The position numbers and the translations under genes are program-made. A model generated the notes under the pieces. The model was not told the DNA's origin. It did no database searches and saw nothing but the letters and a program-made list of their open reading frames with translations. A stretch of 64,000 nucleotides of DNA from Candidatus Hydrogenedentota bacterium (GTDB lineage: Bacteria > Hydrogenedentota > Hydrogenedentia > Hydrogenedentales > JAEUWI01): NCBI GenBank assembly GCA_016791475.1, contig JAEUWI010000007.1:62001-126000 (forward strand). Direction: 5' to 3'. Every line of letters begins with the position of its first letter. Position 1 is the first letter of the stretch. Shown here one piece after another: positions 1 to 64,000 of this stretch.

Positions 1-2196
1 AATTGCCCGCAGCGCCCGGGTGGCCTGATAGCCGTCCATGCCCGGCATCTCGCAGTCCATCAGAACGATATCATAGCGCTGGCTTCTGCAGGCGTCGATG
101 GCGGATTTTCCATCGCCCGCCACATCCACGCGCAGCCCCAGCCGCCCCAGCATCTTGACGCCCACCTTCTGGTTGACCGCGTTGTCGTCCACCAGCAGCA
201 CGTGCAGTAGACTCGCCCGCTCCGCTTCGAGAGCGGTATGGCGGGTCACGATCACGGGGGCGGGCGATTCACCTTCCACACCGTCCTGAAAAATTCCGCT
301 GATACAGTCCAGGAGCCGCCGTTCTTTCACTGGTTTATTCAGGTAGCCCGAGAATCCGGCGTCCGCGGCCATGCGCGCGTGGCCCCGGGAGGAGAACGAA
401 GTCATCAGCAGCATGGGGAGCGGTACGTCGCCACTCTTATCTCGAAGGAGACGACCGAGCTCGAGCCCGTCCATCCCGGGCATGCGAAAGTCCACGATGG
501 CGAGGTCAAAGGGCCTCTCGCCCATCCGCCACTCTTCCACCGCGGCCAATGCCGCGACCGGTGAATTGGCCGTGCAGGGGATCATGCCGTGTCGGCGAAG
601 CTGCATGTCGAGGAGCTGGCGGTTGGTCTCATTGTCATCGACCACGAGCACCTGTTTTCCCGTCAGGGCCTCGCGCGTGGGATTGCCCGTGGTTGAGACT
701 TCGGTGATCGGGAAGCGCGCCGTAAACCAGAACTCCGACCCTTTACCTTCCTCGGACGCCACCCCGATCTCGCCGTCCATGCGCGCCACGAGCTCGCGGC
801 AGATTGCCAGCCCCAGTCCGGTGCCCCCATAGCGCCGGGTCGTGGAAGCGTCGGCCTGGGCAAAGCGTTCGAATATGAGCCCGGCTTTGTCCGCCGGAAT
901 TCCAGGCCCGGTATCCTGGATGGAAATTCGAACCGTGAGCACACCATCCTCCTGCGAAAGAATACGGGTGCGCAGGACGATTTCGCCGGAATCCGTGAAC
1001 TTCAAGGCGTTGGAAAGTAGATTGAGGATGACCTGCCGCAGGCGTCCCGGATCGCCGGTCACGCGGTGGCGCAATGGATCCTGGAACATGCAGATTAGCT
1101 CGATCTCCCGGGCCTCGCAGGGTTCGGTAAAGAGATCGGTGCAGTCCTCGATGGTCGTGCGGATGTCGAAGGGAATGGTCTCGAAGTCGAGACGTCCCGA
1201 TTCGATCTTGGAGAAGTCGAGAACGTCATTGATGATGCTCATCAGCCGTTCACCGGAGCGCTGAATAACCTGTACGAACTCGCGCTGTTCCGCGTCGAGG
1301 GCTGTATCGGAGAGGAGTTCGGTCATACCGATGACGCCATTCATGGGCGTGCGTATCTCATGGCTCATGGTGGCCAGAAAATCGGACTTGGCCTGGTTGG
1401 CCTGATTGGCAACCTGGGCGAGTTCTTCCGACCGCACCGTGGTCTCGACCAATATTTCATTCTGGTACTTGAGTTCTTCCTCCGCCTGCCGGAGGAGGCG
1501 CCGTTCCTCCTCAAGCTCCCGCGTACGAGCGCGCACTTCCCGCTCGATCATCGAATTGGTGTTTTCGAGGCGCGCCCGCTGCCGAGCGTCTTCGCTCAAT
1601 TCCCTGCGGCCCCGAGCGCACTGCCAGATGAGGAAGACGTCTTCGAAGACCACCCATGCGGCGTGTTCCATCCAGCGCCAGTGGGGGGCCGTGAGCACTC
1701 CGAAAATCGACTGGGGCCAGAAATAGTTCCGGGCGGCATGGTCGATGGTAACGATCAGGGAGGCCGTGATGAGAACCCGCCAGTCGCGGTAGATGGACAG
1801 GAAGGCGAGCGAGCCGAAAATGTGGAAATGGGATTCGATGCGCCCGCCGGTCAGATGGATCAGCAGTGCGCCCATGATCATCTGGCCGATGGCAATGCAG
1901 TGGCGCGTAAGCGGCTGTCCGGGCCAGCGCCAGACGTAGTACATCGGGCCCACCGTGGCCAGCCCCCCGAGCAGTACCGTCGCGATGACGTGGGGGTGAA
2001 CACTGCTGTCGGGGCCGTTCCAGGTCAAGGGGGTGAGGAAGAAGGCCGCCGCCACGCAGGCCAGCCACTGGACCGGCATCAATACGGCAAAGCTGCGGTC
2101 CACGCGCACGCAGAGGGTCTGAAAGGACCTGGCTTCCAACTCGGCCGCCCGCTCGGCGCAGGGTGCCAATTGCGCTTTGGCCGTGTCTTCGATCAC
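1..2196 (-). CDS. Hybrid sensor histidine kinase / response regulator (3' end outside the window)
   Basis: Membrane-bound hybrid kinase; 732 residues are visible and the C-terminus lies beyond position 1. The N-terminal ~200 residues hold about six hydrophobic segments including a [12 protein letters not shown] stretch, a histidine-rich multipass sensor type. A coiled linker follows, then HisKA with the phospho-acceptor His279 in [10 protein letters not shown], and an HATPase domain with DTGPGI and GGTGLGL boxes. Two receiver domains follow (VVDDNETN with [19 protein letters not shown] with [10 protein letters not shown]), the second cut by the window edge. The start is a GTG that overlaps the stop of the upstream thioredoxin-like gene by 4 bases, so the two are probably translationally coupled. 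A histidine phosphotransfer domain could follow the second receiver, as is common in this architecture, but cannot be seen. Signal unknown. Confidence 0.93.
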
Positions 2197-2867
2197 GTTT
2201 TCGCTCCCTGGTCTTGGTCGATTCCCATCAGGGAACACCCGAAAACCGGCATCGATGCCGCGTCCGGGACTCTTCCCGCGCCGATGTCCCGCAGGGCAAG
2301 GCCGCCGAGACTCTCGCCCTCGTGCCCCCGCGACGCGGTGATCCCGCCGGTGAAGCGCCGGTTTCCTCCGGTGTCGAAGGCCTGGACCGTGCCGGAATAC
2401 CGCGCGCCGAATTGCCGCGCGAGTTCGCCGGCCGAATCGATCAGGAGCGTGGTCTCCGGAAGGCGCAACGCGGCCTCGGCATTGGCGCCCGCTTCCCAGG
2501 TTTCGGGCACGCCCGCAGGCCTCACGAGCAATACCCAGGTCCGAAAGCGCCCGGGGCTGCGGCGCAGCACCCGATCCAACTGGGTGATGCTCGCGGCGCT
2601 GCAGGGGCACCGGGGGTGAAGAAACATCACCAGGGTCGGACGCTCCGAATCGAGTTGGACGACCGAATTGTCGGGCCAGTGCTCGGCGACTCCCGTCGTC
2701 ATGGTCCCGTTGAACTCATATCGGGACAGGGCACACGCGCCCGCCGCCAGGAGGAGCGTCCAGAGAAGGAAAAGTGCCTTCCCGGGTGTTCGGTGGAGCG
2801 TTCCAGCCGACTGGCACGCCAACGCACCCGCGGGGATCCGGGTGTTGAATCGAAATGGGTAATGCAT
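2193..2867 (-). CDS. Membrane-anchored thioredoxin-like protein with CPCS motif
   Basis: 224 residues from the ATG at 2867; an upstream in-frame ATG at 2951 would add 28 polar residues in front of the hydrophobic segment and is less likely. There is one N-terminal transmembrane or signal segment (about residues 28-48, [13 protein letters not shown]), then a thioredoxin-fold-like domain with [14 protein letters not shown], where the redox centre CPC takes the place of CxxC. The family is close to RedB/TlpA-like proteins, probably facing the periplasm. Its stop overlaps the GTG start of the hybrid kinase downstream (GTGA), which suggests that the two work together, for example as redox input to the kinase. 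That role is inference. Confidence 0.75.
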
Positions 2868-2975
2868 GGGATCTGTCCAACCGTTGGCGGAGCCGCATGG
2901 TGAACACACGGACCACTGCTGCTCGTTCCGGGTGGGCGATTCCGCAGCCACAAAGCCACCGCACCCTCAAGCTGA

Positions 2976-3004
2976 ATAGTACCCTGTATCGAAATATACG
3001 TCAA
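2976..3004 (-). promoter_or_regulatory. Sigma70-type promoter for the thioredoxin-like/kinase operon
   Basis: Read on the minus strand: -35 TTGACG (3004-2999), 17-base spacer, -10 TACTAT (2981-2976). It lies about 110 bases upstream of the ATG at 2867. The rest of 2868-3290, a stretch without genes, shows nothing apart from this site and the plus-strand promoter at 3211. Confidence 0.5.
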
Positions 3005-3210
3005 TATCTGTATTGGAACGGAACGATTCCGTCGCCTTGCCGCATTGGTTTGGTGAAACGCCCGATTGCGGCCAAGAGCTGCGCTCATTTCATTCGCGTT
3101 CCAAATCCACCGGATGCAACAAGCAACGAGTCGTTGAACCTGGCGCCAAGCGCGCAAAAGGCGGGATGGACGGTTTACCGGCGATATTCTGGATGGCGCG
3201 ATTCGCTTAT

Positions 3211-3240
3211 TTGGACGCCACAACGTTGCTACGCTATACT
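3211..3240 (+). promoter_or_regulatory. Sigma70-type promoter upstream of the Cys-rich exported protein
   Basis: -35 TTGGAC (3211-3216), 18-base spacer, -10 TATACT (3235-3240). The expected transcription start near 3247 leaves a leader of about 45 bases before the ATG at 3291. Confidence 0.45.
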
Positions 3241-3290
3241 GAAGGGCTTGGCGAGGAAGCATCGTACTTCCCGCCAGGGAAGTTCAGTTC

Positions 3291-3722
3291 ATGTTGCAGC
3301 CTGACCGAAAGCGTACGTTCTGGTCGCGCGCTCTTGCCGTGACCCTGGTGTTCTTTTTGCTTCTCGCGTCGGCCCGTGGGCTTGTGCCCGGCATTTGTCT
3401 TACCCTTCGGGAGGCGGGGCAACCTTCGGAAGTGGAATCGGGCCCGTGCACGGCGCGAATCTCGGGACTTCGTTCCTGCTGCGCGGGAAGAGCCAAATCT
3501 CCCACACCCGCTTCGCGAGAAGACACGCCGCGCGCTCCCTCCAGGCATTGCGCGTTCTGCAATCTGGCCAAGGCCTGCACCGATTTTTCCCCTTATTTCT
3601 GGCGCGATCTCGCCGCAACGCCGATCTCGCAGGATATACCCGCCCCGCGCATTCAGCACGCGCGGTCCTTCGCCCCGTACCCTACGGGCCCCTCACGGGC
3701 GCCACCCGCTTTCCCGGCCTGA
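3291..3722 (+). CDS. Small exported cysteine-containing protein, DUF2946-like (tentative)
   Basis: 143 residues. An N-terminal signal-type hydrophobic stretch (about 13-30, ALAVTLVFFLLLASARG) is followed by a proline- and arginine-rich region with paired cysteines: SCCAGR near residue 60 and HCAFCNLAKAC near 84-94. The HxxxC...C layout resembles DUF2946-type proteins found near haem or metal functions. The gene directly upstream of the two-haem cytochrome fits a metal or redox context. Two other frames are also open here because of high GC; this one is chosen for its signal peptide, the promoter at 3211 and the cysteine pattern. Function unknown. Confidence 0.5.
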   Translation: MLQPDRKRTFWSRALAVTLVFFLLLASARGLVPGICLTLREAGQPSEVESGPCTARISGLRSCCAGRAKSPTPASREDTPRAPSRHCAFCNLAKACTDFSPYFWRDLAATPISQDIPAPRIQHARSFAPYPTGPSRAPPAFPA

Positions 3723-3944
3723 ACTCCGCCCGAGCACCGCGCCTGCATCACATCGTCCGCCTTGCGGTCGAGATGGAACCAGGCGACTGGCCCCGTGCGG
3801 AAGTAGTGGTGAATACCCCCGTCATTGCGCCTTGGCCGGGTGCCCGTGAATCGTCGTGTCCCGACGGCGTCCGATACGGCGCGCCGGCTGAGCGCACAGG
3901 CGGGGGGCAGCAGTGAGTCTAGTCTTTACCTCAAGGAAAATAAG

Positions 3945-5252
3945 ATGTATTCCAACAATTTCTCCCTTTCGACATTGCTGGCCGCCGGCGCCGCCATTGC
4001 GTGTTGTATCGGAACTTCCGCATCGGCGGAAAACGCCGAACTGGCCCGGCAGCGCATCCGTGCTTTCGAAGCGGCCGAAGGTTACGCGGAACGCGGGGCG
4101 GATATCCATCCGTCCCAACTGGACCGTTACCTTCCACCACCGCCCCGGGACGCACTTCCCTATGAGGTGCGCGAACCCCTTCGGAATGGACGAACCGTTC
4201 CCGTCAAGAAGCGGTGGCTCTGGGTGCCGGAGGCGAGTCGCATCACCTTTGAAAAGTTCATAGAGGACGGTGTGGCGGTGGACCATATTGAGGTCCCCGA
4301 AGGCGCCATGTGGTGGAAGGAATTCTACATGGAGACGAGCCAGGGTTCGCAGCTTATCGAGCGGCGGGTTCTTCGGAAACTGGCAGGGAGGGGCGATTGG
4401 CGGCTATACACCGCGCACTACCTTCCCGAAGGGGCCGATGGCGTGTCGGGAAACCTTCAGGACATCGTGAGCTTCCTGTGGACCCCCGAATCCTCGGCGT
4501 ACTTCTTCCGTCCGGACGAGTGGATGCCTACGGTGGCGAAATCCGCGCCGACGCAGGTGACCTTTTATGACAACACGGGCGGGGAGTTCCCCTACGTGTT
4601 TCCGGGCCGTACGGCGTGTACACGTTGCCACAACGGGGCCGCGGCTGCGTACGACGAGGCGGACGGCGAACGCACCATCGCCTTCGGACTTCACCCCCGG
4701 AACCTGACGACCCGCTCGATTCAGAACTTCATCGAGCAGGGGCTCTTCGATGCGGATTCCTTTGCGCCGGTGCTGGCGCGGGAGGAAGCAGCCGTTCGTG
4801 ACGAGCAGCGCGCCCGTGTGCTGCTGCGCCCGGCGAATGCGCTCCACGCGGACAAGTCGGAGTTGATGGAAGCCAAGACGAGGCAGCTTCTGGCCGTTTT
4901 CCGCAACAATTGCGTGTCCTGCCACAACTTCTCGCCCATAGCCGATGCGCGCGTGGCGGCATTCAAGCTCGATCCCAACCGCGACTACACGACCGGGGAA
5001 CTGGTTGAAGCGCTGGGACAATCCTCCAAGCGCGGGCCATCCACCGATGGATTTCCCCTGATTACCCCCGGTCGCCCGGATCAATCGGAGCTCTACCTGC
5101 GATTGCTGGGTATCGGCGGTCGCCAGCGGATGCCTCTGGCGGAGGGGGGGCTACCCGAGCAGGATCCCTTCTTCCTCAGCCTGATTGAGGATTGGATCAT
5201 CCAGTTGGGTGAGGCTGAAGCCACTCCAGGACTGAACAGCGGGAATCCGTAA
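3945..5252 (+). CDS. Exported protein with two CxxCH haem sites
   Basis: 435 residues from the ATG at 3945, where the signal peptide begins (SLSTLLAAGAAIACC...ASA); the frame is open further upstream but without a signal. Two c-type haem motifs are visible: CTRCH (225-229) and CVSCH (323-327). Between and after them come motifs typical of PVC-group surface cytochromes, such as LITPGRPDQSELYLRL and MPLAEGGLPEQDP, which resemble the end of planctomycete-type cytochrome domains where a downstream Met could ligate the haem. Likely periplasmic electron carrier or a haem-bearing subunit of an unknown dehydrogenase. Stands alone, convergent with the DUF1501 gene across a strong hairpin. Confidence 0.8.
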   Translation: MYSNNFSLSTLLAAGAAIACCIGTSASAENAELARQRIRAFEAAEGYAERGADIHPSQLDRYLPPPPRDALPYEVREPLRNGRTVPVKKRWLWVPEASRITFEKFIEDGVAVDHIEVPEGAMWWKEFYMETSQGSQLIERRVLRKLAGRGDWRLYTAHYLPEGADGVSGNLQDIVSFLWTPESSAYFFRPDEWMPTVAKSAPTQVTFYDNTGGEFPYVFPGRTACTRCHNGAAAAYDEADGERTIAFGLHPRNLTTRSIQNFIEQGLFDADSFAPVLAREEAAVRDEQRARVLLRPANALHADKSELMEAKTRQLLAVFRNNCVSCHNFSPIADARVAAFKLDPNRDYTTGELVEALGQSSKRGPSTDGFPLITPGRPDQSELYLRLLGIGGRQRMPLAEGGLPEQDPFFLSLIEDWIIQLGEAEATPGLNSGNP

Positions 5253-5304
5253 CGGGTGGGCCTTCCCGCAGCCTTGAAATTGATCTGACCCCCACACACA
5301 GAAA

Positions 5305-5344
5305 CGCCCCCTGTCCTTCCGAGAATCGTCAAGGACAGGGGGCG
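5305..5344. terminator. Hairpin between convergent genes
   Basis: Perfect 14-base inverted repeat, arms 5305-5318 and 5331-5344 (CGCCCCCTGTCCTT and its complement), with a 12-base loop. It lies between the stops of the cytochrome gene (5252) and the DUF1501 gene (5381), so it can serve both strands, although no long T run follows. Confidence 0.7.
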
Positions 5345-5380
5345 ATAAACTTTGAAATACGTACCCGCATCCCCGCGCGT

Positions 5381-6832
5381 TTACGCCAGCAGCGCGGGAT
5401 TCACCTTGCCGTGGACGTCGGTCAGGCGGAAGTATCGGCCCTGATACTTGTACACCAGTCGCTCATGGTTCAGTCCCATCTGATTCAGGATGGTGGCCTG
5501 GAGGTCATGAACGTGAAAGGGATCCCGCACGATGTTGTAAGAGAAGTCGTCGGTCTCGCCGTGGACGTAGCCCGGCCTGATGCCGCCGCCCGCCATGAAG
5601 ATACAGAAGTTCTTCGGGTGGTGGTCGCGTCCATAGTCATCCGCCGTGAGGGTGCCCTGGCTGTAAATGGTGCGGCCGAATTCACCACCCCAGATGACCA
5701 GGGTGTCGTCGAGCATGCCGCGCTGCTTCAGATCCATGATGAGGGCGGCGGTGGGCTGATCCACGTCGCGGGCCTGATTCGGGATTTCCTTCGGCAGGGA
5801 AGTGTGCTGGTCCCAGCCCATGTGATAAAGCTGGATGAAGCGGACACCGCGCTCAGCCAGGCGTCGGGCCAGCAGGCAGTTGGAGGCGTAGGTGCCGCGC
5901 TTTTGCGAATCGGGACCATACATGGCAAAGGTGCTCTCGGGCTCATCGGAGAGGTCCGTAAGTTCGGGCACCGAGGTCTGCATGCGGTAGGCCAGTTCGT
6001 ATTGTTCAATACGCGTAACAATTTCCGGATCCTGGTATTCCGAATGGGTCTGATGGTTCAGGGCGGCGATGTCGTCCAGCATCTTGCGCCGGATGTCCTT
6101 GTCCACGCCGGGGGGGTCGGAGAGGTAGAGGACCGGATCGCCCGTGCCGCGAAACTTCACGCCCTGGTAGACGGAGGGGAGGAAGCCCGCGCCCCAGAGT
6201 CGATCATAAAGGGGCTGGCAACTGGGCCGCCCCGTGCCGCGGGAGCTGAGGGCCACGAAGGCGGGGAGGTCTTCGTTGGCGGAGCCGAGCCCGTAGGAGA
6301 TCCAGGAGCCCATGCTGGGTCGGCCGGCAATCTGGAAGCCCGTCTGAAAGAAGGTCATGGCCGGGTCGTGGTTGATGGCCTCGGTGTGCATCGTTTTCAC
6401 GATGCACAGATCGTCCGCCAGACCGGCGATGTGGGGCAGGAGTTCCGAGATCCAGGCGCCGCTCTGGCCGTGCTGGGCGAACTTGAAGATGGTCGGCGCC
6501 ACGGGGAAACGGGCCTGGCCCGAGGTCATTCCCGTGAGGCGCTGCCCCATGCGGATGGAATCCGGCAGGTCCGTGTCGAAGAGGGCCTTCATGGCGGGCT
6601 TGTAATCGAAGGTCTCCAACTGGGAGGGCGCCCCCGACTGGAAGAGGTAGATTACGCGCTTGGCTTTGGGCGCGAAGTGGGGCGGTTTGGGCGCCATGGG
6701 ATTGGGCGCGCTGGACGCGAAGACATTTGGGTTCACGAGGGACGCCAGTGCGGCCGTGCCGATGCCCGTGGCGCAGCGCCCGAAGAATTGTCTGCGGTTG
6801 ATGTGCAGTTTCTGTTCGAGTATGGGATCCAT
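5381..6832 (-). CDS. DUF1501 domain protein, TAT-exported
   Basis: 483 residues, the usual length of the family. Twin-arginine signal INRRQFFGRCATGIGTAAL near residues 12-30, then the DUF1501 fold related to alkaline phosphatase and sulfatase: FQSGAPSQLETFDYKP, GSWISYGLGS, YHMGWDQH and WGGEFGRT. In PVC-group and related genomes this gene almost always follows a PSD1-type cytochrome gene, as here: the upstream gene stops at 6841, 8 bases before this start. A GGGAG sequence in the tail of that gene lies about 10 bases before the ATG. The enzymatic role of the family is not established; an exported hydrolase or redox partner is usual speculation. Confidence 0.93.
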   Translation of the reverse strand: MDPILEQKLHINRRQFFGRCATGIGTAALASLVNPNVFASSAPNPMAPKPPHFAPKAKRVIYLFQSGAPSQLETFDYKPAMKALFDTDLPDSIRMGQRLTGMTSGQARFPVAPTIFKFAQHGQSGAWISELLPHIAGLADDLCIVKTMHTEAINHDPAMTFFQTGFQIAGRPSMGSWISYGLGSANEDLPAFVALSSRGTGRPSCQPLYDRLWGAGFLPSVYQGVKFRGTGDPVLYLSDPPGVDKDIRRKMLDDIAALNHQTHSEYQDPEIVTRIEQYELAYRMQTSVPELTDLSDEPESTFAMYGPDSQKRGTYASNCLLARRLAERGVRFIQLYHMGWDQHTSLPKEIPNQARDVDQPTAALIMDLKQRGMLDDTLVIWGGEFGRTIYSQGTLTADDYGRDHHPKNFCIFMAGGGIRPGYVHGETDDFSYNIVRDPFHVHDLQATILNQMGLNHERLVYKYQGRYFRLTDVHGKVNPALLA

Positions 6833-6840
6833 GATGAAAA

Positions 6841-9800
6841 CTACTCCCGGGTAATGAGTTCGTCGAGATTAAGCATGACCGACGCGAGCATGGTGTAGGC
6901 GGCCAGTTCGGAGTCCGCCATGGCGGCGTCCGGCTCGGAGTCGCCCACGGCGATGAGGGCTTGTGCGTCTTCGCGGCGGCTGATGAAATGAGACTGATAG
7001 TCGCTGAGCCCACCCAGGAGGATCTGCTGCCTTTCGGCATCCGGTTCGTGGGCCAGGGCCAGCTTGTAACCGTAGCGGATTCGATCCGCGGCGCGCGTGC
7101 CCCCTTCCCGGATCATGCGCTGGGCCAGATGGCGGGACGCCTCGATGAAGGTCGGGTCGTTCAGGGTCAGCAGCGCCTGCATGGGCGTGTTTGTCGCCTC
7201 CTGACGCAGGGAACATTGCTCGCGGCCGGGCGCGTTAAAGATCTGCATCTGCGGCGGAGAAATGGTTCGCTTCCAGTAGGTGTAGAGGCCGCGGCGGTAC
7301 AGGTTTTCGCCGGTGTCCGGTTCGTAGTAATTGGTGTCGTATTCATCGTTGTTCTGGAAGGTGAAGGCCGACCAGAGATCGTCGGGCTGGTAAGGCTTAA
7401 CCGACGGTCCGCCCAGGGTCGGGCTGAGCAGCCCGCTCACTTTAAGGGCCTGATCCCGCACCATTTCCGCGGGCAGGCGGAAGCGGGGCGCCCGGGCGAG
7501 GAGCAGGTTCTCCGGATCCTTCTCCCGAGCCTCCGGCACGACCACGGAGCTCTGCCGATAGGTCGCGCTGGTGACGATGAGTTTTTGCATGGCCTTCACG
7601 TCCCACCCGGACTCGATGAAGCGAAGGGCGAGCCAGTCCAGCAATTCGGGATGGGTCGGGGGCACGCCCTGGGTGCCGAAATCTTCGCTGGTCTTGACGA
7701 TGCCCTTGCCGAAATACATTTGCCAGTAAAGATTTACCCGCACGCGGGCGGTCAGGGGGTGCTGGGGCGACACGAGCCATTGTGCGAAACCCAGGCGATT
7801 CTTCGGGAGGGATGGATCCATCTCGCCGAGCCGTGCGGGCACGCTGGGTTGGAGTTTCTCACTGGTGTCGGGTTGATCGTAGACGCCGCGCTTGAGCAGG
7901 TAGGTATCCCGCTTCTCCGCCATGTCCTCCATGATCATGGTGGTGACGATGGACTTCTCCAGTTCCGTCCGCGCCAGGCGGAGACTGGTGATTTCCTTGT
8001 TATTCGCGACCCAAAGGGGATCCTGGCCGCGGAAACGCTGTTGCAAATCCCGCAGGCCCTCCGCGCTCCGCTGGGCGATTGGCGTTTCGAGCGTCTTCAT
8101 CATGGCGAGCAGCGCCTTGCCATGATCGTTGATGCGGCGGAAATAGAAGCCGGTACCGCCGCCGAAATTGACGACTTTCATCACGATCTCGTGTTCCCCT
8201 TCCGTAAGGAAGAGATCGAGGCGATCCGTGTCCGGTGCGGTGATGCGCCCTTCGGTGAAATTGTATTTCACTTCACCGTCGACCCAGATCTTCAGTGCGT
8301 CGTTGCTGCCCAGGGAAATCGACATGGCGCTCGGCACATGGACCCGGACCGTCCGGCGGATATAGTTGGCCGCCTGGCCCGTCTGGGCAAACTGGTTGAC
8401 GGTGCCGTCAATCCAATCCGGCATTTCCTTCCAGCGCAATTTTTCCGGGCCAAATTCCTGATTGAGATCGAAAGGCCCCTCTTCCGGCGGAAGAACGCGA
8501 TTGGCCACCTCAACCCGCTCATTGCCTTCGAGGGGAAAGGGCCCCGCATGGAGCCAGGGGCTGAATTCGGGATTGGCCCATTTCGTGATCGCGGCGGATT
8601 CGGAGATCGACAGGGCGAAGCGGCCCATGGCATGCTGGGCGTTTTCGGAATTCTGCTTGATGCGGACCGTCACCCGATCGCCCGGTGCGATGGTCGCCCC
8701 ATCGCCCAGGACGAAGATACCGGTACGATTCTCCCGGCGCACATGGGCGCCCGTGGTCCATCCGGTTGCTTCGTTCCCGTCGATCGCGGAGATGACCTGA
8801 TAGTCGTCGCGCTCCTGAGCGAAATCGGCGAGGGCGGTGGCGACCGTCAGCTTCTCCGGTGTCCCACCGGCGGCGGTACGCTCCACTTCAAACTCGGAAA
8901 TGACCACATTGCCATTGGCGGAACGACCTGGGCCGCTTTCCGGCAGGGACGGATCGGTGAACATCTCCAGTTTGAAGGACTTCAGGGGGCCTTCGGCCTG
9001 GAAAGAAATCTCATAGGTTTCGTGATCCGGGTTCGGCCCGCCCGCCGTGATGATCTGATCTTCGCTCCGGGTGAGCTGGGCGCCATTGAGCGACTTCAGC
9101 GTCGCCGCGCCCAGGGGTTTCCAGGCGCTCTCACTGAAGCGGGTCACGAGGCCCTGCTCCCAACGCGTCTGCTCCGCATCCAGCCGTTCATCCGGTGCAA
9201 AGAGCTGTTTTTCCAGGACGGCGATCTTCTCGTCCACCTCGGCGCGCCGGGCTTCCTGTTCCGGCGTGGGCACGGCGATGAAGGGCTTGTCGTTGCCCTG
9301 TTCGCGCCCTTTGCCTTCCTCGGGGACTTGGTTGAAGAAGGCGTAGAGCTCGTAGAATTCCTTCTGGGTGAAGGGGTCGAACTTGTGTTCGTGGCAGCGG
9401 GCGCAGCCCATGGTCATGCCCATCCAGGTCGTGCTGGTGGTGTCCACGCGGTCCACGACGTATTCCACCGCATACTCCTCCGGGATGATGCCGCCTTCGC
9501 CGTTAATTCGGTGATTGCGGTTGAAACCCGTGGCGATCTTCTGCGAAAGCGTCGGATTCGGGAGCAGGTCTCCCGCGAGCTGCTCGATGGTGAACTGGTC
9601 AAAGGGCATGTTGTCGTTAAAGGCCTTGATGGCCCAATCGCGCCAGTGCCACATATCGCGCTTGGTATCGCGCTGGTACCCGTTGGTGTCGGCGTAGCGC
9701 GCGGCGTCGAGCCAGGGGGTGGCCATGCGCTCGCCATAGTGGGGCGAGGCCAGCAGCCGGTCCACCAGCCGCTCATAAGCGCCCTCGCCGGTGTCGGCCA

Positions 9801-10410
9801 GAAAGGCGTCCACTTCCTCCGGCGTGGGCGGCAGGCCGGTAATGTCCAGCGAGACGCGGCGGATGAGGGTCTCTTTCGGCGCTTCCGGGGAAGGCTTCAG
9901 ACCGGCGGCGTCGAGGCGCGCAAGAATGAAGTGGTCTATTTCATTGCGGGGCCAGGCGGGGTCCGACACCGCGGGCGGCTCCGTTTTCACCGGTGCTTCG
10001 AACGACCAGTGGCCCTGCCAGGGCGCGCCCTGGGCGATCCAGGCGCGAAGCGTATCGATTTCCTTCTGGGTAAGCTCAAGATTGGAGCCAGCGGGTGGCA
10101 TGCGCTCTTCGGGATCGCTGTGAATGATCCGCTTCAGCAGTTCGCTGCCATCCGGGTTGCCCGGCGCCACGATCGGCTGGCCATCCTTGGTGTTGCCGAA
10201 GAGTCCCGCCTTGTCATCCAGGCGCAGGCCCATCTTGCGGGTCTTTTCATCCGGCCCGTGGCAAGAATAGCACTTTTCGGAAATGATCGGGCCCACATCG
10301 CGGTTGAACGTGAGGGCGGACTCGGCGAATATCGGAGCCGCAATCAGTTGCAGCACCAGGGCGGTCGCGCCCGTGCCCAGAAATCGACGGAGGGTAAAAT
10401 GGGGTGGCAT
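6841..10410 (-). CDS. PSD1 / planctomycete cytochrome C domain protein (DUF1549-DUF1553)
   Basis: 1189 residues from the ATG at 10410. An ATG at 10425 is also in frame, but AGGAG at 10421-10417 lies 6 bases before 10410 and decides the start. Signal peptide (residues 1-29), then a PSCyt1 haem domain with CYSCH (47-51) and MPPAG as likely distal Met ligand. DUF1549 follows (DITGLPPTPEEVDAFL, WLDAARYADTNGYQRD) and contains a second CxxCH, CARCHEHKFDP. A middle beta-rich insert (about 430-770) looks like carbohydrate-binding sandwich domains. DUF1553 fills the C-terminus (NRLGFAQWLVSP, TNTPMQALLTLNDPTF). Probably exported and haem-bearing, forming a two-gene operon with the DUF1501 gene; linked by association to polysaccharide use. 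Confidence 0.93.
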   Translation of the reverse strand: MPPHFTLRRFLGTGATALVLQLIAAPIFAESALTFNRDVGPIISEKCYSCHGPDEKTRKMGLRLDDKAGLFGNTKDGQPIVAPGNPDGSELLKRIIHSDPEERMPPAGSNLELTQKEIDTLRAWIAQGAPWQGHWSFEAPVKTEPPAVSDPAWPRNEIDHFILARLDAAGLKPSPEAPKETLIRRVSLDITGLPPTPEEVDAFLADTGEGAYERLVDRLLASPHYGERMATPWLDAARYADTNGYQRDTKRDMWHWRDWAIKAFNDNMPFDQFTIEQLAGDLLPNPTLSQKIATGFNRNHRINGEGGIIPEEYAVEYVVDRVDTTSTTWMGMTMGCARCHEHKFDPFTQKEFYELYAFFNQVPEEGKGREQGNDKPFIAVPTPEQEARRAEVDEKIAVLEKQLFAPDERLDAEQTRWEQGLVTRFSESAWKPLGAATLKSLNGAQLTRSEDQIITAGGPNPDHETYEISFQAEGPLKSFKLEMFTDPSLPESGPGRSANGNVVISEFEVERTAAGGTPEKLTVATALADFAQERDDYQVISAIDGNEATGWTTGAHVRRENRTGIFVLGDGATIAPGDRVTVRIKQNSENAQHAMGRFALSISESAAITKWANPEFSPWLHAGPFPLEGNERVEVANRVLPPEEGPFDLNQEFGPEKLRWKEMPDWIDGTVNQFAQTGQAANYIRRTVRVHVPSAMSISLGSNDALKIWVDGEVKYNFTEGRITAPDTDRLDLFLTEGEHEIVMKVVNFGGGTGFYFRRINDHGKALLAMMKTLETPIAQRSAEGLRDLQQRFRGQDPLWVANNKEITSLRLARTELEKSIVTTMIMEDMAEKRDTYLLKRGVYDQPDTSEKLQPSVPARLGEMDPSLPKNRLGFAQWLVSPQHPLTARVRVNLYWQMYFGKGIVKTSEDFGTQGVPPTHPELLDWLALRFIESGWDVKAMQKLIVTSATYRQSSVVVPEAREKDPENLLLARAPRFRLPAEMVRDQALKVSGLLSPTLGGPSVKPYQPDDLWSAFTFQNNDEYDTNYYEPDTGENLYRRGLYTYWKRTISPPQMQIFNAPGREQCSLRQEATNTPMQALLTLNDPTFIEASRHLAQRMIREGGTRAADRIRYGYKLALAHEPDAERQQILLGGLSDYQSHFISRREDAQALIAVGDSEPDAAMADSELAAYTMLASVMLNLDELITRE

Positions 10411-10453
10411 GCCAGTCTCCTGCAATCACTCGATAGATAGGGGGTCCTTTACC

Positions 10454-10483
10454 AGTGTACTCCAGGCGGCAAAAATCCTGCAA
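10454..10483 (-). promoter_or_regulatory. Sigma70-type promoter for the PSD1/DUF1501 operon
   Basis: Minus strand: -35 TTGCAG (10483-10478), 18-base spacer, -10 TACACT (10459-10454), about 44 bases before the ATG at 10410. The remaining 10484-10815 is AT-rich around 10555-10600 but shows no convincing promoter or RNA. Confidence 0.45.
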
Positions 10484-10815
10484 ATGGTAATGATGAGGCG
10501 GAGCGGAGGAATCGGGGTCTGTCCGACGGGCAAATTCCGCCCGGAGTTTTGAATTACACTATTTACACATATTTCATTTGATAATGTGGCATAATATTGA
10601 CCAGAATGATCAAAGGCGGCCGTGGTGTATTGGTTGAAGTACGGTCGTCGCCACATTGCGGTACCCGGTTCAGCCAGCATCCCGTCCCATTGCGCGTCAC
10701 GCCGCATGTTGTCCGCGCAGGCGGCATCGGGGCACGGTGCGCCACCGGAACACCGGATAAGACACTACCTCGCAGCCCATGCCCGGGCCGTAGCAGGCAA
10801 AGGAGGGCGAAATAC

Positions 10816-13800
10816 ATGCTGGGTCGCGGACTTGTCCACTTGCCCTGGATTGCAGCGCTGCTGTTATATTCCGCCGTGGTGGCAATCGAGGTATTCGTTG
10901 CGCGCCCCGGGGAAGAAGAGGGCGCGCGGCTGGCCGCGGTCGACGCGATTCGCGGGAGCTTCGGGCGCGATGTGCGGGTGATGGAATCGGCCATGCGCAC
11001 GGGCGAGGTGGACGATGCCCGGGGCCTGGCCTCTGCGAGTGCGGAGATGCCGGGAATCGAGCTCATGATTCTTGTTGACCCCGCGGGTCTCGTGCTTGCC
11101 GCGTCCGACGGGGCCCTGGCGGGCCAGCCGATGGCCGCCGACGCGCCTTTCGATCAACTCCGGTCTCGGCTGGGCACGACATTCCCGCCGGAAGTCCGTC
11201 GTGAGAAGGGCCGGAATGAAGTGGAGGCCATTGCGAGCATCGCATTTCCCGCGTCGTACAGTCCCAATCAGGGGTTGCTCTATGCGCGCTGGAATCTGGA
11301 GCCGCTCGTCACCCCCATGCTCGAATCCACCCGGCAGTTTGCGATCCTGCTGTTTGTGCTCTTCGGGATCATGGTTTTGCCGGTGCAATTTGTCGTGTAC
11401 TGGCTGGTCACGCGCCGTCTCCAGCGCCTCGCGGTGGACGCCCGGGCCTTTGGGCGGGGCGAGCGCCTGGGGCTTTTCCTGGATTCTCTGCCCGACCAGA
11501 TCGGCGACGTCTCCCGCCTGCTCCGGGAGGCGACGAGCGAAGTGGCGGAGCGGGAGATGGTGGCCCAGCGCCTGGAACTGGCGCTGGAATCCGCCAATGC
11601 CGGTGTGTGGGATTGGGATATCCCCGGCAAGATTATCGTCACCAATGCCCAATACCATACCATGCTGGGCGACGATCCCCCCGGCGATCCCCTTCCGGCG
11701 GAATCGCTGCTGGAGCGGGTGCATCCGGAGGAAGTGGGCAAGGTACGGGGCATGATCAAGGAAGTACTGCGCAGAGAGCGACCGCTCTATAGTGTCGAGT
11801 TTCGCATGCGCGGCCTGCGCGATGGGCAGTACCGTTGGATCCGGAGCACCGGGCGCGTGGTGGAATGGGGTCCGGACCAGCGTGCGGTTCGTATGCTGGG
11901 CCAGCACACCGATATCGGCGCGCAGAAAGCGATCCAGACCCACGAAGCGGATCTGGCGCGCATCGTGGATGATTCGCCCAGCGAGGTCTACGTATTCCGT
12001 ACCGATGATCTTAGAATCCTGTCGGTCAACCGCTCCGCCGCGCGAAATACGGGCTACAGCGTAGCGGAGCTGCTTTCCAGGACCGCCTACGACCTCGTGC
12101 CGGAGTCGCGCCGCCACCAGTTGGAATTTGCCCTGGAATCGTTGCGCCAGGGCGAGGCCCTCTATATCCAGCACGAGTTCCAACATGTGCGCAAAGATGG
12201 CGGGGTCTACGACGTGGAGTCGATCGTCCAGTTGCAGCCCTTTAACGAGCAGCCCGCGTTCGTGGCCATCGTGCAGGACGTTTCGGGCCGGGCGTTGCTC
12301 CAGCGGCGTTTCGAAAAGCTCTTCGAGGGAGTTTCCCACGCCATCATGGTATTCGATTGCGACGTGCGGTTTATCCTGGTGAACCAGGTGGCCGCGCGGC
12401 TGTTTCGGGTGCCCGCCGCCGAGCTGGCCGGGCGCACGCTGGAGGAGTTTGTCCCGGATTTTCACGCCCTGCTAAGAGAACGCATCGGCGGGGTGCTGGC
12501 GTCGCGGGTCGGGGGCGAATATGAGGACCGGCTCCTGATCGGCGGGGTCCAGCGCTGGTTCCAGACTTTTCTCGAGCCTCTGGAGGATGACGGCGGGCAG
12601 TACAACTGGGTACAGATGATCACCTATGAAACCACGGAGGAAAAAGAGAACGAAGCGCGCATTCACGCCCAGCAGGAGCGTTACCGCACGCTGGTGGAAT
12701 CCACTTCGGCCATCCTGTGGGAGGGCGATCCGGAGACCTTCGCCTTTACTTTCGTAAATCAGGAGGCGGAAAAAGTGCTCGGTTACCCGGCCGAAGAGTG
12801 GATTGGCGACCCCGAGTTCTGGCCCCGCCACATTCACCCCGCGGATCGGGAGTGGGCGGTGAACTTCTGCCAGTCGGCAATATGTGAGGGGAACGAGCAC
12901 ACCTTTGAGTATCGCATGGTGGCCGCCGACGGGCGGGTGGTCTGGCTTCGCGACATTGTAAGCGTCATACGCGATAACGGGCGCCCCATGAAGCTCGTCG
13001 GGGCGATGATCGATATTTCCCGTGAGAAGCGCGAGGAGGAGCGATTTCAGGCCGCCTTTGAGAGCATCCCTATCGGCAATATCGTGATCGACGGCAAGGG
13101 TATTATCCAACTGGCGAATCCCGCGGCGCAACAGATGTTCGGTTACTCCGCCGAAGAAATGGTCGGTCGCAACGTGTCGATCCTCATGCCCGAACCCGAT
13201 CGTGGTCACCATGATTCCTATATCGAGACCTACTTGAAGACCGGCGTCCAGCGGATCCTGGGTTCATCTCGCGAGGTGCAGGGGCTTCGGAAGAACGGGG
13301 AGATTTTTCCAGTCCGGCTCGCGCTGGGCGAGATGCGCGACGCCGAGCAGCGCACGTTTGTGGGTAGTGTGATCGATCTGAGCCACGTCAAGAGCCTGGA
13401 GGCCCAGTTGCTCCAGTCGCAGAAAATGGAGGCGGTGGGCCAGCTTGCGGGCGGTATCGCCCACGATTTCAATAACCTTCTCCACGTCATCAATGGATTT
13501 ACCGAGATCGCCCAGAGCGCCCTCCCGCCCGACGCGCCGGTGCAGGTGGAGTTGGGCCAGATTGCCTTGGCGGGCGAGCGCGCCGCGGCGTTGACCGGTC
13601 AGTTGCTGGCCTTCAGCCGCCGCCAGGTCATGGAGCCGGACAATCTCGATGTAAACCAGGTCATCTCCAACATGGGCAGCATGCTGCGCCGGGTGATCGG
13701 CGAGCACATCCAGCTTGACGTGATCCCGAGTCCGCGCCTGGGGCGGGTCTATGCGGACCGGGGTATGATCGAACAGGTGTTGATGAATCTCTCGGTGAAC

Positions 13801-14541
13801 GCGCGCGACGCCATGCCGACCGGCGGGCGGCTGAATATTGAGACGGAGAACGTGCTGATTACCGAAGAGTACTGCCGTGATCACGTCTGGGCCAAGCCAG
13901 GCCGTTATGTGCTCGTCAGCATTACGGATACGGGATGCGGTATGGACCGGGAGACCATGAGCCGGGTTTTTGAGCCCTTCTTCACCACCAAGGGCATGAA
14001 CCAGGGCACGGGTCTCGGCCTCTCCATGGTGTACGGTATCGTGAAGCAGCACAACGGTATGATCACGGTCTACAGCGAAGTGGACAAGGGCACCACCTTC
14101 AAGGTGTACCTGCCCCATTCGGAGCGGGCGGCGGAAGACGTGGGCACGAAAATTGAAGGGGAAGTGCCCCGGGGCGACGAGACGATCCTGGTGGTGGAAG
14201 ACGATGAGGCGGTGCGCGGACTCACCCGACAGGTATTGGAGGCCGCGGGCTACACCGTGCTGGAGGCGGTGGACGGCCGGGACGCGCTGCAATGCTTCCG
14301 GAAGCACCACGAGAACATCCACCTGACCCTGCTTGATGTGGTAATGCCGGGCATGGGCGGGCGGGAGGCCTACAAGGAAATGCTCAAAGTGAACCCGGCG
14401 CTGAAAGCACTTTTTGCAAGCGGGTACAGCGAGAACGCAATTCACACCAATTTCGTGCTGGATAGCGGTCTGGCCCTGCTGAAAAAGCCCTATTCACGGG
14501 ATGAACTGCTGCGGGCCGTGCGGCGACTGCTGGATCAGTGA
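10816..14541 (+). CDS. Membrane PAS-rich hybrid histidine kinase / response regulator
   Basis: 1241 residues from the ATG at 10816, placed by AGGAGG at 10801-10806 nine bases upstream; an open frame reaches back to 10597 but lacks a ribosome site and a fitting N-terminus. Two membrane segments (about 6-23 and 178-198) bracket a ~150-residue extracytoplasmic domain. After a HAMP-like linker come about five PAS units (including SANAGVWDWDIPG, DSPSEVYVFR, SHAIMVFDCDVRFILVN, FESIPIGNIVIDG). HisKA carries His883 in GGIAHDFNNLL, then HATPase (DTGCGM, GTGLGLS), then a receiver domain with Asp1174 in LLDVVMPGMGG. Same HisKA subtype as the kinase at 28.6 kb. No DNA-binding regulator adjoins it; the fused receiver may control phospho-flow. 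Confidence 0.93.
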   Translation: MLGRGLVHLPWIAALLLYSAVVAIEVFVARPGEEEGARLAAVDAIRGSFGRDVRVMESAMRTGEVDDARGLASASAEMPGIELMILVDPAGLVLAASDGALAGQPMAADAPFDQLRSRLGTTFPPEVRREKGRNEVEAIASIAFPASYSPNQGLLYARWNLEPLVTPMLESTRQFAILLFVLFGIMVLPVQFVVYWLVTRRLQRLAVDARAFGRGERLGLFLDSLPDQIGDVSRLLREATSEVAEREMVAQRLELALESANAGVWDWDIPGKIIVTNAQYHTMLGDDPPGDPLPAESLLERVHPEEVGKVRGMIKEVLRRERPLYSVEFRMRGLRDGQYRWIRSTGRVVEWGPDQRAVRMLGQHTDIGAQKAIQTHEADLARIVDDSPSEVYVFRTDDLRILSVNRSAARNTGYSVAELLSRTAYDLVPESRRHQLEFALESLRQGEALYIQHEFQHVRKDGGVYDVESIVQLQPFNEQPAFVAIVQDVSGRALLQRRFEKLFEGVSHAIMVFDCDVRFILVNQVAARLFRVPAAELAGRTLEEFVPDFHALLRERIGGVLASRVGGEYEDRLLIGGVQRWFQTFLEPLEDDGGQYNWVQMITYETTEEKENEARIHAQQERYRTLVESTSAILWEGDPETFAFTFVNQEAEKVLGYPAEEWIGDPEFWPRHIHPADREWAVNFCQSAICEGNEHTFEYRMVAADGRVVWLRDIVSVIRDNGRPMKLVGAMIDISREKREEERFQAAFESIPIGNIVIDGKGIIQLANPAAQQMFGYSAEEMVGRNVSILMPEPDRGHHDSYIETYLKTGVQRILGSSREVQGLRKNGEIFPVRLALGEMRDAEQRTFVGSVIDLSHVKSLEAQLLQSQKMEAVGQLAGGIAHDFNNLLHVINGFTEIAQSALPPDAPVQVELGQIALAGERAAALTGQLLAFSRRQVMEPDNLDVNQVISNMGSMLRRVIGEHIQLDVIPSPRLGRVYADRGMIEQVLMNLSVNARDAMPTGGRLNIETENVLITEEYCRDHVWAKPGRYVLVSITDTGCGMDRETMSRVFEPFFTTKGMNQGTGLGLSMVYGIVKQHNGMITVYSEVDKGTTFKVYLPHSERAAEDVGTKIEGEVPRGDETILVVEDDEAVRGLTRQVLEAAGYTVLEAVDGRDALQCFRKHHENIHLTLLDVVMPGMGGREAYKEMLKVNPALKALFASGYSENAIHTNFVLDSGLALLKKPYSRDELLRAVRRLLDQ

Positions 14542-14567
14542 CATGGCTCCGGTGTGATCGCGGGACT

Positions 14568-14597
14568 TTGCCCCCGCCCCGGCGCCTTCGGTAGACT
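14568..14597 (+). promoter_or_regulatory. Sigma70-type promoter for the beta-propeller gene
   Basis: -35 TTGCCC (14568-14573), 18-base spacer, -10 TAGACT (14592-14597). It lies between the kinase stop and the ATG at 14677, leaving a leader of about 73 bases. Confidence 0.4.
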
Positions 14598-14676
14598 GAC
14601 CATCCCGGCGCCGTCGTCGGGCTTTCGAAGGACGGCGACGGGGCGACGTCCAAAGCCTTCCCAAGGAGTTCCCTGA

Positions 14677-16920
14677 ATGCGCATGCGTACCACCCTCACG
14701 TTATGTCTTGCCTTTATCTCGGCGCTGGCCGCTCCGGCCCAGTTGGCGAAGTTCGAGAATCCGCGATGGGAACCCATCGCGGATGATGTTTATCTGCAGG
14801 AAGTGTCCCGGCAGATCCCTTCGGCCGAGCCCTTGAGTTCCGTCGCGGTCTATGGCGGCGCGGCCTATGTGGGCGGGGCCTCTGGCGTGTCCCGGGTTGC
14901 CGGCGAGGGCCTGGAATTGGTCGCGGGGCCCGAGGGCGCGCTCTCGCGGTTGAGAGCACTCGGCGGCGCGCTCTGGGCAGCGGGACCCGGCGGTCTCTGG
15001 CGCTTCGATGGCGCAGCCTGGGCCAAGGTTTCCACGGAAGCCGTGTCCGACCTTTGCGAGCACAACGGCAACGTCATAGCCGCGTCTGGCCCGGCCCTGT
15101 TCACCGCGACGGAAACGGGTCTCGCGCCGCTGGCCACCGCTCCGGGTCCGCTGTTTGGTCTCGCATCCTACGCCGGCACGATTTATGTCCACGATGGCCT
15201 GCGCGTTGGCCTTCTGGAAGGCGGCGAAATCACCTACCGTTATATTTTCGACTGGGGCACACTCCAGCGCGGCTGTGTCATCCGCGATCTCCTCGCTCAG
15301 GGCAGCCGTCTCGTCGTTGCGACGGACAAGGGCCTCGGTGTTCTGCGCGGCATGACGTGGTATGCGATTCAGGGCGAGGACGGTCTGTGCTATGAAGACA
15401 CCACGAGTCTCTCGGAAGGCTTCGATCGCGATCTCTGGATAGGCAGTACCCGCGGCGCCATGCGCAATATCAAGGACGAGTACCAGTATTTTGCCGGGGT
15501 GCGCTGGGTGCCCGGCGAACAGGTAAACGCCATCGCGTCCAGCGATAAGTCGGTTTATCTCGCGACGGACGGCGGGCTCGGCATCATCAGCTACGAACCC
15601 TTCACGCTGGCGAAGAAGGCCGCGTATTACGAGCGCTGGCTTGAAGAGTGGGGCCAGAAGCGTCTCGGCTTTGTCCATTCCCTCAACCTGATTGACGGCC
15701 AGTGGGTCCGCGAAGTCAGCGACAACGACGTGGGCTACAGCAGCCATTATATGGCCGCGAAGTGCTTCGAGTACGCGGTGACCGGCAGCGAGGCGGCCCG
15801 CGCCGAAGCCGTCAACATGATGAAGACGGTGAAGTGGAGCGAGGAGATCACCTCGATCGACGGGTTCCCCGCGCGCTCCATCTACGCGGTGGGCGAGCCC
15901 ACCCTGAAGGCCATGCACGGCTCCGGCGGCCTGCCCGCGGAATGGCACCGCACGGAGGACGGGCTCTTCGAGTGGAAGGGCGACACCTCGAGCGACGAAA
16001 CCGACGCCCAGGTCTACGAGACCATGCTCTTTCTCAAGCTCGTTGCGAATGATGAAGAGAAGGTGTGGGCCACACAGCACCTGCAGCGGGTCATTGGTCA
16101 CATCGTGGACAATGGATTCATGCTCCGCGACGTGGACGGAAAGCCGACCCGCTGGGCCCGCTGGGACCCCGAGTATCTCCAAACGCCTTACGGGTATTAT
16201 TCACGGGGTCTTAACGGCATGGGCGCGATGAACTATGTGACCACGGCCTATCACTTCACCGGGGACGCGAAGTTCAAGGCGGCGAAGGAACAATTGCTGG
16301 CCTGGAACTATCAGCCCGACATCCTGCGCCAGAAGCTCACCTTTCACCCCGGCTACTTCACCCACTTCGATGATCGCCTGGCTTTCTACAGCTATTACTC
16401 GCTGCTGCAATACGAGACCGATCCCGAGCTGAAGGCCCTGTGGCTACGCAGTCTCGAGCGCGCCTGGGAAGTGAAGCGCATCGAGGCCGTGCCGTGGTTC
16501 CACTTCATCTACGGCGCCCTCACCGGCAATGACAACGAGGGTGACCGCGCCGTGGCCCACCTGCGCGACTGGCCGCTCGATCTTCACCGCTACAGCTACC
16601 GCAATTCACACCGCGACGACCTCTACACGCCCAAGGGCTACCGTGAGTACGCCGAGCGCCCCAAGCCCCTCTCGCCCCGCGAGACCGAGCCGAACCGCTG
16701 GGATGGTGATTTCATGCAACTGGACGGTGGTTCCGGCGGCGCGGTCGTGGCCGATCCCGGCGGCTGGCTGGATGCCTACTGGATGGGCCGTTACTACGGG
16801 ATGATCACCCCGCCGCAGACGAATGATGTGTCGCTGACCACGGTGCCGCATCGCGGCTTGCAACTGGGGGCCGCGCCCTACGCGGGACCCGAACGCCCGA
16901 AACTGGAACACGAGCATTGA
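14677..16920 (+). CDS. Secreted two-part protein: beta-propeller plus helical toroid-like domain
   Basis: 747 residues; AAGGAG at 14663-14668 sits 8 bases before the ATG. Signal peptide of ~22 residues (LCLAFISALAAPAQ). Residues ~45-320 are repeated propeller-like blades (VAVYGGAAYVGGASGVSRV; LWRFDGAAWAKV; DLWIGSTRGAMRNI) like the propeller found in two-component regulators. Residues ~330-720 are helical, with aromatic-rich repeats (YSSHYMAAKCFEYAVTG; YGYYSRGLNGMGAMNYV) like the (alpha/alpha) barrels of glycan-active enzymes and lyases. No known catalytic signature is certain. It leads a plus-strand run with sulfatase and phosphoesterase genes, so a role in sulfated glycan handling is plausible but inferred. 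Confidence 0.75.
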   Translation: MRMRTTLTLCLAFISALAAPAQLAKFENPRWEPIADDVYLQEVSRQIPSAEPLSSVAVYGGAAYVGGASGVSRVAGEGLELVAGPEGALSRLRALGGALWAAGPGGLWRFDGAAWAKVSTEAVSDLCEHNGNVIAASGPALFTATETGLAPLATAPGPLFGLASYAGTIYVHDGLRVGLLEGGEITYRYIFDWGTLQRGCVIRDLLAQGSRLVVATDKGLGVLRGMTWYAIQGEDGLCYEDTTSLSEGFDRDLWIGSTRGAMRNIKDEYQYFAGVRWVPGEQVNAIASSDKSVYLATDGGLGIISYEPFTLAKKAAYYERWLEEWGQKRLGFVHSLNLIDGQWVREVSDNDVGYSSHYMAAKCFEYAVTGSEAARAEAVNMMKTVKWSEEITSIDGFPARSIYAVGEPTLKAMHGSGGLPAEWHRTEDGLFEWKGDTSSDETDAQVYETMLFLKLVANDEEKVWATQHLQRVIGHIVDNGFMLRDVDGKPTRWARWDPEYLQTPYGYYSRGLNGMGAMNYVTTAYHFTGDAKFKAAKEQLLAWNYQPDILRQKLTFHPGYFTHFDDRLAFYSYYSLLQYETDPELKALWLRSLERAWEVKRIEAVPWFHFIYGALTGNDNEGDRAVAHLRDWPLDLHRYSYRNSHRDDLYTPKGYREYAERPKPLSPRETEPNRWDGDFMQLDGGSGGAVVADPGGWLDAYWMGRYYGMITPPQTNDVSLTTVPHRGLQLGAAPYAGPERPKLEHEH

Positions 16921-16963
16921 AGGTTAAAGTGTGAAGGATGAAGGCTGATAAGGCCGCTGACTG

Positions 16964-17010
16964 ATAGGACGGATACGACCGATTCGTCCTATCGGTCTTA
17001 TCCGTCCTAT
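16964..17010. repeat. Palindromic repeat, TAGGACGGATA family
   Basis: Inverted repeat with 20-base arms 16964-16983 and 16991-17010, 19 of 20 positions pairing, loop of 7. It ends 14 bases before the sulfatase ATG (17025) and would pair up the region just in front of the ribosome site. Related palindromes occur at 23911, 46311 and, more distantly, 60924. Confidence 0.8.
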
Positions 17011-17024
17011 AGGAAAGGAACGGC

Positions 17025-18416
17025 ATGCGCAGAATTCCAGTTACTTTGCTCGCCTGTGCCACTCTGGCTATACTCGCGAGTACTTCCGCCATGGCCAAGC
17101 CCAACATCGTGGTCATCTTCTGCGATGACATGGGCTACGGCGATCTGGGTGCCTTTGGTCACCCCACGATTCAGACACCGAACCTGGACCGCATGGCGTC
17201 GGAGGGCCAGAAGTGGACCAGTTTCTATGTGGCCGCGCCCGTGTGCACGCCGAGCCGGGCCGGATTGATGACCGGCCGGCTGCCCATCCGCAGCGGCATG
17301 TGCCACGATACGCGCCGGGTTCTTTTTCCCAACTCCAGCGGCGGTATTCCGGCGGAGGAAGTGACGATCCCGGAATTGCTGAAGACGCAGGGCTATGCCA
17401 CCGCCTGCGTGGGCAAGTGGCACCTCGGCCACCTGCCTCAATACCTGCCCACGCGCAACGGATTCGACTACTACTACGGCATCCCCTACAGCAACGACAT
17501 GGACCGGGATCAGAACGTACCCCATGCGCAGGCCTTTGGGAGTCCGACGAGCGAATACTTCAACGTACCCCTGATGCGCAATGAGGAAATCATCGAGCGT
17601 CCCGCCGACCAGACCACGATCACGAAACGCTACACGGAAGAGGCTGTGGCCTACATCAAGGCGAACAAGGACAAACCCTTCTTCCTGTACCTTGCCCACA
17701 ATCTTCCCCATATACCGCTCTTTCGTTCTTCCGAGTTCGAAGGTAAGAGCAAGCGTGGCCTGTACGGCGACGTGATTGAGGAGATCGACTGGAGCGTGGG
17801 CCAAGTGCTCGACACGCTGCGTGCGGAGGGCATCGCGGAGAATACCCTCGTGCTTTTCACCTCCGACAACGGCCCGTGGCTGACCTACAAGCAGCAGGGT
17901 GGGTCGGCGGGCTTGTTGCGCGGCGGCAAGGGCGGCACCTATGAGGGGGGCATGCGGGTGCCGGCTATCTTCTGGCAACCCGGCACGATCGCGCCCGGCG
18001 TCGTGACGGACATGGGATCTTCGCTCGATCTGCTTGCAACCGCCGGCGCGCTGGCGGGGGCCACGTTGCCATCCGATCGCGTGCTGGATAGTTTCGACCT
18101 GAGCCCCGTGCTTCGAGGGACGGGACCGAGCCCGCGCGCGACCATGTTCTACTATCGCGATACTACGGTCTACGCCGTGCGTCAGGGCCCGTTCAAGGCC
18201 CACTTTCAAACCCGGAACGACTACGGCGATGCCACGGTGACGACCCACAATCCGCCCCTGCTCTACAATGTGGAAATCGACCCCGGCGAACAGTTCGACG
18301 TGGCGGCGGAGCACCCCGACGTGATTGCCAGTATCCAGGCGACACTCGCGGTGCACAATCGCGACCTGGTGCGCGGTGCGGACCAGATGGGCGGCAAGAT
18401 CGAGAACGGAAGTTAA
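17025..18416 (+). CDS. Secreted sulfatase (S1 type)
   Basis: 463 residues with a signal peptide (~1-24, ending SAMA). N-terminal sulfatase signature PNIVVIFCDDMGYGDLG gives the calcium-binding aspartates. Formylglycine site Cys74 in VCTPSRAGLMTG matches CxPSR, so an FGE-type maturase is needed. GKWHLG and SDNGPW are further active-site blocks. The length suits arylsulfatase A / GalNAc-6-sulfatase type enzymes; true substrate cannot be read. AGGAAAGGAACGGC precedes the ATG. Probably cotranscribed with the phosphoesterase 20 bases downstream. Confidence 0.93.
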   Translation: MRRIPVTLLACATLAILASTSAMAKPNIVVIFCDDMGYGDLGAFGHPTIQTPNLDRMASEGQKWTSFYVAAPVCTPSRAGLMTGRLPIRSGMCHDTRRVLFPNSSGGIPAEEVTIPELLKTQGYATACVGKWHLGHLPQYLPTRNGFDYYYGIPYSNDMDRDQNVPHAQAFGSPTSEYFNVPLMRNEEIIERPADQTTITKRYTEEAVAYIKANKDKPFFLYLAHNLPHIPLFRSSEFEGKSKRGLYGDVIEEIDWSVGQVLDTLRAEGIAENTLVLFTSDNGPWLTYKQQGGSAGLLRGGKGGTYEGGMRVPAIFWQPGTIAPGVVTDMGSSLDLLATAGALAGATLPSDRVLDSFDLSPVLRGTGPSPRATMFYYRDTTVYAVRQGPFKAHFQTRNDYGDATVTTHNPPLLYNVEIDPGEQFDVAAEHPDVIASIQATLAVHNRDLVRGADQMGGKIENGS

Positions 18417-18436
18417 TCAAAGCAATGGAGCATTTC

Positions 18437-19648
18437 ATGCGACTTAAATTTGTAATGCAGTCAGCGGTATTCTTCGTTCTTGGTGTCGTGACCCTTGGCG
18501 CGCAGGCGGATCCCCGCCATATCTATCTCACCTATTCCGATGACCCCGAGTCTTCCGTCGATATCAACATCATCGTCGAAAGCGACGTCGAAGTCATGCA
18601 TGTCTACTACGACACCGAGCCGCGCCACGAAGCGCGCGATGCCTACGCGAACCATGTCGAGGCGGTTCACGTGCCCACACCCATGGCCCTCGCTGACGGG
18701 CGCGCCCTCTACGTGGCCGCGCTGAAGGATCTGGCGCCAGGAACGCTCTACTCCTTCGTGGCGGGTGAATCGGAATTTGGCTACTCCCGGGAATTGAAGT
18801 TCAAGACGCTCCCCGGTGGCGACGCGCCCCTGCGTTTCGTCAATGGCGGCGATATGGGCGCGGATGGCCGCGCCCGCACCATCCTGAAGCTGGCTGCACA
18901 GCGCGATCCCGATTTCGCCTTGCTCGGCGGCGATCTGGCCTATGAAAACGGCATGCTCGGTGACGGCGAACTCGTGGACTCCTGGCTGGACAACTGGTTC
19001 AACTACATGCGCCGCACCGATGGCGGCCTGGTGCCCATCATTACCTGCATCGGCAACCACGAGGTGAACAAGACCCACTACGACGACCCCATGCTGCGCT
19101 CCCCGTGGTACTTGTCCCTTTTTGGCCGCCAGGGTGAAAAGGCTTACTTCAGCCGGCAGGTTGGGGAAAACATGGTGTTCATTGCCCTCGACAGCGCCCA
19201 TCTGAACCCCGTGGAGGGCGAACAGACCGCCTGGCTCGCGGCGGAGTTGGAGAAGTATAAGGCGATCCCCCACAAGTTTGCCTTCTACCACGTGCCCATG
19301 TATCCCGCCTTCGGCGACTACGACGGCAAGGTCGCCGCGCAAATGCGTGAACTCTGGGCGCCCCTCTTCGATCAATACGGCCTCCGGGTGGGCTTCGAGC
19401 ACCACGACCACGTGGCCAAGCGCACAAAGCCCATCAAGGGCAATAAGGTGGCCGAGAGCGGAACCGTGTACATCGGCGACGGCGCCATGGGCCGTGAGAG
19501 CCGCGATGTGGATCGGGAACTCCGCTGGTACAGCGCCATGGAGGTGAGCGAGGTCCACTGCTGGATTGTGGACGTGAGCAACGCGGGCGTGAAGCTGGAG
19601 GCCATCGATCGTACCGGCGCGGCCTATGATTCGGTGTCGTTGCCGTGA
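18437..19648 (+). CDS. Secreted metallophosphoesterase (purple acid phosphatase-like)
   Basis: 403 residues from the ATG at 18437, which has GGAG 6 bases upstream; an ATG at 18425 gives four extra residues. Signal peptide ~1-24. An N-terminal Ig/fibronectin-like domain (to ~115) precedes the calcineurin-like domain: NGGDMGADG, GGDLAYE, GNHE, YHVPMYP and FEHHDH supply the metal ligands in the expected order. This is the purple acid phosphatase layout. Its stop overlaps the GTG of the next gene by 4 bases, indicating translational coupling. Confidence 0.9.
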   Translation: MRLKFVMQSAVFFVLGVVTLGAQADPRHIYLTYSDDPESSVDINIIVESDVEVMHVYYDTEPRHEARDAYANHVEAVHVPTPMALADGRALYVAALKDLAPGTLYSFVAGESEFGYSRELKFKTLPGGDAPLRFVNGGDMGADGRARTILKLAAQRDPDFALLGGDLAYENGMLGDGELVDSWLDNWFNYMRRTDGGLVPIITCIGNHEVNKTHYDDPMLRSPWYLSLFGRQGEKAYFSRQVGENMVFIALDSAHLNPVEGEQTAWLAAELEKYKAIPHKFAFYHVPMYPAFGDYDGKVAAQMRELWAPLFDQYGLRVGFEHHDHVAKRTKPIKGNKVAESGTVYIGDGAMGRESRDVDRELRWYSAMEVSEVHCWIVDVSNAGVKLEAIDRTGAAYDSVSLP

Positions 19649-20496
19649 GCGCCCTGTGGCATTGCGCGCGGGTTGTTGTCCTGGTTTCGCTTGCAATGGG
19701 ATCGCATGCCCTCAGTCAGGAGCCGCTGCGCGAGTTTTCCGCCGCCGAGGCCCGGCAAGGGGTGGCGGTGGACGGGACCCACGTTTACGCCATCGACAAT
19801 CACCGTATCGGGAAGTACGATAAGTTCACGGGAGAACGGGTGGCAGGATGGGAGGCGGACGAGGCGCATCCCCTGGCGCATCTCAACAGCGGCCTGGTGC
19901 GGGATGGAAAGCTGATCTGCACCCATTCGAACTATGGCTCGCTCCCGATGACCAGCAGCGTGGAGATCTGGGACACGTCGACCCTGACCCACATCGAAAG
20001 CCACAGCTTTGGCGTGCTCTACGGTTCGTTGACCTGGCTGGACTGGCATGACGGCTTCTGGTGGGCCTGCTTCGCACACTACGAAGGGAAGGGCGGAGAG
20101 CCGGGCAAGGGCCCCGAGCACACGGTCGTTGTGAAGATGGATGATACCTGGCGCCCGCTCGAGTCGTGGGTGTTGCCGCCCGAAATTATTGCGCTGCTGA
20201 GGCCCCATAGCGCCTCTGGGGGTTCCTGGGGGCCGGAGGGACGCTTGTACATCACCGGGCATGATCGTGCGGAGCTGTACGCGATGGAACTGCCTCAGGC
20301 CGGTTCTGTCCTGCGCTGCGTCGAGACGATCCCCTTTCCCAACGAAGGGCAGGCCATCGCCTTTGACCGCTCGGGCACGGGATTGCTCTACGGGATTCTA
20401 CGCAAGTCGCGGACGATAGTGGCGGCACCCGTGGCGGGGAGAGTTCTTTCCACGGACAATCGTGGAGCAGTCGCTGGCAGCGACAGAGAAAATTGA
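19645..20496 (+). CDS. Secreted propeller-like protein of unknown function
   Basis: 283 residues, starting at a GTG within the overlap GTGA with the phosphoesterase stop. Signal peptide ~1-25 (VVVLVSLAMGSHALS). The body looks like one beta-propeller built from short strands with YAIDNHRIGKYDK, VEIWDTSTLTHIESH, LTWLDWHDGFWWACF, GRLYITGHDRAELYAM. I see no catalytic motif. Coupling to the phosphoesterase suggests a partner or substrate-binding role. Confidence 0.7.
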   Translation: MSALWHCARVVVLVSLAMGSHALSQEPLREFSAAEARQGVAVDGTHVYAIDNHRIGKYDKFTGERVAGWEADEAHPLAHLNSGLVRDGKLICTHSNYGSLPMTSSVEIWDTSTLTHIESHSFGVLYGSLTWLDWHDGFWWACFAHYEGKGGEPGKGPEHTVVVKMDDTWRPLESWVLPPEIIALLRPHSASGGSWGPEGRLYITGHDRAELYAMELPQAGSVLRCVETIPFPNEGQAIAFDRSGTGLLYGILRKSRTIVAAPVAGRVLSTDNRGAVAGSDREN

Positions 20497-20613
20497 ATCG
20501 CTGATTCCTTTTCGTAGTCCCATTCAGCATTGAAGATAAAGGCTGAATAGCGTGAATCCGACAGGCAGTCTTTCCCGAGAATTTCTGTACCTTCAAAGGC
20601 CCATAGAGGAATA

Positions 20614-20740
20614 TTTTCCCACAGATTAACACAGATCCGCGCAGATAAAAGGAGGAGATGCCAGAATGGTCCGTTCGGATGGTAAGGTGATGGATGATTC
20701 TTGCTTTATCTGTGCAGATCTGTGTGAATCTGTGGGAAAA
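20614..20740. repeat. Long inverted repeat, ACAGATTAACACAGAT family
   Basis: Two 36-base arms, 20614-20649 and 20705-20740, pair at 33 of 36 positions around a 55-base loop. Each arm is itself built from units related to CACAGAT. Directly after it, GTCCATTCGTGGTT at 20771-20784 recurs exactly at 37278-37291. The unit fills most of the 319-base gap before the second sulfatase (20497-20815). Confidence 0.85.
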
Positions 20741-20815
20741 ATCTTTGGTTGCGGCCAACGGCGGCTCTAAGTCCATTCGTGGTTGAAGGTGCGCGCAGTA
20801 GAAAGGGCTTCTATC

Positions 20816-22345
20816 ATGAAGACATTGCTTCGTTTAGCCACCGTGTTTATGTTTCTTGTTACAGTCGCCGCCGCATCGGATCGCCCCAACATCGTGGTGA
20901 TTCTCGCGGACGATCTGGGCTATGGCGACGTGGCGTGTTACAACCCGCAGTCTAAGATCCCCACGCCCAACCTCGACGCGATGGCGGCGGCGGGCATCCG
21001 CTTTACCGATGCCCACTCGCCGAGCGCGGTATGTTCGCCCACGCGCTATGCCCTGCTGACGGGAGCCTATGCCTGGCGCAGCGCCCTGAAGAGCAGCGTG
21101 CTCTGGGCGTGGGATGGTCCCCTCATCGCGAAGGGAACGCAGACGCTGCCGGGGATGTTGAAGGACGCGGGTTACGACACCGCCTGCATCGGCAAGTGGC
21201 ATCTGGGTTGGGATTGGGCGACGAAAGACGGGTCGCGCCCTAACGATACGATCCCCATGGGCAAGTGGGATGAGGGCGTTCGGGCTTCATTGGGCTACAG
21301 CATCGATTTAGTCAAACCGGTGGCCCAGGGCCCCACAACGCGGGGCTTTGACTACTACTTTGGCGACGATGTCCCCAACTTTCCACCCTATTGTTTCATC
21401 GAGAACGATACCTTACTCGGTGTGCCGGACATTCCGAAGCCGGCCGCCATGTTTGGGTCTCCAGGTCCCATGGTAAAGGGCTGGGATCTGGCTGGCGTGC
21501 TGCCCGCGTTGATGGAGCGGGCGGTGACTTACATCAGAGAGCCTTCGAGCGTGGCGACGATTCAGCGGCGCGCGGGAAGACCCTTCTTTCTCTACCTGTC
21601 ACTGACTTCGCCCCACAATCCCGTGGCACCCGCGTCCGAATTCATCGGGAAGAGCGGTGCGCACCGTTATGGCGATTTTGTGGTGGAAACGGACTGGGTC
21701 GTCGGCCGGGTGATGGAGGCGCTTAAGGTCGCGGGCGCGCTTGAGAATACGCTTGTGATTTTTACGAGCGACAATGGTTCGCCCGCTAACGACGGTGAAA
21801 ACATGAGTGGAAAGCCAGGCTCCGTGCTGGCCTACGGCCACAACCCGAGTCACATTTATCGGGGCATGAAGGCGGACATCTGGGAAGGCGGCCACCGCGT
21901 GCCCTTCATCGCGCAATGGCCGGGCAAAATTCCAGCGGGGGCGACCTCGAAAGAAATCATTTGCCACGTGGACCTGATGGCCACCCTGGCCGCCATCACG
22001 GGTACGCCCCTCCACGACGATGCCGCGCCGGACAGTTACAACATCGAGCCGGCATTGCGCGGCGAAGTGCTCGCCGGGCCAATCCGGGAGGCGACGGTGC
22101 ACCATTCGATCCAGGGCATGTTTGCCATTCGCCAGGGCCCGTGGAAGCTCATTGAAGGCCAGGGCAGCGGCGGCTGGACGCCCGGCGGCGACGATGGAAC
22201 ACCCGGCCAGCTTTACAATCTCGAGCAGGATCCTGGGGAGACCACAAACGCGTATGCCGAGCATCCGGATATTGTGAAGCGGCTATCCAACCTCCTGGAC
22301 ACCTATAGAGAGAGCGGGCGCAGCGTTTCGCGTGGACTGAAATAG
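20816..22345 (+). CDS. Secreted sulfatase (S1 type, CSPTR subclass)
   Basis: 509 residues from the ATG at 20816, where the signal peptide starts (MKTLLRLATVFMFLVTV); a start 11 codons earlier is possible. PNIVVILADDLGYGD, formylglycine site Cys73 in VCSPTRYALLTG, GKWHLGWDW and TSDNGSP identify an arylsulfatase. The segment near 300-350 (GHNPSHIYRGMKADIWEGGHRVPF) is the usual substrate-loop region. Expressed after the 36-base inverted repeat, so probably its own transcript. Shares little sequence with the sulfatase at 17025 outside the active site. Confidence 0.93.
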   Translation: MKTLLRLATVFMFLVTVAAASDRPNIVVILADDLGYGDVACYNPQSKIPTPNLDAMAAAGIRFTDAHSPSAVCSPTRYALLTGAYAWRSALKSSVLWAWDGPLIAKGTQTLPGMLKDAGYDTACIGKWHLGWDWATKDGSRPNDTIPMGKWDEGVRASLGYSIDLVKPVAQGPTTRGFDYYFGDDVPNFPPYCFIENDTLLGVPDIPKPAAMFGSPGPMVKGWDLAGVLPALMERAVTYIREPSSVATIQRRAGRPFFLYLSLTSPHNPVAPASEFIGKSGAHRYGDFVVETDWVVGRVMEALKVAGALENTLVIFTSDNGSPANDGENMSGKPGSVLAYGHNPSHIYRGMKADIWEGGHRVPFIAQWPGKIPAGATSKEIICHVDLMATLAAITGTPLHDDAAPDSYNIEPALRGEVLAGPIREATVHHSIQGMFAIRQGPWKLIEGQGSGGWTPGGDDGTPGQLYNLEQDPGETTNAYAEHPDIVKRLSNLLDTYRESGRSVSRGLK

Positions 22346-22382
22346 ACGCAGTGTTCCCGCCCGGTTCGACTCAAGAAAAAAG

Positions 22383-22413
22383 GGGCGCGTACCGGATACC
22401 CGAGTACGCGCCC
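22383..22413 (-). terminator. Rho-independent terminator of the Gfo/Idh/MocA gene
   Basis: Perfect 10-base stem, arms 22413-22404 and 22392-22383 (GGGCGCGTAC), 11-base loop, followed on the minus strand by CTTTTTTC. It is 22 bases past the minus-strand stop at 22435 and also faces the convergent sulfatase. Confidence 0.85.
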
Positions 22414-22434
22414 GAAAAAGATAATTCGGCCGGA

Positions 22435-23805
<1,371 letters not shown>

Positions 23806-23856
23806 GGCTTCGGGATCCTTTTCAGTGGAGGTCGCGTTGGAAAATGACTGACAGAC

Positions 23857-23885
23857 AGTCTAGCGGGCGATGCCGGGGGTGTCAA
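23857..23885 (-). promoter_or_regulatory. Sigma70-type promoter for the Gfo/Idh/MocA gene
   Basis: Minus strand: consensus -35 TTGACA (23885-23880), 17-base spacer, -10 TAGACT (23862-23857), 51 bases before the ATG at 23805. Confidence 0.7.
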
Positions 23886-23910
23886 TGTCGCGCTGCGACA
23901 GCAAACGTCG

Positions 23911-23975
23911 ATAGGACGGATTCGACGAATACGACGTATGGAATGAATCGGTTGTATTCGACCTATGCGTCCTAT
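23911..23975. repeat. Palindromic repeat, TAGGACGGATA family
   Basis: Inverted repeat with 25-base arms 23911-23935 and 23951-23975, 20 of 25 pairing, 15-base loop. Both ends carry ATAGGACG, the same terminal motif as the element at 16964. Located in the 353-base gap between divergent genes. Confidence 0.7.
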
Positions 23976-24087
23976 GCCTCTTCGCGATCAGAGGCGTGGC
24001 AATACCAATACGGAACCTTTTGATACGCCCGGCGTATGAAATCTACACACTTGCCCTGTGAATTGTGCGACTTCGGCGCTGAATGCG

Positions 24088-24104
24088 TTGGCACGACCTA
24101 TGCA
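24088..24104 (+). promoter_or_regulatory. Sigma54-type promoter upstream of the DUF1328 gene
   Basis: TTGGCACGACCTATGCA: GG at 24090-24091 and GC at 24102-24103 are separated by exactly 10 bases, and the TGGCACG half is the full -24 consensus. Start of transcription expected near 24115, right at the hairpin that follows. Confidence 0.65.
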
Positions 24105-24115
24105 CTTTACGAGCA

Positions 24116-24134
24116 GGCGGACATAACGTCCGCC
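24116..24134 (+). other. 5'-leader stem-loop before the DUF1328 gene
   Basis: Perfect 7-base stem GGCGGAC/GTCCGCC around the loop ATAAC, ending 8 bases before the ribosome site AAAGGAGG (24143-24150). Given the sigma54-type site, this hairpin would form the very 5' end of the mRNA. Confidence 0.55.
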
Positions 24135-24158
24135 ATCAGCCGAAAGGAGGATAGCTCC

Positions 24159-24338
24159 ATGTTGTACTGGGCGCTTGTATTCTTTATTGTGTCGATTGTC
24201 GCGGCGGTGCTGGGCTTTGGCGGCATCGCGGCCACCACGGCGGGGATCGCGCAGATCCTGTTCTACATCTTCCTGGTGCTCTTCCTCGTGTCTCTCATTA
24301 CGGGGCTGGTGCGGCGAGGCACACCGGGGCCGTTGTGA
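24159..24338 (+). CDS. DUF1328 small membrane protein (YtjA family)
   Basis: 59 residues, the family's normal size, starting at the ATG 8 bases after AAAGGAGG. Two transmembrane helices: [16 protein letters not shown], then the conserved [15 protein letters not shown] and a second hydrophobic run ending in the short basic tail GLVRR. Known members are stress-induced inner-membrane proteins without assigned activity. A sigma54-type promoter and leader hairpin lie directly upstream, and the Ig-like gene follows 73 bases downstream, probably on the same transcript. Confidence 0.92.
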
Positions 24339-24411
24339 CGGGAACCTTTGGGACCGGAAAGTGATTATGGCGTTGCATGGCAACGGCAAACTTGAAATAG
24401 GAGGAGACACC

Positions 24412-25344
24412 ATGAACCTGCAGCGAAACACCGGTTGGAAGGGCAAATGCCGGATGGGCATCGTATTCGCCCTGGCAATTGTCCTGGCGCCCGCCGCGTC
24501 GGCGGTTGAGGCGAACCCCGCCCAGATCGAGATCAAGACCGCCGATCAGGTCGTTACGATCGGCGTGACCCACGAGGGAACCCCCGTGCCGGCCGCGAGC
24601 ATTACCTCGGTAAAGCTCTACGTGGACAACCACGATTACGACCATATGATCACGGTCGAGAAGAAGGACGGCGCGGTGACCATTCGCCCGACCGAGGCGC
24701 TGGAGCTGGGTCACTATGATCTGGCGATCAAGACGGGCCAGGGCGAAGTGCGCGTGCCCGTGACGGCGCTACAGGATATTGCCGACGCCGGACTGGAAGC
24801 CCGCGCGAAGCGCCAGGGCGTTACGGTGGATGAAATTCGGGCCCAGCTCGGCATCAGTCAGTCCCTGGGCCAGGAACGTATCGACCTGAATCTCTCCGAG
24901 GTCTACTATGTGGGCCAGTCGCTCAAAATGAAGATGGACGTGCGGGCAGATCGCACCGCGGCGTGGATGGTGAACGGCGCGGCGGTGGAAGCCCCCGGTG
25001 GCTCGCTGAACTACCCCTTCGAGCAGACGGGTGTTTATGACCTGGCATACGTGGAGAAGGAGGGCGAAAAAACGGTGGCTCTTGCCCTGGGAACGGTCAC
25101 GGTCGTCGCGGAACCCCCGATAGCCGTCACGGTGAAGGCCGGTGTAACCCAGACGCTCAAGGGCCCCGAAGGTTATGGGCGCTACACGTGGAAGCTGGAT
25201 GGCGCGGATGCGGGCACGGCGTCTTCCTGGAAGGGCGCTTTTGAGAGTCCCGGTACGCACAGTGTGACCGTTCGCGCGGAGGCGCCCTCGGCGGAATCCG
25301 CCCAGTCCCTTCGCGAACTGACCTACGCCATCACGGTGGAGTAG
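24412..25344 (+). CDS. Exported Ig/PKD-like protein of unknown function
   Basis: 310 residues from the ATG at 24412, preceded by GGAGGAG about 6 bases away; the frame is open further upstream but without a signal. Signal peptide ~1-32 (MGIVFALAIVLAPAASA). The rest is beta-rich: an N-terminal Ig-like domain (about 35-125), a short helical linker (DIADAGLEARAKRQGVTVDE) and two further Ig-like segments (~155-230 and ~235-310) ending TYAITVE. No enzyme motif. Overlaps the convergent TPR gene by 14 bases. Confidence 0.72.
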   Translation: MNLQRNTGWKGKCRMGIVFALAIVLAPAASAVEANPAQIEIKTADQVVTIGVTHEGTPVPAASITSVKLYVDNHDYDHMITVEKKDGAVTIRPTEALELGHYDLAIKTGQGEVRVPVTALQDIADAGLEARAKRQGVTVDEIRAQLGISQSLGQERIDLNLSEVYYVGQSLKMKMDVRADRTAAWMVNGAAVEAPGGSLNYPFEQTGVYDLAYVEKEGEKTVALALGTVTVVAEPPIAVTVKAGVTQTLKGPEGYGRYTWKLDGADAGTASSWKGAFESPGTHSVTVRAEAPSAESAQSLRELTYAITVE

Positions 25345-26248
25345 CGGTTCCCGCTCCCAGCAGTAGATCGATTTCCAGCAGGTCCGCACCCGATGCCCCG
25401 AGGTTGCGGGCCTGCGTTTCATATTCACGGGCCCGCGTCTCTTCGCCGGCCAGGGCCAGGGCGACGGCGCACTCCGTTACCAGCCACGTGTCGGGACGCT
25501 CGGGGTTGATGCGCCCCTGCAGTTCAACCAGCGCCGCCAGGGCGTCCTCGTGCTGGTGCACCGTGTCACCCCGCTTTGCGTACATGCGCGCCCGGAGCAG
25601 GAGCCACGAGCTGCGCCAGCGGGCTTTTTCCAGCCCGGCTTCGATCTCGGCCCGTGCGGCGTCGAGCTGACCGCCATCCACCATGGCGCGGACCCAGGCG
25701 CGATGGAGCACTACACTGGGGTTGCGCGATCGGGCCAGCGCGAGGGCCGAGGCCTGATCGTCATAGCGCCCGAGTTGCCCCAAACAGCGGGACTCGCCCA
25801 GAAACCAGTCCACTTCGGGATAGGGCGCCTTGAGCGCCTCGCGCCACGCATCGAGCGCCTCGGGCCATTTCGTCTGCGCTTCCAGCACCTGAGCCAGCAG
25901 CGCCTGGCCCGGCGCGCGTCGTCCGTCATCGTCGTAGAGGGCAATGGCGCGCTGTGCGGCGGATTCCGCATCGGTCCAATGGCCCAGACGAAGGTGGGCC
26001 TCGGCCAGGCCCTGGAGCGCGGCGCTGAAGCGGGGCTGCAATGCCAGCGCGCCGTCGAAGTCGATGATGGCGGCATTCCACTGGCCCAGAGACTGATACT
26101 CGAAGGCCCGGGCGGCCAGCAGGCGCGCCGTGGGGCCCTCCTGTTCTATCCGGTGGCTCACGGCATGGATAACGTCGCCGGGGCTGTCATGGGCCGACGC
26201 GGGGGTAACCGCCAGGGCGCAGAGCAGGGCCAGGGCACATCGACGCAT
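25331..26248 (-). CDS. Exported TPR-repeat protein
   Basis: 305 residues, signal peptide ~1-19 (LALLCALAVTPASA). Tetratricopeptide-like helices run from ~40 to 290: AARAFEYQSLGQWNAAIIDFDGALALQP is a clear repeat, followed by AEAHLRLGHWTDAESAAQRAI and DAWREALKAPYPE. It begins 4 bases after the stop of the phosphoesterase gene upstream on the same strand (TGATTCCATG), so the two form an operon. Likely a periplasmic scaffold. Confidence 0.82.
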   Translation of the reverse strand: MRRCALALLCALAVTPASAHDSPGDVIHAVSHRIEQEGPTARLLAARAFEYQSLGQWNAAIIDFDGALALQPRFSAALQGLAEAHLRLGHWTDAESAAQRAIALYDDDGRRAPGQALLAQVLEAQTKWPEALDAWREALKAPYPEVDWFLGESRCLGQLGRYDDQASALALARSRNPSVVLHRAWVRAMVDGGQLDAARAEIEAGLEKARWRSSWLLLRARMYAKRGDTVHQHEDALAALVELQGRINPERPDTWLVTECAVALALAGEETRAREYETQARNLGASGADLLEIDLLLGAGTATPP

Positions 26249-26252
26249 GGAA

Positions 26253-28274
26253 TCAGCGCTTGATCTGGAAGGCCAGGAACTCGGCCTTACTCTTCGGCCC
26301 TACGATATAGCCCATCCGCGATTCAGGCAGTGCCGCACTCAACGCCACCGGAATCTCCATATCATCCAGGCCCTCGATCTTCAGCGTATTGCCTTCCACG
26401 ACGCAGATGAGCTGGAGCCACTTCCCGGCTTCCAACGACATCTTTTTCTCCGCCAATACCTTTTCAACCCCTCCGGTCACCTGGCTGACGCGGACTACGC
26501 CGTCGGCCTGGTGGAAGATGGCGCTCAGATAGTTCTTTTCGTCCACATAACCGAAGACCAGGCCGGCCGCGGTGCCGCCCTGCTCGGGCAATCGGATCAG
26601 CGTTTCAAAATCGAAGGCGTTCCATTTCAGCGGTTCAAAGAGAGCGATAGAAGCCTGATCCGCCGCGGTAACCTGCAGGTGTTTGCGCTTGCCGTCTTCC
26701 CCGGCAATCACCGCGGCCGCCTTTTCATCGCCCCCCACGACCTTCCAGTCTGAGGGCGGGGCGCCCGCCGCGTCTTCAGAGAAATTCAGGTTGTGACGCG
26801 TAATCAGGGAGAGATCGTCTTTGGGCTGCCAGGGCTTTTCGATACGTTTCGGCGTCACCGTGCCCTCTTTCACGATGCTGAAGAGGTCGCGGGTCACCCC
26901 ATCCTTGTTCAGCATGATGCCCTTCAGGGTGTCGCCATCGATATCGACGATGACCGAGCCATACTCCACAATGATCTCGCGCATCACCGGCATGGTGCCC
27001 CGACGGCTCATATCCGCGCCGCCATTGCCCGTCACCACGGAAACGTGGCCCTCGTTGGGGTGAAGGCCCTCGCTCTTGCGGTAGGCTCCGTCGCCCTCCG
27101 GATTACCGTCGCCATCGTCCAGCACCACGTTTTCCGCCACCGTCGGCGTGTGGTATGCGCCGTCGATAAGCATGCTCCGTTCATAGATGTGGGAGTGGCC
27201 GGTCAGCACGAGGTCGACGCCGGCGGACTCCAGGATGGGCATGAAATTCTCGCGCATTTCGATGAGCTGCTGCTCCTTGTTGCTGTCGTGGGAGCCCAGC
27301 GTGTAGGGCGGATGATGCCAGAAGGCGATGAGCCACTTGGCTTTGGCCTGCTCCAGATCCGCGCGCAGCCACTGGGCCATGGCGGCGTCGGGGCTGCGAT
27401 CCAGATCATGGGAGTCGAGGCAGATGAAGTGGGCGTCGGCAATGTCGAAGGAATAGTAGGCCTCGGTGCCGGAAGCCACGCCACCCGCCTCGGCGGCCGT
27501 GGGACAGACATAGGCATCGTAGTAGGGGCCGGTGCCGGAGATGCCGCGAGAACTGGCGCCCTCATGATTGCCCATCGAAGCCCAGCAAACGGTGTTGCGC
27601 AGTGTGGCGTCATAGGGCGCAAAGAAATTGCTCTGAAACTGGCCGTCCGTGCCCTTGCCATAGGCCATATCGCCCACGTGCAGGTAGTGATCCAGCGGGC
27701 GCTTTGTCTCGGCAATGTAGTTCCGCATCGCGGTGTGCACGTCCGCCTGGTTCTGATCGCCCGTTCCCGAATCACCCACGACCCACAGGCGCATGCTGGA
27801 TTTCGAACCCAGCGGTGGGTGGGTAAGGAAGTAATGCTCGCTGTCGCCGCCCGCAAGAAGCGTGTCGCCATTGAAGACGCCATAGTAGTACTTCGTGGCG
27901 GGCGAGAGGCCCGTCACATGGGCCTCATACTGCCGGGTGTTGGCGGGCGTGGACGGATCCTCATCGGTCTTCTTTCGCTTCGCGGCCTCCTCCGCACTTT
28001 CCGCGTAAAGCCGGAGCACGTCCGCGGGGGCATCCACATCGACCGAGACCCGCAACGTAATGGCGTCGCCGCTCACCTCGCTGGTCAGGGCATCCGGCGC
28101 GGCGCCATAGCGCAACACGGGCGTTGTCTCCGCGTTGGTGCGCCAGACCACCACCACGGTTTCCGGCGTGGCCTGTTGCAGGTAGGGTCCGCGAAACAGG
28201 GGCGCGGCGGCGTTGACGGTAATCGCGAGTGCGCCGGTCGCGGCGAGGGCGAAGGCGAGAAGGAGCCTGTGCAT
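26253..28274 (-). CDS. Secreted metallophosphoesterase with C-terminal beta-sandwich
   Basis: 673 residues from the ATG at 28274, which has GGAGA 7 bases upstream; an in-frame start 12 codons earlier lacks a site. Signal peptide ~1-22. A purple acid phosphatase-type N-domain (~22-150, FRGPYLQQATPETVVVVWRT) precedes the phosphoesterase core: VVGDSGTGDQ, HVGDMAYG, MGNHEG, WHHPPYT and TGHSHIYERS. From ~500 on, a laminin-G/DUF1080-like sandwich (AAGLVFGYVDEKNYLSAIFH) probably binds carbohydrate. Operon with the TPR gene. Confidence 0.92.
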   Translation of the reverse strand: MHRLLLAFALAATGALAITVNAAAPLFRGPYLQQATPETVVVVWRTNAETTPVLRYGAAPDALTSEVSGDAITLRVSVDVDAPADVLRLYAESAEEAAKRKKTDEDPSTPANTRQYEAHVTGLSPATKYYYGVFNGDTLLAGGDSEHYFLTHPPLGSKSSMRLWVVGDSGTGDQNQADVHTAMRNYIAETKRPLDHYLHVGDMAYGKGTDGQFQSNFFAPYDATLRNTVCWASMGNHEGASSRGISGTGPYYDAYVCPTAAEAGGVASGTEAYYSFDIADAHFICLDSHDLDRSPDAAMAQWLRADLEQAKAKWLIAFWHHPPYTLGSHDSNKEQQLIEMRENFMPILESAGVDLVLTGHSHIYERSMLIDGAYHTPTVAENVVLDDGDGNPEGDGAYRKSEGLHPNEGHVSVVTGNGGADMSRRGTMPVMREIIVEYGSVIVDIDGDTLKGIMLNKDGVTRDLFSIVKEGTVTPKRIEKPWQPKDDLSLITRHNLNFSEDAAGAPPSDWKVVGGDEKAAAVIAGEDGKRKHLQVTAADQASIALFEPLKWNAFDFETLIRLPEQGGTAAGLVFGYVDEKNYLSAIFHQADGVVRVSQVTGGVEKVLAEKKMSLEAGKWLQLICVVEGNTLKIEGLDDMEIPVALSAALPESRMGYIVGPKSKAEFLAFQIKR

Positions 28275-28334
28275 GGGATGTTCTCCAGTCGATAACGGGC
28301 GCCTCGACACAAAGCGCCACTTTTTGAAAGGTTC

Positions 28335-28363
28335 AGCATAGTGACTGAACCGCGTTTATTCAA
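28335..28363 (-). promoter_or_regulatory. Sigma70-type promoter overlapping a palindrome
   Basis: Minus strand: -35 TTGAAT (28363-28358), 17-base spacer, -10 TATGCT (28340-28335), 61 bases before the phosphoesterase ATG. A perfect GGTTCAG-N8-CTGAACC palindrome (28330-28351) covers the -10 and spacer and could be an operator. Confidence 0.55.
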
Positions 28364-28397
28364 GAAAAGATCGGCTTCCGGGCTCCGGATCGTAGGG

Positions 28398-28427
28398 TTG
28401 CACGGAATCACGTGGGCTGAGTAAGAT
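28398..28427 (+). promoter_or_regulatory. Possible sigma70-type promoter for the third hybrid kinase
   Basis: -35 TTGCAC (28398-28403), 18-base spacer, -10 TAAGAT (28422-28427); it lies 135 bases before the ATG at 28563. Weak match. Confidence 0.3.
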
Positions 28428-28562
28428 AGTTTCGGCTATTAAAATAGTCTGCGTAGTGTTAATCGGCTTTCTGGACGTTACGCGGCGCGCGCTGCCTGTG
28501 CGTCGACTCCGGCACCCCGCTGGACCGTCCGGTTCTGCCCTGTTGCTGGAGAACTGGAACGC

Positions 28563-31385
28563 ATGAGTGGGGACTTTGCACAGGCAACGTTGGACGCGCT
28601 GGCGTCCCACATTGCCGTTCTGGACGACGGGGGTGTCATTGTCGCTGTGAACCGTGCATGGCGGACGTTTGCCGAAGAAAACGGGGCGAATCTGGAACGG
28701 GCGGACCTGGGGGCGAGCTATTTTGAAGTCTGTGATCGCGGCGGCGAGGACGGCCGGGCGGTTGGCGCGTTGTTGCGGGCCATACTTGCGGGCGAACGGT
28801 CGGAGGGGAGCTACGAGTATCCCTGTCACGGTCCAGAGCAAGAGCGCTGGTTCACGTGCCGGATTACCCGGATGCCGGCGTCCGAACCGCCGAAGCTCGT
28901 AGTGGCGCACGAGGATATCACCGCGGGCAAGCGCGCGGAGTTGGAACTGCACTGCAGAGAAGAACAACTGCTGCTCCAGCGAAACGCCCTGATCGCCCTG
29001 GCGAGTGACGCCCGATTGAGCCAGACGGATATATCCCTGGCCCTGCGCCATATCACGGAGACGGCGGCGAGGACCATCGATGTGGCCCGCGTAAGTGTCT
29101 GGCGCTTCAACGACGAGCAAACCGCGATTCGCTGTCTCGATCTCTATGATTCCGTTTTGAACACCCACGCCGAGGGTATGGAAATCCAGGCATCGGAGTA
29201 CCCAGCCTACTTCGGGGCGCTCCAGGATGCGGATATCATCGCGGCGGACGATGGCTCGCGGGATCCGCTCACACGGGAGTTTGCCCGGGACTATTTTCCC
29301 GCCTACGGCATCACTTCCATGCTGGACGCCCCCATCCACCTCGGGGGTACACTCTTTGGCGTGCTGTGCCACGAACACACGGGACCGATCCGGAGCTGGT
29401 CTTCGGACGAGAAGACCTTTGCGGTCGCCCTGGCGGGCCTGATCTCCCTCGCGCTGAAGGAAAACGAGCGCCGCGAGGCGGAAGAGCGGCTCCGCCTTCA
29501 CAGCGCCGCGCTGAACGCCGCCAATAACGGTATCGTCATTACGGATCTGGAGGGCACCATTACCTGGGCCAATCCCGCGTTCGCCAAGATCTCCGGCTAT
29601 GCGTTGGACGAGGCCATTGGCAAGAACCCCCGCGATCTGGTCAAGTCCGGGCAGCACCATCGGAAGCTCTTCGAGAACCTGTGGGCCACCATACAGGCGG
29701 GTCGGGTCTGGCGGGGCACCCTCATCAACCGGCGCAAGGATGGCGACCTGTACAGCGAGGCACAGAGCATTTCGCCCATTCGCGATGGGTCGGGCAACGT
29801 CACCCATTTTGTAGCGGTCAAGGAGGACGTGACCGAGAAGTTGCGGGCCCAGGCCACCCTGCAGGAGGCGCGCGAGCGGCTGCAGCGCGCGGTGACCGCC
29901 GGAAATATCGCCCTCTGGGAGTGGAATCGGGCGACGGGCACCGTACTGTATTCGGCCGAGTGGATGGAGCAGGTTGGTCTGGAAGCGGCTGAGGTGGTCA
30001 ACACCATCGACGACTGGTTCCGACGGGTGCATCCCGAAGATATCGGCCCCCTCCGTAAGACGCTCGATGACTGCGTGAGCGAACCCTGGCGGCGCTTTCA
30101 GCGCGAGTTCCGCATCAAGCGCGCGGATGGAGAGTTGCGGTGGATACTCCTCGGCGCGGCCGCGGTGGCGGACGAGTCCGGGTCGCCATCGCGCATTATC
30201 GGCACCAATGTCGATATTACGGACCGAAAGCGGCTTGAGCTGGAGTTTCTGCAGGCGCAGAAAATGGAGAGTATCGGCCTGCTCGCCGGGGGTGTCGCCC
30301 ACGACTTCAACAACCTCCTGGGCGTCATTGGCGGCTACACCGAGTTGATGCTGGAGTCCGTGGGGGCGGAAGGTCCCCTGCACGAGAACGTCATGCAGAT
30401 AAAGCGCGCCGCCGACCGGGCCACCGGATTGACCCGGCAGCTCCTCGCCTTCAGCCGCCGCCAGATCTTGCGGCCGTCCGTGGCGGATCTCAACGGGATC
30501 ATCGAAGACGCCGAAAAAATGCTTCGCAGGCTCATTGGCGAGGATATTGAGCTTCGCGTCGAACTGACCCCCGGGCTCGGACGCGTCATGGCGGATCCGG
30601 GGCAAGTCGACCAGATCCTGATGAATCTTGCGGTAAACGCGCGGGACGCGATGCCCGGGGGCGGGCGGCTCACCATCGCCACGCGAAACGAGGAGATCGA
30701 CGAGCGCCAGGCCCGGCAACGTCCCGGCGGGCGCCCCGGCCGCTACGCATGCGTTGAGGTGCGGGATTCCGGTATCGGAATGGACGCCGAGGTGCGGGCG
30801 CGGATCTTCGAGCCCTTCTTCACGACCAAGGAAGTGGGCAAAGGCACGGGGCTTGGCCTGGCGACCGTGTACGGAATCGTGAAACAGAGCGGCGGAAACA
30901 TCTGGGTGGAGAGCGAGTCGGGAAAAGGCACGGCCTTTCAAATCTACCTGCCCTGGATCGAAGCGGCCCCGGCCCTCGAACGTCACGATAGTCTGCCCGA
31001 GGGTATGGTTCCGGGCGGTGAGACGATTCTACTGGCGGAAGACGAAGAGGCGCTGCGCGCCGTCATGCGGATAACCTTATCGCGGGCGGGCTATACGGTG
31101 CTGGAAGCACACGACGGCCTGCACGCGCTGTCCTTGTTGAAGGCCCATCCCGGCCGGGTGGATCTGGTGCTGACCGATGTGGTCATGCCGGGGCTGAACG
31201 GCCCGGATCTCGTGCGCGAGATCGCGGGGCTCCAGCCCGGCGTCAAGGTACTGTTCATGTCCGGCTACGCGGACGACACGATAGTTCATCAGGGCGTGCT
31301 GGACGACGGCATCGAGTTTATCAACAAGCCGTTCAGCTTCATACAGCTTAATCGTAAGGTTCGGGAAGTTCTGGATAGGCGCTGA
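28563..31385 (+). CDS. Soluble PAS/GAF hybrid histidine kinase / response regulator
   Basis: 940 residues without membrane segments, so a cytoplasmic sensor. PAS (about 8-125, SHIAVLDDGGVIVAVN), GAF (~150-305, VARVSVWRF and SMLDAPIHLGG), PAS (~315-435, ANNGIVITDLEGTITWAN), PAS (~440-565, NIALWEWNRATG). HisKA with His580 in GGVAHDFNNLL, HATPase (DSGIGM, GKGTGLGLA), then a receiver with Asp872 in LTDVVMPGLNG. Closely parallels the C-terminal half of the kinase at 10816. The convergent rhodanese gene ends 5 bases away. Confidence 0.93.
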   Translation: MSGDFAQATLDALASHIAVLDDGGVIVAVNRAWRTFAEENGANLERADLGASYFEVCDRGGEDGRAVGALLRAILAGERSEGSYEYPCHGPEQERWFTCRITRMPASEPPKLVVAHEDITAGKRAELELHCREEQLLLQRNALIALASDARLSQTDISLALRHITETAARTIDVARVSVWRFNDEQTAIRCLDLYDSVLNTHAEGMEIQASEYPAYFGALQDADIIAADDGSRDPLTREFARDYFPAYGITSMLDAPIHLGGTLFGVLCHEHTGPIRSWSSDEKTFAVALAGLISLALKENERREAEERLRLHSAALNAANNGIVITDLEGTITWANPAFAKISGYALDEAIGKNPRDLVKSGQHHRKLFENLWATIQAGRVWRGTLINRRKDGDLYSEAQSISPIRDGSGNVTHFVAVKEDVTEKLRAQATLQEARERLQRAVTAGNIALWEWNRATGTVLYSAEWMEQVGLEAAEVVNTIDDWFRRVHPEDIGPLRKTLDDCVSEPWRRFQREFRIKRADGELRWILLGAAAVADESGSPSRIIGTNVDITDRKRLELEFLQAQKMESIGLLAGGVAHDFNNLLGVIGGYTELMLESVGAEGPLHENVMQIKRAADRATGLTRQLLAFSRRQILRPSVADLNGIIEDAEKMLRRLIGEDIELRVELTPGLGRVMADPGQVDQILMNLAVNARDAMPGGGRLTIATRNEEIDERQARQRPGGRPGRYACVEVRDSGIGMDAEVRARIFEPFFTTKEVGKGTGLGLATVYGIVKQSGGNIWVESESGKGTAFQIYLPWIEAAPALERHDSLPEGMVPGGETILLAEDEEALRAVMRITLSRAGYTVLEAHDGLHALSLLKAHPGRVDLVLTDVVMPGLNGPDLVREIAGLQPGVKVLFMSGYADDTIVHQGVLDDGIEFINKPFSFIQLNRKVREVLDRR

Positions 31386-31389
31386 ACGT

Positions 31390-31911
31390 TCAGGCGCTTC
31401 CTCGATTCCAGGGCATGCGCGCCAGGATCATCGCCATGCCGCAGGTGTCGGTGACGCCGGCGAAGACCAGGCCCGTACCCACGAAGGCGGGCAGCGCAAG
31501 CCATGCGGGATGGACGAACCAGGCCAGGGCGCTTCCGAGCACCACCAGCGCGCCAGCGGCGATCCGTACCTGGCGCTCCAGCGAAATGGCCTTCTTTCCG
31601 CGAACGGCTTCCAGGCCGGCGTCGACCCAGCCTTGGGTGCCGCCCTCGACCAGCGTGAGATTATCCACGCCGCTCCGGGCCAGTTGCTCGCAGGCGTTCT
31701 TTGCGCGTTGGCCGCTGCGGCAGATGACGTAGACGGGCGCGCCATTGGCGGCCTCGCGCACCGACTCGGGCGTTATTCGATCCAGGGGCACGTTGACCGC
31801 GAAGGGTACGTGCACTTCGCCAAACTCCGCGGGGGTGCGCACATCGATAAGGACGAGGGCTTCGCCCGCTGCTTTTTTTTCATTCAGGCTCTCAGGGGAG
31901 ATCGTATTCAT
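31390..31911 (-). CDS. Rhodanese-like protein with C-terminal membrane hairpin
   Basis: 173 residues. The rhodanese domain (~5-100) has IDVRTPAEFGEVHVPFAVNVP and the active-site Cys64 in CRSGQR, so it should carry sulfur as persulfide. The C-terminal ~65 residues form two membrane helices (AAGALVVLGSALAWFV; AFVGTGLVFAGVTDTCGM) of the DUF2892/YgaP type. YgaP-like proteins are membrane-bound sulfurtransferases. An ArsR gene lies upstream on the same strand, with an operator at 31939-31958, 28 bases before this start. Likely part of a sulfide/persulfide response. Confidence 0.92.
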   Translation of the reverse strand: MNTISPESLNEKKAAGEALVLIDVRTPAEFGEVHVPFAVNVPLDRITPESVREAANGAPVYVICRSGQRAKNACEQLARSGVDNLTLVEGGTQGWVDAGLEAVRGKKAISLERQVRIAAGALVVLGSALAWFVHPAWLALPAFVGTGLVFAGVTDTCGMAMILARMPWNRGSA

Positions 31912-31938
31912 GCGTGTTTCCTTCTTCTATGTGTCGTA

Positions 31939-31958
31939 ATATCGTAAATATACGATAG
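31939..31958. promoter_or_regulatory. ArsR-type operator upstream of the rhodanese gene
   Basis: ATATCGT-N6-ACGATAG: TATCGTA (31940-31946) pairs perfectly with TACGATA (31951-31957). The same half-sites with the same 6-base spacing occur at 32342-32361 in front of the ArsR gene. Confidence 0.75.
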
Positions 31959-31978
31959 GTGTGGGCAAAAAAAATTGA

Positions 31979-32287
31979 CTATCTGAACCGGGCCTCTACA
32001 CAGGCCATGATGTTGGCCAGGTGCGGCTCCGCGATCTGATAAAAAATCTGGCGGCCGCGACGTTCCGCCTGGAGCAGACCTCGATCTTTCATTTTGCCCA
32101 GATGCTCCGAAGCCATGTGGCTGGGGATACCGCAGGCCTCGGCCAGTGCACCGACGGTGTGCTCATCGCGAAGCATCATCTGAACCATGCGAAGGCGGTG
32201 GGGATGTGCGAGGGTGCGGAGGCACTCGGCGGCCTGGGAGAGCCCATCGAGAGAGGTCAGCTTTGTGGGGGGGCTTTTCAGCGCCAT
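31979..32287 (-). CDS. ArsR family transcriptional repressor
   Basis: 102 residues, normal size. Winged helix-turn-helix: LRTLAHPHRLRMVQMML, then recognition region VGALAEACGIPSHMASEHLGKMKDRGLL and wing AERRGRQIFYQI. No ELCVCD metal motif is present; the cysteines are 22, 52 and 96. With a rhodanese gene next door, Cys22 and Cys96 could form a persulfide-sensing pair like that of BigR/SqrR, but this is a guess from position. It appears to control its own promoter and that of the rhodanese through matching palindromes. Confidence 0.9.
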   Translation of the reverse strand: MALKSPPTKLTSLDGLSQAAECLRTLAHPHRLRMVQMMLRDEHTVGALAEACGIPSHMASEHLGKMKDRGLLQAERRGRQIFYQIAEPHLANIMACVEARFR

Positions 32288-32336
32288 CTGGGAGGTACTC
32301 CAATCCGAAGCGTTGCTGCTTAACGCTCACGACGGG

Positions 32337-32366
32337 ATTATATATCGTTATATGACGATATGTCAA
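32337..32366 (-). promoter_or_regulatory. Consensus promoter with embedded ArsR operator
   Basis: Minus strand: perfect TTGACA (32366-32361), 18-base spacer, perfect TATAAT (32342-32337). The operator ATATCGT-N6-ACGATAT (32342-32361) fills the spacer exactly, so bound repressor would block RNA polymerase. It lies 50 bases before the ArsR ATG. Confidence 0.88.
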
Positions 32367-32385
32367 GCGCCGGGTCCTTCGCCCG

Positions 32386-34779
32386 CTACTCCGGCACGGC
32401 CGGGGCCGCCACCGTCGGCTCCACCGCATCCGCAGCACCGGTCGGACTCCAGAGGAAGACCCTTCCATGCAGGCCACCGCGCGGGTTTCTTCCAGGTTCG
32501 CGGGTGTGGACGAGGATCGCGATATCGTTTCTTTCGCCGGGCTTGATGAGGTCCGTCACGTCAATCTCGAAGGGCGCGGTCTCTTCCTGGTAGCCCAGGC
32601 GCCAGTGGCGGGTCATCTCGAATTCTCGCAGGGTGCCATTGACCCAGACCCACACGCCCCAGTTGTAAACCCCCGAGACGGCGAGCCAAAGCGGCTTGCC
32701 CTTCAGGTCGGCGGGCACATCGAAAGCGGTGCGGTACCATGCGTCGCCCCAATAGCCCCAGCCGGACTTGTCCTGATAACCCTGAGCCTCCCAGTAATAG
32801 GTCGTATCGATGGGCTCCCAGCCCTCGGCCTTACCGGGGAGGTACCATTGCTCGATGGTGCCAAGGCGCTTCGGGTCGGTCTTGAAATCCCACGCGCGGG
32901 GCAGGAGCGCGACCATTTCACCCCGCGGGCCATGTTGCCGGGTGGCCATGAACTCGAACGCGGGTTTGCGCGAGGTGAGGCTGGAACTCTGCCCCTTTGC
33001 GATGTCGATCTCGGGCGGCAGCAGTCCCGTCTGTACGGCTTCGATGGGGCCGCGCATCTCGAGCATTTCATCGGCCTTGGCAATCGCGGTGGCGTAGTCC
33101 GCGTTGGCGGCGGCCTCCTCCATGGCGAGGAAGGCCTTCATGTGCTCGTGGGTGCCGCGCAATACCTGGACCCGCTGCTTTTCTTCGGGGGTTGCGCTTT
33201 TCGATTCTGCTTCGGCCATGAGGCGATCAAGCTTGCCGAGCACGGGCGGCAGGATAAGCCGCCACTGCATGAGACGGCCCCAGGTTTCATGGGTGTCGCT
33301 CTTCTCCACGGCCTTCTCCAGGGTCCAGATATATTTCTCCACGGCATTCGCCGCCGGGCCGTAAAAGCGCTCGCAGTAATCACGAACGAGCGCGTCCACA
33401 TCGAGATCCGCGTTCCACATGAGCTTCGCACGAACGTAGTAGTTGAGGTGAGTCGTCATCCATGTGTTGGTGCCTTCGGTGTAGAAACCCCAGGCGCCCT
33501 GATCCCGAAGCCAGGGGATATCGTGCTTCAGGCAATGGAGCGCGGGGAAGGGCAAATTGTCGATGGCTTTTGCGGGGTCGTAGTCATAGATGAAGACGAC
33601 TTCCAGCTTGTCGAACCAGCGTTCCATGATGTCTTCATAGACTGTGCGCTGCCAGCAGCGGGGATCGCCGGTGCGGTGGATGGCGCAGGCGGCGATGACG
33701 GCGGACTGGATGCCGAGATTGGGCGAGAAGTCCGCGATACCTTCGGGCAGACGCACACGGTTCGCGTAGCCGTTGGTAAGCACCCAGCGATCGGGGAACT
33801 CTTTATTAACTTCCGCCGCGATTTTATTGGCGAATTTGAACCACACCTCGCTCAGACTGGGGTCGCCATGGCCGAGGCCCTCAAAACCGGGAAAGAAACG
33901 CTGGCACCGCTCGCAGTGACACACGGGGAAACCGTCGGGCGGGGCGAAGCCGTAGCTCAGGCGATCCGGGTCGTCGCGAAAGGCTTCCTTGATGGTCTCC
34001 ACGGCGATGCGCACCGCCTCCGGCTCGGACATGCAGAGCATGTCCTTCATACGGTTGCCCTTCCCATCAATGGCGTAGATCTCGGGCTTCGATTCGAAGT
34101 ATTTCTCCGCAGGCGCAAGGTACTGCACGCTGCCATCGCCCGGCAAGCTCAGATCGAGGGCGTTCAACTTGTTCAGATCGCACCATCGTTTCATCCAGGC
34201 GTTGTCCTGCTCGGAAACGGGAAACCAGCCGGAGTACCAGATGCGGCGGATGCGGAAGCTGGGCCGCTCAGTGCGGTCCAACGCGCCGATGATAACGGTC
34301 TCCTGCTTCGGGATGACTTCACCAAAGGGGCCGGGAAAGAACCAGCGGCAGCCGAGGTCCTTTTCCAGGAAGTCGGCTACGGAAAAGATCGTGCCGCGAT
34401 AGTTCCAGTCTTCATTGCCCGCGAGAACCAGGTCGTCGCCGACCGTGCGCACCGTAAAGGCTTCTTCGTTCATCTGATGCGTATGGCCCTCGGGCAGGGT
34501 GAGGCCCAGTGCGCGGACGGCATCGCTTCGCCCCACGAATACGCGCGGGCCGCTGCTGATTTCGCCCTCTCTTTGAACCGGCAATGTCGCCCCGCTCATC
34601 TTCTTCACATATTCCTGGAGTAAACTGGCGGCCTCGACGGCCTGCGCGCTGGCATTCGCGCCAATCACAATAGTAGCCCGGGGCTGTCCCGAGTCGACCA
34701 GAGTGATCTGCGCCCATGCCGTGGTGACAACATGGAATGCGGCGAGACAGAAAAGGTACAAGCGAAGTCGTGGTCGCAT
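32386..34779 (-). CDS. Secreted DUF4838 protein
   Basis: 797 residues from the ATG at 34779 where the signal peptide begins (LYLFCLAAFHVVTTAWA); the frame is open 34 codons further. The N-terminal domain (~25-150) resembles the GH20b/alpha-glucuronidase N-domain (ASLLQEYVKKMSGATLPV). The DUF4838 barrel follows (~170-480, WYSGWFP, YGFAPPDGFPVCHCERCQ, VFIYDYDP). A helical part and a galactose-binding-like sandwich (~690-790, WYRTAFDVPADLKGKPLWL) end the protein. The family is presumed to be glycan-active; no activity is established for it as far as I know. Confidence 0.88.
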   Translation of the reverse strand: MRPRLRLYLFCLAAFHVVTTAWAQITLVDSGQPRATIVIGANASAQAVEAASLLQEYVKKMSGATLPVQREGEISSGPRVFVGRSDAVRALGLTLPEGHTHQMNEEAFTVRTVGDDLVLAGNEDWNYRGTIFSVADFLEKDLGCRWFFPGPFGEVIPKQETVIIGALDRTERPSFRIRRIWYSGWFPVSEQDNAWMKRWCDLNKLNALDLSLPGDGSVQYLAPAEKYFESKPEIYAIDGKGNRMKDMLCMSEPEAVRIAVETIKEAFRDDPDRLSYGFAPPDGFPVCHCERCQRFFPGFEGLGHGDPSLSEVWFKFANKIAAEVNKEFPDRWVLTNGYANRVRLPEGIADFSPNLGIQSAVIAACAIHRTGDPRCWQRTVYEDIMERWFDKLEVVFIYDYDPAKAIDNLPFPALHCLKHDIPWLRDQGAWGFYTEGTNTWMTTHLNYYVRAKLMWNADLDVDALVRDYCERFYGPAANAVEKYIWTLEKAVEKSDTHETWGRLMQWRLILPPVLGKLDRLMAEAESKSATPEEKQRVQVLRGTHEHMKAFLAMEEAAANADYATAIAKADEMLEMRGPIEAVQTGLLPPEIDIAKGQSSSLTSRKPAFEFMATRQHGPRGEMVALLPRAWDFKTDPKRLGTIEQWYLPGKAEGWEPIDTTYYWEAQGYQDKSGWGYWGDAWYRTAFDVPADLKGKPLWLAVSGVYNWGVWVWVNGTLREFEMTRHWRLGYQEETAPFEIDVTDLIKPGERNDIAILVHTREPGRNPRGGLHGRVFLWSPTGAADAVEPTVAAPAVPE

Positions 34780-34852
34780 GATTGTTCTTTCCGATGGTTG
34801 GCTGCGGAAACCATAAGGCCGGGCACGCTGCGGCCCCGGAGACACGCAGTAC

Positions 34853-34881
34853 AGTCTAGCCAAAGTAAAGAGGGTCATCAA
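34853..34881 (-). promoter_or_regulatory. Sigma70-type promoter for the DUF4838 gene
   Basis: Minus strand: -35 TTGATG (34881-34876), 17-base spacer, -10 TAGACT (34858-34853), 73 bases before the ATG. Confidence 0.6.
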
Positions 34882-34940
34882 GCGGGAGCGATTACACCAA
34901 GAGGTATGCGAGGCAGCTTATGGCCGAAACAAACTCTTTC

Positions 34941-34970
34941 ACCGCGAAGGCCACGAAGAGCACGAAGAAG
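34941..34970. repeat. Periodic GAAGGCCACGAAGAGCACGAAG motif (short)
   Basis: A run of CACGAAGA-like units spaced 9 to 12 bases apart (34941-34970), of the same style as CACAAAGGGCACAAAGAG at 37021. It lies in the 346-base gap between the divergent DUF4838 and phosphoesterase genes; nothing else stands out there except the promoter at 34853. Confidence 0.5.
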
Positions 34971-35125
34971 TGGGAGGGGGGCGCCGCCAACCGCAGATCT
35001 CGGTTCTTCGTATTCCTGAACGGAGCCGCGTGTACATCCCAAAGTGTAGTATCATGGCGTGTGCGGAATCGTCGACCGCCCGCCCCAATTGTTTCATCTG
35101 CCTCAAACCAAAGGGAGCGCACGTT

Positions 35126-36988
35126 ATGCGCCGAATTGTCCTGTTGTCGTTTACGTTGTTGCTCTTGATTGCCTCCAGCACCCTTGCCCACGAGGCCGGC
35201 GGGCCACCGGAGCGCTTCAGCCACGAAGTGACCACCGCCCCGAAGCCCTGGACGAGCGACATGCCGCGACAGGGCGCGCGAGACTTCCACTTCGTGGTGG
35301 TGTCGGACAATTCCGGTCGGCCGCGGCCCGGTATCTACCGCGAGGCCATGGAAAAGGCCGAGTTGCTCCAGCCGGCCTTCGTGATGAGCGTGGGTGACAT
35401 GATCGACGGTGTGGATGCGGAGCGCGAGGGCGCATCCGCGTTACTCAAGAAGCAGTGGGACGAGTTCATGACCTACCTGGAACCGCTGAAAGCCCCTTTT
35501 GTTTTCGTTCCCGGTAACCACGATATGCGGGAAGGTCTTCAGGAAGAGGACTGGGCCAGGCGCTTTGGTCCCGGCTACTACAGCTTTCTCTACCAGGACA
35601 TGCTTTTTCTGGTGCTCGACAGCAACAACTACGACGACGCCCAGTTCGCCTGGCTTGAGGAAACGCTTAAGAAGCATGCGGACGTTCGCTGGACCTATCT
35701 TTTTCAGCACCATCCCTTCTGGATCAGCAACCGGCCGACCTGGGGTCCCGTGGCGAAGCTACTGGAAGGCCGCGAGAAGCTCACGGTTTTTGGCGGACAC
35801 ATTCACAACTACGCCTACACCAGCCATGGGAATATTCAATACGTCACCCTGGCGACCACCGGCGGCAGCTCGCAGTTGCGCGGGCGACGCTATGGCGAGA
35901 TGGACCACCTCATGATGGTCACCGCGACGGACGCCGGCCCGGTAATGGCCGGTATCGAGCTGGAGGGAATCTTCCCCGCAGACTACCTCACCGTGGACAT
36001 GATGGAGGCCATCCGGCCCTTTGAGAACGAGGAGATCGTGACCGCGCCGACCATGGCGCTTTCCGGGGAGACGTTCACCGAGGCAAGCTGGGAAGTCACG
36101 ATCAAGAATCCGTGGGACAAACCCATGCGCTTCAAGGCCCTCGTGGAGGCGGATGAAGCGTTGCGGGTATCGCCCTCGGCCGTGGCCGCGGTGATCCCGC
36201 CCAAGGGTTCGCTGGTTCGCACCGTGGAGATCAGCGCCGACACGCCCGTCTCCGCCGCGGAGTTCCAGGCCCTCTACCTGCACTGGAGCGCAAACTACGA
36301 TCAGGACAACGCCGCACCCATCGCCTTCAGCGACATCGTCCGACTGCGCGGGGATGCGCCCCACACGTCACAGCGGCGCGACGATATCGCCGTCGATGGC
36401 AATATCGCCGAGTGGGGCGCGCTCCCCTTCAATATGGCGCGTCCCGGTGAACTGCGGGACAACGAGCTCGCCTGGCGCGGTCCCGAGGACGGAAGCTTCC
36501 GCTTTGCCGTGGCCCACGACGAAACCATGGTGTATGTGGCCATGGATGTGAAGGACGATTCGCTGGAGGACGCGAACGAGGCCCATCTGCGCGATTTCGG
36601 GCGAGCCATGTTCCGTGCGATGGGCTCCGATCCCGCGTCGGCGAAGCTCCCCATTGAAGCCGTATTGTCGGTGGTGGATGGGCCGGGCCTCACCGCGGAG
36701 GATCGGACAGGATTCGAGAAGTCGCGCAAAGTGCCGAAGTCATCGGCGGAAGTGGGCGGTAAGTTCGCCCATCGCGTTTCTGAAGGCCGAATGACCATGG
36801 AATTCGCCATGCCCCGCGCCGCACTGGAGGCGGCTTCCGGCACTACAACCGATTACGTGCAAATCAATGTGGCCTACAACGACTACGAAGGTGCCGACGC
36901 GCGCTTCGGATTGTCGTACCTGTATTGGCACCCCCTGTGGAATGGGGAGAGCGACTCGGCGATTTTGGGAGTTTTCAAGCTGGATTGA
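35126..36988 (+). CDS. Secreted metallophosphoesterase with CBM9/DOMON-like tail
   Basis: 620 residues from the ATG at 35126 (signal peptide IVLLSFTLLLLIASSTLA; AAGGGAG about 9 bases upstream). Phosphoesterase core ~50-300: VVVSDNSG, SVGDMIDG, PGNHDM, FQHHPFW, FGGHIHNY. The first motif has Asp-Asn where D-x-H is usual. A middle Ig-like domain (~340-440) is followed by ~470-620, AVDGNIAEWGALPF...VYVAMDVKDDSLE, a CBM9-like carbohydrate-binding domain. Stands alone; a perfect hairpin at 37021-37061 follows its stop. Confidence 0.9.
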   Translation: MRRIVLLSFTLLLLIASSTLAHEAGGPPERFSHEVTTAPKPWTSDMPRQGARDFHFVVVSDNSGRPRPGIYREAMEKAELLQPAFVMSVGDMIDGVDAEREGASALLKKQWDEFMTYLEPLKAPFVFVPGNHDMREGLQEEDWARRFGPGYYSFLYQDMLFLVLDSNNYDDAQFAWLEETLKKHADVRWTYLFQHHPFWISNRPTWGPVAKLLEGREKLTVFGGHIHNYAYTSHGNIQYVTLATTGGSSQLRGRRYGEMDHLMMVTATDAGPVMAGIELEGIFPADYLTVDMMEAIRPFENEEIVTAPTMALSGETFTEASWEVTIKNPWDKPMRFKALVEADEALRVSPSAVAAVIPPKGSLVRTVEISADTPVSAAEFQALYLHWSANYDQDNAAPIAFSDIVRLRGDAPHTSQRRDDIAVDGNIAEWGALPFNMARPGELRDNELAWRGPEDGSFRFAVAHDETMVYVAMDVKDDSLEDANEAHLRDFGRAMFRAMGSDPASAKLPIEAVLSVVDGPGLTAEDRTGFEKSRKVPKSSAEVGGKFAHRVSEGRMTMEFAMPRAALEAASGTTTDYVQINVAYNDYEGADARFGLSYLYWHPLWNGESDSAILGVFKLD

Positions 36989-37020
36989 GAAGCGGCCCGT
37001 CTTATTGGCCGCGAGAGATC

Positions 37021-37061
37021 ACAAAGGGCACAAAGAGGTCAACACTCTTTGTGCCCTTTGT
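37021..37061. terminator. Perfect hairpin after the phosphoesterase gene
   Basis: 17-base arms 37021-37037 and 37045-37061 (ACAAAGGGCACAAAGAG and its complement), 7-base loop, 33 bases past the stop. No T tract, so it is either a terminator or one of the dispersed repeats; both are possible. Confidence 0.6.
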
Positions 37062-37129
37062 AATACTACCTGCAAGCTTGATGGATTTTTCGTAGAAATT
37101 GAAAGACTGTAAAACCTGCATACTTGCCT

Positions 37130-37300
37130 AATGTCGCGCCCTTACAGGGCTCATATATTTTTTGAACGCGCTTAACCCTGGGCGTTGCCCAAGGCTAAGA
37201 TGTCGGTGGCCCTTCGGGCCGGAATACCATGTTCCTATCAAACGCCAATTTTGATTTTCTTATTCGTGAAAATTTGTGTCCATTCGTGGTTCAAAATTTT
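37130..37300. repeat. Composite intergenic element with several short hairpins
   Basis: Contains CCTGGGCGTTGCCCAAGG (37177-37194), the hairpin GGCCCTTCGGGCC (37208-37220) and GTCCATTCGTGGTT (37278-37291, identical to 20771-20784). It fills the gap 37062-37343. I see no coding potential in it. Confidence 0.55.
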
Positions 37301-37343
37301 GGTTGTGGCTACGCCACGCTGTGATCTTTACAACGCAATTAAT

Positions 37344-38582
37344 TCACGCCAGCTTTTCGCCCAGCCAGGCGAAGGCCTTCTCCTGCATTTCTCGATTGAA
37401 CTCATGGGGTCCGTCGAAGAAGACGCCTTTGAAGCTTTCCGGTGCGTTCATCTTTGCGAAGATCTTTTCCACCTTTGCGAAGGCCTCCTTCGCATTTTCC
37501 AGGGGGTAGAGCTCGTCCTTCAGGCCGTTGATGCACATGAGGGCGCCGGGCCAGTGAAGGCCGGCGAGATCGGGCCAGTCGAGTTTGTTGTAGAGACCGG
37601 GGACGAGCTTGCTGAAGCCCACGATGTAGCGGACGTTGTTGCGGATCAGGGGCTGGTACCCGCACATCCAGCAGACGGCTACGGAGGCGCGCACTTTCGG
37701 ATGGAGCGCCCCAAGGAAAATGGTACGGACGGAACCGACGCTGAGGCCCGTACAGCCCACGCGGTCCGGGTTCACCTCGGGCCGGCTGCAGAGGTATTCC
37801 GCCGCGCAATAGTCGTCTCCCGCGACGATGCCGGAGAGGGTGGTGCCGGTGGCGAGGGCTGTGCGTCCGAGCAGTTCTTCGTGCGCCCAGGAGCGGGCGT
37901 TGAATTGCTTGATGTCCTCTTCGGTGACTTCCAGCGTGCGCTTCTTGATGCGCTCGGGGTCGGCCTCGAAATACATGGCGCGCTCGCCCCAGTGGAGCAT
38001 GTCGGGCACCGCGACGACATAGCCGAGGCGTGCCAGCTCATCGGCAATATCGCGTCCGCTGTAGTATTTGTCTTTGAATTTCTGCAACTCCGGGTGGACT
38101 GGCTCGACGCGGGTGAGCTTTTCCTTGCCCCAGAAGTAGAAGCCGCCGTGGTCGTGCAGCGCCACGATGCCCGGCGCGGGCCCGTTGAGATTCTTTGGCA
38201 CGAGCAGGTACAGGGCGGTACGGAAACCCGCCGTGGTGCTGATGATGACCCGTTCCCGCGTGAAATCGCCACAATCCGTCTTGTCCACGACCTCTGGATT
38301 CAGATCGAAGGTCTTGCCGAAGTGAAAGCAGGCGCGGAACTCGGCGCGCGCCGCCTCGGCCCACGCGGCGGGATCGGAGTACCGATCTTCAAGGAAGCTC
38401 ATCCGGGGCACGCACTGATCCGACAGCTTCTGAAACAAATTCCAATGGGTGCCGAGATCGGGATCGGGCTTCCACTGGGTTTCGGGAAGCTTGTCGGATT
38501 GGGCCAGGGCGGGAATGGCGCCAGTGCCGAGGGAAGCCCCCGCGGCCAGCGCGCCGGATTTGAAGAAGTCGCGTCGTTTCAT
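37344..38582 (-). CDS. Exported alpha/beta-hydrolase (acetyl-xylan-esterase / dienelactone-hydrolase-like)
   Basis: 412 residues from the ATG at 38582; an ATG at 38591 lies directly against GGAG, which is better spaced (9 bases) for 38582. TAT-like signal KRRDFFKSGALAAGASLG (about 2-20). The hydrolase fold shows LVPKNLNGPAPGIVALHDHGG (oxyanion strand), nucleophile Ser in GCTGLSVGSVR, the acid in CINGLKDELYP and His in DGPHEFN, giving a full triad. Members of this group in PVC-type genomes act as carbohydrate esterases. Single gene. Confidence 0.85.
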   Translation of the reverse strand: MKRRDFFKSGALAAGASLGTGAIPALAQSDKLPETQWKPDPDLGTHWNLFQKLSDQCVPRMSFLEDRYSDPAAWAEAARAEFRACFHFGKTFDLNPEVVDKTDCGDFTRERVIISTTAGFRTALYLLVPKNLNGPAPGIVALHDHGGFYFWGKEKLTRVEPVHPELQKFKDKYYSGRDIADELARLGYVVAVPDMLHWGERAMYFEADPERIKKRTLEVTEEDIKQFNARSWAHEELLGRTALATGTTLSGIVAGDDYCAAEYLCSRPEVNPDRVGCTGLSVGSVRTIFLGALHPKVRASVAVCWMCGYQPLIRNNVRYIVGFSKLVPGLYNKLDWPDLAGLHWPGALMCINGLKDELYPLENAKEAFAKVEKIFAKMNAPESFKGVFFDGPHEFNREMQEKAFAWLGEKLA

Positions 38583-38685
38583 TGGGTGCATCTCCGCTGA
38601 ATTATTTACTCCGTGATAGTAGCCGATTGCCTGGGCAGGAGATCAATCGTATGGCGCGAGCCTTCTCCCAGCCGGACAGATCTAC

Positions 38686-38714
38686 TTGTCACAAAAGAGT
38701 ATTTATTGTAAAGT
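38686..38714 (+). promoter_or_regulatory. Sigma70-type promoter of the toxin-antitoxin pair
   Basis: -35 TTGTCA (38686-38691), 17-base spacer, -10 TAAAGT (38709-38714), 33 bases before the antitoxin start. An AT-rich stretch overlaps it, where an antitoxin-toxin complex could bind. Confidence 0.5.
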
Positions 38715-38746
38715 CATGTGTATGAGAAAAAGGAATGGAGCAAAGC

Positions 38747-38983
38747 ATGACCCAGTGGAACTTAGTCATACCCGAAGAAACCGACCGAAGTGTTCGTAGT
38801 TTCCTGGCTCGGAACCCCGGGGGAAAAGCCGACCTCTCGGCCTATGTGGACCATGCGGTTCGGCAGGCGCTTTTCTGGGATACAGTAGAGAACATCCAAG
38901 TACGCAACTCGGACCTTTCACCGGAAGACGCGCAGGCGCTGGCCGATGAGGCGGTAGCAGAGATTCGTGCGAATCCTACTTGA
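38747..38983 (+). CDS. Antitoxin, ribbon-helix-helix type
   Basis: 78 residues from the ATG at 38747, with GGAG 6 bases upstream; the ATG at 38735 has its purine run immediately against it. The N-terminal half (WNLVIPEETDRSVRSFLARN, then DLSAYVDHAVRQALFW) fits a ribbon-helix-helix DNA-binding fold, and the acidic C-terminus would wrap the toxin. Overlaps the toxin gene by 17 bases, typical of such pairs. Confidence 0.83.
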   Translation: MTQWNLVIPEETDRSVRSFLARNPGGKADLSAYVDHAVRQALFWDTVENIQVRNSDLSPEDAQALADEAVAEIRANPT

Positions 38984-39386
38984 CACGAACGTCCTGATCA
39001 GCGCATTGTTGTCCAGTAGCGGCCCTCCAGGACAACTACTCAGCACCATTCGCCAGGGTCGGCATGTCCTGATTTCTTCCGATTACATCGCGCACGAGCT
39101 CCGCTCGGTCAGCGGTCGACCCCATCTCCGATCACGGATTGCTTCCGAAGAAGTCGAAGCCCTCATCTACAACTTGGAAGCTGTTGGATTCGTAGTTTCC
39201 GAAGTGCCCGAAATTGACGTGTCTTCCGACCCCAATGACAACCCTATCCTTGCTACGGCCATCGCAGGAAAAGCGGACCTTATTGTCTCAGGCGACAAGA
39301 GCCATATGCTGAGTCTCGGTCAGGTGCACGGCATTCCGATACTCACGCCCCGGGATGCACTCGAACGGCTGGAGAGCGCGAGGTAG
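38967..39386 (+). CDS. Toxin, PIN-domain ribonuclease
   Basis: 139 residues from a GTG inside the antitoxin gene. PIN active-site residues are in place: Asp6 (LLDTNVLISAL), Glu44 (AHELRSV), Asp91 (DPNDNPILATA) and Asp110 (IVSGDKSHML). Matches the 'PIN family putative toxin' group (COG1569-like) rather than classical VapC. Expected to cut RNA with magnesium when freed from its antitoxin. Confidence 0.88.
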   Translation: MRILLDTNVLISALLSSSGPPGQLLSTIRQGRHVLISSDYIAHELRSVSGRPHLRSRIASEEVEALIYNLEAVGFVVSEVPEIDVSSDPNDNPILATAIAGKADLIVSGDKSHMLSLGQVHGIPILTPRDALERLESAR

Positions 39387-39420
39387 GCAATCGAAAAAAG
39401 GTGCGCGAGTCTGAGTACCA

Positions 39421-39636
39421 TCAGCCACCGCGAGGCTTGCGCACGGCGTCCAGGATGTCTTTTGTTGTTGCCTTTGTCGTGATGAACGGAACTTCAAAGG
39501 GCGATATCCCTCGCGATTCGAAAACGACTCTGAACGTGTCACCGTTTTGCCTCGTGACATACACGTCTTCCGTCCTCGCACGATTCAACACCTCGGATAA
39601 TCGCCGCCGTCCTTAGGAAGCCTTGAATACTCTCAT
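39421..39636 (-). pseudogene. Remnant of a Phd/YefM-like antitoxin gene
   Basis: From the ATG at 39636 the frame runs 72 codons to a TGA at 39421, but codon 8 is TAA (39615-39613). After the stop the translation continues as GRRRLSEVLNRARTEDVYVT, then RQNGDTFRVVFESRG. This fits Phd-type antitoxins, whose start reads like ...SEARQRLxxVLxRA: a single G-to-T change (GAA to TAA) explains the stop. No toxin partner follows on the minus strand; the plus-strand PIN gene occupies that place. A start at an internal TTG/GTG might still give a shorter product. Confidence 0.6.
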
Positions 39637-39752
39637 TCTCACACACTCCAAAACGCGCCTTACGGCGCATCTTCGAAGCTCCCAGTCTTGCACAATTGCT
39701 TTGAAAATTGTAGTCGTGGTGCCAAACCTGAATCAGCGTATAGGTTCCATTG

Positions 39753-42542
39753 CTACTGGGTGGTTCGCTCCAGATAATACAGCAGCGTATGGGTGTTCCA
39801 GTAGCAGTTCATGACCGAGTTCACCGTGCCTTCGGCGATGGTCTGGTTGTACATAGCGCGGCCCTGTTTCAGAAACTCGTCGTCGCCGGTCAGTTCATAG
39901 GCGTAGAGCACGGCCGGGGCGATGAGAATGTGGTAGGTGCTGCTCTTCTTGAAGTGGGGATTGTGGGAATAGCCGTACACGTCGCCGTCGACGCCGCGTG
40001 TGCGGTTCTCCGCGAGCATGGATTCGGCCATGCCCACGACCGCCTCTGCTGCCGCGAGGTCGCCGCTTTGGCGGTAGTAATCGTACATCGGCTCCATGAG
40101 CTGGGCCACCATCCAGGGCACGTTGCCTCGATAGCCGTAGTTGCCGTGGATTTCCGCGTAGGTGCCCCGGCGCGGATCGATGCGCTTCATGGCGTCATGG
40201 GCGAGTTCGCGGGCACCTTCGAGGTACTTGGGGTCGCGGGATTCATCGTAGGCCGAAGTGAGGGCATAGAGTACACCGGCATGATCGCGCACGCTTACCG
40301 CGCCAATGGCTCGCTTGGCGGCCAATGCGGAGTCTGCCACACCGAGCGCCGCCGCGCGTGCGTCGCGGTCGCCCGTGAGCCGGGCATAGTTCAGCATGCC
40401 CTTCATGCGCTGGGTGGGATTCCACGGATCGCCCGTACTGTGGTCCTTGCTGTAGAGTCCGTGAATTGAGCCCACCCAGTCGGGGTGCTCCACGGAGGCA
40501 TAGCACACATCGATATCCATGATGTGGCGCACGGAAGCCTCAAGGTGATCGAACCAGCGCGGGTCACCCGTCATGAGATACTCGGAGAAGAGTCCCTGCT
40601 GAGTATCGTAGTATCCGTTGCGCCAGGTGCCCTCCTCCACGTTGTAGGGCAGATCGCCCCAGTGGCGGATGCCGGTGGTGTAAAACATGGAGCCGGGAAT
40701 ATCGCCGTAGGTCTTCTGCATGAAGGCGGTCAATTCGGGGAAGCGCGCGGCATCGTGGGGCGCGGCCGGCCCGAATGCCCCGGTGGCGCACGCATAGTCC
40801 GGATCGAAAAGCGCGGGCGGGTTCAGCATCGATTCGGCGCGGGCCGCGAAAGATTCCGTCGTCTGGCCGGGCTCGGTAAGGCCCAGCCAGATCTCGTAGC
40901 GCTTGGCCTCGCCTTCGTGGGGCCCATAGGCCGAAATCGCTTCCGTCGGGCTCAAGAGATCGAGCGTAAGCGCGCCCTCGGCCCAGGCCATCTGGCTGGG
41001 GAACTGTTCTGCGAAATGGCGTATGCACGCGATCAGCGCGCCGCGGTTGCCCGAGACGCCCATCCATCCCGGCGCACGGCCCGTGCGGTGGGACTCATCG
41101 GCCCCCGTAAGGCGCCAGGCCTCGGCATCCTGCTGCGTCACCGAAACCGTTTGTTCCGGACCAAAAGTCTCGCCACCCGCCACAACCGATCGTACCGGCT
41201 GGCCCGTCCAGGGAAGTCGCAGGGCCATGTGCGATATGGTGCGCGTGCCGGGGAGATCATGGAAGATGCGAAACTGCAACCGGGCGACCGGCGCTCCGGC
41301 AAAGGTCAACGCCCGCAACACGAAGCGTCCAAAGTCGGTCTCGCCGCTCTTAATTCGGCCACGCACTTCGACGTCCCGATGCACGGGACTCTCTTCGAGC
41401 TCTTCGGTGACTTCGGGGTAGAGTGCCGCGTCCAGGCCGTCGATAGTGAGCTTGCCCCGGGCTCCCTCCACGCGCCCGTCTCCGTTGGCCAGGTGAAAGC
41501 GCAGTGTGCCATCGGGAGCGGTCTCCGTGGCGAAGGTTACACCGCCCTGGGGCGCGACGGGCGCCACCGGGGATGGATTGACGTTCAACTGAAGCGCCTT
41601 CGTTCCCGCAGGCGCGAGCGCCGTCACCACCGCAAAGCGGATGCTGCCATCGGGCCAGGTATTCATCGCGCGTGCGGCGATTGGAATGGCGACGCCCGCG
41701 TTGTCCGTCAATTGGATGTGCGTCGCGTCGGAGACGGCGCCCACGGGAAAGGGGACACCGCTCTGCAGGGGGAATGACACGTTGGACGAAGGCGCGTGAC
41801 GCAGGGGGAGCGTCACGGGAAAGGTGGCGGCAGTGCTGACCGGCGCAAGAGGCCACCGTGAATCGTGTACGGAACGTGTGAGCGCGACTGAGGGCATCGC
41901 GCCCGGCTCCACCGCTTCGTCAGCGGGAGCAAGGGTTACATCGCCCACATAGAGATGGGTCATGAACTTCCAAGGGTCTTCTTCCTTGATCCCGTCCGTA
42001 TCGCCTACGCGACGGTGGTCGCCGGGCAGGCGCTCCATGCTGCCTGCCACGTCCACCAGCCGAAAGGCGACACGCAGGGTGTCGCCCGGCTTCACGCTCT
42101 CGGGCAGGTCCACCGAGAAGCGCGTGGGCAAGGCAACGTCGGTTGCATCGGCCACATCCTGTTGCCAGGCGACTTCACCATTGATCAGTAGTTGCTTGAC
42201 GCGGTGTCCCGGCAGGTTGATCTGGCCAAGCCAGCCTTCAGTCACCGGATCCGTTGCGCCGTCGTAGTCGTCGCTCATGTAAAAGTGAAGTCTTATGGGG
42301 CCGGTCCACGCCGCGGGAATCGTCACCGTCTGTTCGGCGGTGGCGGAGAAGTCCTTTTCAGAAACATCCCAGGGGTGATACAGCACCAGCAGTCCGCGCC
42401 GGTCGGTCCACGATTCGAACTTGCCGGTGTTGGTGAGCTGCCACGCGGCGGACTCAAGCGTAAGCGGGGATGCCTGGGTCCACGGTGAAACAAGGAAGGC
42501 GGCGACGAGGGCCGCCCGAAAAAGAATCGAGCGCAGAATCAT
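39753..42542 (-). CDS. Secreted PcRGLX/YetA-like protein (PL26-type polysaccharide lyase, tentative)
   Basis: 929 residues, signal peptide ~1-24. The first ~200 residues form a sandwich domain (QTVTIPAAWTGPIRLHFYMSDD). From ~215 on, the sequence PLRHAPSSNVSFPLQSGVPFP and LTDNAGVAIPIAARAMNTWPDGSI resembles the N-terminal domain of exo-rhamnogalacturonan lyases (PcRGLX/YetA). The C-terminal half is a helical toroid (YNVEEGTWRNGYYDTQQGL; GMLNYARLTGDRDARAAAL; HGNYGYRGNVPWMVAQLM). Activity on pectin-like chains is inferred from fold. Located last in the minus-strand series with membrane protein, SDR and dehydrogenase. Confidence 0.7.
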   Translation of the reverse strand: MILRSILFRAALVAAFLVSPWTQASPLTLESAAWQLTNTGKFESWTDRRGLLVLYHPWDVSEKDFSATAEQTVTIPAAWTGPIRLHFYMSDDYDGATDPVTEGWLGQINLPGHRVKQLLINGEVAWQQDVADATDVALPTRFSVDLPESVKPGDTLRVAFRLVDVAGSMERLPGDHRRVGDTDGIKEEDPWKFMTHLYVGDVTLAPADEAVEPGAMPSVALTRSVHDSRWPLAPVSTAATFPVTLPLRHAPSSNVSFPLQSGVPFPVGAVSDATHIQLTDNAGVAIPIAARAMNTWPDGSIRFAVVTALAPAGTKALQLNVNPSPVAPVAPQGGVTFATETAPDGTLRFHLANGDGRVEGARGKLTIDGLDAALYPEVTEELEESPVHRDVEVRGRIKSGETDFGRFVLRALTFAGAPVARLQFRIFHDLPGTRTISHMALRLPWTGQPVRSVVAGGETFGPEQTVSVTQQDAEAWRLTGADESHRTGRAPGWMGVSGNRGALIACIRHFAEQFPSQMAWAEGALTLDLLSPTEAISAYGPHEGEAKRYEIWLGLTEPGQTTESFAARAESMLNPPALFDPDYACATGAFGPAAPHDAARFPELTAFMQKTYGDIPGSMFYTTGIRHWGDLPYNVEEGTWRNGYYDTQQGLFSEYLMTGDPRWFDHLEASVRHIMDIDVCYASVEHPDWVGSIHGLYSKDHSTGDPWNPTQRMKGMLNYARLTGDRDARAAALGVADSALAAKRAIGAVSVRDHAGVLYALTSAYDESRDPKYLEGARELAHDAMKRIDPRRGTYAEIHGNYGYRGNVPWMVAQLMEPMYDYYRQSGDLAAAEAVVGMAESMLAENRTRGVDGDVYGYSHNPHFKKSSTYHILIAPAVLYAYELTGDDEFLKQGRAMYNQTIAEGTVNSVMNCYWNTHTLLYYLERTTQ

Positions 42543-42672
42543 AGTCCGGGATTCGCTTTCAAAGTCGCAGGGATATCAAAAACAACAGGGACGGCAGCGA
42601 CAGCAATAAAAGAAACCTATCGTCGCTGTTGCCTGCGCAGCCCCCGTAGACTAAACGTCACGACCCTTCAAT

Positions 42673-44121
42673 TCAATTCGCGGTCTGGGCAGGGTTCTCA
42701 TTCTTGAAATACCTGATGACGAACCACGTGGTAAGAATCGCCGAAGCGGTAAAAATTCCGTGGACCAGGATCAGTGAAGCGTGATGGCCGAACATGGCTT
42801 CGAATCGTCCCACACCTTCCTCGGGGAAGAGCAATCCTTTGTGAAAAAACGAGCGGGCGCAGCCGGACAGATAACAGGCCCAAACGACGAGCAAGAGAAG
42901 GTTCTCCACCGGGCGCGGACGATTCATGAAGCGGTACACCAACACACCGATCACGATCGCGCACAGAATCGGAATAATCTGTTGCCAGCTTTCCGCCAGG
43001 GTATACCCGAAGGCGTCGGGTTTGCTCAGGTCACGCGTGTAGTCGAGGACCGTGTGGTAAACAGTCCAGGTGATTGCAGCCTGCAGCGCGGCATGACGCG
43101 AGTACATGCCAAAGATGCAGGTGATCGCGCCGATGCTCATGAAAATGAACAACGCCGATAGAAGTTGGGCGAGCACAAAATGCTCATCGCGAAAGTTATC
43201 GGGCAGGGCGCCGAACAACCATCGTCGTCCGACCGAAATGAATACGACATAGGCCAGAAAGGCCGCAAATACCGGCCAATTCGGTTCGGGGGCGTCACCT
43301 TCCTGGCCGGCTCTTTCGAGGTGTTCGCGATGGAGCCAGGCGCACCAGCCGAGCGCGGCGCCAAACACGAAACCGAACGAGAACTCCATCATCTTCCACC
43401 AGCCCACCCATTGCCAGCTATCGGGGCCGAAGGCCAGCCACAGGCAACCACCGCCAAAACCGATGGCCCCGCCCAGGGCGCCCCAGAGAGAAAACTGCAA
43501 TGGAATCGCGAAGGCCTCCTTCGGGCCCAGGGCGCGGAGCATGGCCAGGAGCGCGATGGGGGCGAAGAGCAGTCCCGCCCACGACTCGCCGCGCGGCGGA
43601 TCTTCGGGCGTCCCCACGGGATGGGAGAAATAGAGCCAGGAATATTTGGGTTCGTTGATATAGTTGACGGCAAACATGAACACAGGAATGGTTATCAGTA
43701 GCGCGGCGATGACGGTCGAGCGCTTGTATTGCGTGCGGTCCAGGCCCAGGCCGAGCACCGCGCCGCCGAGCAGGCCCCAAACGCCGCCTTTCACGATGCA
43801 TCCAAGGACACCCCACGCGCGGGTGTCCCACCCCTGAATTTCTTTGAACCGATCCAATTCCCGTATCAATCCCAGGGTCTGCCCGTAGGTTTCCGTGCCG
43901 CCCTGACCCACGCCCATGGCGCCGAAGACGGCTGCGATGACGGCGGTCTCCAACTTATAGCCCAGCAGCAGGCCGATGGACAGTGCGACGAAGACGCCCG
44001 GTATCATGGCGCCCCAGGTGCCGCCGCCGATGTAGCCGCGCAGGCCCCAGCCGAGGAGCATAGCGGTGGCGGGCAGCAACACATATAGCCAGGCGGGGTG
44101 ATCGTTGCGCGTGTTCGTCAT
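42673..44121 (-). CDS. Polytopic membrane protein of unknown function
   Basis: 482 residues from the ATG at 44121, which has AAAGGA 7 bases upstream. About twelve hydrophobic segments, many Gly- and Trp-rich (LLGWGLRGYIGGGTWGAMIPG; GVWGLLGGAVLGLGLD; LWGALGGAIGFGGGCLWLAFG). It starts 16 bases after the SDR stop, so it is cotranscribed. It has no recognisable transporter signature; a transport role with the neighbouring sugar-type enzymes is a guess. Confidence 0.75.
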   Translation of the reverse strand: MTNTRNDHPAWLYVLLPATAMLLGWGLRGYIGGGTWGAMIPGVFVALSIGLLLGYKLETAVIAAVFGAMGVGQGGTETYGQTLGLIRELDRFKEIQGWDTRAWGVLGCIVKGGVWGLLGGAVLGLGLDRTQYKRSTVIAALLITIPVFMFAVNYINEPKYSWLYFSHPVGTPEDPPRGESWAGLLFAPIALLAMLRALGPKEAFAIPLQFSLWGALGGAIGFGGGCLWLAFGPDSWQWVGWWKMMEFSFGFVFGAALGWCAWLHREHLERAGQEGDAPEPNWPVFAAFLAYVVFISVGRRWLFGALPDNFRDEHFVLAQLLSALFIFMSIGAITCIFGMYSRHAALQAAITWTVYHTVLDYTRDLSKPDAFGYTLAESWQQIIPILCAIVIGVLVYRFMNRPRPVENLLLLVVWACYLSGCARSFFHKGLLFPEEGVGRFEAMFGHHASLILVHGIFTASAILTTWFVIRYFKNENPAQTAN

Positions 44122-44137
44122 CGCGAGTCCTTTCGGT

Positions 44138-44920
44138 TTATACCGTGGCCTTCGTTGCGCCGGTGGAGATACCGCCGTCGACGAGGAGTGTTTGTCCAGT
44201 AATATAGGCGCTTGCATCGGAAGCGAGGAAGACCACGGCACCGTCCAAATCGTGCGGTTGTCCGGGGCGCTTCAACGGGATTCGATCACAAATGTATTCG
44301 ACCCAGGCCTCGTTTTCATAGAGCGCCTGATTCTGCGCGGTCTTGAACCAGCCGGGCGCCAGGCAATTGACCGTGATGCCGTGAGGGCCCCAGTCGTCCG
44401 CGAGGCTCATGGTGAGCTGGCGTGTGCCACCGCGACTTGCGCAATAGGGGCCGAGGCCCGCATAGCCGAAGACGGAAGTGACCGAGCCGATATTGATGAT
44501 GCGTCCACCCCCCTGAGCAATCATCTTGCGCGCGACGGCCTGGGCCACGAAGAAGGTGCCGCGCAGGTTGGTTTCGAGGACAAGATTCCAGTCGTCCCAG
44601 GTGACGTCCAGCGCGGGCTTGCGCGCGTTGCAGCCCGCGTTGTTTACGAGGATGTCGATATGGCCATAGTGGGCATGGGCCGTTTCGATGGCCTGCTGGA
44701 TGCTCGCGTGATCGCGCACATCGAGCGGCACGGGAAAAGTGCGACGACCCAGGGCCTCGATCTCGGCTTGAAAGGGAGCGAGGGTGCCGACATCACGACT
44801 GGTGATAACAAGGTCGGCCCCGGCACGGGCCAGAGCGCGGCCCATGTACTGGCCGAGGCCCCGGCTGGTGCCGGTGACCAGGGCGACTTTGCCGGTGAGA
44901 TCGAAAGGGTTGGGGGTCAT
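44138..44920 (-). CDS. Short-chain dehydrogenase/reductase with Arg in place of the catalytic Lys
   Basis: 260 residues from MTPNPFDLTG at 44920; an upstream start adds 19 residues. NAD(P) motif TGTSRGLG (16-23), NNAG (93-96), Asn118, catalytic Ser146 and Tyr159. The YxxxK motif reads YCASR (159-163): Lys is replaced by Arg, confirmed in the DNA (codon CGC). The closest pattern is gluconate 5-dehydrogenase-like SDRs (YCASKGG). Starts the block with the membrane protein and is downstream of the zinc dehydrogenase. Confidence 0.9.
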   Translation of the reverse strand: MTPNPFDLTGKVALVTGTSRGLGQYMGRALARAGADLVITSRDVGTLAPFQAEIEALGRRTFPVPLDVRDHASIQQAIETAHAHYGHIDILVNNAGCNARKPALDVTWDDWNLVLETNLRGTFFVAQAVARKMIAQGGGRIINIGSVTSVFGYAGLGPYCASRGGTRQLTMSLADDWGPHGITVNCLAPGWFKTAQNQALYENEAWVEYICDRIPLKRPGQPHDLDGAVVFLASDASAYITGQTLLVDGGISTGATKATV

Positions 44921-45014
44921 TGATGCAACTTTCCAGTTGTGAAATGCTGATTGGGGACAATGTAAGGATACGTACAATCTTCATCGCCTCCCCGTTTTAG
45001 CGACGGGCGCCAAC

Positions 45015-45161
45015 GTGGGTTAGGCTTCCAGCCTGACACAAGGCCCACGTTGTCTATCGGAGGACCCAAATCGTCTTTGGGATACTCGGCAAGAGTGAAG
45101 GCGCGGACAGGGCCTTCAGCGTTTAAAGCAGCCCTGAGGTCAAGCTGGAAGCTTAACCCAC
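45015..45161. repeat. Nested inverted repeat (GGCTTCCAGCC family)
   Basis: Outer arms of 23 bases, 45015-45037 and 45139-45161, pair at 21 of 23 positions. The left arm contains AGGCTTCCAGCCT, itself a hairpin, and CAACGTGGG (45011-45019) pairs perfectly with CCCACGTTG (45044-45052). It occupies the 292-base gap 44921-45212 between SDR and dehydrogenase genes. Confidence 0.8.
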
Positions 45162-45212
45162 CTTGGCGCGCCTTCCCATGATAGGCCGCTCTACAGGATC
45201 CGAATTGTCTAA

Positions 45213-46259
45213 TCATGACTGGGATTTGTTTGGGCAAAGTACCACCTTCATCAAACCGGGCTCTTTATTGTAGAGCCGATCAAACCAGGCCGCGCCTTCC
45301 GCCAATGGGGCCACGGCGCTCATGAGGGGCGACACATCGATGGCGCCTCGGGCGATCATGTCGAGGCAGGCGGGGTATTCGCCTTGCGATGCACAGACGC
45401 CGAGCAGGGTGATTTCACGGGTGACGGCGAGTTGCAGGGGGAAGTCGATTTTGGGCGACAGGTTGCCCACGAGGGTGATGGAGCCGCCCTTGCGCACACA
45501 TTGAAAAGCCGAAGCAACGGTCGCGCCGATGCCCACGCATTCGAAGGCGCGATCCGCGCCGCGACCGTCGGTGAGCGACAGCACTTGTTCCGCGAGCGTT
45601 TCGGAGCTCGCGTTGAAGCCGTGGTCCGCGCCGAGTGTCATTGCGAGGGCGAGCTTATTGTCATCCACGTCGACGGCGATAATGCTGCCGCACCCGGCGA
45701 GGCGCAGGGCCTGGATCACCAGCAGTCCAATCATGCCCGCGCCGTAAACGACAACGGAATCGTTGAGCGCCATCGGTGTGCGGTTGACTGAGTGAAAGGC
45801 GATGGATACGGGCTCGACCATCGCGGCTTTTTCGAAGGAGAGGTCGTCGGGCAGGCGATAGAGTATATGCTGAGGCACAACGACATAATCCGCGAAGGCC
45901 CCGTGCTGGCGGTAGTCCTCGCAGGAGACGCCGAGCACGCGGCGGTGGTCGCAGAGGTTGATCTCGCCGCGACGGCAGAAGAAGCAGGCACCGCAAGAGA
46001 TCGTGGAGTCGAAAGTGACGCGATCACCAACGGACCAGCGGCGCACGTTGCTCCCGACGGCGGCAATCGTGCCGGCCGCCTCATGGCCCATGATGATCGG
46101 TGGACGGCGGCGTCCCGTGCTGCCGTCCATGCCGTGAACGTCGCTGCCGCAGATGCCGCACGCCGCCACGGCAATGAGGACGTCCTCGGGACCGGGCGCT
46201 GGATCGGGCGCGGTGGTGTAATTAAATCGCTTGTAGTCTTCGAGGATGAGGGCTTTCAT
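45213..46259 (-). CDS. Zinc-dependent medium-chain dehydrogenase (sorbitol/threonine-dehydrogenase-like)
   Basis: 348 residues. Catalytic zinc ligands Cys37 (CGICGSD), His59-Glu60 (MGHEAAG) and Glu149; structural zinc cysteines 89, 92, 95 and 103. Cofactor loop VVVYGAGMIGLLV and an Asp at the end of the second strand (IIAVDVDDNK) favour NAD. Acts on a polyol or sugar alcohol by family resemblance. Upstream of the SDR and downstream of the Nramp-like transporter on the same strand. Confidence 0.92.
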   Translation of the reverse strand: MKALILEDYKRFNYTTAPDPAPGPEDVLIAVAACGICGSDVHGMDGSTGRRRPPIIMGHEAAGTIAAVGSNVRRWSVGDRVTFDSTISCGACFFCRRGEINLCDHRRVLGVSCEDYRQHGAFADYVVVPQHILYRLPDDLSFEKAAMVEPVSIAFHSVNRTPMALNDSVVVYGAGMIGLLVIQALRLAGCGSIIAVDVDDNKLALAMTLGADHGFNASSETLAEQVLSLTDGRGADRAFECVGIGATVASAFQCVRKGGSITLVGNLSPKIDFPLQLAVTREITLLGVCASQGEYPACLDMIARGAIDVSPLMSAVAPLAEGAAWFDRLYNKEPGLMKVVLCPNKSQS

Positions 46260-46291
46260 GGGAGGGAGCGGCGTACCTTAGTGTTGGGAAA

Positions 46292-46360
46292 AATGGGTCT
46301 TATGGGTCTTATGGGTCGTATTGACTATTTCATTGGGCTGATACGATCTATACGACCCAT
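46292..46360. repeat. Tandem plus inverted repeat, ATGGGTCTT / ATACGACCCAT
   Basis: ATGGGTCTT occurs twice in tandem with a third copy ATGGGTCGT (46293-46319). The last copy, ATGGGTCGTAT (46311-46321), pairs perfectly with 46350-46360. It resembles the TAGGACGGATA palindromes by its ATACGACC core. Lies between the transporter stop and the dehydrogenase start. Confidence 0.7.
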
Positions 46361-46378
46361 TCTTCTTCGCGTCTCTGC

Positions 46379-47791
46379 TTACAAATAGTCGCCTAACTTA
46401 AACACACACACAAATCCAAACAGCACGAATGCGGCCGCGAGGCCGACGCCGATGATCGGGTTGGGCCTCACCAGGTGGCGCAGTTCTTCGCGGAAGTACC
46501 TGGGCATGACGCGATAGAGCACCCAGCCCACCACGGCCGCCTGGATGGGCGTGAGCAGCAGACCGTCCAGCACCGCGCCCGTCTTTACGAGGAGCACGGG
46601 CTGGTGTCCCTGAAAGAAAAGGATGAGCATATTTGAAATGCCGATGAGCAGGAGAAAGGCCTGAAACTGTTGCTTCCACTCCCAGCGTTGGGAAACGGGG
46701 AAAAGCAGCCGCGTGCAGTCGGCCAGGAGTCGCGGCCATCCCGCAAACTGGCCCATCATGGTGCTGATCATGGCGGCAAGTCCCGCGATGATAAACAAGA
46801 ACGCGCCGACCTGGCCCCACTGCTCGCTGAAAATATTGGAAAGCTGAAAGGCCACTTCCGCGCCATCCGGTTTGAGCTGTTTGGGCCCGAGCACGCCCGC
46901 GCCCGCAATCATAAACGCCATGGTCACCAGGATGCCCAGTATGACAGCCGACACCGCGTCCACCGTCACCGCCCGCCGCCACCCGCCGATGCGCTTCAGT
47001 TCTTCCTCGCCAAGGGCGGCGAGCTCGGCCTCGTCCAGCGGCTTTCCATAGCCGCGGCCGCCGGTCATTCCGTAGCCCGCGCCGATCACCCAGTAGGTGT
47101 ACCACACCTGGCTGGCGAATCCACCGGCGGCCCAGCCCAGGAGGGGCATGATTTCTTGCCAGGGGGATGCGCTCGCGCCGGGATCGAGGGCCCAGGCGGG
47201 CGTCTGGGGAAGATGAAAGCCAAAGACCCCTCCGAGCACCGCGCCGAAGCCGGGCCAGGTGGTCCAGGCTACCGCCACGGTGCCCGCGATAATGGCGAGC
47301 ACCAGGAGCGACATAATCTGTTTCAGGGGGCCAAAGAGCCCGCTCCAGACGACGAAGATCACCATCAGGGCCGACAGCGCCGCGAATACGGCGGATGGCA
47401 CACCGGGAATCAGGTAGTGGGCGAAGGCCCCGGCCGCACTGGCCACGGCCGACGTGGAGATCATCCCGGAGCAGATCTGGCCGATGAACACGGGCCATAT
47501 GACCCAGTTGCGCGGTCCGGGCGCGCGACTGAGCATGTCGATCATGCCTTCGCCCGTGGTGACGGTGTAATGCGCGCCCGCGAGGCCAATCCAGAATTTC
47601 GTGAAGATGGCCATCACCGGCACCCACAGGATGGCGACGCCGAAGATGGCGCCGGAGCGGGTGGACAGAATAACTTCGCCGGTGCCGATGTATTCCCCGC
47701 ACCAGACCAGGCCGGGGCCGATGGCGAGCAACAGCATCCAGCCGCGCGGCGGAACGGCAACCGCATTGGATTTCTCGTGATGATTCGTCAT
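46379..47791 (-). CDS. Nramp-superfamily membrane transporter lacking the metal motif
   Basis: 470 residues from the ATG at 47791, with about eleven membrane segments. The first helix reads GPGLVWCGEYIGTGEVI where Nramp metal transporters have DPGN, and no MPH appears in the sixth-helix region (AAGGFASQVWYTYWVIGAG). Overall layout and GEYIGTGE point to the Nramp-related group of unknown substrate seen in PVC-type genomes. Its neighbours (dehydrogenases, lyase-like protein) suggest an organic substrate rather than manganese, which is inference. Confidence 0.85.
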   Translation of the reverse strand: MTNHHEKSNAVAVPPRGWMLLLAIGPGLVWCGEYIGTGEVILSTRSGAIFGVAILWVPVMAIFTKFWIGLAGAHYTVTTGEGMIDMLSRAPGPRNWVIWPVFIGQICSGMISTSAVASAAGAFAHYLIPGVPSAVFAALSALMVIFVVWSGLFGPLKQIMSLLVLAIIAGTVAVAWTTWPGFGAVLGGVFGFHLPQTPAWALDPGASASPWQEIMPLLGWAAGGFASQVWYTYWVIGAGYGMTGGRGYGKPLDEAELAALGEEELKRIGGWRRAVTVDAVSAVILGILVTMAFMIAGAGVLGPKQLKPDGAEVAFQLSNIFSEQWGQVGAFLFIIAGLAAMISTMMGQFAGWPRLLADCTRLLFPVSQRWEWKQQFQAFLLLIGISNMLILFFQGHQPVLLVKTGAVLDGLLLTPIQAAVVGWVLYRVMPRYFREELRHLVRPNPIIGVGLAAAFVLFGFVCVFKLGDYL

Positions 47792-47986
47792 GGTGGTGCG
47801 CTCTCTCCCTGCCCGGCCAGACCCATGCGCGGGGTGTCCGCGCAAAACCCGCTAAGCTTATCGGAACCGGGCCCGGGTATCAATTTTCGGCCACTGGACG
47901 ATCATTGCAACCTCCCTCTCCCGCACTCCATAATGGGCGGGAATCCACAAGGCACCACGGGGCCAGGCCCCTTGAAAGGAATCAAT

Positions 47987-48106
47987 ATGAAACACCTCAC
48001 CTCCCTGACTCAGGCTCCCCAGCCTGCCGAATCCATCTTCCGCGCCATGCTTGAGACCAAGCGCGAGCTGATGGAAGACAATTCCTTGTTGAAACAGCTT
48101 TTCTGA
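47987..48106 (+). CDS. 39-residue hypothetical protein
   Basis: Starts at ATG 47987 with AAAGGA 6 bases upstream. The product MKHLTSLTQAPQPAESIFRA... is amphipathic and ends DNSLLKQLF. It is 27 bases before the amphi-Trp gene and has no hydrophobic segment. A good ribosome site and the placement support it; no homologue is known to me. Confidence 0.55.
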   Translation: MKHLTSLTQAPQPAESIFRAMLETKRELMEDNSLLKQLF

Positions 48107-48133
48107 TCAAGGCGCATACCCAGGGGATTCCTC

Positions 48134-48361
48134 ATGAGCGACAAGAGCGAGCGCGATATCGAAAAGGTTTACTCCACCGCCGACTATGTGGCCAAACTGC
48201 GTCGGCTGGCCGACGCATTGGAATCGGGCGACAAGTTTGAAATCCAAATCGCCGGCGAGCGCATTTATGTGCCCGTTCGGGCCGAATTCAGCATCGAGCA
48301 CGAGCGCGGCGAGGACGAAGAAGAGATCGAGTTTCAGATCCGCTGGAAGCGGGAAGTCTGA
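48134..48361 (+). CDS. Amphi-Trp domain protein
   Basis: 75 residues. The core FEIQIAGERIYVPVRAEFSI with EIEFQIRWK matches the amphi-Trp domain, a short amphipathic beta-hairpin with a conserved Trp near its end. The N-terminal SDKSERDIEKVYSTADYVAKLRRLADALESG is helical. The family has no known function and often stands with other small genes, as here with the 39-residue gene. Confidence 0.85.
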   Translation: MSDKSERDIEKVYSTADYVAKLRRLADALESGDKFEIQIAGERIYVPVRAEFSIEHERGEDEEEIEFQIRWKREV

Positions 48362-48395
48362 TCTCCATTCCCGAATTCACCTCGGTGTTCGAGCC

Positions 48396-50519
48396 TTATT
48401 CTTCCCTTTCCAGGCCCAGACGGAGCGTGAGGAACTCGTCCATCGCACGACACACCCCCATCAGGCTCGCATCGATCTCCGCGGGGCTCAGGCCATGTCC
48501 GACGAGACGCTCGACGCCTTCGCGGTGTTCATCGCGCATTTCTCCGAGCGTCGTTCCCGAGCTGTGTCGCGCCAGGATGCGCAGACTGCGGAAACTACCC
48601 TCGCTCAACCCGTTGCCCGTCGTGAGCGACGTTTTGTCCTCGAAACGGGTCGTGAAGTCGTGCCATTGTTGTCCATAGGGCAGGAGGTAGTTCGCGCTGT
48701 ACGTCTTCTCGGCCGCGTTGGCATAGCACCGCAGAATGCCTCCGCCCACTTTTTCACACACCACCGCGCCGAGCAACCTATAGCCCAGTTCCGCCATCTC
48801 CTTGTCGGTTTCGCGAAAGGTTTTCGCCTTTGCGCGCATCATCGTGTCCATCGACCTGGCCTTATAGTCCGCCTCCAGAAATCGGCTCGACTCACCGGCG
48901 TAGATCACGTTCTCCGTGGCCGGTAGAGCGTTCTCCCGGGCCATCTCTTCCTCGAACTTTCGCCAGTCTCTGAATTTCGTTGCGTTGTGGCGCTCGATCT
49001 TCGAGAAATCCCACCGCTCTTTGAGCCGGTGACGGAAGAAGAGCCCGCAGAGCACTTCGGTCTCCCGCCGATCACCGGGATAGAGCTGTAATCCCTCCCG
49101 GCGTGGCGGATCGTTGCAAAGCACCATGTGCCGGGCCGCGCCATGGAGAACGGCCTCCACTTCGGATTCGTCCCGCGCCGTTACGGGAGCGCGCGATTCC
49201 GCCCCGCGAAAAAGCTCCAGCATCCAGCGCACATCATCGGATGACATCGGTGTGGAGGCGGATTCAATCAACCACGCCCCTTCCTCCACGCGGCCCGCCA
49301 TTCGTGTTCTGGCGCACTCTCCCTTCCCAAGCAGCTCCAGCCTCGCACCGTCGGGCAGCGAAGCGAAGAGCTCGCCGAGCCGCTGTCGGGCTCTGGGCAT
49401 AATGGCGGTATTCATGCCGTCCAGCGTGATGTTTACACCGAAGCCCTTCTTGACCGGCGTACAGGTCGTGTAGCTTGGTGTCTTGCACGCGGGCCAGTCC
49501 AGCGCGCTGTCGAAGCGAACACAGACCGCGTAGGCGGGGTAGGTGTCCTGGTAGAACGTCAGGCGCGCCATCAGAAACAACGCGTGCAGGGGAACCCGCG
49601 CCGGACCACCCTCCAGCGCGTGCAACGGGAGTTTTCCCGCCGCCCTGATGATTCGCAGCGCGGGGTCCTCCGGCGGCTGCGGCGTTTCCACACGTTCAAA
49701 CTCCTCCAGGGCCTCGGCAAACTTCGGGCCGAGGCCGAGGTGGTGAAGGAAGCGCCAGAGATTCCCGATATCGCTTTCGCGCTCTCCATCGCTGAGATTC
49801 TGGCCAGTCAGAATGCGCAGAACCTCGACACGATCATGGGGTATGGAGAATTGTGTGAGCGCATCCGCGATATACTCCCCGTGGAGCGCGAGGAAACGCG
49901 GGTAGACCTCCTCATCCGGACAGCCCGCCAACTCCGCCAGCATGGCGTCGGGAAGAGGGATGCCGCTCTCACTGTAGCACGCGGCGATATACGCCAGCGG
50001 CGAAGTTTCACCGGAATCCTCCTCCTCCTCCTCGTCATATTCGTCGTTGTCGTCAAGATCATCCGAGTAGGCCTCAAAGAACTCATCTTCGAACTCGAGC
50101 GACGGAAGGCGCTTCGCAGGCAATGCAGGGAAGCCGGGCAACGCCACCGATACGACCTCGACGTCCTCCTCCCCCTCGTCGTCCTCATCGAGGTCAACCC
50201 AGTCAGACTGGACTTCGGCGGGAACGACCGCATAACCGATCCACTGGAATTCGTGGACCGTATCAAAGGGCGCGACGCCTTTCGCGCGGACGTGCAGACG
50301 CCAGCGGCAGGCATCCTCCGTCGTCGTAAGAAAACCGGGCCCATCCAGTGATGCGAGGGCCGTTACGAGGTCATCCGCGCCCGTGGTCCAGACCGAAGCC
50401 ATGGCCCAGCACCAACCGTTGGCCTCCTCGACCTCCGATACGTTTAATCCGGCCAGCGCGGCGGTGAAGGCTTCGGGCGCGGTGTTGCGCGCGGCGACGA
50501 TGTGTCTGCGGATGGCCAT
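48396..50519 (-). CDS. Large unrecognised protein, paralogue A
   Basis: 707 residues, cytoplasmic by composition; no signal or membrane segment. I do not recognise the family. Shared with paralogue B (50643-52700): EEANGWCWA at 31-39, WRLHVR...PFDTVHEFQWI, PHDRVEVLRILTGQ, LHHLGLGP, LLxLFRGAE-like helix, FFRHRLKERWDFS, GESSRFLEADY, and the C-terminal GLSEGSFRSLRIL plus CRAMDEFLTLRLG. A specific feature is an acidic insert at about 112-170 with runs of Glu and Asp (YDEEEEEDSGE). No catalytic triad, nucleotide or metal motif is evident. Starts 123 bases after B's stop. Confidence 0.8.
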   Translation of the reverse strand: MAIRRHIVAARNTAPEAFTAALAGLNVSEVEEANGWCWAMASVWTTGADDLVTALASLDGPGFLTTTEDACRWRLHVRAKGVAPFDTVHEFQWIGYAVVPAEVQSDWVDLDEDDEGEEDVEVVSVALPGFPALPAKRLPSLEFEDEFFEAYSDDLDDNDEYDEEEEEDSGETSPLAYIAACYSESGIPLPDAMLAELAGCPDEEVYPRFLALHGEYIADALTQFSIPHDRVEVLRILTGQNLSDGERESDIGNLWRFLHHLGLGPKFAEALEEFERVETPQPPEDPALRIIRAAGKLPLHALEGGPARVPLHALFLMARLTFYQDTYPAYAVCVRFDSALDWPACKTPSYTTCTPVKKGFGVNITLDGMNTAIMPRARQRLGELFASLPDGARLELLGKGECARTRMAGRVEEGAWLIESASTPMSSDDVRWMLELFRGAESRAPVTARDESEVEAVLHGAARHMVLCNDPPRREGLQLYPGDRRETEVLCGLFFRHRLKERWDFSKIERHNATKFRDWRKFEEEMARENALPATENVIYAGESSRFLEADYKARSMDTMMRAKAKTFRETDKEMAELGYRLLGAVVCEKVGGGILRCYANAAEKTYSANYLLPYGQQWHDFTTRFEDKTSLTTGNGLSEGSFRSLRILARHSSGTTLGEMRDEHREGVERLVGHGLSPAEIDASLMGVCRAMDEFLTLRLGLEREE

Positions 50520-50642
50520 GGAGAATCCCTTTGTCTGGAACTGAAAGGATGGTCAGGAACTCTATACTGCGCTATCATCCTACGCGGGTATCGCGGGACA
50601 GTTCAATACCCTTGGGGAGAAGAGAGAGGGGCGGCGTCCGGC

Positions 50643-52700
50643 CTACAGGCCTCCGAGCCGCCGCATCAGGTACAGGTCGATCATGCGGCAGGCACCTTGA
50701 AGGCTGCCATCGATAGAAGTCGGGTTCAGACTGTGTTTCTTGATACGGGCGACGCCAAGGGTGTGTTCTTCGTAAAGTTTTTCCAAAGTCAGGCTTGGAC
50801 GGCTTTGAGTGAGAATCCGAAGGCTGCGAAAACTGCCCTCACTCTCCCCCGTGGTGGTGATCAGCAGTGTTGCGTCGTCAAACAGGGTGTAGAAATCAAT
50901 CCATGTCGTTCCTGCCGATTGGGCATGATAAAAGCCAAAGATCCCTATCGTCCCATTCGCATAGCAGCGGCGTATGCCCGGTTCGGCGCGCTCGCAAATG
51001 ACCGCGCCAGCACAGGTAAAGCCGAGCGCCGCCATCGTCTCATCCACATGCTTGAAATTCTGCGCGGCATTTCTCATATCGCGTTCCATAGCGCGGGTGC
51101 TAGAGTCCGCCTGATAAAATCGGCTTGCCTGACCGTCGAGTACCATTTGCTTCGAAGCGGGCTGGGCAAACTCCCGCGCGGTCTTGGAGTCGAGCGCCTT
51201 GACGCGCTTCAAGAGATCGACCTGGCGCAGATCGAACGCGGAAAAGTTCCACCGGTGCCCGAATCGATGGCGAAACAGCAACTGGCCGATGCTTTCCGCT
51301 TCGGCAGCTTCACGGGGAAGCAGCGCAAGCCCTTCGCGACGGGGTGGTGTCTTGTAAAACACACTGTGCCCTGATGACGCAAGGAGGATGGCCTCCATCT
51401 CGCGGTCATCCCGCATGACTTGCGGCCTCCGTGCTTCTGCTGTTCGGAACAAGGCAAGAATTTCATCCATGTCATCATTGGCCAGAGGCACCGAGGCGGC
51501 TTCCAGCCGCCACTGATCGCCCTCCACCTGTCCGGACAGGCGCATGCGCTCATACGCGCCGTTGAGGAGGAGCTCCAGGCGTGCGTCTGGCGGAAGATGC
51601 CTAAGCAGTCCGCCCAGACGGCACCGTTCATTGTGCGCGCATTGATGCGGGCCGTTCCCGACAAAAAGGCAGAAGCCATCGGACATGGACGTGTATGCGG
51701 CGTAAGGCGGTATCCACGCCGATGGGCGCTCCAGTGGCTTGTCCGACCACATGCGCGCAACACATTCGGTTCGGTTGTCCCGATAGCTCACGCATCGTAT
51801 GAGGAGAAACACCTCCGCCAGCGGGACGAAGAACGGCCCCGCTTCAATCTCGTACAACGGGAGTGCGCCTGCGGCCTCGACGACTTCCGTGGCGGGGTTC
51901 TCGCGCAGCTCTTCTCCGGGAATTACATATCGGCCAACCAATTTCCGCTCTATGTCAGGAGCGAGACCAAGGTGGCGGAGGAAGCGCAGCATGTTGCCCG
52001 AAGACTGTTCGAGCTCACCGAAAATAAGGCTTTCCCCGGTGAGCATCCGGATAACTTCGCCGCGGTCATGGGGGATTTCGAACTGCTTCAGGGCATCGGC
52101 GACGTATGCGGCATGTCGCGCGAGGAATCCGAGATAGACTGCGTTGTTGGGCAGTTCCGCCAGTGTCGACACCAGCGATGGGGGCAGCGTAATTTCAGCA
52201 TGCTGAAACGTGTCCGCGATATACGCAGCCACACTTGGTTGGGGCCGCTGGTCGCGGTCTTCGCGATAGGCGTCGAAGCTCTTGTCCGCAAATTCGAGGG
52301 GAGCGAGGGATGAAGGAGGTACAAGATAGTGATGAATAAGTTCGATCAGGGCTGGTGTGCGCAAGATGGTGAAAGGCTCTTCCTCGTCATCCGCCGTGCA
52401 GATGGTTCCCGGTTCGCGTTCAATCCAGTGATAAACGTGCATCGTATCGAAGGGCTGTTCGGCTAGTTTGCGAAGGTGGAGCCGCCAACGCCGCGGGTAC
52501 TCTTCGGTCACGAGGAGACACGGTCCCTCCAATGTGTCGAGGCTTCTCAAGGGTGATGGCGTACCTGGTACGAGTACGGGAATATAGGCCCAACACCAGC
52601 CGTTGGCCTCTTCAACTTTCAGCAGGTACCTGGGTGAGAGCGCAGTGGCGAGAGCTTCCGGCGTGGAATTTCGCGCACCGACGATGTAGCTGTGGATCAC
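50643..52700 (-). CDS. Large unrecognised protein, paralogue B
   Basis: 685 residues from a GTG start with AAGGA 7 bases upstream. Colinear with paralogue A over its full length: EEANGWCWA at 30-38, WRLHLR...PFDTMHVYHWIER, PHDRGEVIRMLTGE, LRHLGLAP, LFRHRFGHRWNFS, GQASRFYQADS, and SEGSFRSLRIL near the C-terminus. It lacks A's acidic insert. The two therefore arose by duplication, and the conserved blocks (an N-terminal ~100-residue part, a helical middle and a C-terminal part of ~180 residues) suggest three domains. Function unknown. Confidence 0.8.
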   Translation of the reverse strand: MIHSYIVGARNSTPEALATALSPRYLLKVEEANGWCWAYIPVLVPGTPSPLRSLDTLEGPCLLVTEEYPRRWRLHLRKLAEQPFDTMHVYHWIEREPGTICTADDEEEPFTILRTPALIELIHHYLVPPSSLAPLEFADKSFDAYREDRDQRPQPSVAAYIADTFQHAEITLPPSLVSTLAELPNNAVYLGFLARHAAYVADALKQFEIPHDRGEVIRMLTGESLIFGELEQSSGNMLRFLRHLGLAPDIERKLVGRYVIPGEELRENPATEVVEAAGALPLYEIEAGPFFVPLAEVFLLIRCVSYRDNRTECVARMWSDKPLERPSAWIPPYAAYTSMSDGFCLFVGNGPHQCAHNERCRLGGLLRHLPPDARLELLLNGAYERMRLSGQVEGDQWRLEAASVPLANDDMDEILALFRTAEARRPQVMRDDREMEAILLASSGHSVFYKTPPRREGLALLPREAAEAESIGQLLFRHRFGHRWNFSAFDLRQVDLLKRVKALDSKTAREFAQPASKQMVLDGQASRFYQADSSTRAMERDMRNAAQNFKHVDETMAALGFTCAGAVICERAEPGIRRCYANGTIGIFGFYHAQSAGTTWIDFYTLFDDATLLITTTGESEGSFRSLRILTQSRPSLTLEKLYEEHTLGVARIKKHSLNPTSIDGSLQGACRMIDLYLMRRLGGL

Positions 52701-52793
52701 GGTTGCTTCCTTGGTGCCGCACGAGATTGGATGTTGGCGACGATGACCTGATCTGACTGGAGTGTATGCGCCAGTCTATCGGTACTACAAGAA

Positions 52794-52831
52794 TCGGGGC
52801 AAGCGGGGATTGGAGTCCACGCTTGCCCCGA
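52794..52831 (-). terminator. Hairpin after the acyl-CoA dehydrogenase
   Basis: Perfect 12-base arms 52794-52805 and 52820-52831 (TCGGGGCAAGCG and its complement), loop of 14, about 30 bases past the stop of the dehydrogenase on the minus strand. It separates the dehydrogenase from the tandem paralogues. Confidence 0.75.
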
Positions 52832-52861
52832 CTATACGTCGATTTAAATTTCGCTTTCCGC

Positions 52862-54010
52862 CTACAACCCCAGCCAGCTCGCGATGATGTTGCGCTGCAC
52901 TTCATTGGTGCCGGAGTAGAGGGTTCCGCCGATGGAATCGCGGAGGGTCCGCTCGACTTCGTGCTCGGTGAGGAAGCCGTGACCACCGAAGATCTGGACG
53001 GTGTCCAGCGCGGTCTTCTGGAGGCACTCGCTCACGTAGACCTTCACCATGGAGGCGTTCATGGCGTTGTCGCGGGCCTTGCCCACGCGCATGGCGGCCT
53101 GGTAGACCAGCAGGCGGGCGGATTCCAGACGGATTTTCATGTCGGCAATTTTGTGGGCGATGGCCTGGTGCTTTCCGATGAGCTTGCCCTGGGCCGTGCG
53201 GGTGCGGGCGTAGTCGATGGACTTTTCCATCAGGTGCTGCATGGTGCCGAGGTGGCATGCGGCGATGCAGACGCGCTCCCATTCCATGGATTCGCTGAAG
53301 ACGACGGGGCCGCCGCCGGCAGTGCCGAGAATGTTCTCCGGGCCCACGTAGACGTTGTCGAAGACGAGTTCGCCGAGCATGGCGGTGCGCAGGCCCATTT
53401 TCTCGAACTTCTGGCTGGGGGTGAAGCCGGGTGTGCCCTTCTCGACGACGAAACCTGTAATGCCGCCGTGGGCGCCCTTGGTCTCGTCGGTCACGGCATA
53501 GACCACGGCCACATCGGCCACGGGGCCGTTGGAGCTGAAGATCTTCACGCCGGTGATTCGATAGCCATCACCGTCCTTCACGGCGCGCGTGGCCATGTTG
53601 AAGGCGTCTGAGCCGGAGGTCACTTCGGTCATGCCGTTTACGGCGATAAGGCTGCCGTCGCACAGGCCGGGCAGGATCTTTTCCTTCATCTCCGGGGTGG
53701 CGTGGCGCGAGATGGGGATGACGCAGGCGAGAAGATGGGCGCAGACGGAGAAGACGAGACCGCCGTCGCGGCAGCCATAGCCGAAGGCTTCCAGCGCCAC
53801 GGCCACGCTTAGAGGATCCAGTTCGCTGCCGCCGTAATCGCCCGACACCGGCAAGCCCTGGAGGCCCATCTCGCCGCACTTCAGCCAGAGATCGTGGGGG
53901 AAGATCTGCTCCCGATCGCGCTCGGTGATGTTCTCGTTCAATTCATTCTGGGCGAAGCGGATGATCTGCTCGCGGAGCAGTTTCTGGTCTTCGTTCAGGG
54001 AGAAATCCAT
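52862..54010 (-). CDS. Acyl-CoA/acyl-carrier dehydrogenase, isovaleryl/prolyl-carrier type
   Basis: 382 residues from the ATG at 54010 (AAAGGA 6 bases upstream). Family blocks: NGMTEVTSGSDAFNMATRA (flavin loop), ITGVKIFSSNGPVADV, and the C-terminal TLYSGTNEVQRNIIASWLG. The usual catalytic Glu of the IYEGTxEIQR block is Ser366 here, while Glu245 in SMEWERVCIA aligns with the catalytic Glu of isovaleryl-CoA and prolyl-carrier dehydrogenases. The same strand carries an adenylating ligase and carrier protein upstream, so a carrier-bound substrate is more likely than a free acyl-CoA. Confidence 0.9.
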   Translation of the reverse strand: MDFSLNEDQKLLREQIIRFAQNELNENITERDREQIFPHDLWLKCGEMGLQGLPVSGDYGGSELDPLSVAVALEAFGYGCRDGGLVFSVCAHLLACVIPISRHATPEMKEKILPGLCDGSLIAVNGMTEVTSGSDAFNMATRAVKDGDGYRITGVKIFSSNGPVADVAVVYAVTDETKGAHGGITGFVVEKGTPGFTPSQKFEKMGLRTAMLGELVFDNVYVGPENILGTAGGGPVVFSESMEWERVCIAACHLGTMQHLMEKSIDYARTRTAQGKLIGKHQAIAHKIADMKIRLESARLLVYQAAMRVGKARDNAMNASMVKVYVSECLQKTALDTVQIFGGHGFLTEHEVERTLRDSIGGTLYSGTNEVQRNIIASWLGL

Positions 54011-54090
54011 TGTGGGTCCTTTTAGAGTTTTGTGAGCGTCCGTCGGGTGCAAACTCGATTGACCGGTGCGGAACACAGCTAAAGCGCAAA

Positions 54091-54244
54091 CTCGTTACCA
54101 CGGTCCTCCGTGGTAATGCCTACCGTGCCGCTCCAGCGGCACAACCGCTTGCAAAGTGGCGGTGACACTACGGGGTTACTCTCGCAACACTGTTCACGCT
54201 GGAGCGTAAACCTATGCATTACCACGGAGGACCGTGGTAACGAG
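54091..54244. repeat. Long nested palindrome (TTACCACGG family)
   Basis: Perfect 29-base arms 54091-54119 and 54216-54244. Each arm contains TTACCACGG-N4-CCGTGGTAA, a hairpin in itself. Between them sit GTGCCGCT-CC-AGCGGCAC (perfect) and TTCACGCT-GG-AGCGTAAA (nearly perfect). It lies between the dehydrogenase start and the ligase stop. Confidence 0.9.
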
Positions 54245-54275
54245 CGCATACGAAAACCCTCGTCTGCACCGCTAT

Positions 54276-55823
54276 CTATTCCATCGTCAACAGTTTCTGA
54301 TAGTCCACCTTGGCCGTGGAAGTCTTGGGAAGGCCGTCCACCGCAATGAACTTGTCGGGGATCATGTAAAGCGGTACTTTCTTTGAGCAGAACTGCTTCA
54401 TGGCGATGAGTGAGGGTGGCTTGTCGCCGGTCCAGTTGAGGTAGGCGCGGATGAGCACGCCATTCTCCGGATCGGGCGTGGCCACCACGGCCGCCTCGGT
54501 CACGTTCTCGTGGCTGTAGAGGGCCGCTTCGATTTCTCCCAGCTCCACGCGATAGCCGCGGCGCTTCACCATGCGATCACGACGTCCGATATACTCGTAG
54601 TCGCCGTTCTCGTCGATTTTCACCACGTCTCCGGTCTTGTACCACTTGCCGCCATCGGCGTCGACATAGAAAGCTTCGGCGTTGCGCTGGGGCAGGTTCC
54701 AGTAACCCACCATGACGGAGCCGCCCTTGACATAGAGTTCGCCCTCTTCGCCACGGGGTACTTCCTTATCCAGAGCATCCACCACCATGCCCACGTCGCC
54801 GGAGCAGTCGATCCCAATGGGGAAGGGTTCGGTCCGCTCCTCGGGGATTTGGCCCACGACTTCGTAATAGGTGCATACGTTGGTTTCGGTGGGGCCATAG
54901 AGATTGAAATAGCGCGGCTGGGGCCACATGGTCATCACCGCCCGCAGATGCTTCACGGGGAAGACCTCGCCCGCAAAGAAGATAATGCGGAGGGCGGAGT
55001 GGTCGTGGGGCGCGTCTTGCCCGAATTCCACGAGCAGGCGCAGAATTGAAGGGGTGGAATACCAGATGGTGATCTTTTCCGAAGCGATGACCGCCGCCAG
55101 TTTGCTCGCCTGCTTGCCCAGCGTCTCGCCGAGCAGCACCAGCTTTCCGCCATGCTTGAGGCAGACGTAGATGTCCAGGATCGACAGGTCGAAGTGGAAA
55201 GGCGCATGGGAGGAGAAAACATCCTCGCAGGTGGGCTCGAAGGCCTCGCTGCACCAGTCGATGAAAGCCAGGCCGGTAGCATGGGTGTGCATCACGCCCT
55301 TGGGCTTTCCGGTCGAGCCGGAGGTATAGAGGATGTAGGCCAGATTGGTGGTGTCCACATTCTCGAAGGTCTGGGCCGGGTCCGGCGCGGCGGCCAGGAG
55401 CACCATGGGCACGCCGAAAGGATCGAGGAAATCGAGGGCGCCTCCATGGGTGATGCGCTCGGGACCGAATTCCGCGATGAGACCCTCGGCCAGCTTTTCC
55501 GCCACAACGATGGCGCGCACCGCGCAGTCGGAAAAGATGTAGGCATTGCGCTCGGCGGGCGCGGTGGAATCCACGGGCACATACGCCGCGCCCGCGCGAA
55601 GGGCGCCGAAGACGCCGGTGAGACTACCGATGGACTTGGGCATGCAGATGCCCACGCGATCACCCGAGGCGACGCCTGCGGCGCGCAGGCGCTGCTCCAT
55701 GGTCTCGGCCAACTTCTGGAACTGCTCGTAGTTGACGGAGACCTCGCGTTCGGGATCCACGACGGCGCACCGACCGGGGTGTGCCCCGGCGGAACGCTCG
55801 AGAAGCTGGTGGAGCTGGTTCAT
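54276..55823 (-). CDS. Amino-acid/acyl adenylating ligase (AMP-dependent synthetase)
   Basis: 515 residues, a stand-alone adenylation enzyme. A3 loop ILYTSGSTGKPKG, A5 YFNLYGPTETN, A7 YKTGD, A8 GRRDRMVKRRGYRVELGEIE and the A10 lysine in PKTSTAKVDYQ. Sequence HAPFHFDLSILDIYV fits the group that includes D-alanine (DltA) and L-proline carrier ligases; the exact substrate cannot be read by eye. Its ATG overlaps the last base of the carrier gene's stop (TAATG), so the two are coupled. Confidence 0.93.
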   Translation of the reverse strand: MNQLHQLLERSAGAHPGRCAVVDPEREVSVNYEQFQKLAETMEQRLRAAGVASGDRVGICMPKSIGSLTGVFGALRAGAAYVPVDSTAPAERNAYIFSDCAVRAIVVAEKLAEGLIAEFGPERITHGGALDFLDPFGVPMVLLAAAPDPAQTFENVDTTNLAYILYTSGSTGKPKGVMHTHATGLAFIDWCSEAFEPTCEDVFSSHAPFHFDLSILDIYVCLKHGGKLVLLGETLGKQASKLAAVIASEKITIWYSTPSILRLLVEFGQDAPHDHSALRIIFFAGEVFPVKHLRAVMTMWPQPRYFNLYGPTETNVCTYYEVVGQIPEERTEPFPIGIDCSGDVGMVVDALDKEVPRGEEGELYVKGGSVMVGYWNLPQRNAEAFYVDADGGKWYKTGDVVKIDENGDYEYIGRRDRMVKRRGYRVELGEIEAALYSHENVTEAAVVATPDPENGVLIRAYLNWTGDKPPSLIAMKQFCSKKVPLYMIPDKFIAVDGLPKTSTAKVDYQKLLTME

Positions 55824-56089
55824 TACTTTCCGGCGCTCTTCGTGTTGACCGTGTTGGCGATCAGGGTGAGGGTCTCGAGATTGTCCGAGCCGATTTCATG
55901 GGCCTGAAACTCGATACCGTATTTTTCTTCCAGAAAGGTCACCAGCTTTACCGTGGAGATCGAATCCAGGATGCCGCCGGAGATCAGGGGGGTTTCCAAG
56001 TCGAGGGAATCGGGATCCTCGCCGGGGAGAAAGGTATCGAGAATGTAGGCCTTTACGTCGGCCTGGATGGATTCAATGCTGTTGCTCAT
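55823..56089 (-). CDS. Acyl/peptidyl carrier protein
   Basis: 88 residues with the phosphopantetheine site Ser43 in GGILDSISTVKL. Acidic helices around it (QADVKAYILDTFLPGED; VTFLEEKYGIEF) are typical. GAGG precedes the ATG. It lies between the MBOAT-SGNH gene (27-base gap) and the ligase (1-base overlap), so the ligase should load this carrier. Confidence 0.93.
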   Translation of the reverse strand: MSNSIESIQADVKAYILDTFLPGEDPDSLDLETPLISGGILDSISTVKLVTFLEEKYGIEFQAHEIGSDNLETLTLIANTVNTKSAGK

Positions 56090-56116
56090 GGGGGCTTTCC
56101 TCTTTCCTGTAACTGC

Positions 56117-58702
56117 TTACCGGGTTGCGGTTGCCGCGTCGGGCTGGCCCTGCGCCACTGCGCCGCCGGCAAGTTCCGCGTCATGCTTCTTGATGGTCTC
56201 ATACAGGTGCTCCGCCAGGAGGCGGTGCGCCAGGGCATTCGGATGATCGTCGAAATCCGACACCTGGATTTCCTTGTCCGGGTAGCCCTTGTAGGCCCCG
56301 GAATAATCCTCGATGATGTCGAAGCCCGCCTTCCTCGCAAAGTCGAAGAGCTCCTTGATGTCGTTGTCGGAGAAAGACACGCGACCTTTCTCGGGCATGT
56401 AGATGAAGGCCGTCTTCACGCCTTTGGCGCGGCAGGATTCGGCGAATTTGGTCAGCGACCATTCGAGGAGCTCCGATCCATAGGCGCTCAGCCGGATCTT
56501 CAGCACGGCGTTGTCCATGTCGGGCGTCACACCGGCTTTCTTCACGATCTCCTCCACGAAGGGGTCGGGCAGCGCCTTGCCGCCCTTCACGCGCTGCACC
56601 AGGTGATCGATGATCCATGTCTTCTCAATGCGGTGGCAGAAGATGTACACCGCGTCGAGATCGAAGTTCAGCATGGTCGAATCGAGAACGATCGCCTTCT
56701 GGATCGGGTCGTAGCCGTTTACCGAGAAGTTGAGCAGCTCGTAAGGCATGCCCTCGGCGTTGAGGCGGTCTTCCGCCAGCACATCGCACACTTCCGCATC
56801 GCCGATGCCCCAGCCCATCGTGTGGGAGGAGCCGATCAGGCCGATCCGCTTCACGCCGGCGGGCTTTTCCTTCGTGTAGGGCTTGTCGCGCATGCCCCAT
56901 TCGTTCGTCGTGTAGACCTTTCCCTCGTAGGTCATGTTGGTCGAGGGCGTCATGGCCACGCCGAGATAGTCGTCGCGCTTCGTGTTCATGGTCTTGCGCC
57001 ACTCGTCGAAGTAATTCTTCGGCTGCTTGTTGAACATGGCCTGAAGCTCGGGGTTGAAGCGGTCCACCTGGATCAGATCTTCGTAGTAGCCCCGCTGCAT
57101 TTCCGCCGCGTCCGCGGCGTTGAGCGAGGGATTCTCGATCGCGTCCAGAACGGCCACCAGCGTGGGGTTCATGTGGCTCTGCACTTCGGAGAGGGCCATG
57201 ATCATGACGAAGAGACCCGTAAGGCTATTGAGCACGGCGTTGCGCCAGAAGTTGTAGGGCTTCAGGTTGGCCGCGCGCTGTTTCGCGGCGCCACCCACCT
57301 GCCATTGGTCACGGCCCACGATGATGGCCGTGGCCGCGAGCAGCAGCAGCACGCCCCCGATCTTGAGCACCGCCTCCAGATCCCAGTTGCGCAATTGCAG
57401 TAGCGTCGCGCGCCATTCGCCGATGGAGTCCGAAGTCCAGAGCGACCACAGGAAGGTGATCGTCAGGAAGGTCAGCAGCGTCTTGCCCGCCAGGATGGCC
57501 GCGAGTTTCGCGCTGTCCGCCGGAGTCTTGGGCACGAGCTTCTTGTGGGGCCGGGCCTCGTTCCATACGCTGAAGGTCACCAGTATCCCCAGCAGGATCC
57601 AAAAGAGAATATCCTGCGGAGTGAAGAGGGCCGCGCCGCGCAGCCAGAACCACTGGTAGGCATGGAGCGCCCAGGTGGCGAAAAAGGCAATCAGGGTGGC
57701 GTAGATCATGCCCTGGGTCGTACCCAGTTTCCGCAGCCGGAAAAACAGCGGATAGAAGAAGACCTTCATCATGAAGTCCTTCCAATAGATATTGATCCGG
57801 CGCCAGAAATCGGTGAAGCTCGACGCGAGCACGTAGTGGTGGTTGCCTTCGGGCAGGTTGAAGCCGAAGAGGTGGAGCAGCCCCACAATCGTGTGGAACA
57901 TGCCCGATACCTGGAGATAAAGGAGGTAGGTGCAGACCATGTGCTGGAAGAAGCCCGAGGCGCCTTCGATTTCAGCGGGGCCGACAATCATGAACTTGTA
58001 CAGGAAGCGGTAGAGGATAAGCTGGATGCCGCCCCGGATCATCCACTTCACGCCCGTCTGATAGATCTTATACGGATCTTCGTTGTAATAGGTCCGGCAG
58101 AAGGTCTGGTAGTCCACTACCGGAAAAAGGGGGAAGAGGATGTTGGGGATCATGAAGAAATAAGCCAGCGAGCGCCAGAGGCTGAAGGGCGCCGACTTGT
58201 GGACCAGATCGTACACGTAGATGATCAGGCGGAACATGAACATGGCGCCGAGGATCGGCCAGATCGTGCTCGGCCAGGGCGAGGCCACCCAGCCCGCGCG
58301 AAACACCGCGAGGATGAGTGCGGCACCGAAAACCAGGCCCAGGCGCACATTCATGGACGCCGGCACATGGCACAGACCGATGAGCACCCCGCCAATTCCG
58401 ATGAGCCAGGCCGCGCTCGCCGGGCTCTGGCCACCGATGAGGTAAACCAGGCAGCCGAGACTGAGCGCCACAAAAAAGGGAAGTCGGAACCGCAGCGGCA
58501 GTACGTGATTGATGGGAAAGGCGACCGCCACGATCAGCAGCAACTGGCGAAAGGCCTCACTCTCAAGGCGAACCGCCTTGAACATGAGCGCCACAAGGAC
58601 AACCTGAAATACGACGACCGAGAATCGCACAAGGTTCCCCAGGGCAAAGAAGCCCGCGGGTTCATCTTTGCCCGTTGACACACTGGTGGCGCTCACAACC
58701 AT
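56117..58702 (-). CDS. MBOAT O-acyltransferase fused to an SGNH hydrolase-like domain
   Basis: 861 residues from the ATG at 58702 (AAGGA 5 bases upstream). Residues ~20-510 are an MBOAT with about twelve membrane segments; NHHYVLASSFTDFWRRINIYWKDF is the characteristic block and His347 in TWALHAYQWFW the presumed catalytic His. After a linker, ~615-845 is an SGNH-like domain: GLIGSSHTMGWGIGD (nucleophile block, Ser625/626) and DDHPNALAHRLLAEHL (Asp/His block). In the Dlt system the same two functions are separate proteins, DltB and DltD. First gene of the cluster behind a sigma54-type site. Confidence 0.92.
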   Translation of the reverse strand: MVVSATSVSTGKDEPAGFFALGNLVRFSVVVFQVVLVALMFKAVRLESEAFRQLLLIVAVAFPINHVLPLRFRLPFFVALSLGCLVYLIGGQSPASAAWLIGIGGVLIGLCHVPASMNVRLGLVFGAALILAVFRAGWVASPWPSTIWPILGAMFMFRLIIYVYDLVHKSAPFSLWRSLAYFFMIPNILFPLFPVVDYQTFCRTYYNEDPYKIYQTGVKWMIRGGIQLILYRFLYKFMIVGPAEIEGASGFFQHMVCTYLLYLQVSGMFHTIVGLLHLFGFNLPEGNHHYVLASSFTDFWRRINIYWKDFMMKVFFYPLFFRLRKLGTTQGMIYATLIAFFATWALHAYQWFWLRGAALFTPQDILFWILLGILVTFSVWNEARPHKKLVPKTPADSAKLAAILAGKTLLTFLTITFLWSLWTSDSIGEWRATLLQLRNWDLEAVLKIGGVLLLLAATAIIVGRDQWQVGGAAKQRAANLKPYNFWRNAVLNSLTGLFVMIMALSEVQSHMNPTLVAVLDAIENPSLNAADAAEMQRGYYEDLIQVDRFNPELQAMFNKQPKNYFDEWRKTMNTKRDDYLGVAMTPSTNMTYEGKVYTTNEWGMRDKPYTKEKPAGVKRIGLIGSSHTMGWGIGDAEVCDVLAEDRLNAEGMPYELLNFSVNGYDPIQKAIVLDSTMLNFDLDAVYIFCHRIEKTWIIDHLVQRVKGGKALPDPFVEEIVKKAGVTPDMDNAVLKIRLSAYGSELLEWSLTKFAESCRAKGVKTAFIYMPEKGRVSFSDNDIKELFDFARKAGFDIIEDYSGAYKGYPDKEIQVSDFDDHPNALAHRLLAEHLYETIKKHDAELAGGAVAQGQPDAATATR

Positions 58703-58800
58703 GATCTTCCTTCTCTCTCCCGATTCCTGCAGTTGCCCCGAGTGGGGTATCGTGAAATTCTCACTATACACGGCTCGCTGGCCGAGCAACTCCTGCTGAA

Positions 58801-58817
58801 AGCACGTATCGTGCCAA
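58801..58817 (-). promoter_or_regulatory. Sigma54-type promoter of the MBOAT operon
   Basis: Minus strand TTGGCACGATACGTGCT: GG at 58815-58814 and GC at 58803-58802, exactly 10 bases apart, with full TTGGCACG at -24. Transcription would start near 58790, 88 bases before the ATG. Confidence 0.75.
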
Positions 58818-58984
58818 TGTCACACTTTCGACATAATTCGTTATAGACAGACCACTTACTGCAAGGTGGCACCGTCACTCCCCGGCGATGGCCCTACAAT
58901 AAATTATCAGAATTGACAACTACTACGTCGAGCAAGACGATTACTGTCCCACTTTTTCGCCTTGCATTTGCAGACCCGATACAC

Positions 58985-59002
58985 TCAAGTTAGACAACTT
59001 GA
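58985..59002. promoter_or_regulatory. Palindrome in the divergent intergenic region
   Basis: TCAAGTT-AGAC-AACTTGA, perfect 7-base arms, in the AT-rich 486-base gap 58703-59188. It lies ~170 bases upstream of the sigma54-type site, a distance used by enhancer-binding proteins, but also ~75 bases upstream of the -35 at 59076. Confidence 0.45.
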
Positions 59003-59075
59003 AAATTGCTCACTTCCGCCTAAGTTTTTATTTTAGTACTTATTAGTATTTTTGTCAATCAATTCATGAGCGCCG

Positions 59076-59104
59076 TTGACTCGCCCCTGGGCCAATCGTA
59101 TACT
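59076..59104 (+). promoter_or_regulatory. Sigma70-type promoter of the DUF4091 gene
   Basis: -35 TTGACT (59076-59081), 17-base spacer, -10 TATACT (59099-59104); leader of about 78 bases to the ATG at 59189. Confidence 0.72.
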
Positions 59105-59188
59105 GCTCCAGGTATGGCGGGCCCTTTCGGCACCCCAGCCCACCGATACAAGCCCGCATCCGATACCCAAAGCGAGGAGAATCGTATC

Positions 59189-60910
59189 ATGCGCCGCAGC
59201 GCCCTTTCCCTTACACTCGTCGCCGCGAGCGTGGTGAACACGCTGAGCGCCTTCGCCCAGATCGGCCTGGAGGTCCTGCCCCTGGGCCCCACCGAGCGCC
59301 ATCGGCCCACCGGCGATCTCGCCATCCTTCCGCCTCCCGCATTTCGCGCGGCCCGCAATGAAACCGAATCGCTTCAATTCGCCATTCGAGCGCTGGGTGG
59401 CAACGCGACCAAGGTGGATGTCGTCCTCTCGCCTTTTTCCCTGGCCGACGGGACCCAGCTTCCGGCAGCGGCGGCGGTGCTTTACCGTGAAGTGACGGTC
59501 AACGTCCGCCGCTCGTCGCCCCGGGCCACTGAGGCACCGGGGTTGATTCCCGATGCGCTGGTTCCCGTGCTCCATCCCCAGACCGGTGAGAAACTCAAGC
59601 CCCACTACTGGAATGGCGAAAAGTTGGAAGGCGTGGCCTACGGCGGGACGCCCTTTGATATCTGGCGGGAAAACAACGAAGTCCTCTGGCTCGATGTCCA
59701 TGTGCCGACGGATGCCGTGCCGGGCGACTACACGGCCACGCTCCGGGTGACCGCAGAGAATGCGGAAGCGGTCGAATTGCCCGTGGCCCTCACGGTTTGG
59801 GACTTCACCCTGCCCGACGGTCCTACCCACGAGAATCACTTTGGCGGCTTCGGTTCGCTGGCGGCCTACCACAAGCTCGATAGCACCAGCCCCGAGTTCA
59901 TCGAGTTGGAGGAGCGCTACAGCGCCGAGCTGGCGGCCCATCGCATCAGCCCGGAAATTCCCCACCACCTCCTGCCCGCCGCGGGGGAGGACGGGGCCGC
60001 CGCGTTTACGCCCGAGGTAGATGCGGCCATCACGGCCTTCGTGGAGCGTCACCATGTGACCAACTTCCACATTCCGTCCGCGCCCTTTGGCGATTCCGCG
60101 GGGGCGGATCGCGAGAAAGCCCTGCGCTTTTACCGCTCTTGGCATAGCTATCTGGAGCAGAAAGGCTGGGCGGATCGCGCCTATCTCTACATGCTGGATG
60201 AGCCCAATGAAATCGAGGCCTATGAGCGGGTGCGCGAACTGGGCGCGTTGGTGCGCGAGGCCCACCCGAACATACGGCGACTCGTCGTGGAGCAGACCTA
60301 CACCCAGGATCCCGCCTGGCCCTCGCTGGAGGAGTCCATCGACATCTGGTGCCCGCTTTTCGGGTTCGTCGATGAAGCCAGCACAAAGCGCCTGCAGGCT
60401 CAGGGCGAGCACGTCTGGAGCTACACGGCCCTGACCCAGACCGCGCCGCCCTACCACCCGGAATTTGAGACGGTGAAGGACGATATTCCGCCCTTCTGGG
60501 AGATCGACTTCCCCGTTACCTCCTACCGCATTGCGCCCTGGCTCAACCGCCGCTACGGCATCACGGGCCTACTCTACTGGTCCGTGGTTTACTTCGGATC
60601 GCCCGATCGCGACCCATGGCAGGATCCCGGCTTCCGGGTGCGCTGGAACGGCGAAGGCGCCCTTTTCTATCCCGGCAACGCCGTGGGCATCGACGGCCCC
60701 ATCGCATCGATCCGCCTGAAGAACCTTCGCGACGGGATGGAAGACTATGAATATTTCGCGCTATTGGAATCCCTCGGCGGCGCCGAGGCCGTCGACGCCA
60801 TCGTGCGTGAAGCCGTACCCACCTGGGGCAGTTGGAAGAGCGGTCCGGAAATCCTGCCCGCACTGCGCGAGCGACTGGCGGAAGAAATCTTGAAACGGAA
60901 GGGCCATTAA
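59189..60910 (+). CDS. Secreted DUF4091 protein (GH123-like)
   Basis: 573 residues from the ATG at 59189 (GAGGAGA ~9 bases upstream), signal peptide ~1-24. The first ~200 residues are beta-sandwich (NETESLQFAIRALGGNATKVDVV; LDVHVPTDAVPGDYTATLRVT). The DUF4091 barrel follows, with AYLYMLDEPNE as the conserved acidic pair also found in GH123 N-acetylgalactosaminidases, and LLYWSVVYF plus LRDGMEDYEYFALL near the end. Probably a glycosidase, unproven. Followed by a palindrome and an oxidoreductase gene. Confidence 0.88.
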   Translation: MRRSALSLTLVAASVVNTLSAFAQIGLEVLPLGPTERHRPTGDLAILPPPAFRAARNETESLQFAIRALGGNATKVDVVLSPFSLADGTQLPAAAAVLYREVTVNVRRSSPRATEAPGLIPDALVPVLHPQTGEKLKPHYWNGEKLEGVAYGGTPFDIWRENNEVLWLDVHVPTDAVPGDYTATLRVTAENAEAVELPVALTVWDFTLPDGPTHENHFGGFGSLAAYHKLDSTSPEFIELEERYSAELAAHRISPEIPHHLLPAAGEDGAAAFTPEVDAAITAFVERHHVTNFHIPSAPFGDSAGADREKALRFYRSWHSYLEQKGWADRAYLYMLDEPNEIEAYERVRELGALVREAHPNIRRLVVEQTYTQDPAWPSLEESIDIWCPLFGFVDEASTKRLQAQGEHVWSYTALTQTAPPYHPEFETVKDDIPPFWEIDFPVTSYRIAPWLNRRYGITGLLYWSVVYFGSPDRDPWQDPGFRVRWNGEGALFYPGNAVGIDGPIASIRLKNLRDGMEDYEYFALLESLGGAEAVDAIVREAVPTWGSWKSGPEILPALRERLAEEILKRKGH

Positions 60911-60923
60911 GGCGGGTCGAACA

Positions 60924-60954
60924 GATCAGTCCGATCAGACGGATCGGACTGATC
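60924..60954. repeat. Palindrome after the DUF4091 gene
   Basis: Perfect 13-base arms, 60924-60936 and 60942-60954 (GATCAGTCCGATC), 5-base loop. It begins 14 bases after the stop and could end transcription, though no T run follows. Style is like the TAGGACGGATA elements. Confidence 0.7.
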
Positions 60955-61027
60955 GGAATCGATCCGCACCTGAAGCCGCAAGGATTCATGCGGACACGTC
61001 CCACGGTTCCCACCGGAAAATCATCCA

Positions 61028-61057
61028 TTGACGAAGTTCTCACCGCTCCGCTACCAT
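61028..61057 (+). promoter_or_regulatory. Possible sigma70-type promoter of the second Gfo/Idh/MocA gene
   Basis: -35 TTGACG (61028-61033), 18-base spacer, -10 TACCAT (61052-61057), 55 bases before the ATG at 61112. Confidence 0.42.
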
Positions 61058-61111
61058 GGAGGGGTGCGAAAAATTGATTTACTCACCTTGCATACCAGAA
61101 GGATATTTCCA

Positions 61112-62431
61112 ATGAAAGAGATTACCCGCAGGAATTTCGTGAAAGGCGCGGCGGCCGCGTCTTTGTTGATAGGCACCTCCAAGACCTCCTGGGCTGGCGC
61201 GAACGACCGCGTGCGCGTAGCCATCATGGGGATCAACGGGCGTGGCAAGGAACACTTGACCATGTACCCGCAGATCCAGGGTGCTGAAGTCTCCACGCTG
61301 TGCGAAGTGGATTCCCGCCTTTTCGCGCCCCGCGCGAAGGAGTTCCTGACGGACAAGGGTTTGAAGGAGCCGAAGTTCGAGCAAGATATCCGCCGCGTGC
61401 TCGACGACAAGGACATTGACGTCATATCCATGGCGACGCCCAATCACTGGCACTCGCTGGGCGCCATCTGGGCCTGCCAGGCGGGTAAAGACGTCTACGT
61501 CGAAAAGCCCATGACCCACAATATCTACGAAGGCCGCAAGGTGGTGGAAGCGGCGGCGAAATACAAGAAGATCGTCCAGCACGGCGTGCAGCTCCGCAGT
61601 AACCCCGGCTTCCAGGAAGGCATCCAGATGCTGCACGACGGGGCCATCGGCGAGGTCTACATGGCCCGCTGCGTGTGCTTCAAGAATCGCCCCGACATCG
61701 GCAAGGCCAAACCCGGCACGCCCCCCGCGGAGCTGGACTGGAACCTGTGGCAGGGCCCCGCGCAGGAAGAGCCCTTCATGGTCAACGACAAGGGCCAGGG
61801 CATCTTCGTTCCCTATTTCTGGCACTGGAAATGGGCCTATGGCAATGGCGACATCGGCAATCAGGGTGTGCACCAGCTCGACGCCGCCCGCTGGGGCCTC
61901 CAGGTCGACGTGCCCTATCGCGTCGCGTCCATGGGCGGCCTCTTCCTCTGGGAAGACGCCAAGGAAGTCTTCAACGTCTCTTCATCGTCCTTCATGTTCA
62001 AGGGCAAAGACGGCAAAGACAAAATGATGACCCTCGAAGTGCGCTTCTGGGAGTCCAACGAAGAAGTGGGCGGCAAGGCCTTCGGCGTGCTTTTCTACGG
62101 CGAAAAGGGCTACATGTCCTTCCCGAGCTACGAAGGCTACCAGCTTTATCAGGGTGGCAAACTCGTAAAGGAAAATTCCGAGGGGGACACCGTCAACCAC
62201 TTCCAGAACTTCATCGACTGCGTCCGCAGCCGCAGTGCCGAAAAGCTCACGGCGCCTCCCATCGAAGGTCACTACTCCTCCGCCCTGTCCCACTATGCCC
62301 TCACCGGCGCACGCCTGAACCGCGTGCTCGAGATCGATACGGAGAAGGAACAGGTGAAGAACGACGACGAGGCGAACTCGTACCTGACCCGCGTGTACCG
62401 CGAAGGCTTCGTGGTGCCGGAAACGGTCTGA
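61112..62431 (+). CDS. Gfo/Idh/MocA family oxidoreductase, TAT-exported
   Basis: 439 residues from the ATG at 61112, with AGAAGGA about 9 bases upstream. Twin-arginine signal ITRRNFVKGAAAASLLIG (about 4-21). Rossmann loop VAIMGINGRGKEHL, then VYVEKPMTHNIYEG with the EKP motif and IGNQGVHQLDAARWGL. Shares its layout with the copy at 22435 but differs clearly, as with members of different subgroups. Terminated by a strong hairpin shared with the convergent archaemetzincin gene. Confidence 0.93.
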   Translation: MKEITRRNFVKGAAAASLLIGTSKTSWAGANDRVRVAIMGINGRGKEHLTMYPQIQGAEVSTLCEVDSRLFAPRAKEFLTDKGLKEPKFEQDIRRVLDDKDIDVISMATPNHWHSLGAIWACQAGKDVYVEKPMTHNIYEGRKVVEAAAKYKKIVQHGVQLRSNPGFQEGIQMLHDGAIGEVYMARCVCFKNRPDIGKAKPGTPPAELDWNLWQGPAQEEPFMVNDKGQGIFVPYFWHWKWAYGNGDIGNQGVHQLDAARWGLQVDVPYRVASMGGLFLWEDAKEVFNVSSSSFMFKGKDGKDKMMTLEVRFWESNEEVGGKAFGVLFYGEKGYMSFPSYEGYQLYQGGKLVKENSEGDTVNHFQNFIDCVRSRSAEKLTAPPIEGHYSSALSHYALTGARLNRVLEIDTEKEQVKNDDEANSYLTRVYREGFVVPETV

Positions 62432-62472
62432 GCCCGGCGCGCTTTCGCGCAAATCACCTGGAACATAATTTG

Positions 62473-62502
62473 TTGCCCGGCGCCCCCAGGGGCGCCGGGC
62501 AA
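62473..62502. terminator. Bidirectional terminator hairpin
   Basis: Perfect 14-base arms 62473-62486 and 62489-62502 (TTGCCCGGCGCCCC) with only two bases between, flanked by AATTTG and AATTTCC. Between the stops of the convergent genes at 62431 and 62518. Confidence 0.85.
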
Positions 62503-62517
62503 TTTCCATGTTGGGGG

Positions 62518-63468
62518 CTATTCGCCGCTCACATACGACGCGCGTTTCTTCACCCAGTTGCTCTCCTCCAGCAGTCCGGCTTCGCGATAGACCACCTCCA
62601 GCGCGCGGTAGCGTTCCACCACGTTAAACCCGATAGTCTCCCGCAGCTTGCGCAGGCACACGGGACAAAGGTGCACCGGGCTCGCGTCGGTCTCGTCGAG
62701 GTGATTGCTGCCGTTCATGATGCAGCGCAGGTACACGCAATGCTCCATGCCGAACATGTGGGCGGTTTCGTGGGCCAGCACCTTGAAGCTCCGCAGCAGC
62801 GCCAGCGCATCATCGCCCGTCTTCGGCGCTTCTCCGTAAAAGCGGGGCGAATACCGCGCGAAGCTGTACACGCCTGTACGCTCTTTCAGCGACGCCTGGC
62901 CGAAGACGAAATTCCACGATGGCTCGGGATAGAGATCGATTGTGGTCAAGCCGAGGCGGCAATAGGCATCCTCCGGGAGATCCCTGCGAAGAAAAACCAG
63001 TAGATCCGTGCTCAGCAACTGGCGCTGCCCCGTGATCGGATTCTCCCGATCCGTGATGCCCTGTCGCGACACCTCCACGGGCGCTTGCATCTTCACGGGT
63101 ATGGGGAAGAAAGCACTCGCAAAGCGCTCCAGCTTCGCCAGAATCTCCGGGTCGCCGCCGGCGAAGGCATCCAGCGGTTGGAGGTAGATCACGTTGCGCG
63201 GCGCAACGGGTTTATTCGGATTAGAGCGCGTGAACTGATTAAAGGTCTGGCCCCGCTCGGGGTTGATCGCCAGCCAGTCATTTGGACCCGGCTGAGGCAG
63301 TGGCGGGAAATCCCCGTTGGGCGTGAACGCGCGGCGCGATTCCGGAGACAACGACGCCACCGGCCCGATGGCCAGCTTGACCACCTCGGGCGAGGAATAG
63401 GGCTCTTCCGCCGCGCACACGGACGAGAGCGCGCCAGCCAGGCAGCATAGAATCGCGGCGGATTTCAT
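62518..63468 (-). CDS. Exported archaemetzincin-type metalloprotease (M54)
   Basis: 316 residues from the ATG at 63468; signal peptide ~1-20 ending VCAAE. The zinc site is complete: HETAHMFGMEHC (His233, Glu234, His237, His243, Cys244), then Cys249, the Met of the met-turn type at 251, and CPVC (268-271). This is the HExxHxxGxxHC...CxM...CxxC signature of archaemetzincins, which add a structural zinc. Length exceeds the usual ~180-200 residues because of an N-terminal extension of ~90 residues. Family activity is aminopeptidase-like; the target is unknown. Confidence 0.9.
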   Translation of the reverse strand: MKSAAILCCLAGALSSVCAAEEPYSSPEVVKLAIGPVASLSPESRRAFTPNGDFPPLPQPGPNDWLAINPERGQTFNQFTRSNPNKPVAPRNVIYLQPLDAFAGGDPEILAKLERFASAFFPIPVKMQAPVEVSRQGITDRENPITGQRQLLSTDLLVFLRRDLPEDAYCRLGLTTIDLYPEPSWNFVFGQASLKERTGVYSFARYSPRFYGEAPKTGDDALALLRSFKVLAHETAHMFGMEHCVYLRCIMNGSNHLDETDASPVHLCPVCLRKLRETIGFNVVERYRALEVVYREAGLLEESNWVKKRASYVSGE

Positions 63469-63564
63469 CCGGCGATTCTTGCACACCGGCCCGCCGCGAT
63501 CCAAGGAGGCGCGTTCCGATTCGCGGGATGGTGGGAGGAACGAAGCGGGTTCTCGCAGGCGATC

Positions 63565-63738
63565 CTACTTGTGACCGCCCATGTTGCAACTCGCGACGTT
63601 GATCCAGTTTTTATGATCTTTTGAAACCGTGGTTTCAACAGCAACCAGCGCGGGAAGGAGCCCGCCGACGATCTGTACTTGCTCAGGTTCCGTTACTTCC
63701 ACGTTCTTGTCCAGGTCGTTGATTTGAATCGATTTCAT
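63565..63738 (-). CDS. Short peptide with double-glycine leader (putative bacteriocin or signal precursor)
   Basis: 57 residues, ATG at 63738, strong site GGAGG (63751-63747) 8 bases upstream. The first 26 residues, MKSIQINDLDK...VQIVGG, form a typical leader with acidic and hydrophobic positions before Gly25-Gly26. The expected product LLPALVAVETTVSKDHKNW... has 31 residues with one Cys. A C39-peptidase transporter would cut after GG; none lies in the window, but the region upstream continues past the right edge. A sigma54-type site lies 54 bases upstream. The archaemetzincin gene is 96 bases downstream on the same strand. Confidence 0.65.
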   Translation of the reverse strand: MKSIQINDLDKNVEVTEPEQVQIVGGLLPALVAVETTVSKDHKNWINVASCNMGGHK

Positions 63739-63791
63739 GATAAATACCTCCAGTGTTGGTTTCCGTCAAATTCCAAACATGTCTGAGAAGA

Positions 63792-63808
63792 GCGAAGTTT
63801 GTGCCAAA
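63792..63808 (-). promoter_or_regulatory. Sigma54-type promoter of the leader-peptide gene
   Basis: Minus strand TTGGCACAAACTTCGCT: GG at 63806-63805 and GC at 63794-63793, 10 bases apart. The -12 half reads TCGCT instead of TTGCT. Expected start near 63781. The rest of 63809-64000 shows no gene. Confidence 0.5.
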
Positions 63809-64000
63809 CCGTTGGGCGATGTGTAAGTGCATTATCTGTAGCGGTTTGCGGGAGTACAGGGTCTTCCCGACGCAGGTGGCGGGGCCCACGGTCAATCACA
63901 GGCGGTACTCAAACTGCGGCCATGGTCCCAATATCGGTCCACCCTTGCAGCGCGAAATACCTGATATACTTTTATGTGGCGGTCGTGCAGGATCGATTGG

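What the first reader, a model, noticed from the sequence alone, without database searches (positions are those of the whole stretch)
48396..52700. Tandem pair of large proteins of unknown family
Two colinear ~700-residue proteins share several invariant blocks (EEANGWCWA, PHDRxEVxRxLTG, SEGSFRSLRIL) but resemble no family I know. One has a highly acidic insert, the other not. Paired large paralogues can form heteromeric complexes. They lie between small genes of unknown role and the acyl-transfer cluster, a typical accessory-region position.
Basis: seen in the sequence. Interest (0 to 1): 0.7.

Follow-up and report, generated by a model that had tools for sequence, protein, structure and literature searches.

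The report
Duplicated mosaic protein of unknown role
Two neighbouring genes in a bacterium of the phylum Hydrogenedentota encode an old duplicated pair of large soluble proteins, built from several undescribed modules that are shuffled among relatives and turn up on cyanobacterial plasmids; what they do is unproven, and toxin neutralisation is only the best current guess.

Summary
Two minus-strand genes (707 and 685 codons) encode full-length paralogues, 40% identical, with the quoted blocks present letter for letter. No protein-family library, PDB sequence or PDB fold gives a usable match. The host is a Hydrogenedentota bacterium. Family genes occur in only 7 of 68 genomes of the phylum; in the window's genus the copy number is 2, 1, 0 and 0. 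The protein is a mosaic: D1 (N-terminal), D2 (helical), D3/D3b (core) and D4 (C-terminal). Relatives carry D1-D2, D1-part of D2-D3/D3b, or X-D3-D3b-D4. D4 recurs at the front of an ankyrin-repeat protein on an Acaryochloris plasmid, and module X recurs in Synechocystis plasmid proteins. The pair is an old lineage duplication with saturated synonymous sites. The 685-aa copy evolves about twice as fast and has lost the family's acidic linker. No defence, toxin or recombinase gene lies beside the family genes. A heteromeric complex is untested; single-copy orthologues show that the partner is not obligatory. Best guess, weak: a cytoplasmic binding protein built like a polyimmunity protein. The lone Pertussis_S1 hit is sub-threshold and in one member only. 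A real undescribed family, but its function stays open.

The parts
48396..50519 (-). Family protein A, 707 aa (P0001), pI 4.8, no membrane segment or signal peptide seen
   Evidence: Open frame; 47% identical to the single-copy gene of G001 and 38% to that of G013
50643..52700 (-). Family protein B, 685 aa (P0002), fast-evolving paralogue without the acidic linker
   Evidence: 40% identical to A; sister to A with support 0.95; 111 against 50 unique changes; lowest GC3 of the called genes in the window, 0.655 against a mean of 0.778
50235..50519 (-). Module D1 of A (residues 1-95); ferredoxin-like beta-alpha-beta arrangement in a modest-confidence model
   Evidence: D1 HMM also matches G036, G033 and G042; structural matches Z up to 7.4, a common fold
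50004..50234 (-). Acidic linker of A (residues 96-172, 40% D/E)
   Evidence: Acidic in orthologues G001 and G013, 21% D/E in B
49695..50003 (-). Module D2 of A (residues 173-275), helical, with motif IPHDRxEVxRxLTG
   Evidence: HMM match in G036 over most of the module; only its C-terminal part in G033 and G042
49179..49667 (-). Module D3 of A (residues 285-447), helix plus three strands, twice
   Evidence: Model of 285-530: pLDDT mostly 60-90 up to about residue 440; no convincing PDB or viral fold match
48930..49178 (-). Module D3b of A (residues 448-530), motif PPRREGL
   Evidence: HMM match in G014, G033 and G042
48411..48908 (-). Module D4 of A (residues 538-703), motifs FEDxTSLTT and DEFL
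   Evidence: Shared with G014 (HMM 222 bits, but G014 is a row of that HMM) and, independently, with the N-terminus of an Acaryochloris ankyrin-repeat protein
52791..52833 (-). Strong hairpin between the acyl-CoA dehydrogenase gene and B, possible terminator
   Evidence: Fold of 52775-52845: -33.9 kcal/mol, z -5.4 against 200 shuffles; no long T tract

Best explanation
A and B are two old, diverged copies of an accessory, cytoplasmic, multi-module protein (D1, acidic linker, D2, D3/D3b, D4). Shown: the paralogy, the module boundaries by comparison with relatives, the mosaic combinations, the patchy presence, and the faster evolution of B. Inferred: with no recognised enzyme signature, shuffled modules, a module fused to ankyrin repeats, plasmid-borne relatives and a divergent tandem copy, the modules bind other proteins. 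The most likely specific role is protective: each module would neutralise an incoming or self-made toxin by binding it, as proposed for polyimmunity proteins, with B diverging to cover other targets. The toxin-binding step is a hypothesis with no direct evidence. The confidence below is for the protective mechanism; the description of the pair as a duplicated mosaic family is secure.
For: Mosaic architectures: D1-D2 in G036; D1, the C-terminal part of D2 and D3/D3b without D4 in G033 and G042; X-D3-D3b-D4 in G014. D4 opens an ankyrin-repeat protein on Acaryochloris plasmid pREC4: 40 bits, E 2.9e-10 among 20,000 shuffles whose best score is 13 bits; hhalign probability 96.5%. X of G014 matches plasmid proteins of Synechocystis. 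No transmembrane segment or signal peptide seen. Patchy: 7/68 genomes, 2/1/0/0 in the genus, neighbour loci without the gene. Old duplication: 108 identical codons observed, 95 expected from codon usage alone, at 265 shared amino acids. B is accelerated (chi2 23). The published description of polyimmunity proteins has the same traits: several domains in one chain, small loci of two or three tandem genes, usually no toxin gene in the operon, Imm-Ank fusions, mostly no enzymatic relatives (PMC3482391).
Against: No module matches a known immunity domain. No polymorphic toxin is encoded beside any family gene examined. All 7 carriers have RHS-repeat proteins, but so do 24 of 26 genomes of 5.3 Mb or more, so there is no association beyond genome size. 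Mosaic proteins with ankyrin repeats also serve regulation and scaffolding.
Confidence: 0.25

Rival explanations
1. A and B are ligand-sensing or scaffold proteins: the ferredoxin-like D1 senses a small molecule and the other modules recruit partners in an ordinary regulatory or housekeeping process.
For: D1 of the model resembles ACT, PII-like (PstA, GlnK) and other ferredoxin-like domains (Z 5-7); no toxin neighbours; acidic, probably flexible linker.
Against: The ferredoxin-like fold is very common, Z is in the range met without relationship, and the whole-protein model has mean pLDDT 48. Presence in 7/68 genomes argues against a core process.
Confidence: 0.3
2. A and B form an obligate heteromeric complex.
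For: Tandem, co-oriented, 123 nt apart, both kept as open frames since an old duplication.
Against: G001 and G013 carry one full-length gene only; B has lost 38% of the residues invariant in the other three. A facultative complex, or homomers, remain possible.
Confidence: 0.12
3. The proteins are enzymes of an unrecognised family, D3 or D4 holding the active site.
For: D3 has no convincing fold match; D4 keeps D628, H665 and D694 of A in all six compared sequences including Acaryochloris.
Against: No conserved catalytic-looking cluster in the family alignment, no family match, no conserved gene partner. The weak Pertussis_S1 hit (E 0.0012, below the Pfam cut-off) occurs in A only and not in B, G001, G013 or G014.
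Confidence: 0.15
4. B is a decaying copy without function of its own.
For: Fastest branch of the pair, lowest GC3 and codon score of the called genes in the window, lost acidic linker.
Against: 685 open codons although synonymous sites are saturated; it keeps 62% of three-way invariant residues against 32% identity elsewhere.
Confidence: 0.1

Closest known systems
Polyimmunity proteins of polymorphic toxin systems (Zhang et al. 2012, PMC3482391)
   Same: Several modules in one cytoplasmic chain, small tandem locus, no toxin gene beside it, an ankyrin-fused module, different module sets in relatives
   Different: No module matches a known immunity domain (SUKH, SuFu, Imm families); no toxin link shown
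Ankyrin repeat protein WP_187153000.1 of Acaryochloris marina plasmid pREC4
   Same: Its N-terminal 160 residues are homologous to D4
   Different: The rest is ankyrin repeats; no D1, D2 or D3 match
Synechocystis plasmid hypothetical proteins WP_028946481.1 and WP_011153610.1
   Same: C-terminal half homologous to module X of the G014 relative
   Different: X is not part of the window proteins; the cyanobacterial proteins lack D1-D4 matches
Pertussis_S1 (PF02917)
   Same: 19 bits over 71 residues of protein A
   Different: Below the curated cut-off, absent in every other family member scanned; treated as chance

Membership tests
Polyimmunity proteins | At least one recognised immunity domain | tested here: inconclusive
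   No Pfam or PADLOC match for the members scanned; unlisted immunity domains cannot be excluded
Polyimmunity proteins | Several distinct modules, in varying combinations among relatives | tested here: met
   Module HMMs give D1-D2, D1-part D2-D3/D3b, X-D3-D3b-D4 and D4-ankyrin combinations
Polyimmunity proteins | Small co-oriented tandem locus without toxin gene | tested here: met
   Two genes 123 nt apart, no toxin gene beside them
Polyimmunity proteins | A module found elsewhere directly beside a polymorphic toxin gene | tested here: not met
   None in the neighbourhoods examined; YhaV and VapBC near the cyanobacterial relatives are type II toxin-antitoxin genes. The sample is small
Polyimmunity proteins | Binds and neutralises toxins | not testable with these tools
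   Needs experiment
Pertussis toxin subunit 1 / ADP-ribosyltransferase | Family score above the curated cut-off, conserved in the family | tested here: not met
   19.2 bits against 21.3; only 1 of 6 aligned D4 sequences matches at all
Known anti-phage defence proteins | Match to a PADLOC model or position among defence genes | tested here: not met
   No PADLOC hit up to E 10; no defence gene recognised beside the family genes
ACT/PII ferredoxin-like sensors | Ferredoxin-like fold in D1 | tested here: inconclusive
   Best Z 7.4 over 69 residues, within the range of unrelated proteins; model of modest confidence

The most novel reading that the evidence does not exclude
D1, D2, D3/D3b, D4 and X are a set of undescribed interchangeable binding modules that bacteria of different phyla shuffle between chromosomes and plasmids, a new group of polyvalent protection proteins whose targets are unknown.
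Probability: 0.15. Interest if true: 0.6.

Novelty: new variant of a known kind. Interest (0 to 1): 0.32.

Why it matters
It defines an unlisted multi-module family in a phylum that is poorly understood (PMC11406978), and ties one module to a plasmid-borne ankyrin protein of a cultured cyanobacterium, where it could be tested. If the modules prove to bind toxins, they would add new immunity domains; if not, it is one more orphan accessory family.

Tried and rejected
Pertussis_S1 homology: rejected, one sub-threshold hit in one member. Fe-hydrogenase, PdxS and other PDB sequence hits: E 0.03 or worse, not consistent between the single-sequence and profile searches, chance. DNA-clamp or TBP-like reading of D3 from its strand order: neither stands out among the fold matches, best Z of any chain 3.3, left open. 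CYTH proteins near the top of Foldseek lists for D3: low probability and TM-score, rejected. Viral origin: no relative in viral contigs or phage records; three pattern hits in viral contigs did not match the module models. Gene conversion between A and B: identical codons barely above expectation. Structured RNA: no Rfam match in the window. The genome-collection scan found only one further locus, itself Hydrogenedentota, with two narrow patterns, so absence from other phyla is not shown. Whole-protein structure: mean pLDDT 48 with only three admissible sequences.

Full report
Observation. The two frames exist at the stated place on the minus strand: 50643-52700 (B, 685 aa, GTG start) upstream of 48396-50519 (A, 707 aa, ATG start), separated by 123 nt that hold a plausible ribosome-binding site before A. 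They align end to end at 40% identity and share the three quoted blocks exactly.

Organism and spread. The genome belongs to a phylum represented by 68 held genomes in one order; the best outside relative lies on a contig titled Candidatus Hydrogenedentota. Family matches occur in 7 of 68 genomes; an eighth weak match (E 0.003) is not counted. In the window's genus the four genomes carry 2, 1, 0 and 0 copies. G001 (47% to A) and G013 (38%) have one full-length gene each. The genomes are drafts, so single absences are not certain, but two loci were seen without the gene: G003 keeps the two-gene locus that precedes the gene in G001, followed at once by a different gene, and G005 keeps the acyl-transfer cluster with 677 nt after it and no family gene in that stretch, the contig ending there.

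Architecture. Relatives cut the protein into modules: D1 (about 1-95), an acidic linker (96-172), helical D2 (173-275), D3 (285-447), D3b (448-530) and D4 (538-703), numbering of A. G036 has D1-D2 before a stop codon; G033 and G042 have D1, only the C-terminal part of D2, a core corresponding to D3/D3b (D3 itself reaches the module HMM threshold only in G033, D3b in both), and no D4; G014 has a different N-terminal module X followed by D3-D3b-D4, and is cut by its contig end.

Modules outside the phylum. A D4 query found an ankyrin-repeat protein on plasmid pREC4 of Acaryochloris marina at E 0.08. A profile of the five Hydrogenedentota D4 sequences scores it at 40 bits, E 2.9e-10 among 20,000 shuffles whose best score is 13 bits, and profile comparison gives 96.5%. 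The match covers most of D4. Module X matches the C-terminal half of Synechocystis plasmid proteins (E 7e-4 in the collection search). The window protein A has no match in plasmids or phages as a whole query.

Structure. With only three admissible sequences the whole model is poor (mean pLDDT 48). D1 has a ferredoxin-like arrangement, Z up to 7.4, a range reached by unrelated proteins. D3 folded with D3b reaches pLDDT mostly 60-90 in its first 155 residues (helix plus three strands, twice), but no PDB match exceeds Z 3.3. That is no proof of a new fold.

History of the pair. A and B are sisters (support 0.95), so the duplication most likely postdates the split from G001. B has 111 unique changes against 50 in A (chi2 23) and lost the acidic linker. 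Identical codons at shared residues (108 of 265) barely exceed the 95 expected from codon usage, so synonymous sites are saturated and gene conversion is not visible, yet B remains open and keeps 62% of three-way invariant residues against 32% elsewhere. B has the lowest GC3 and codon score of the called genes in the window. This fits an old, still constrained, more freely evolving copy.

Surroundings. Upstream are acyl-CoA dehydrogenase, AMP-binding ligase, carrier protein and an 890-aa protein that I read from sequence as MBOAT-SGNH-like (Pfam gives no family for it); a hairpin (z -5.4) separates them from the pair. Downstream and convergent is an Amphi-Trp gene. No defence, toxin or recombinase gene was recognised beside the family genes, and the neighbourhoods of the relatives share no gene with each other that I could see.

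Mechanism. Not shown by any data here. The traits in hand (soluble, no recognised enzyme, shuffled modules, ankyrin fusion, plasmid relatives, tandem diverged copy, patchy presence) match the published description of polyimmunity proteins (PMC3482391) in architecture, but no known immunity domain and no toxin neighbour were found, and the RHS association vanishes when genome size is considered. I put this reading at 0.25, a sensing or scaffold role at 0.3 and an unrecognised enzyme at 0.15. Although sensing/scaffold scores slightly higher as a broad class, the protective reading is given as the best explanation because it is the specific mechanism that accounts for the mosaic and the tandem copy together.

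Limits. One genome-collection scan with two short patterns cannot exclude members in other phyla. Neighbourhoods were read from simple gene calls without full annotation. No domain function was tested.

Noticed in passing
52862-58789: Four-gene acyl-transfer-like cluster (890-aa protein read as MBOAT-SGNH-like, carrier protein, AMP-binding ligase, acyl-CoA dehydrogenase), 68-85% identical to a cluster in G005 (L063) of the same family; its carrier protein was not found in G001-G003.
   Followed up: partly
48134-48361: Amphi-Trp domain protein (PF20068) convergent with the pair, preceded by a possible 42-aa frame (47978-48106) without family match.
   Followed up: partly
L022:5466-7874 and L064:1-489: Long GEGEGE repeats in predicted surface proteins of two Hydrogenedentota genomes.
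   Followed up: no
L065 (G000:C3 around 76482-77984): 2302-aa open frame with many RHS repeats elsewhere in the window's genome, a candidate polymorphic toxin.
   Followed up: no
L039:5620-6360 and L040:5620-6354: Synechocystis plasmid proteins whose C-terminal half matches module X of G014; no Pfam family.
   Followed up: partly
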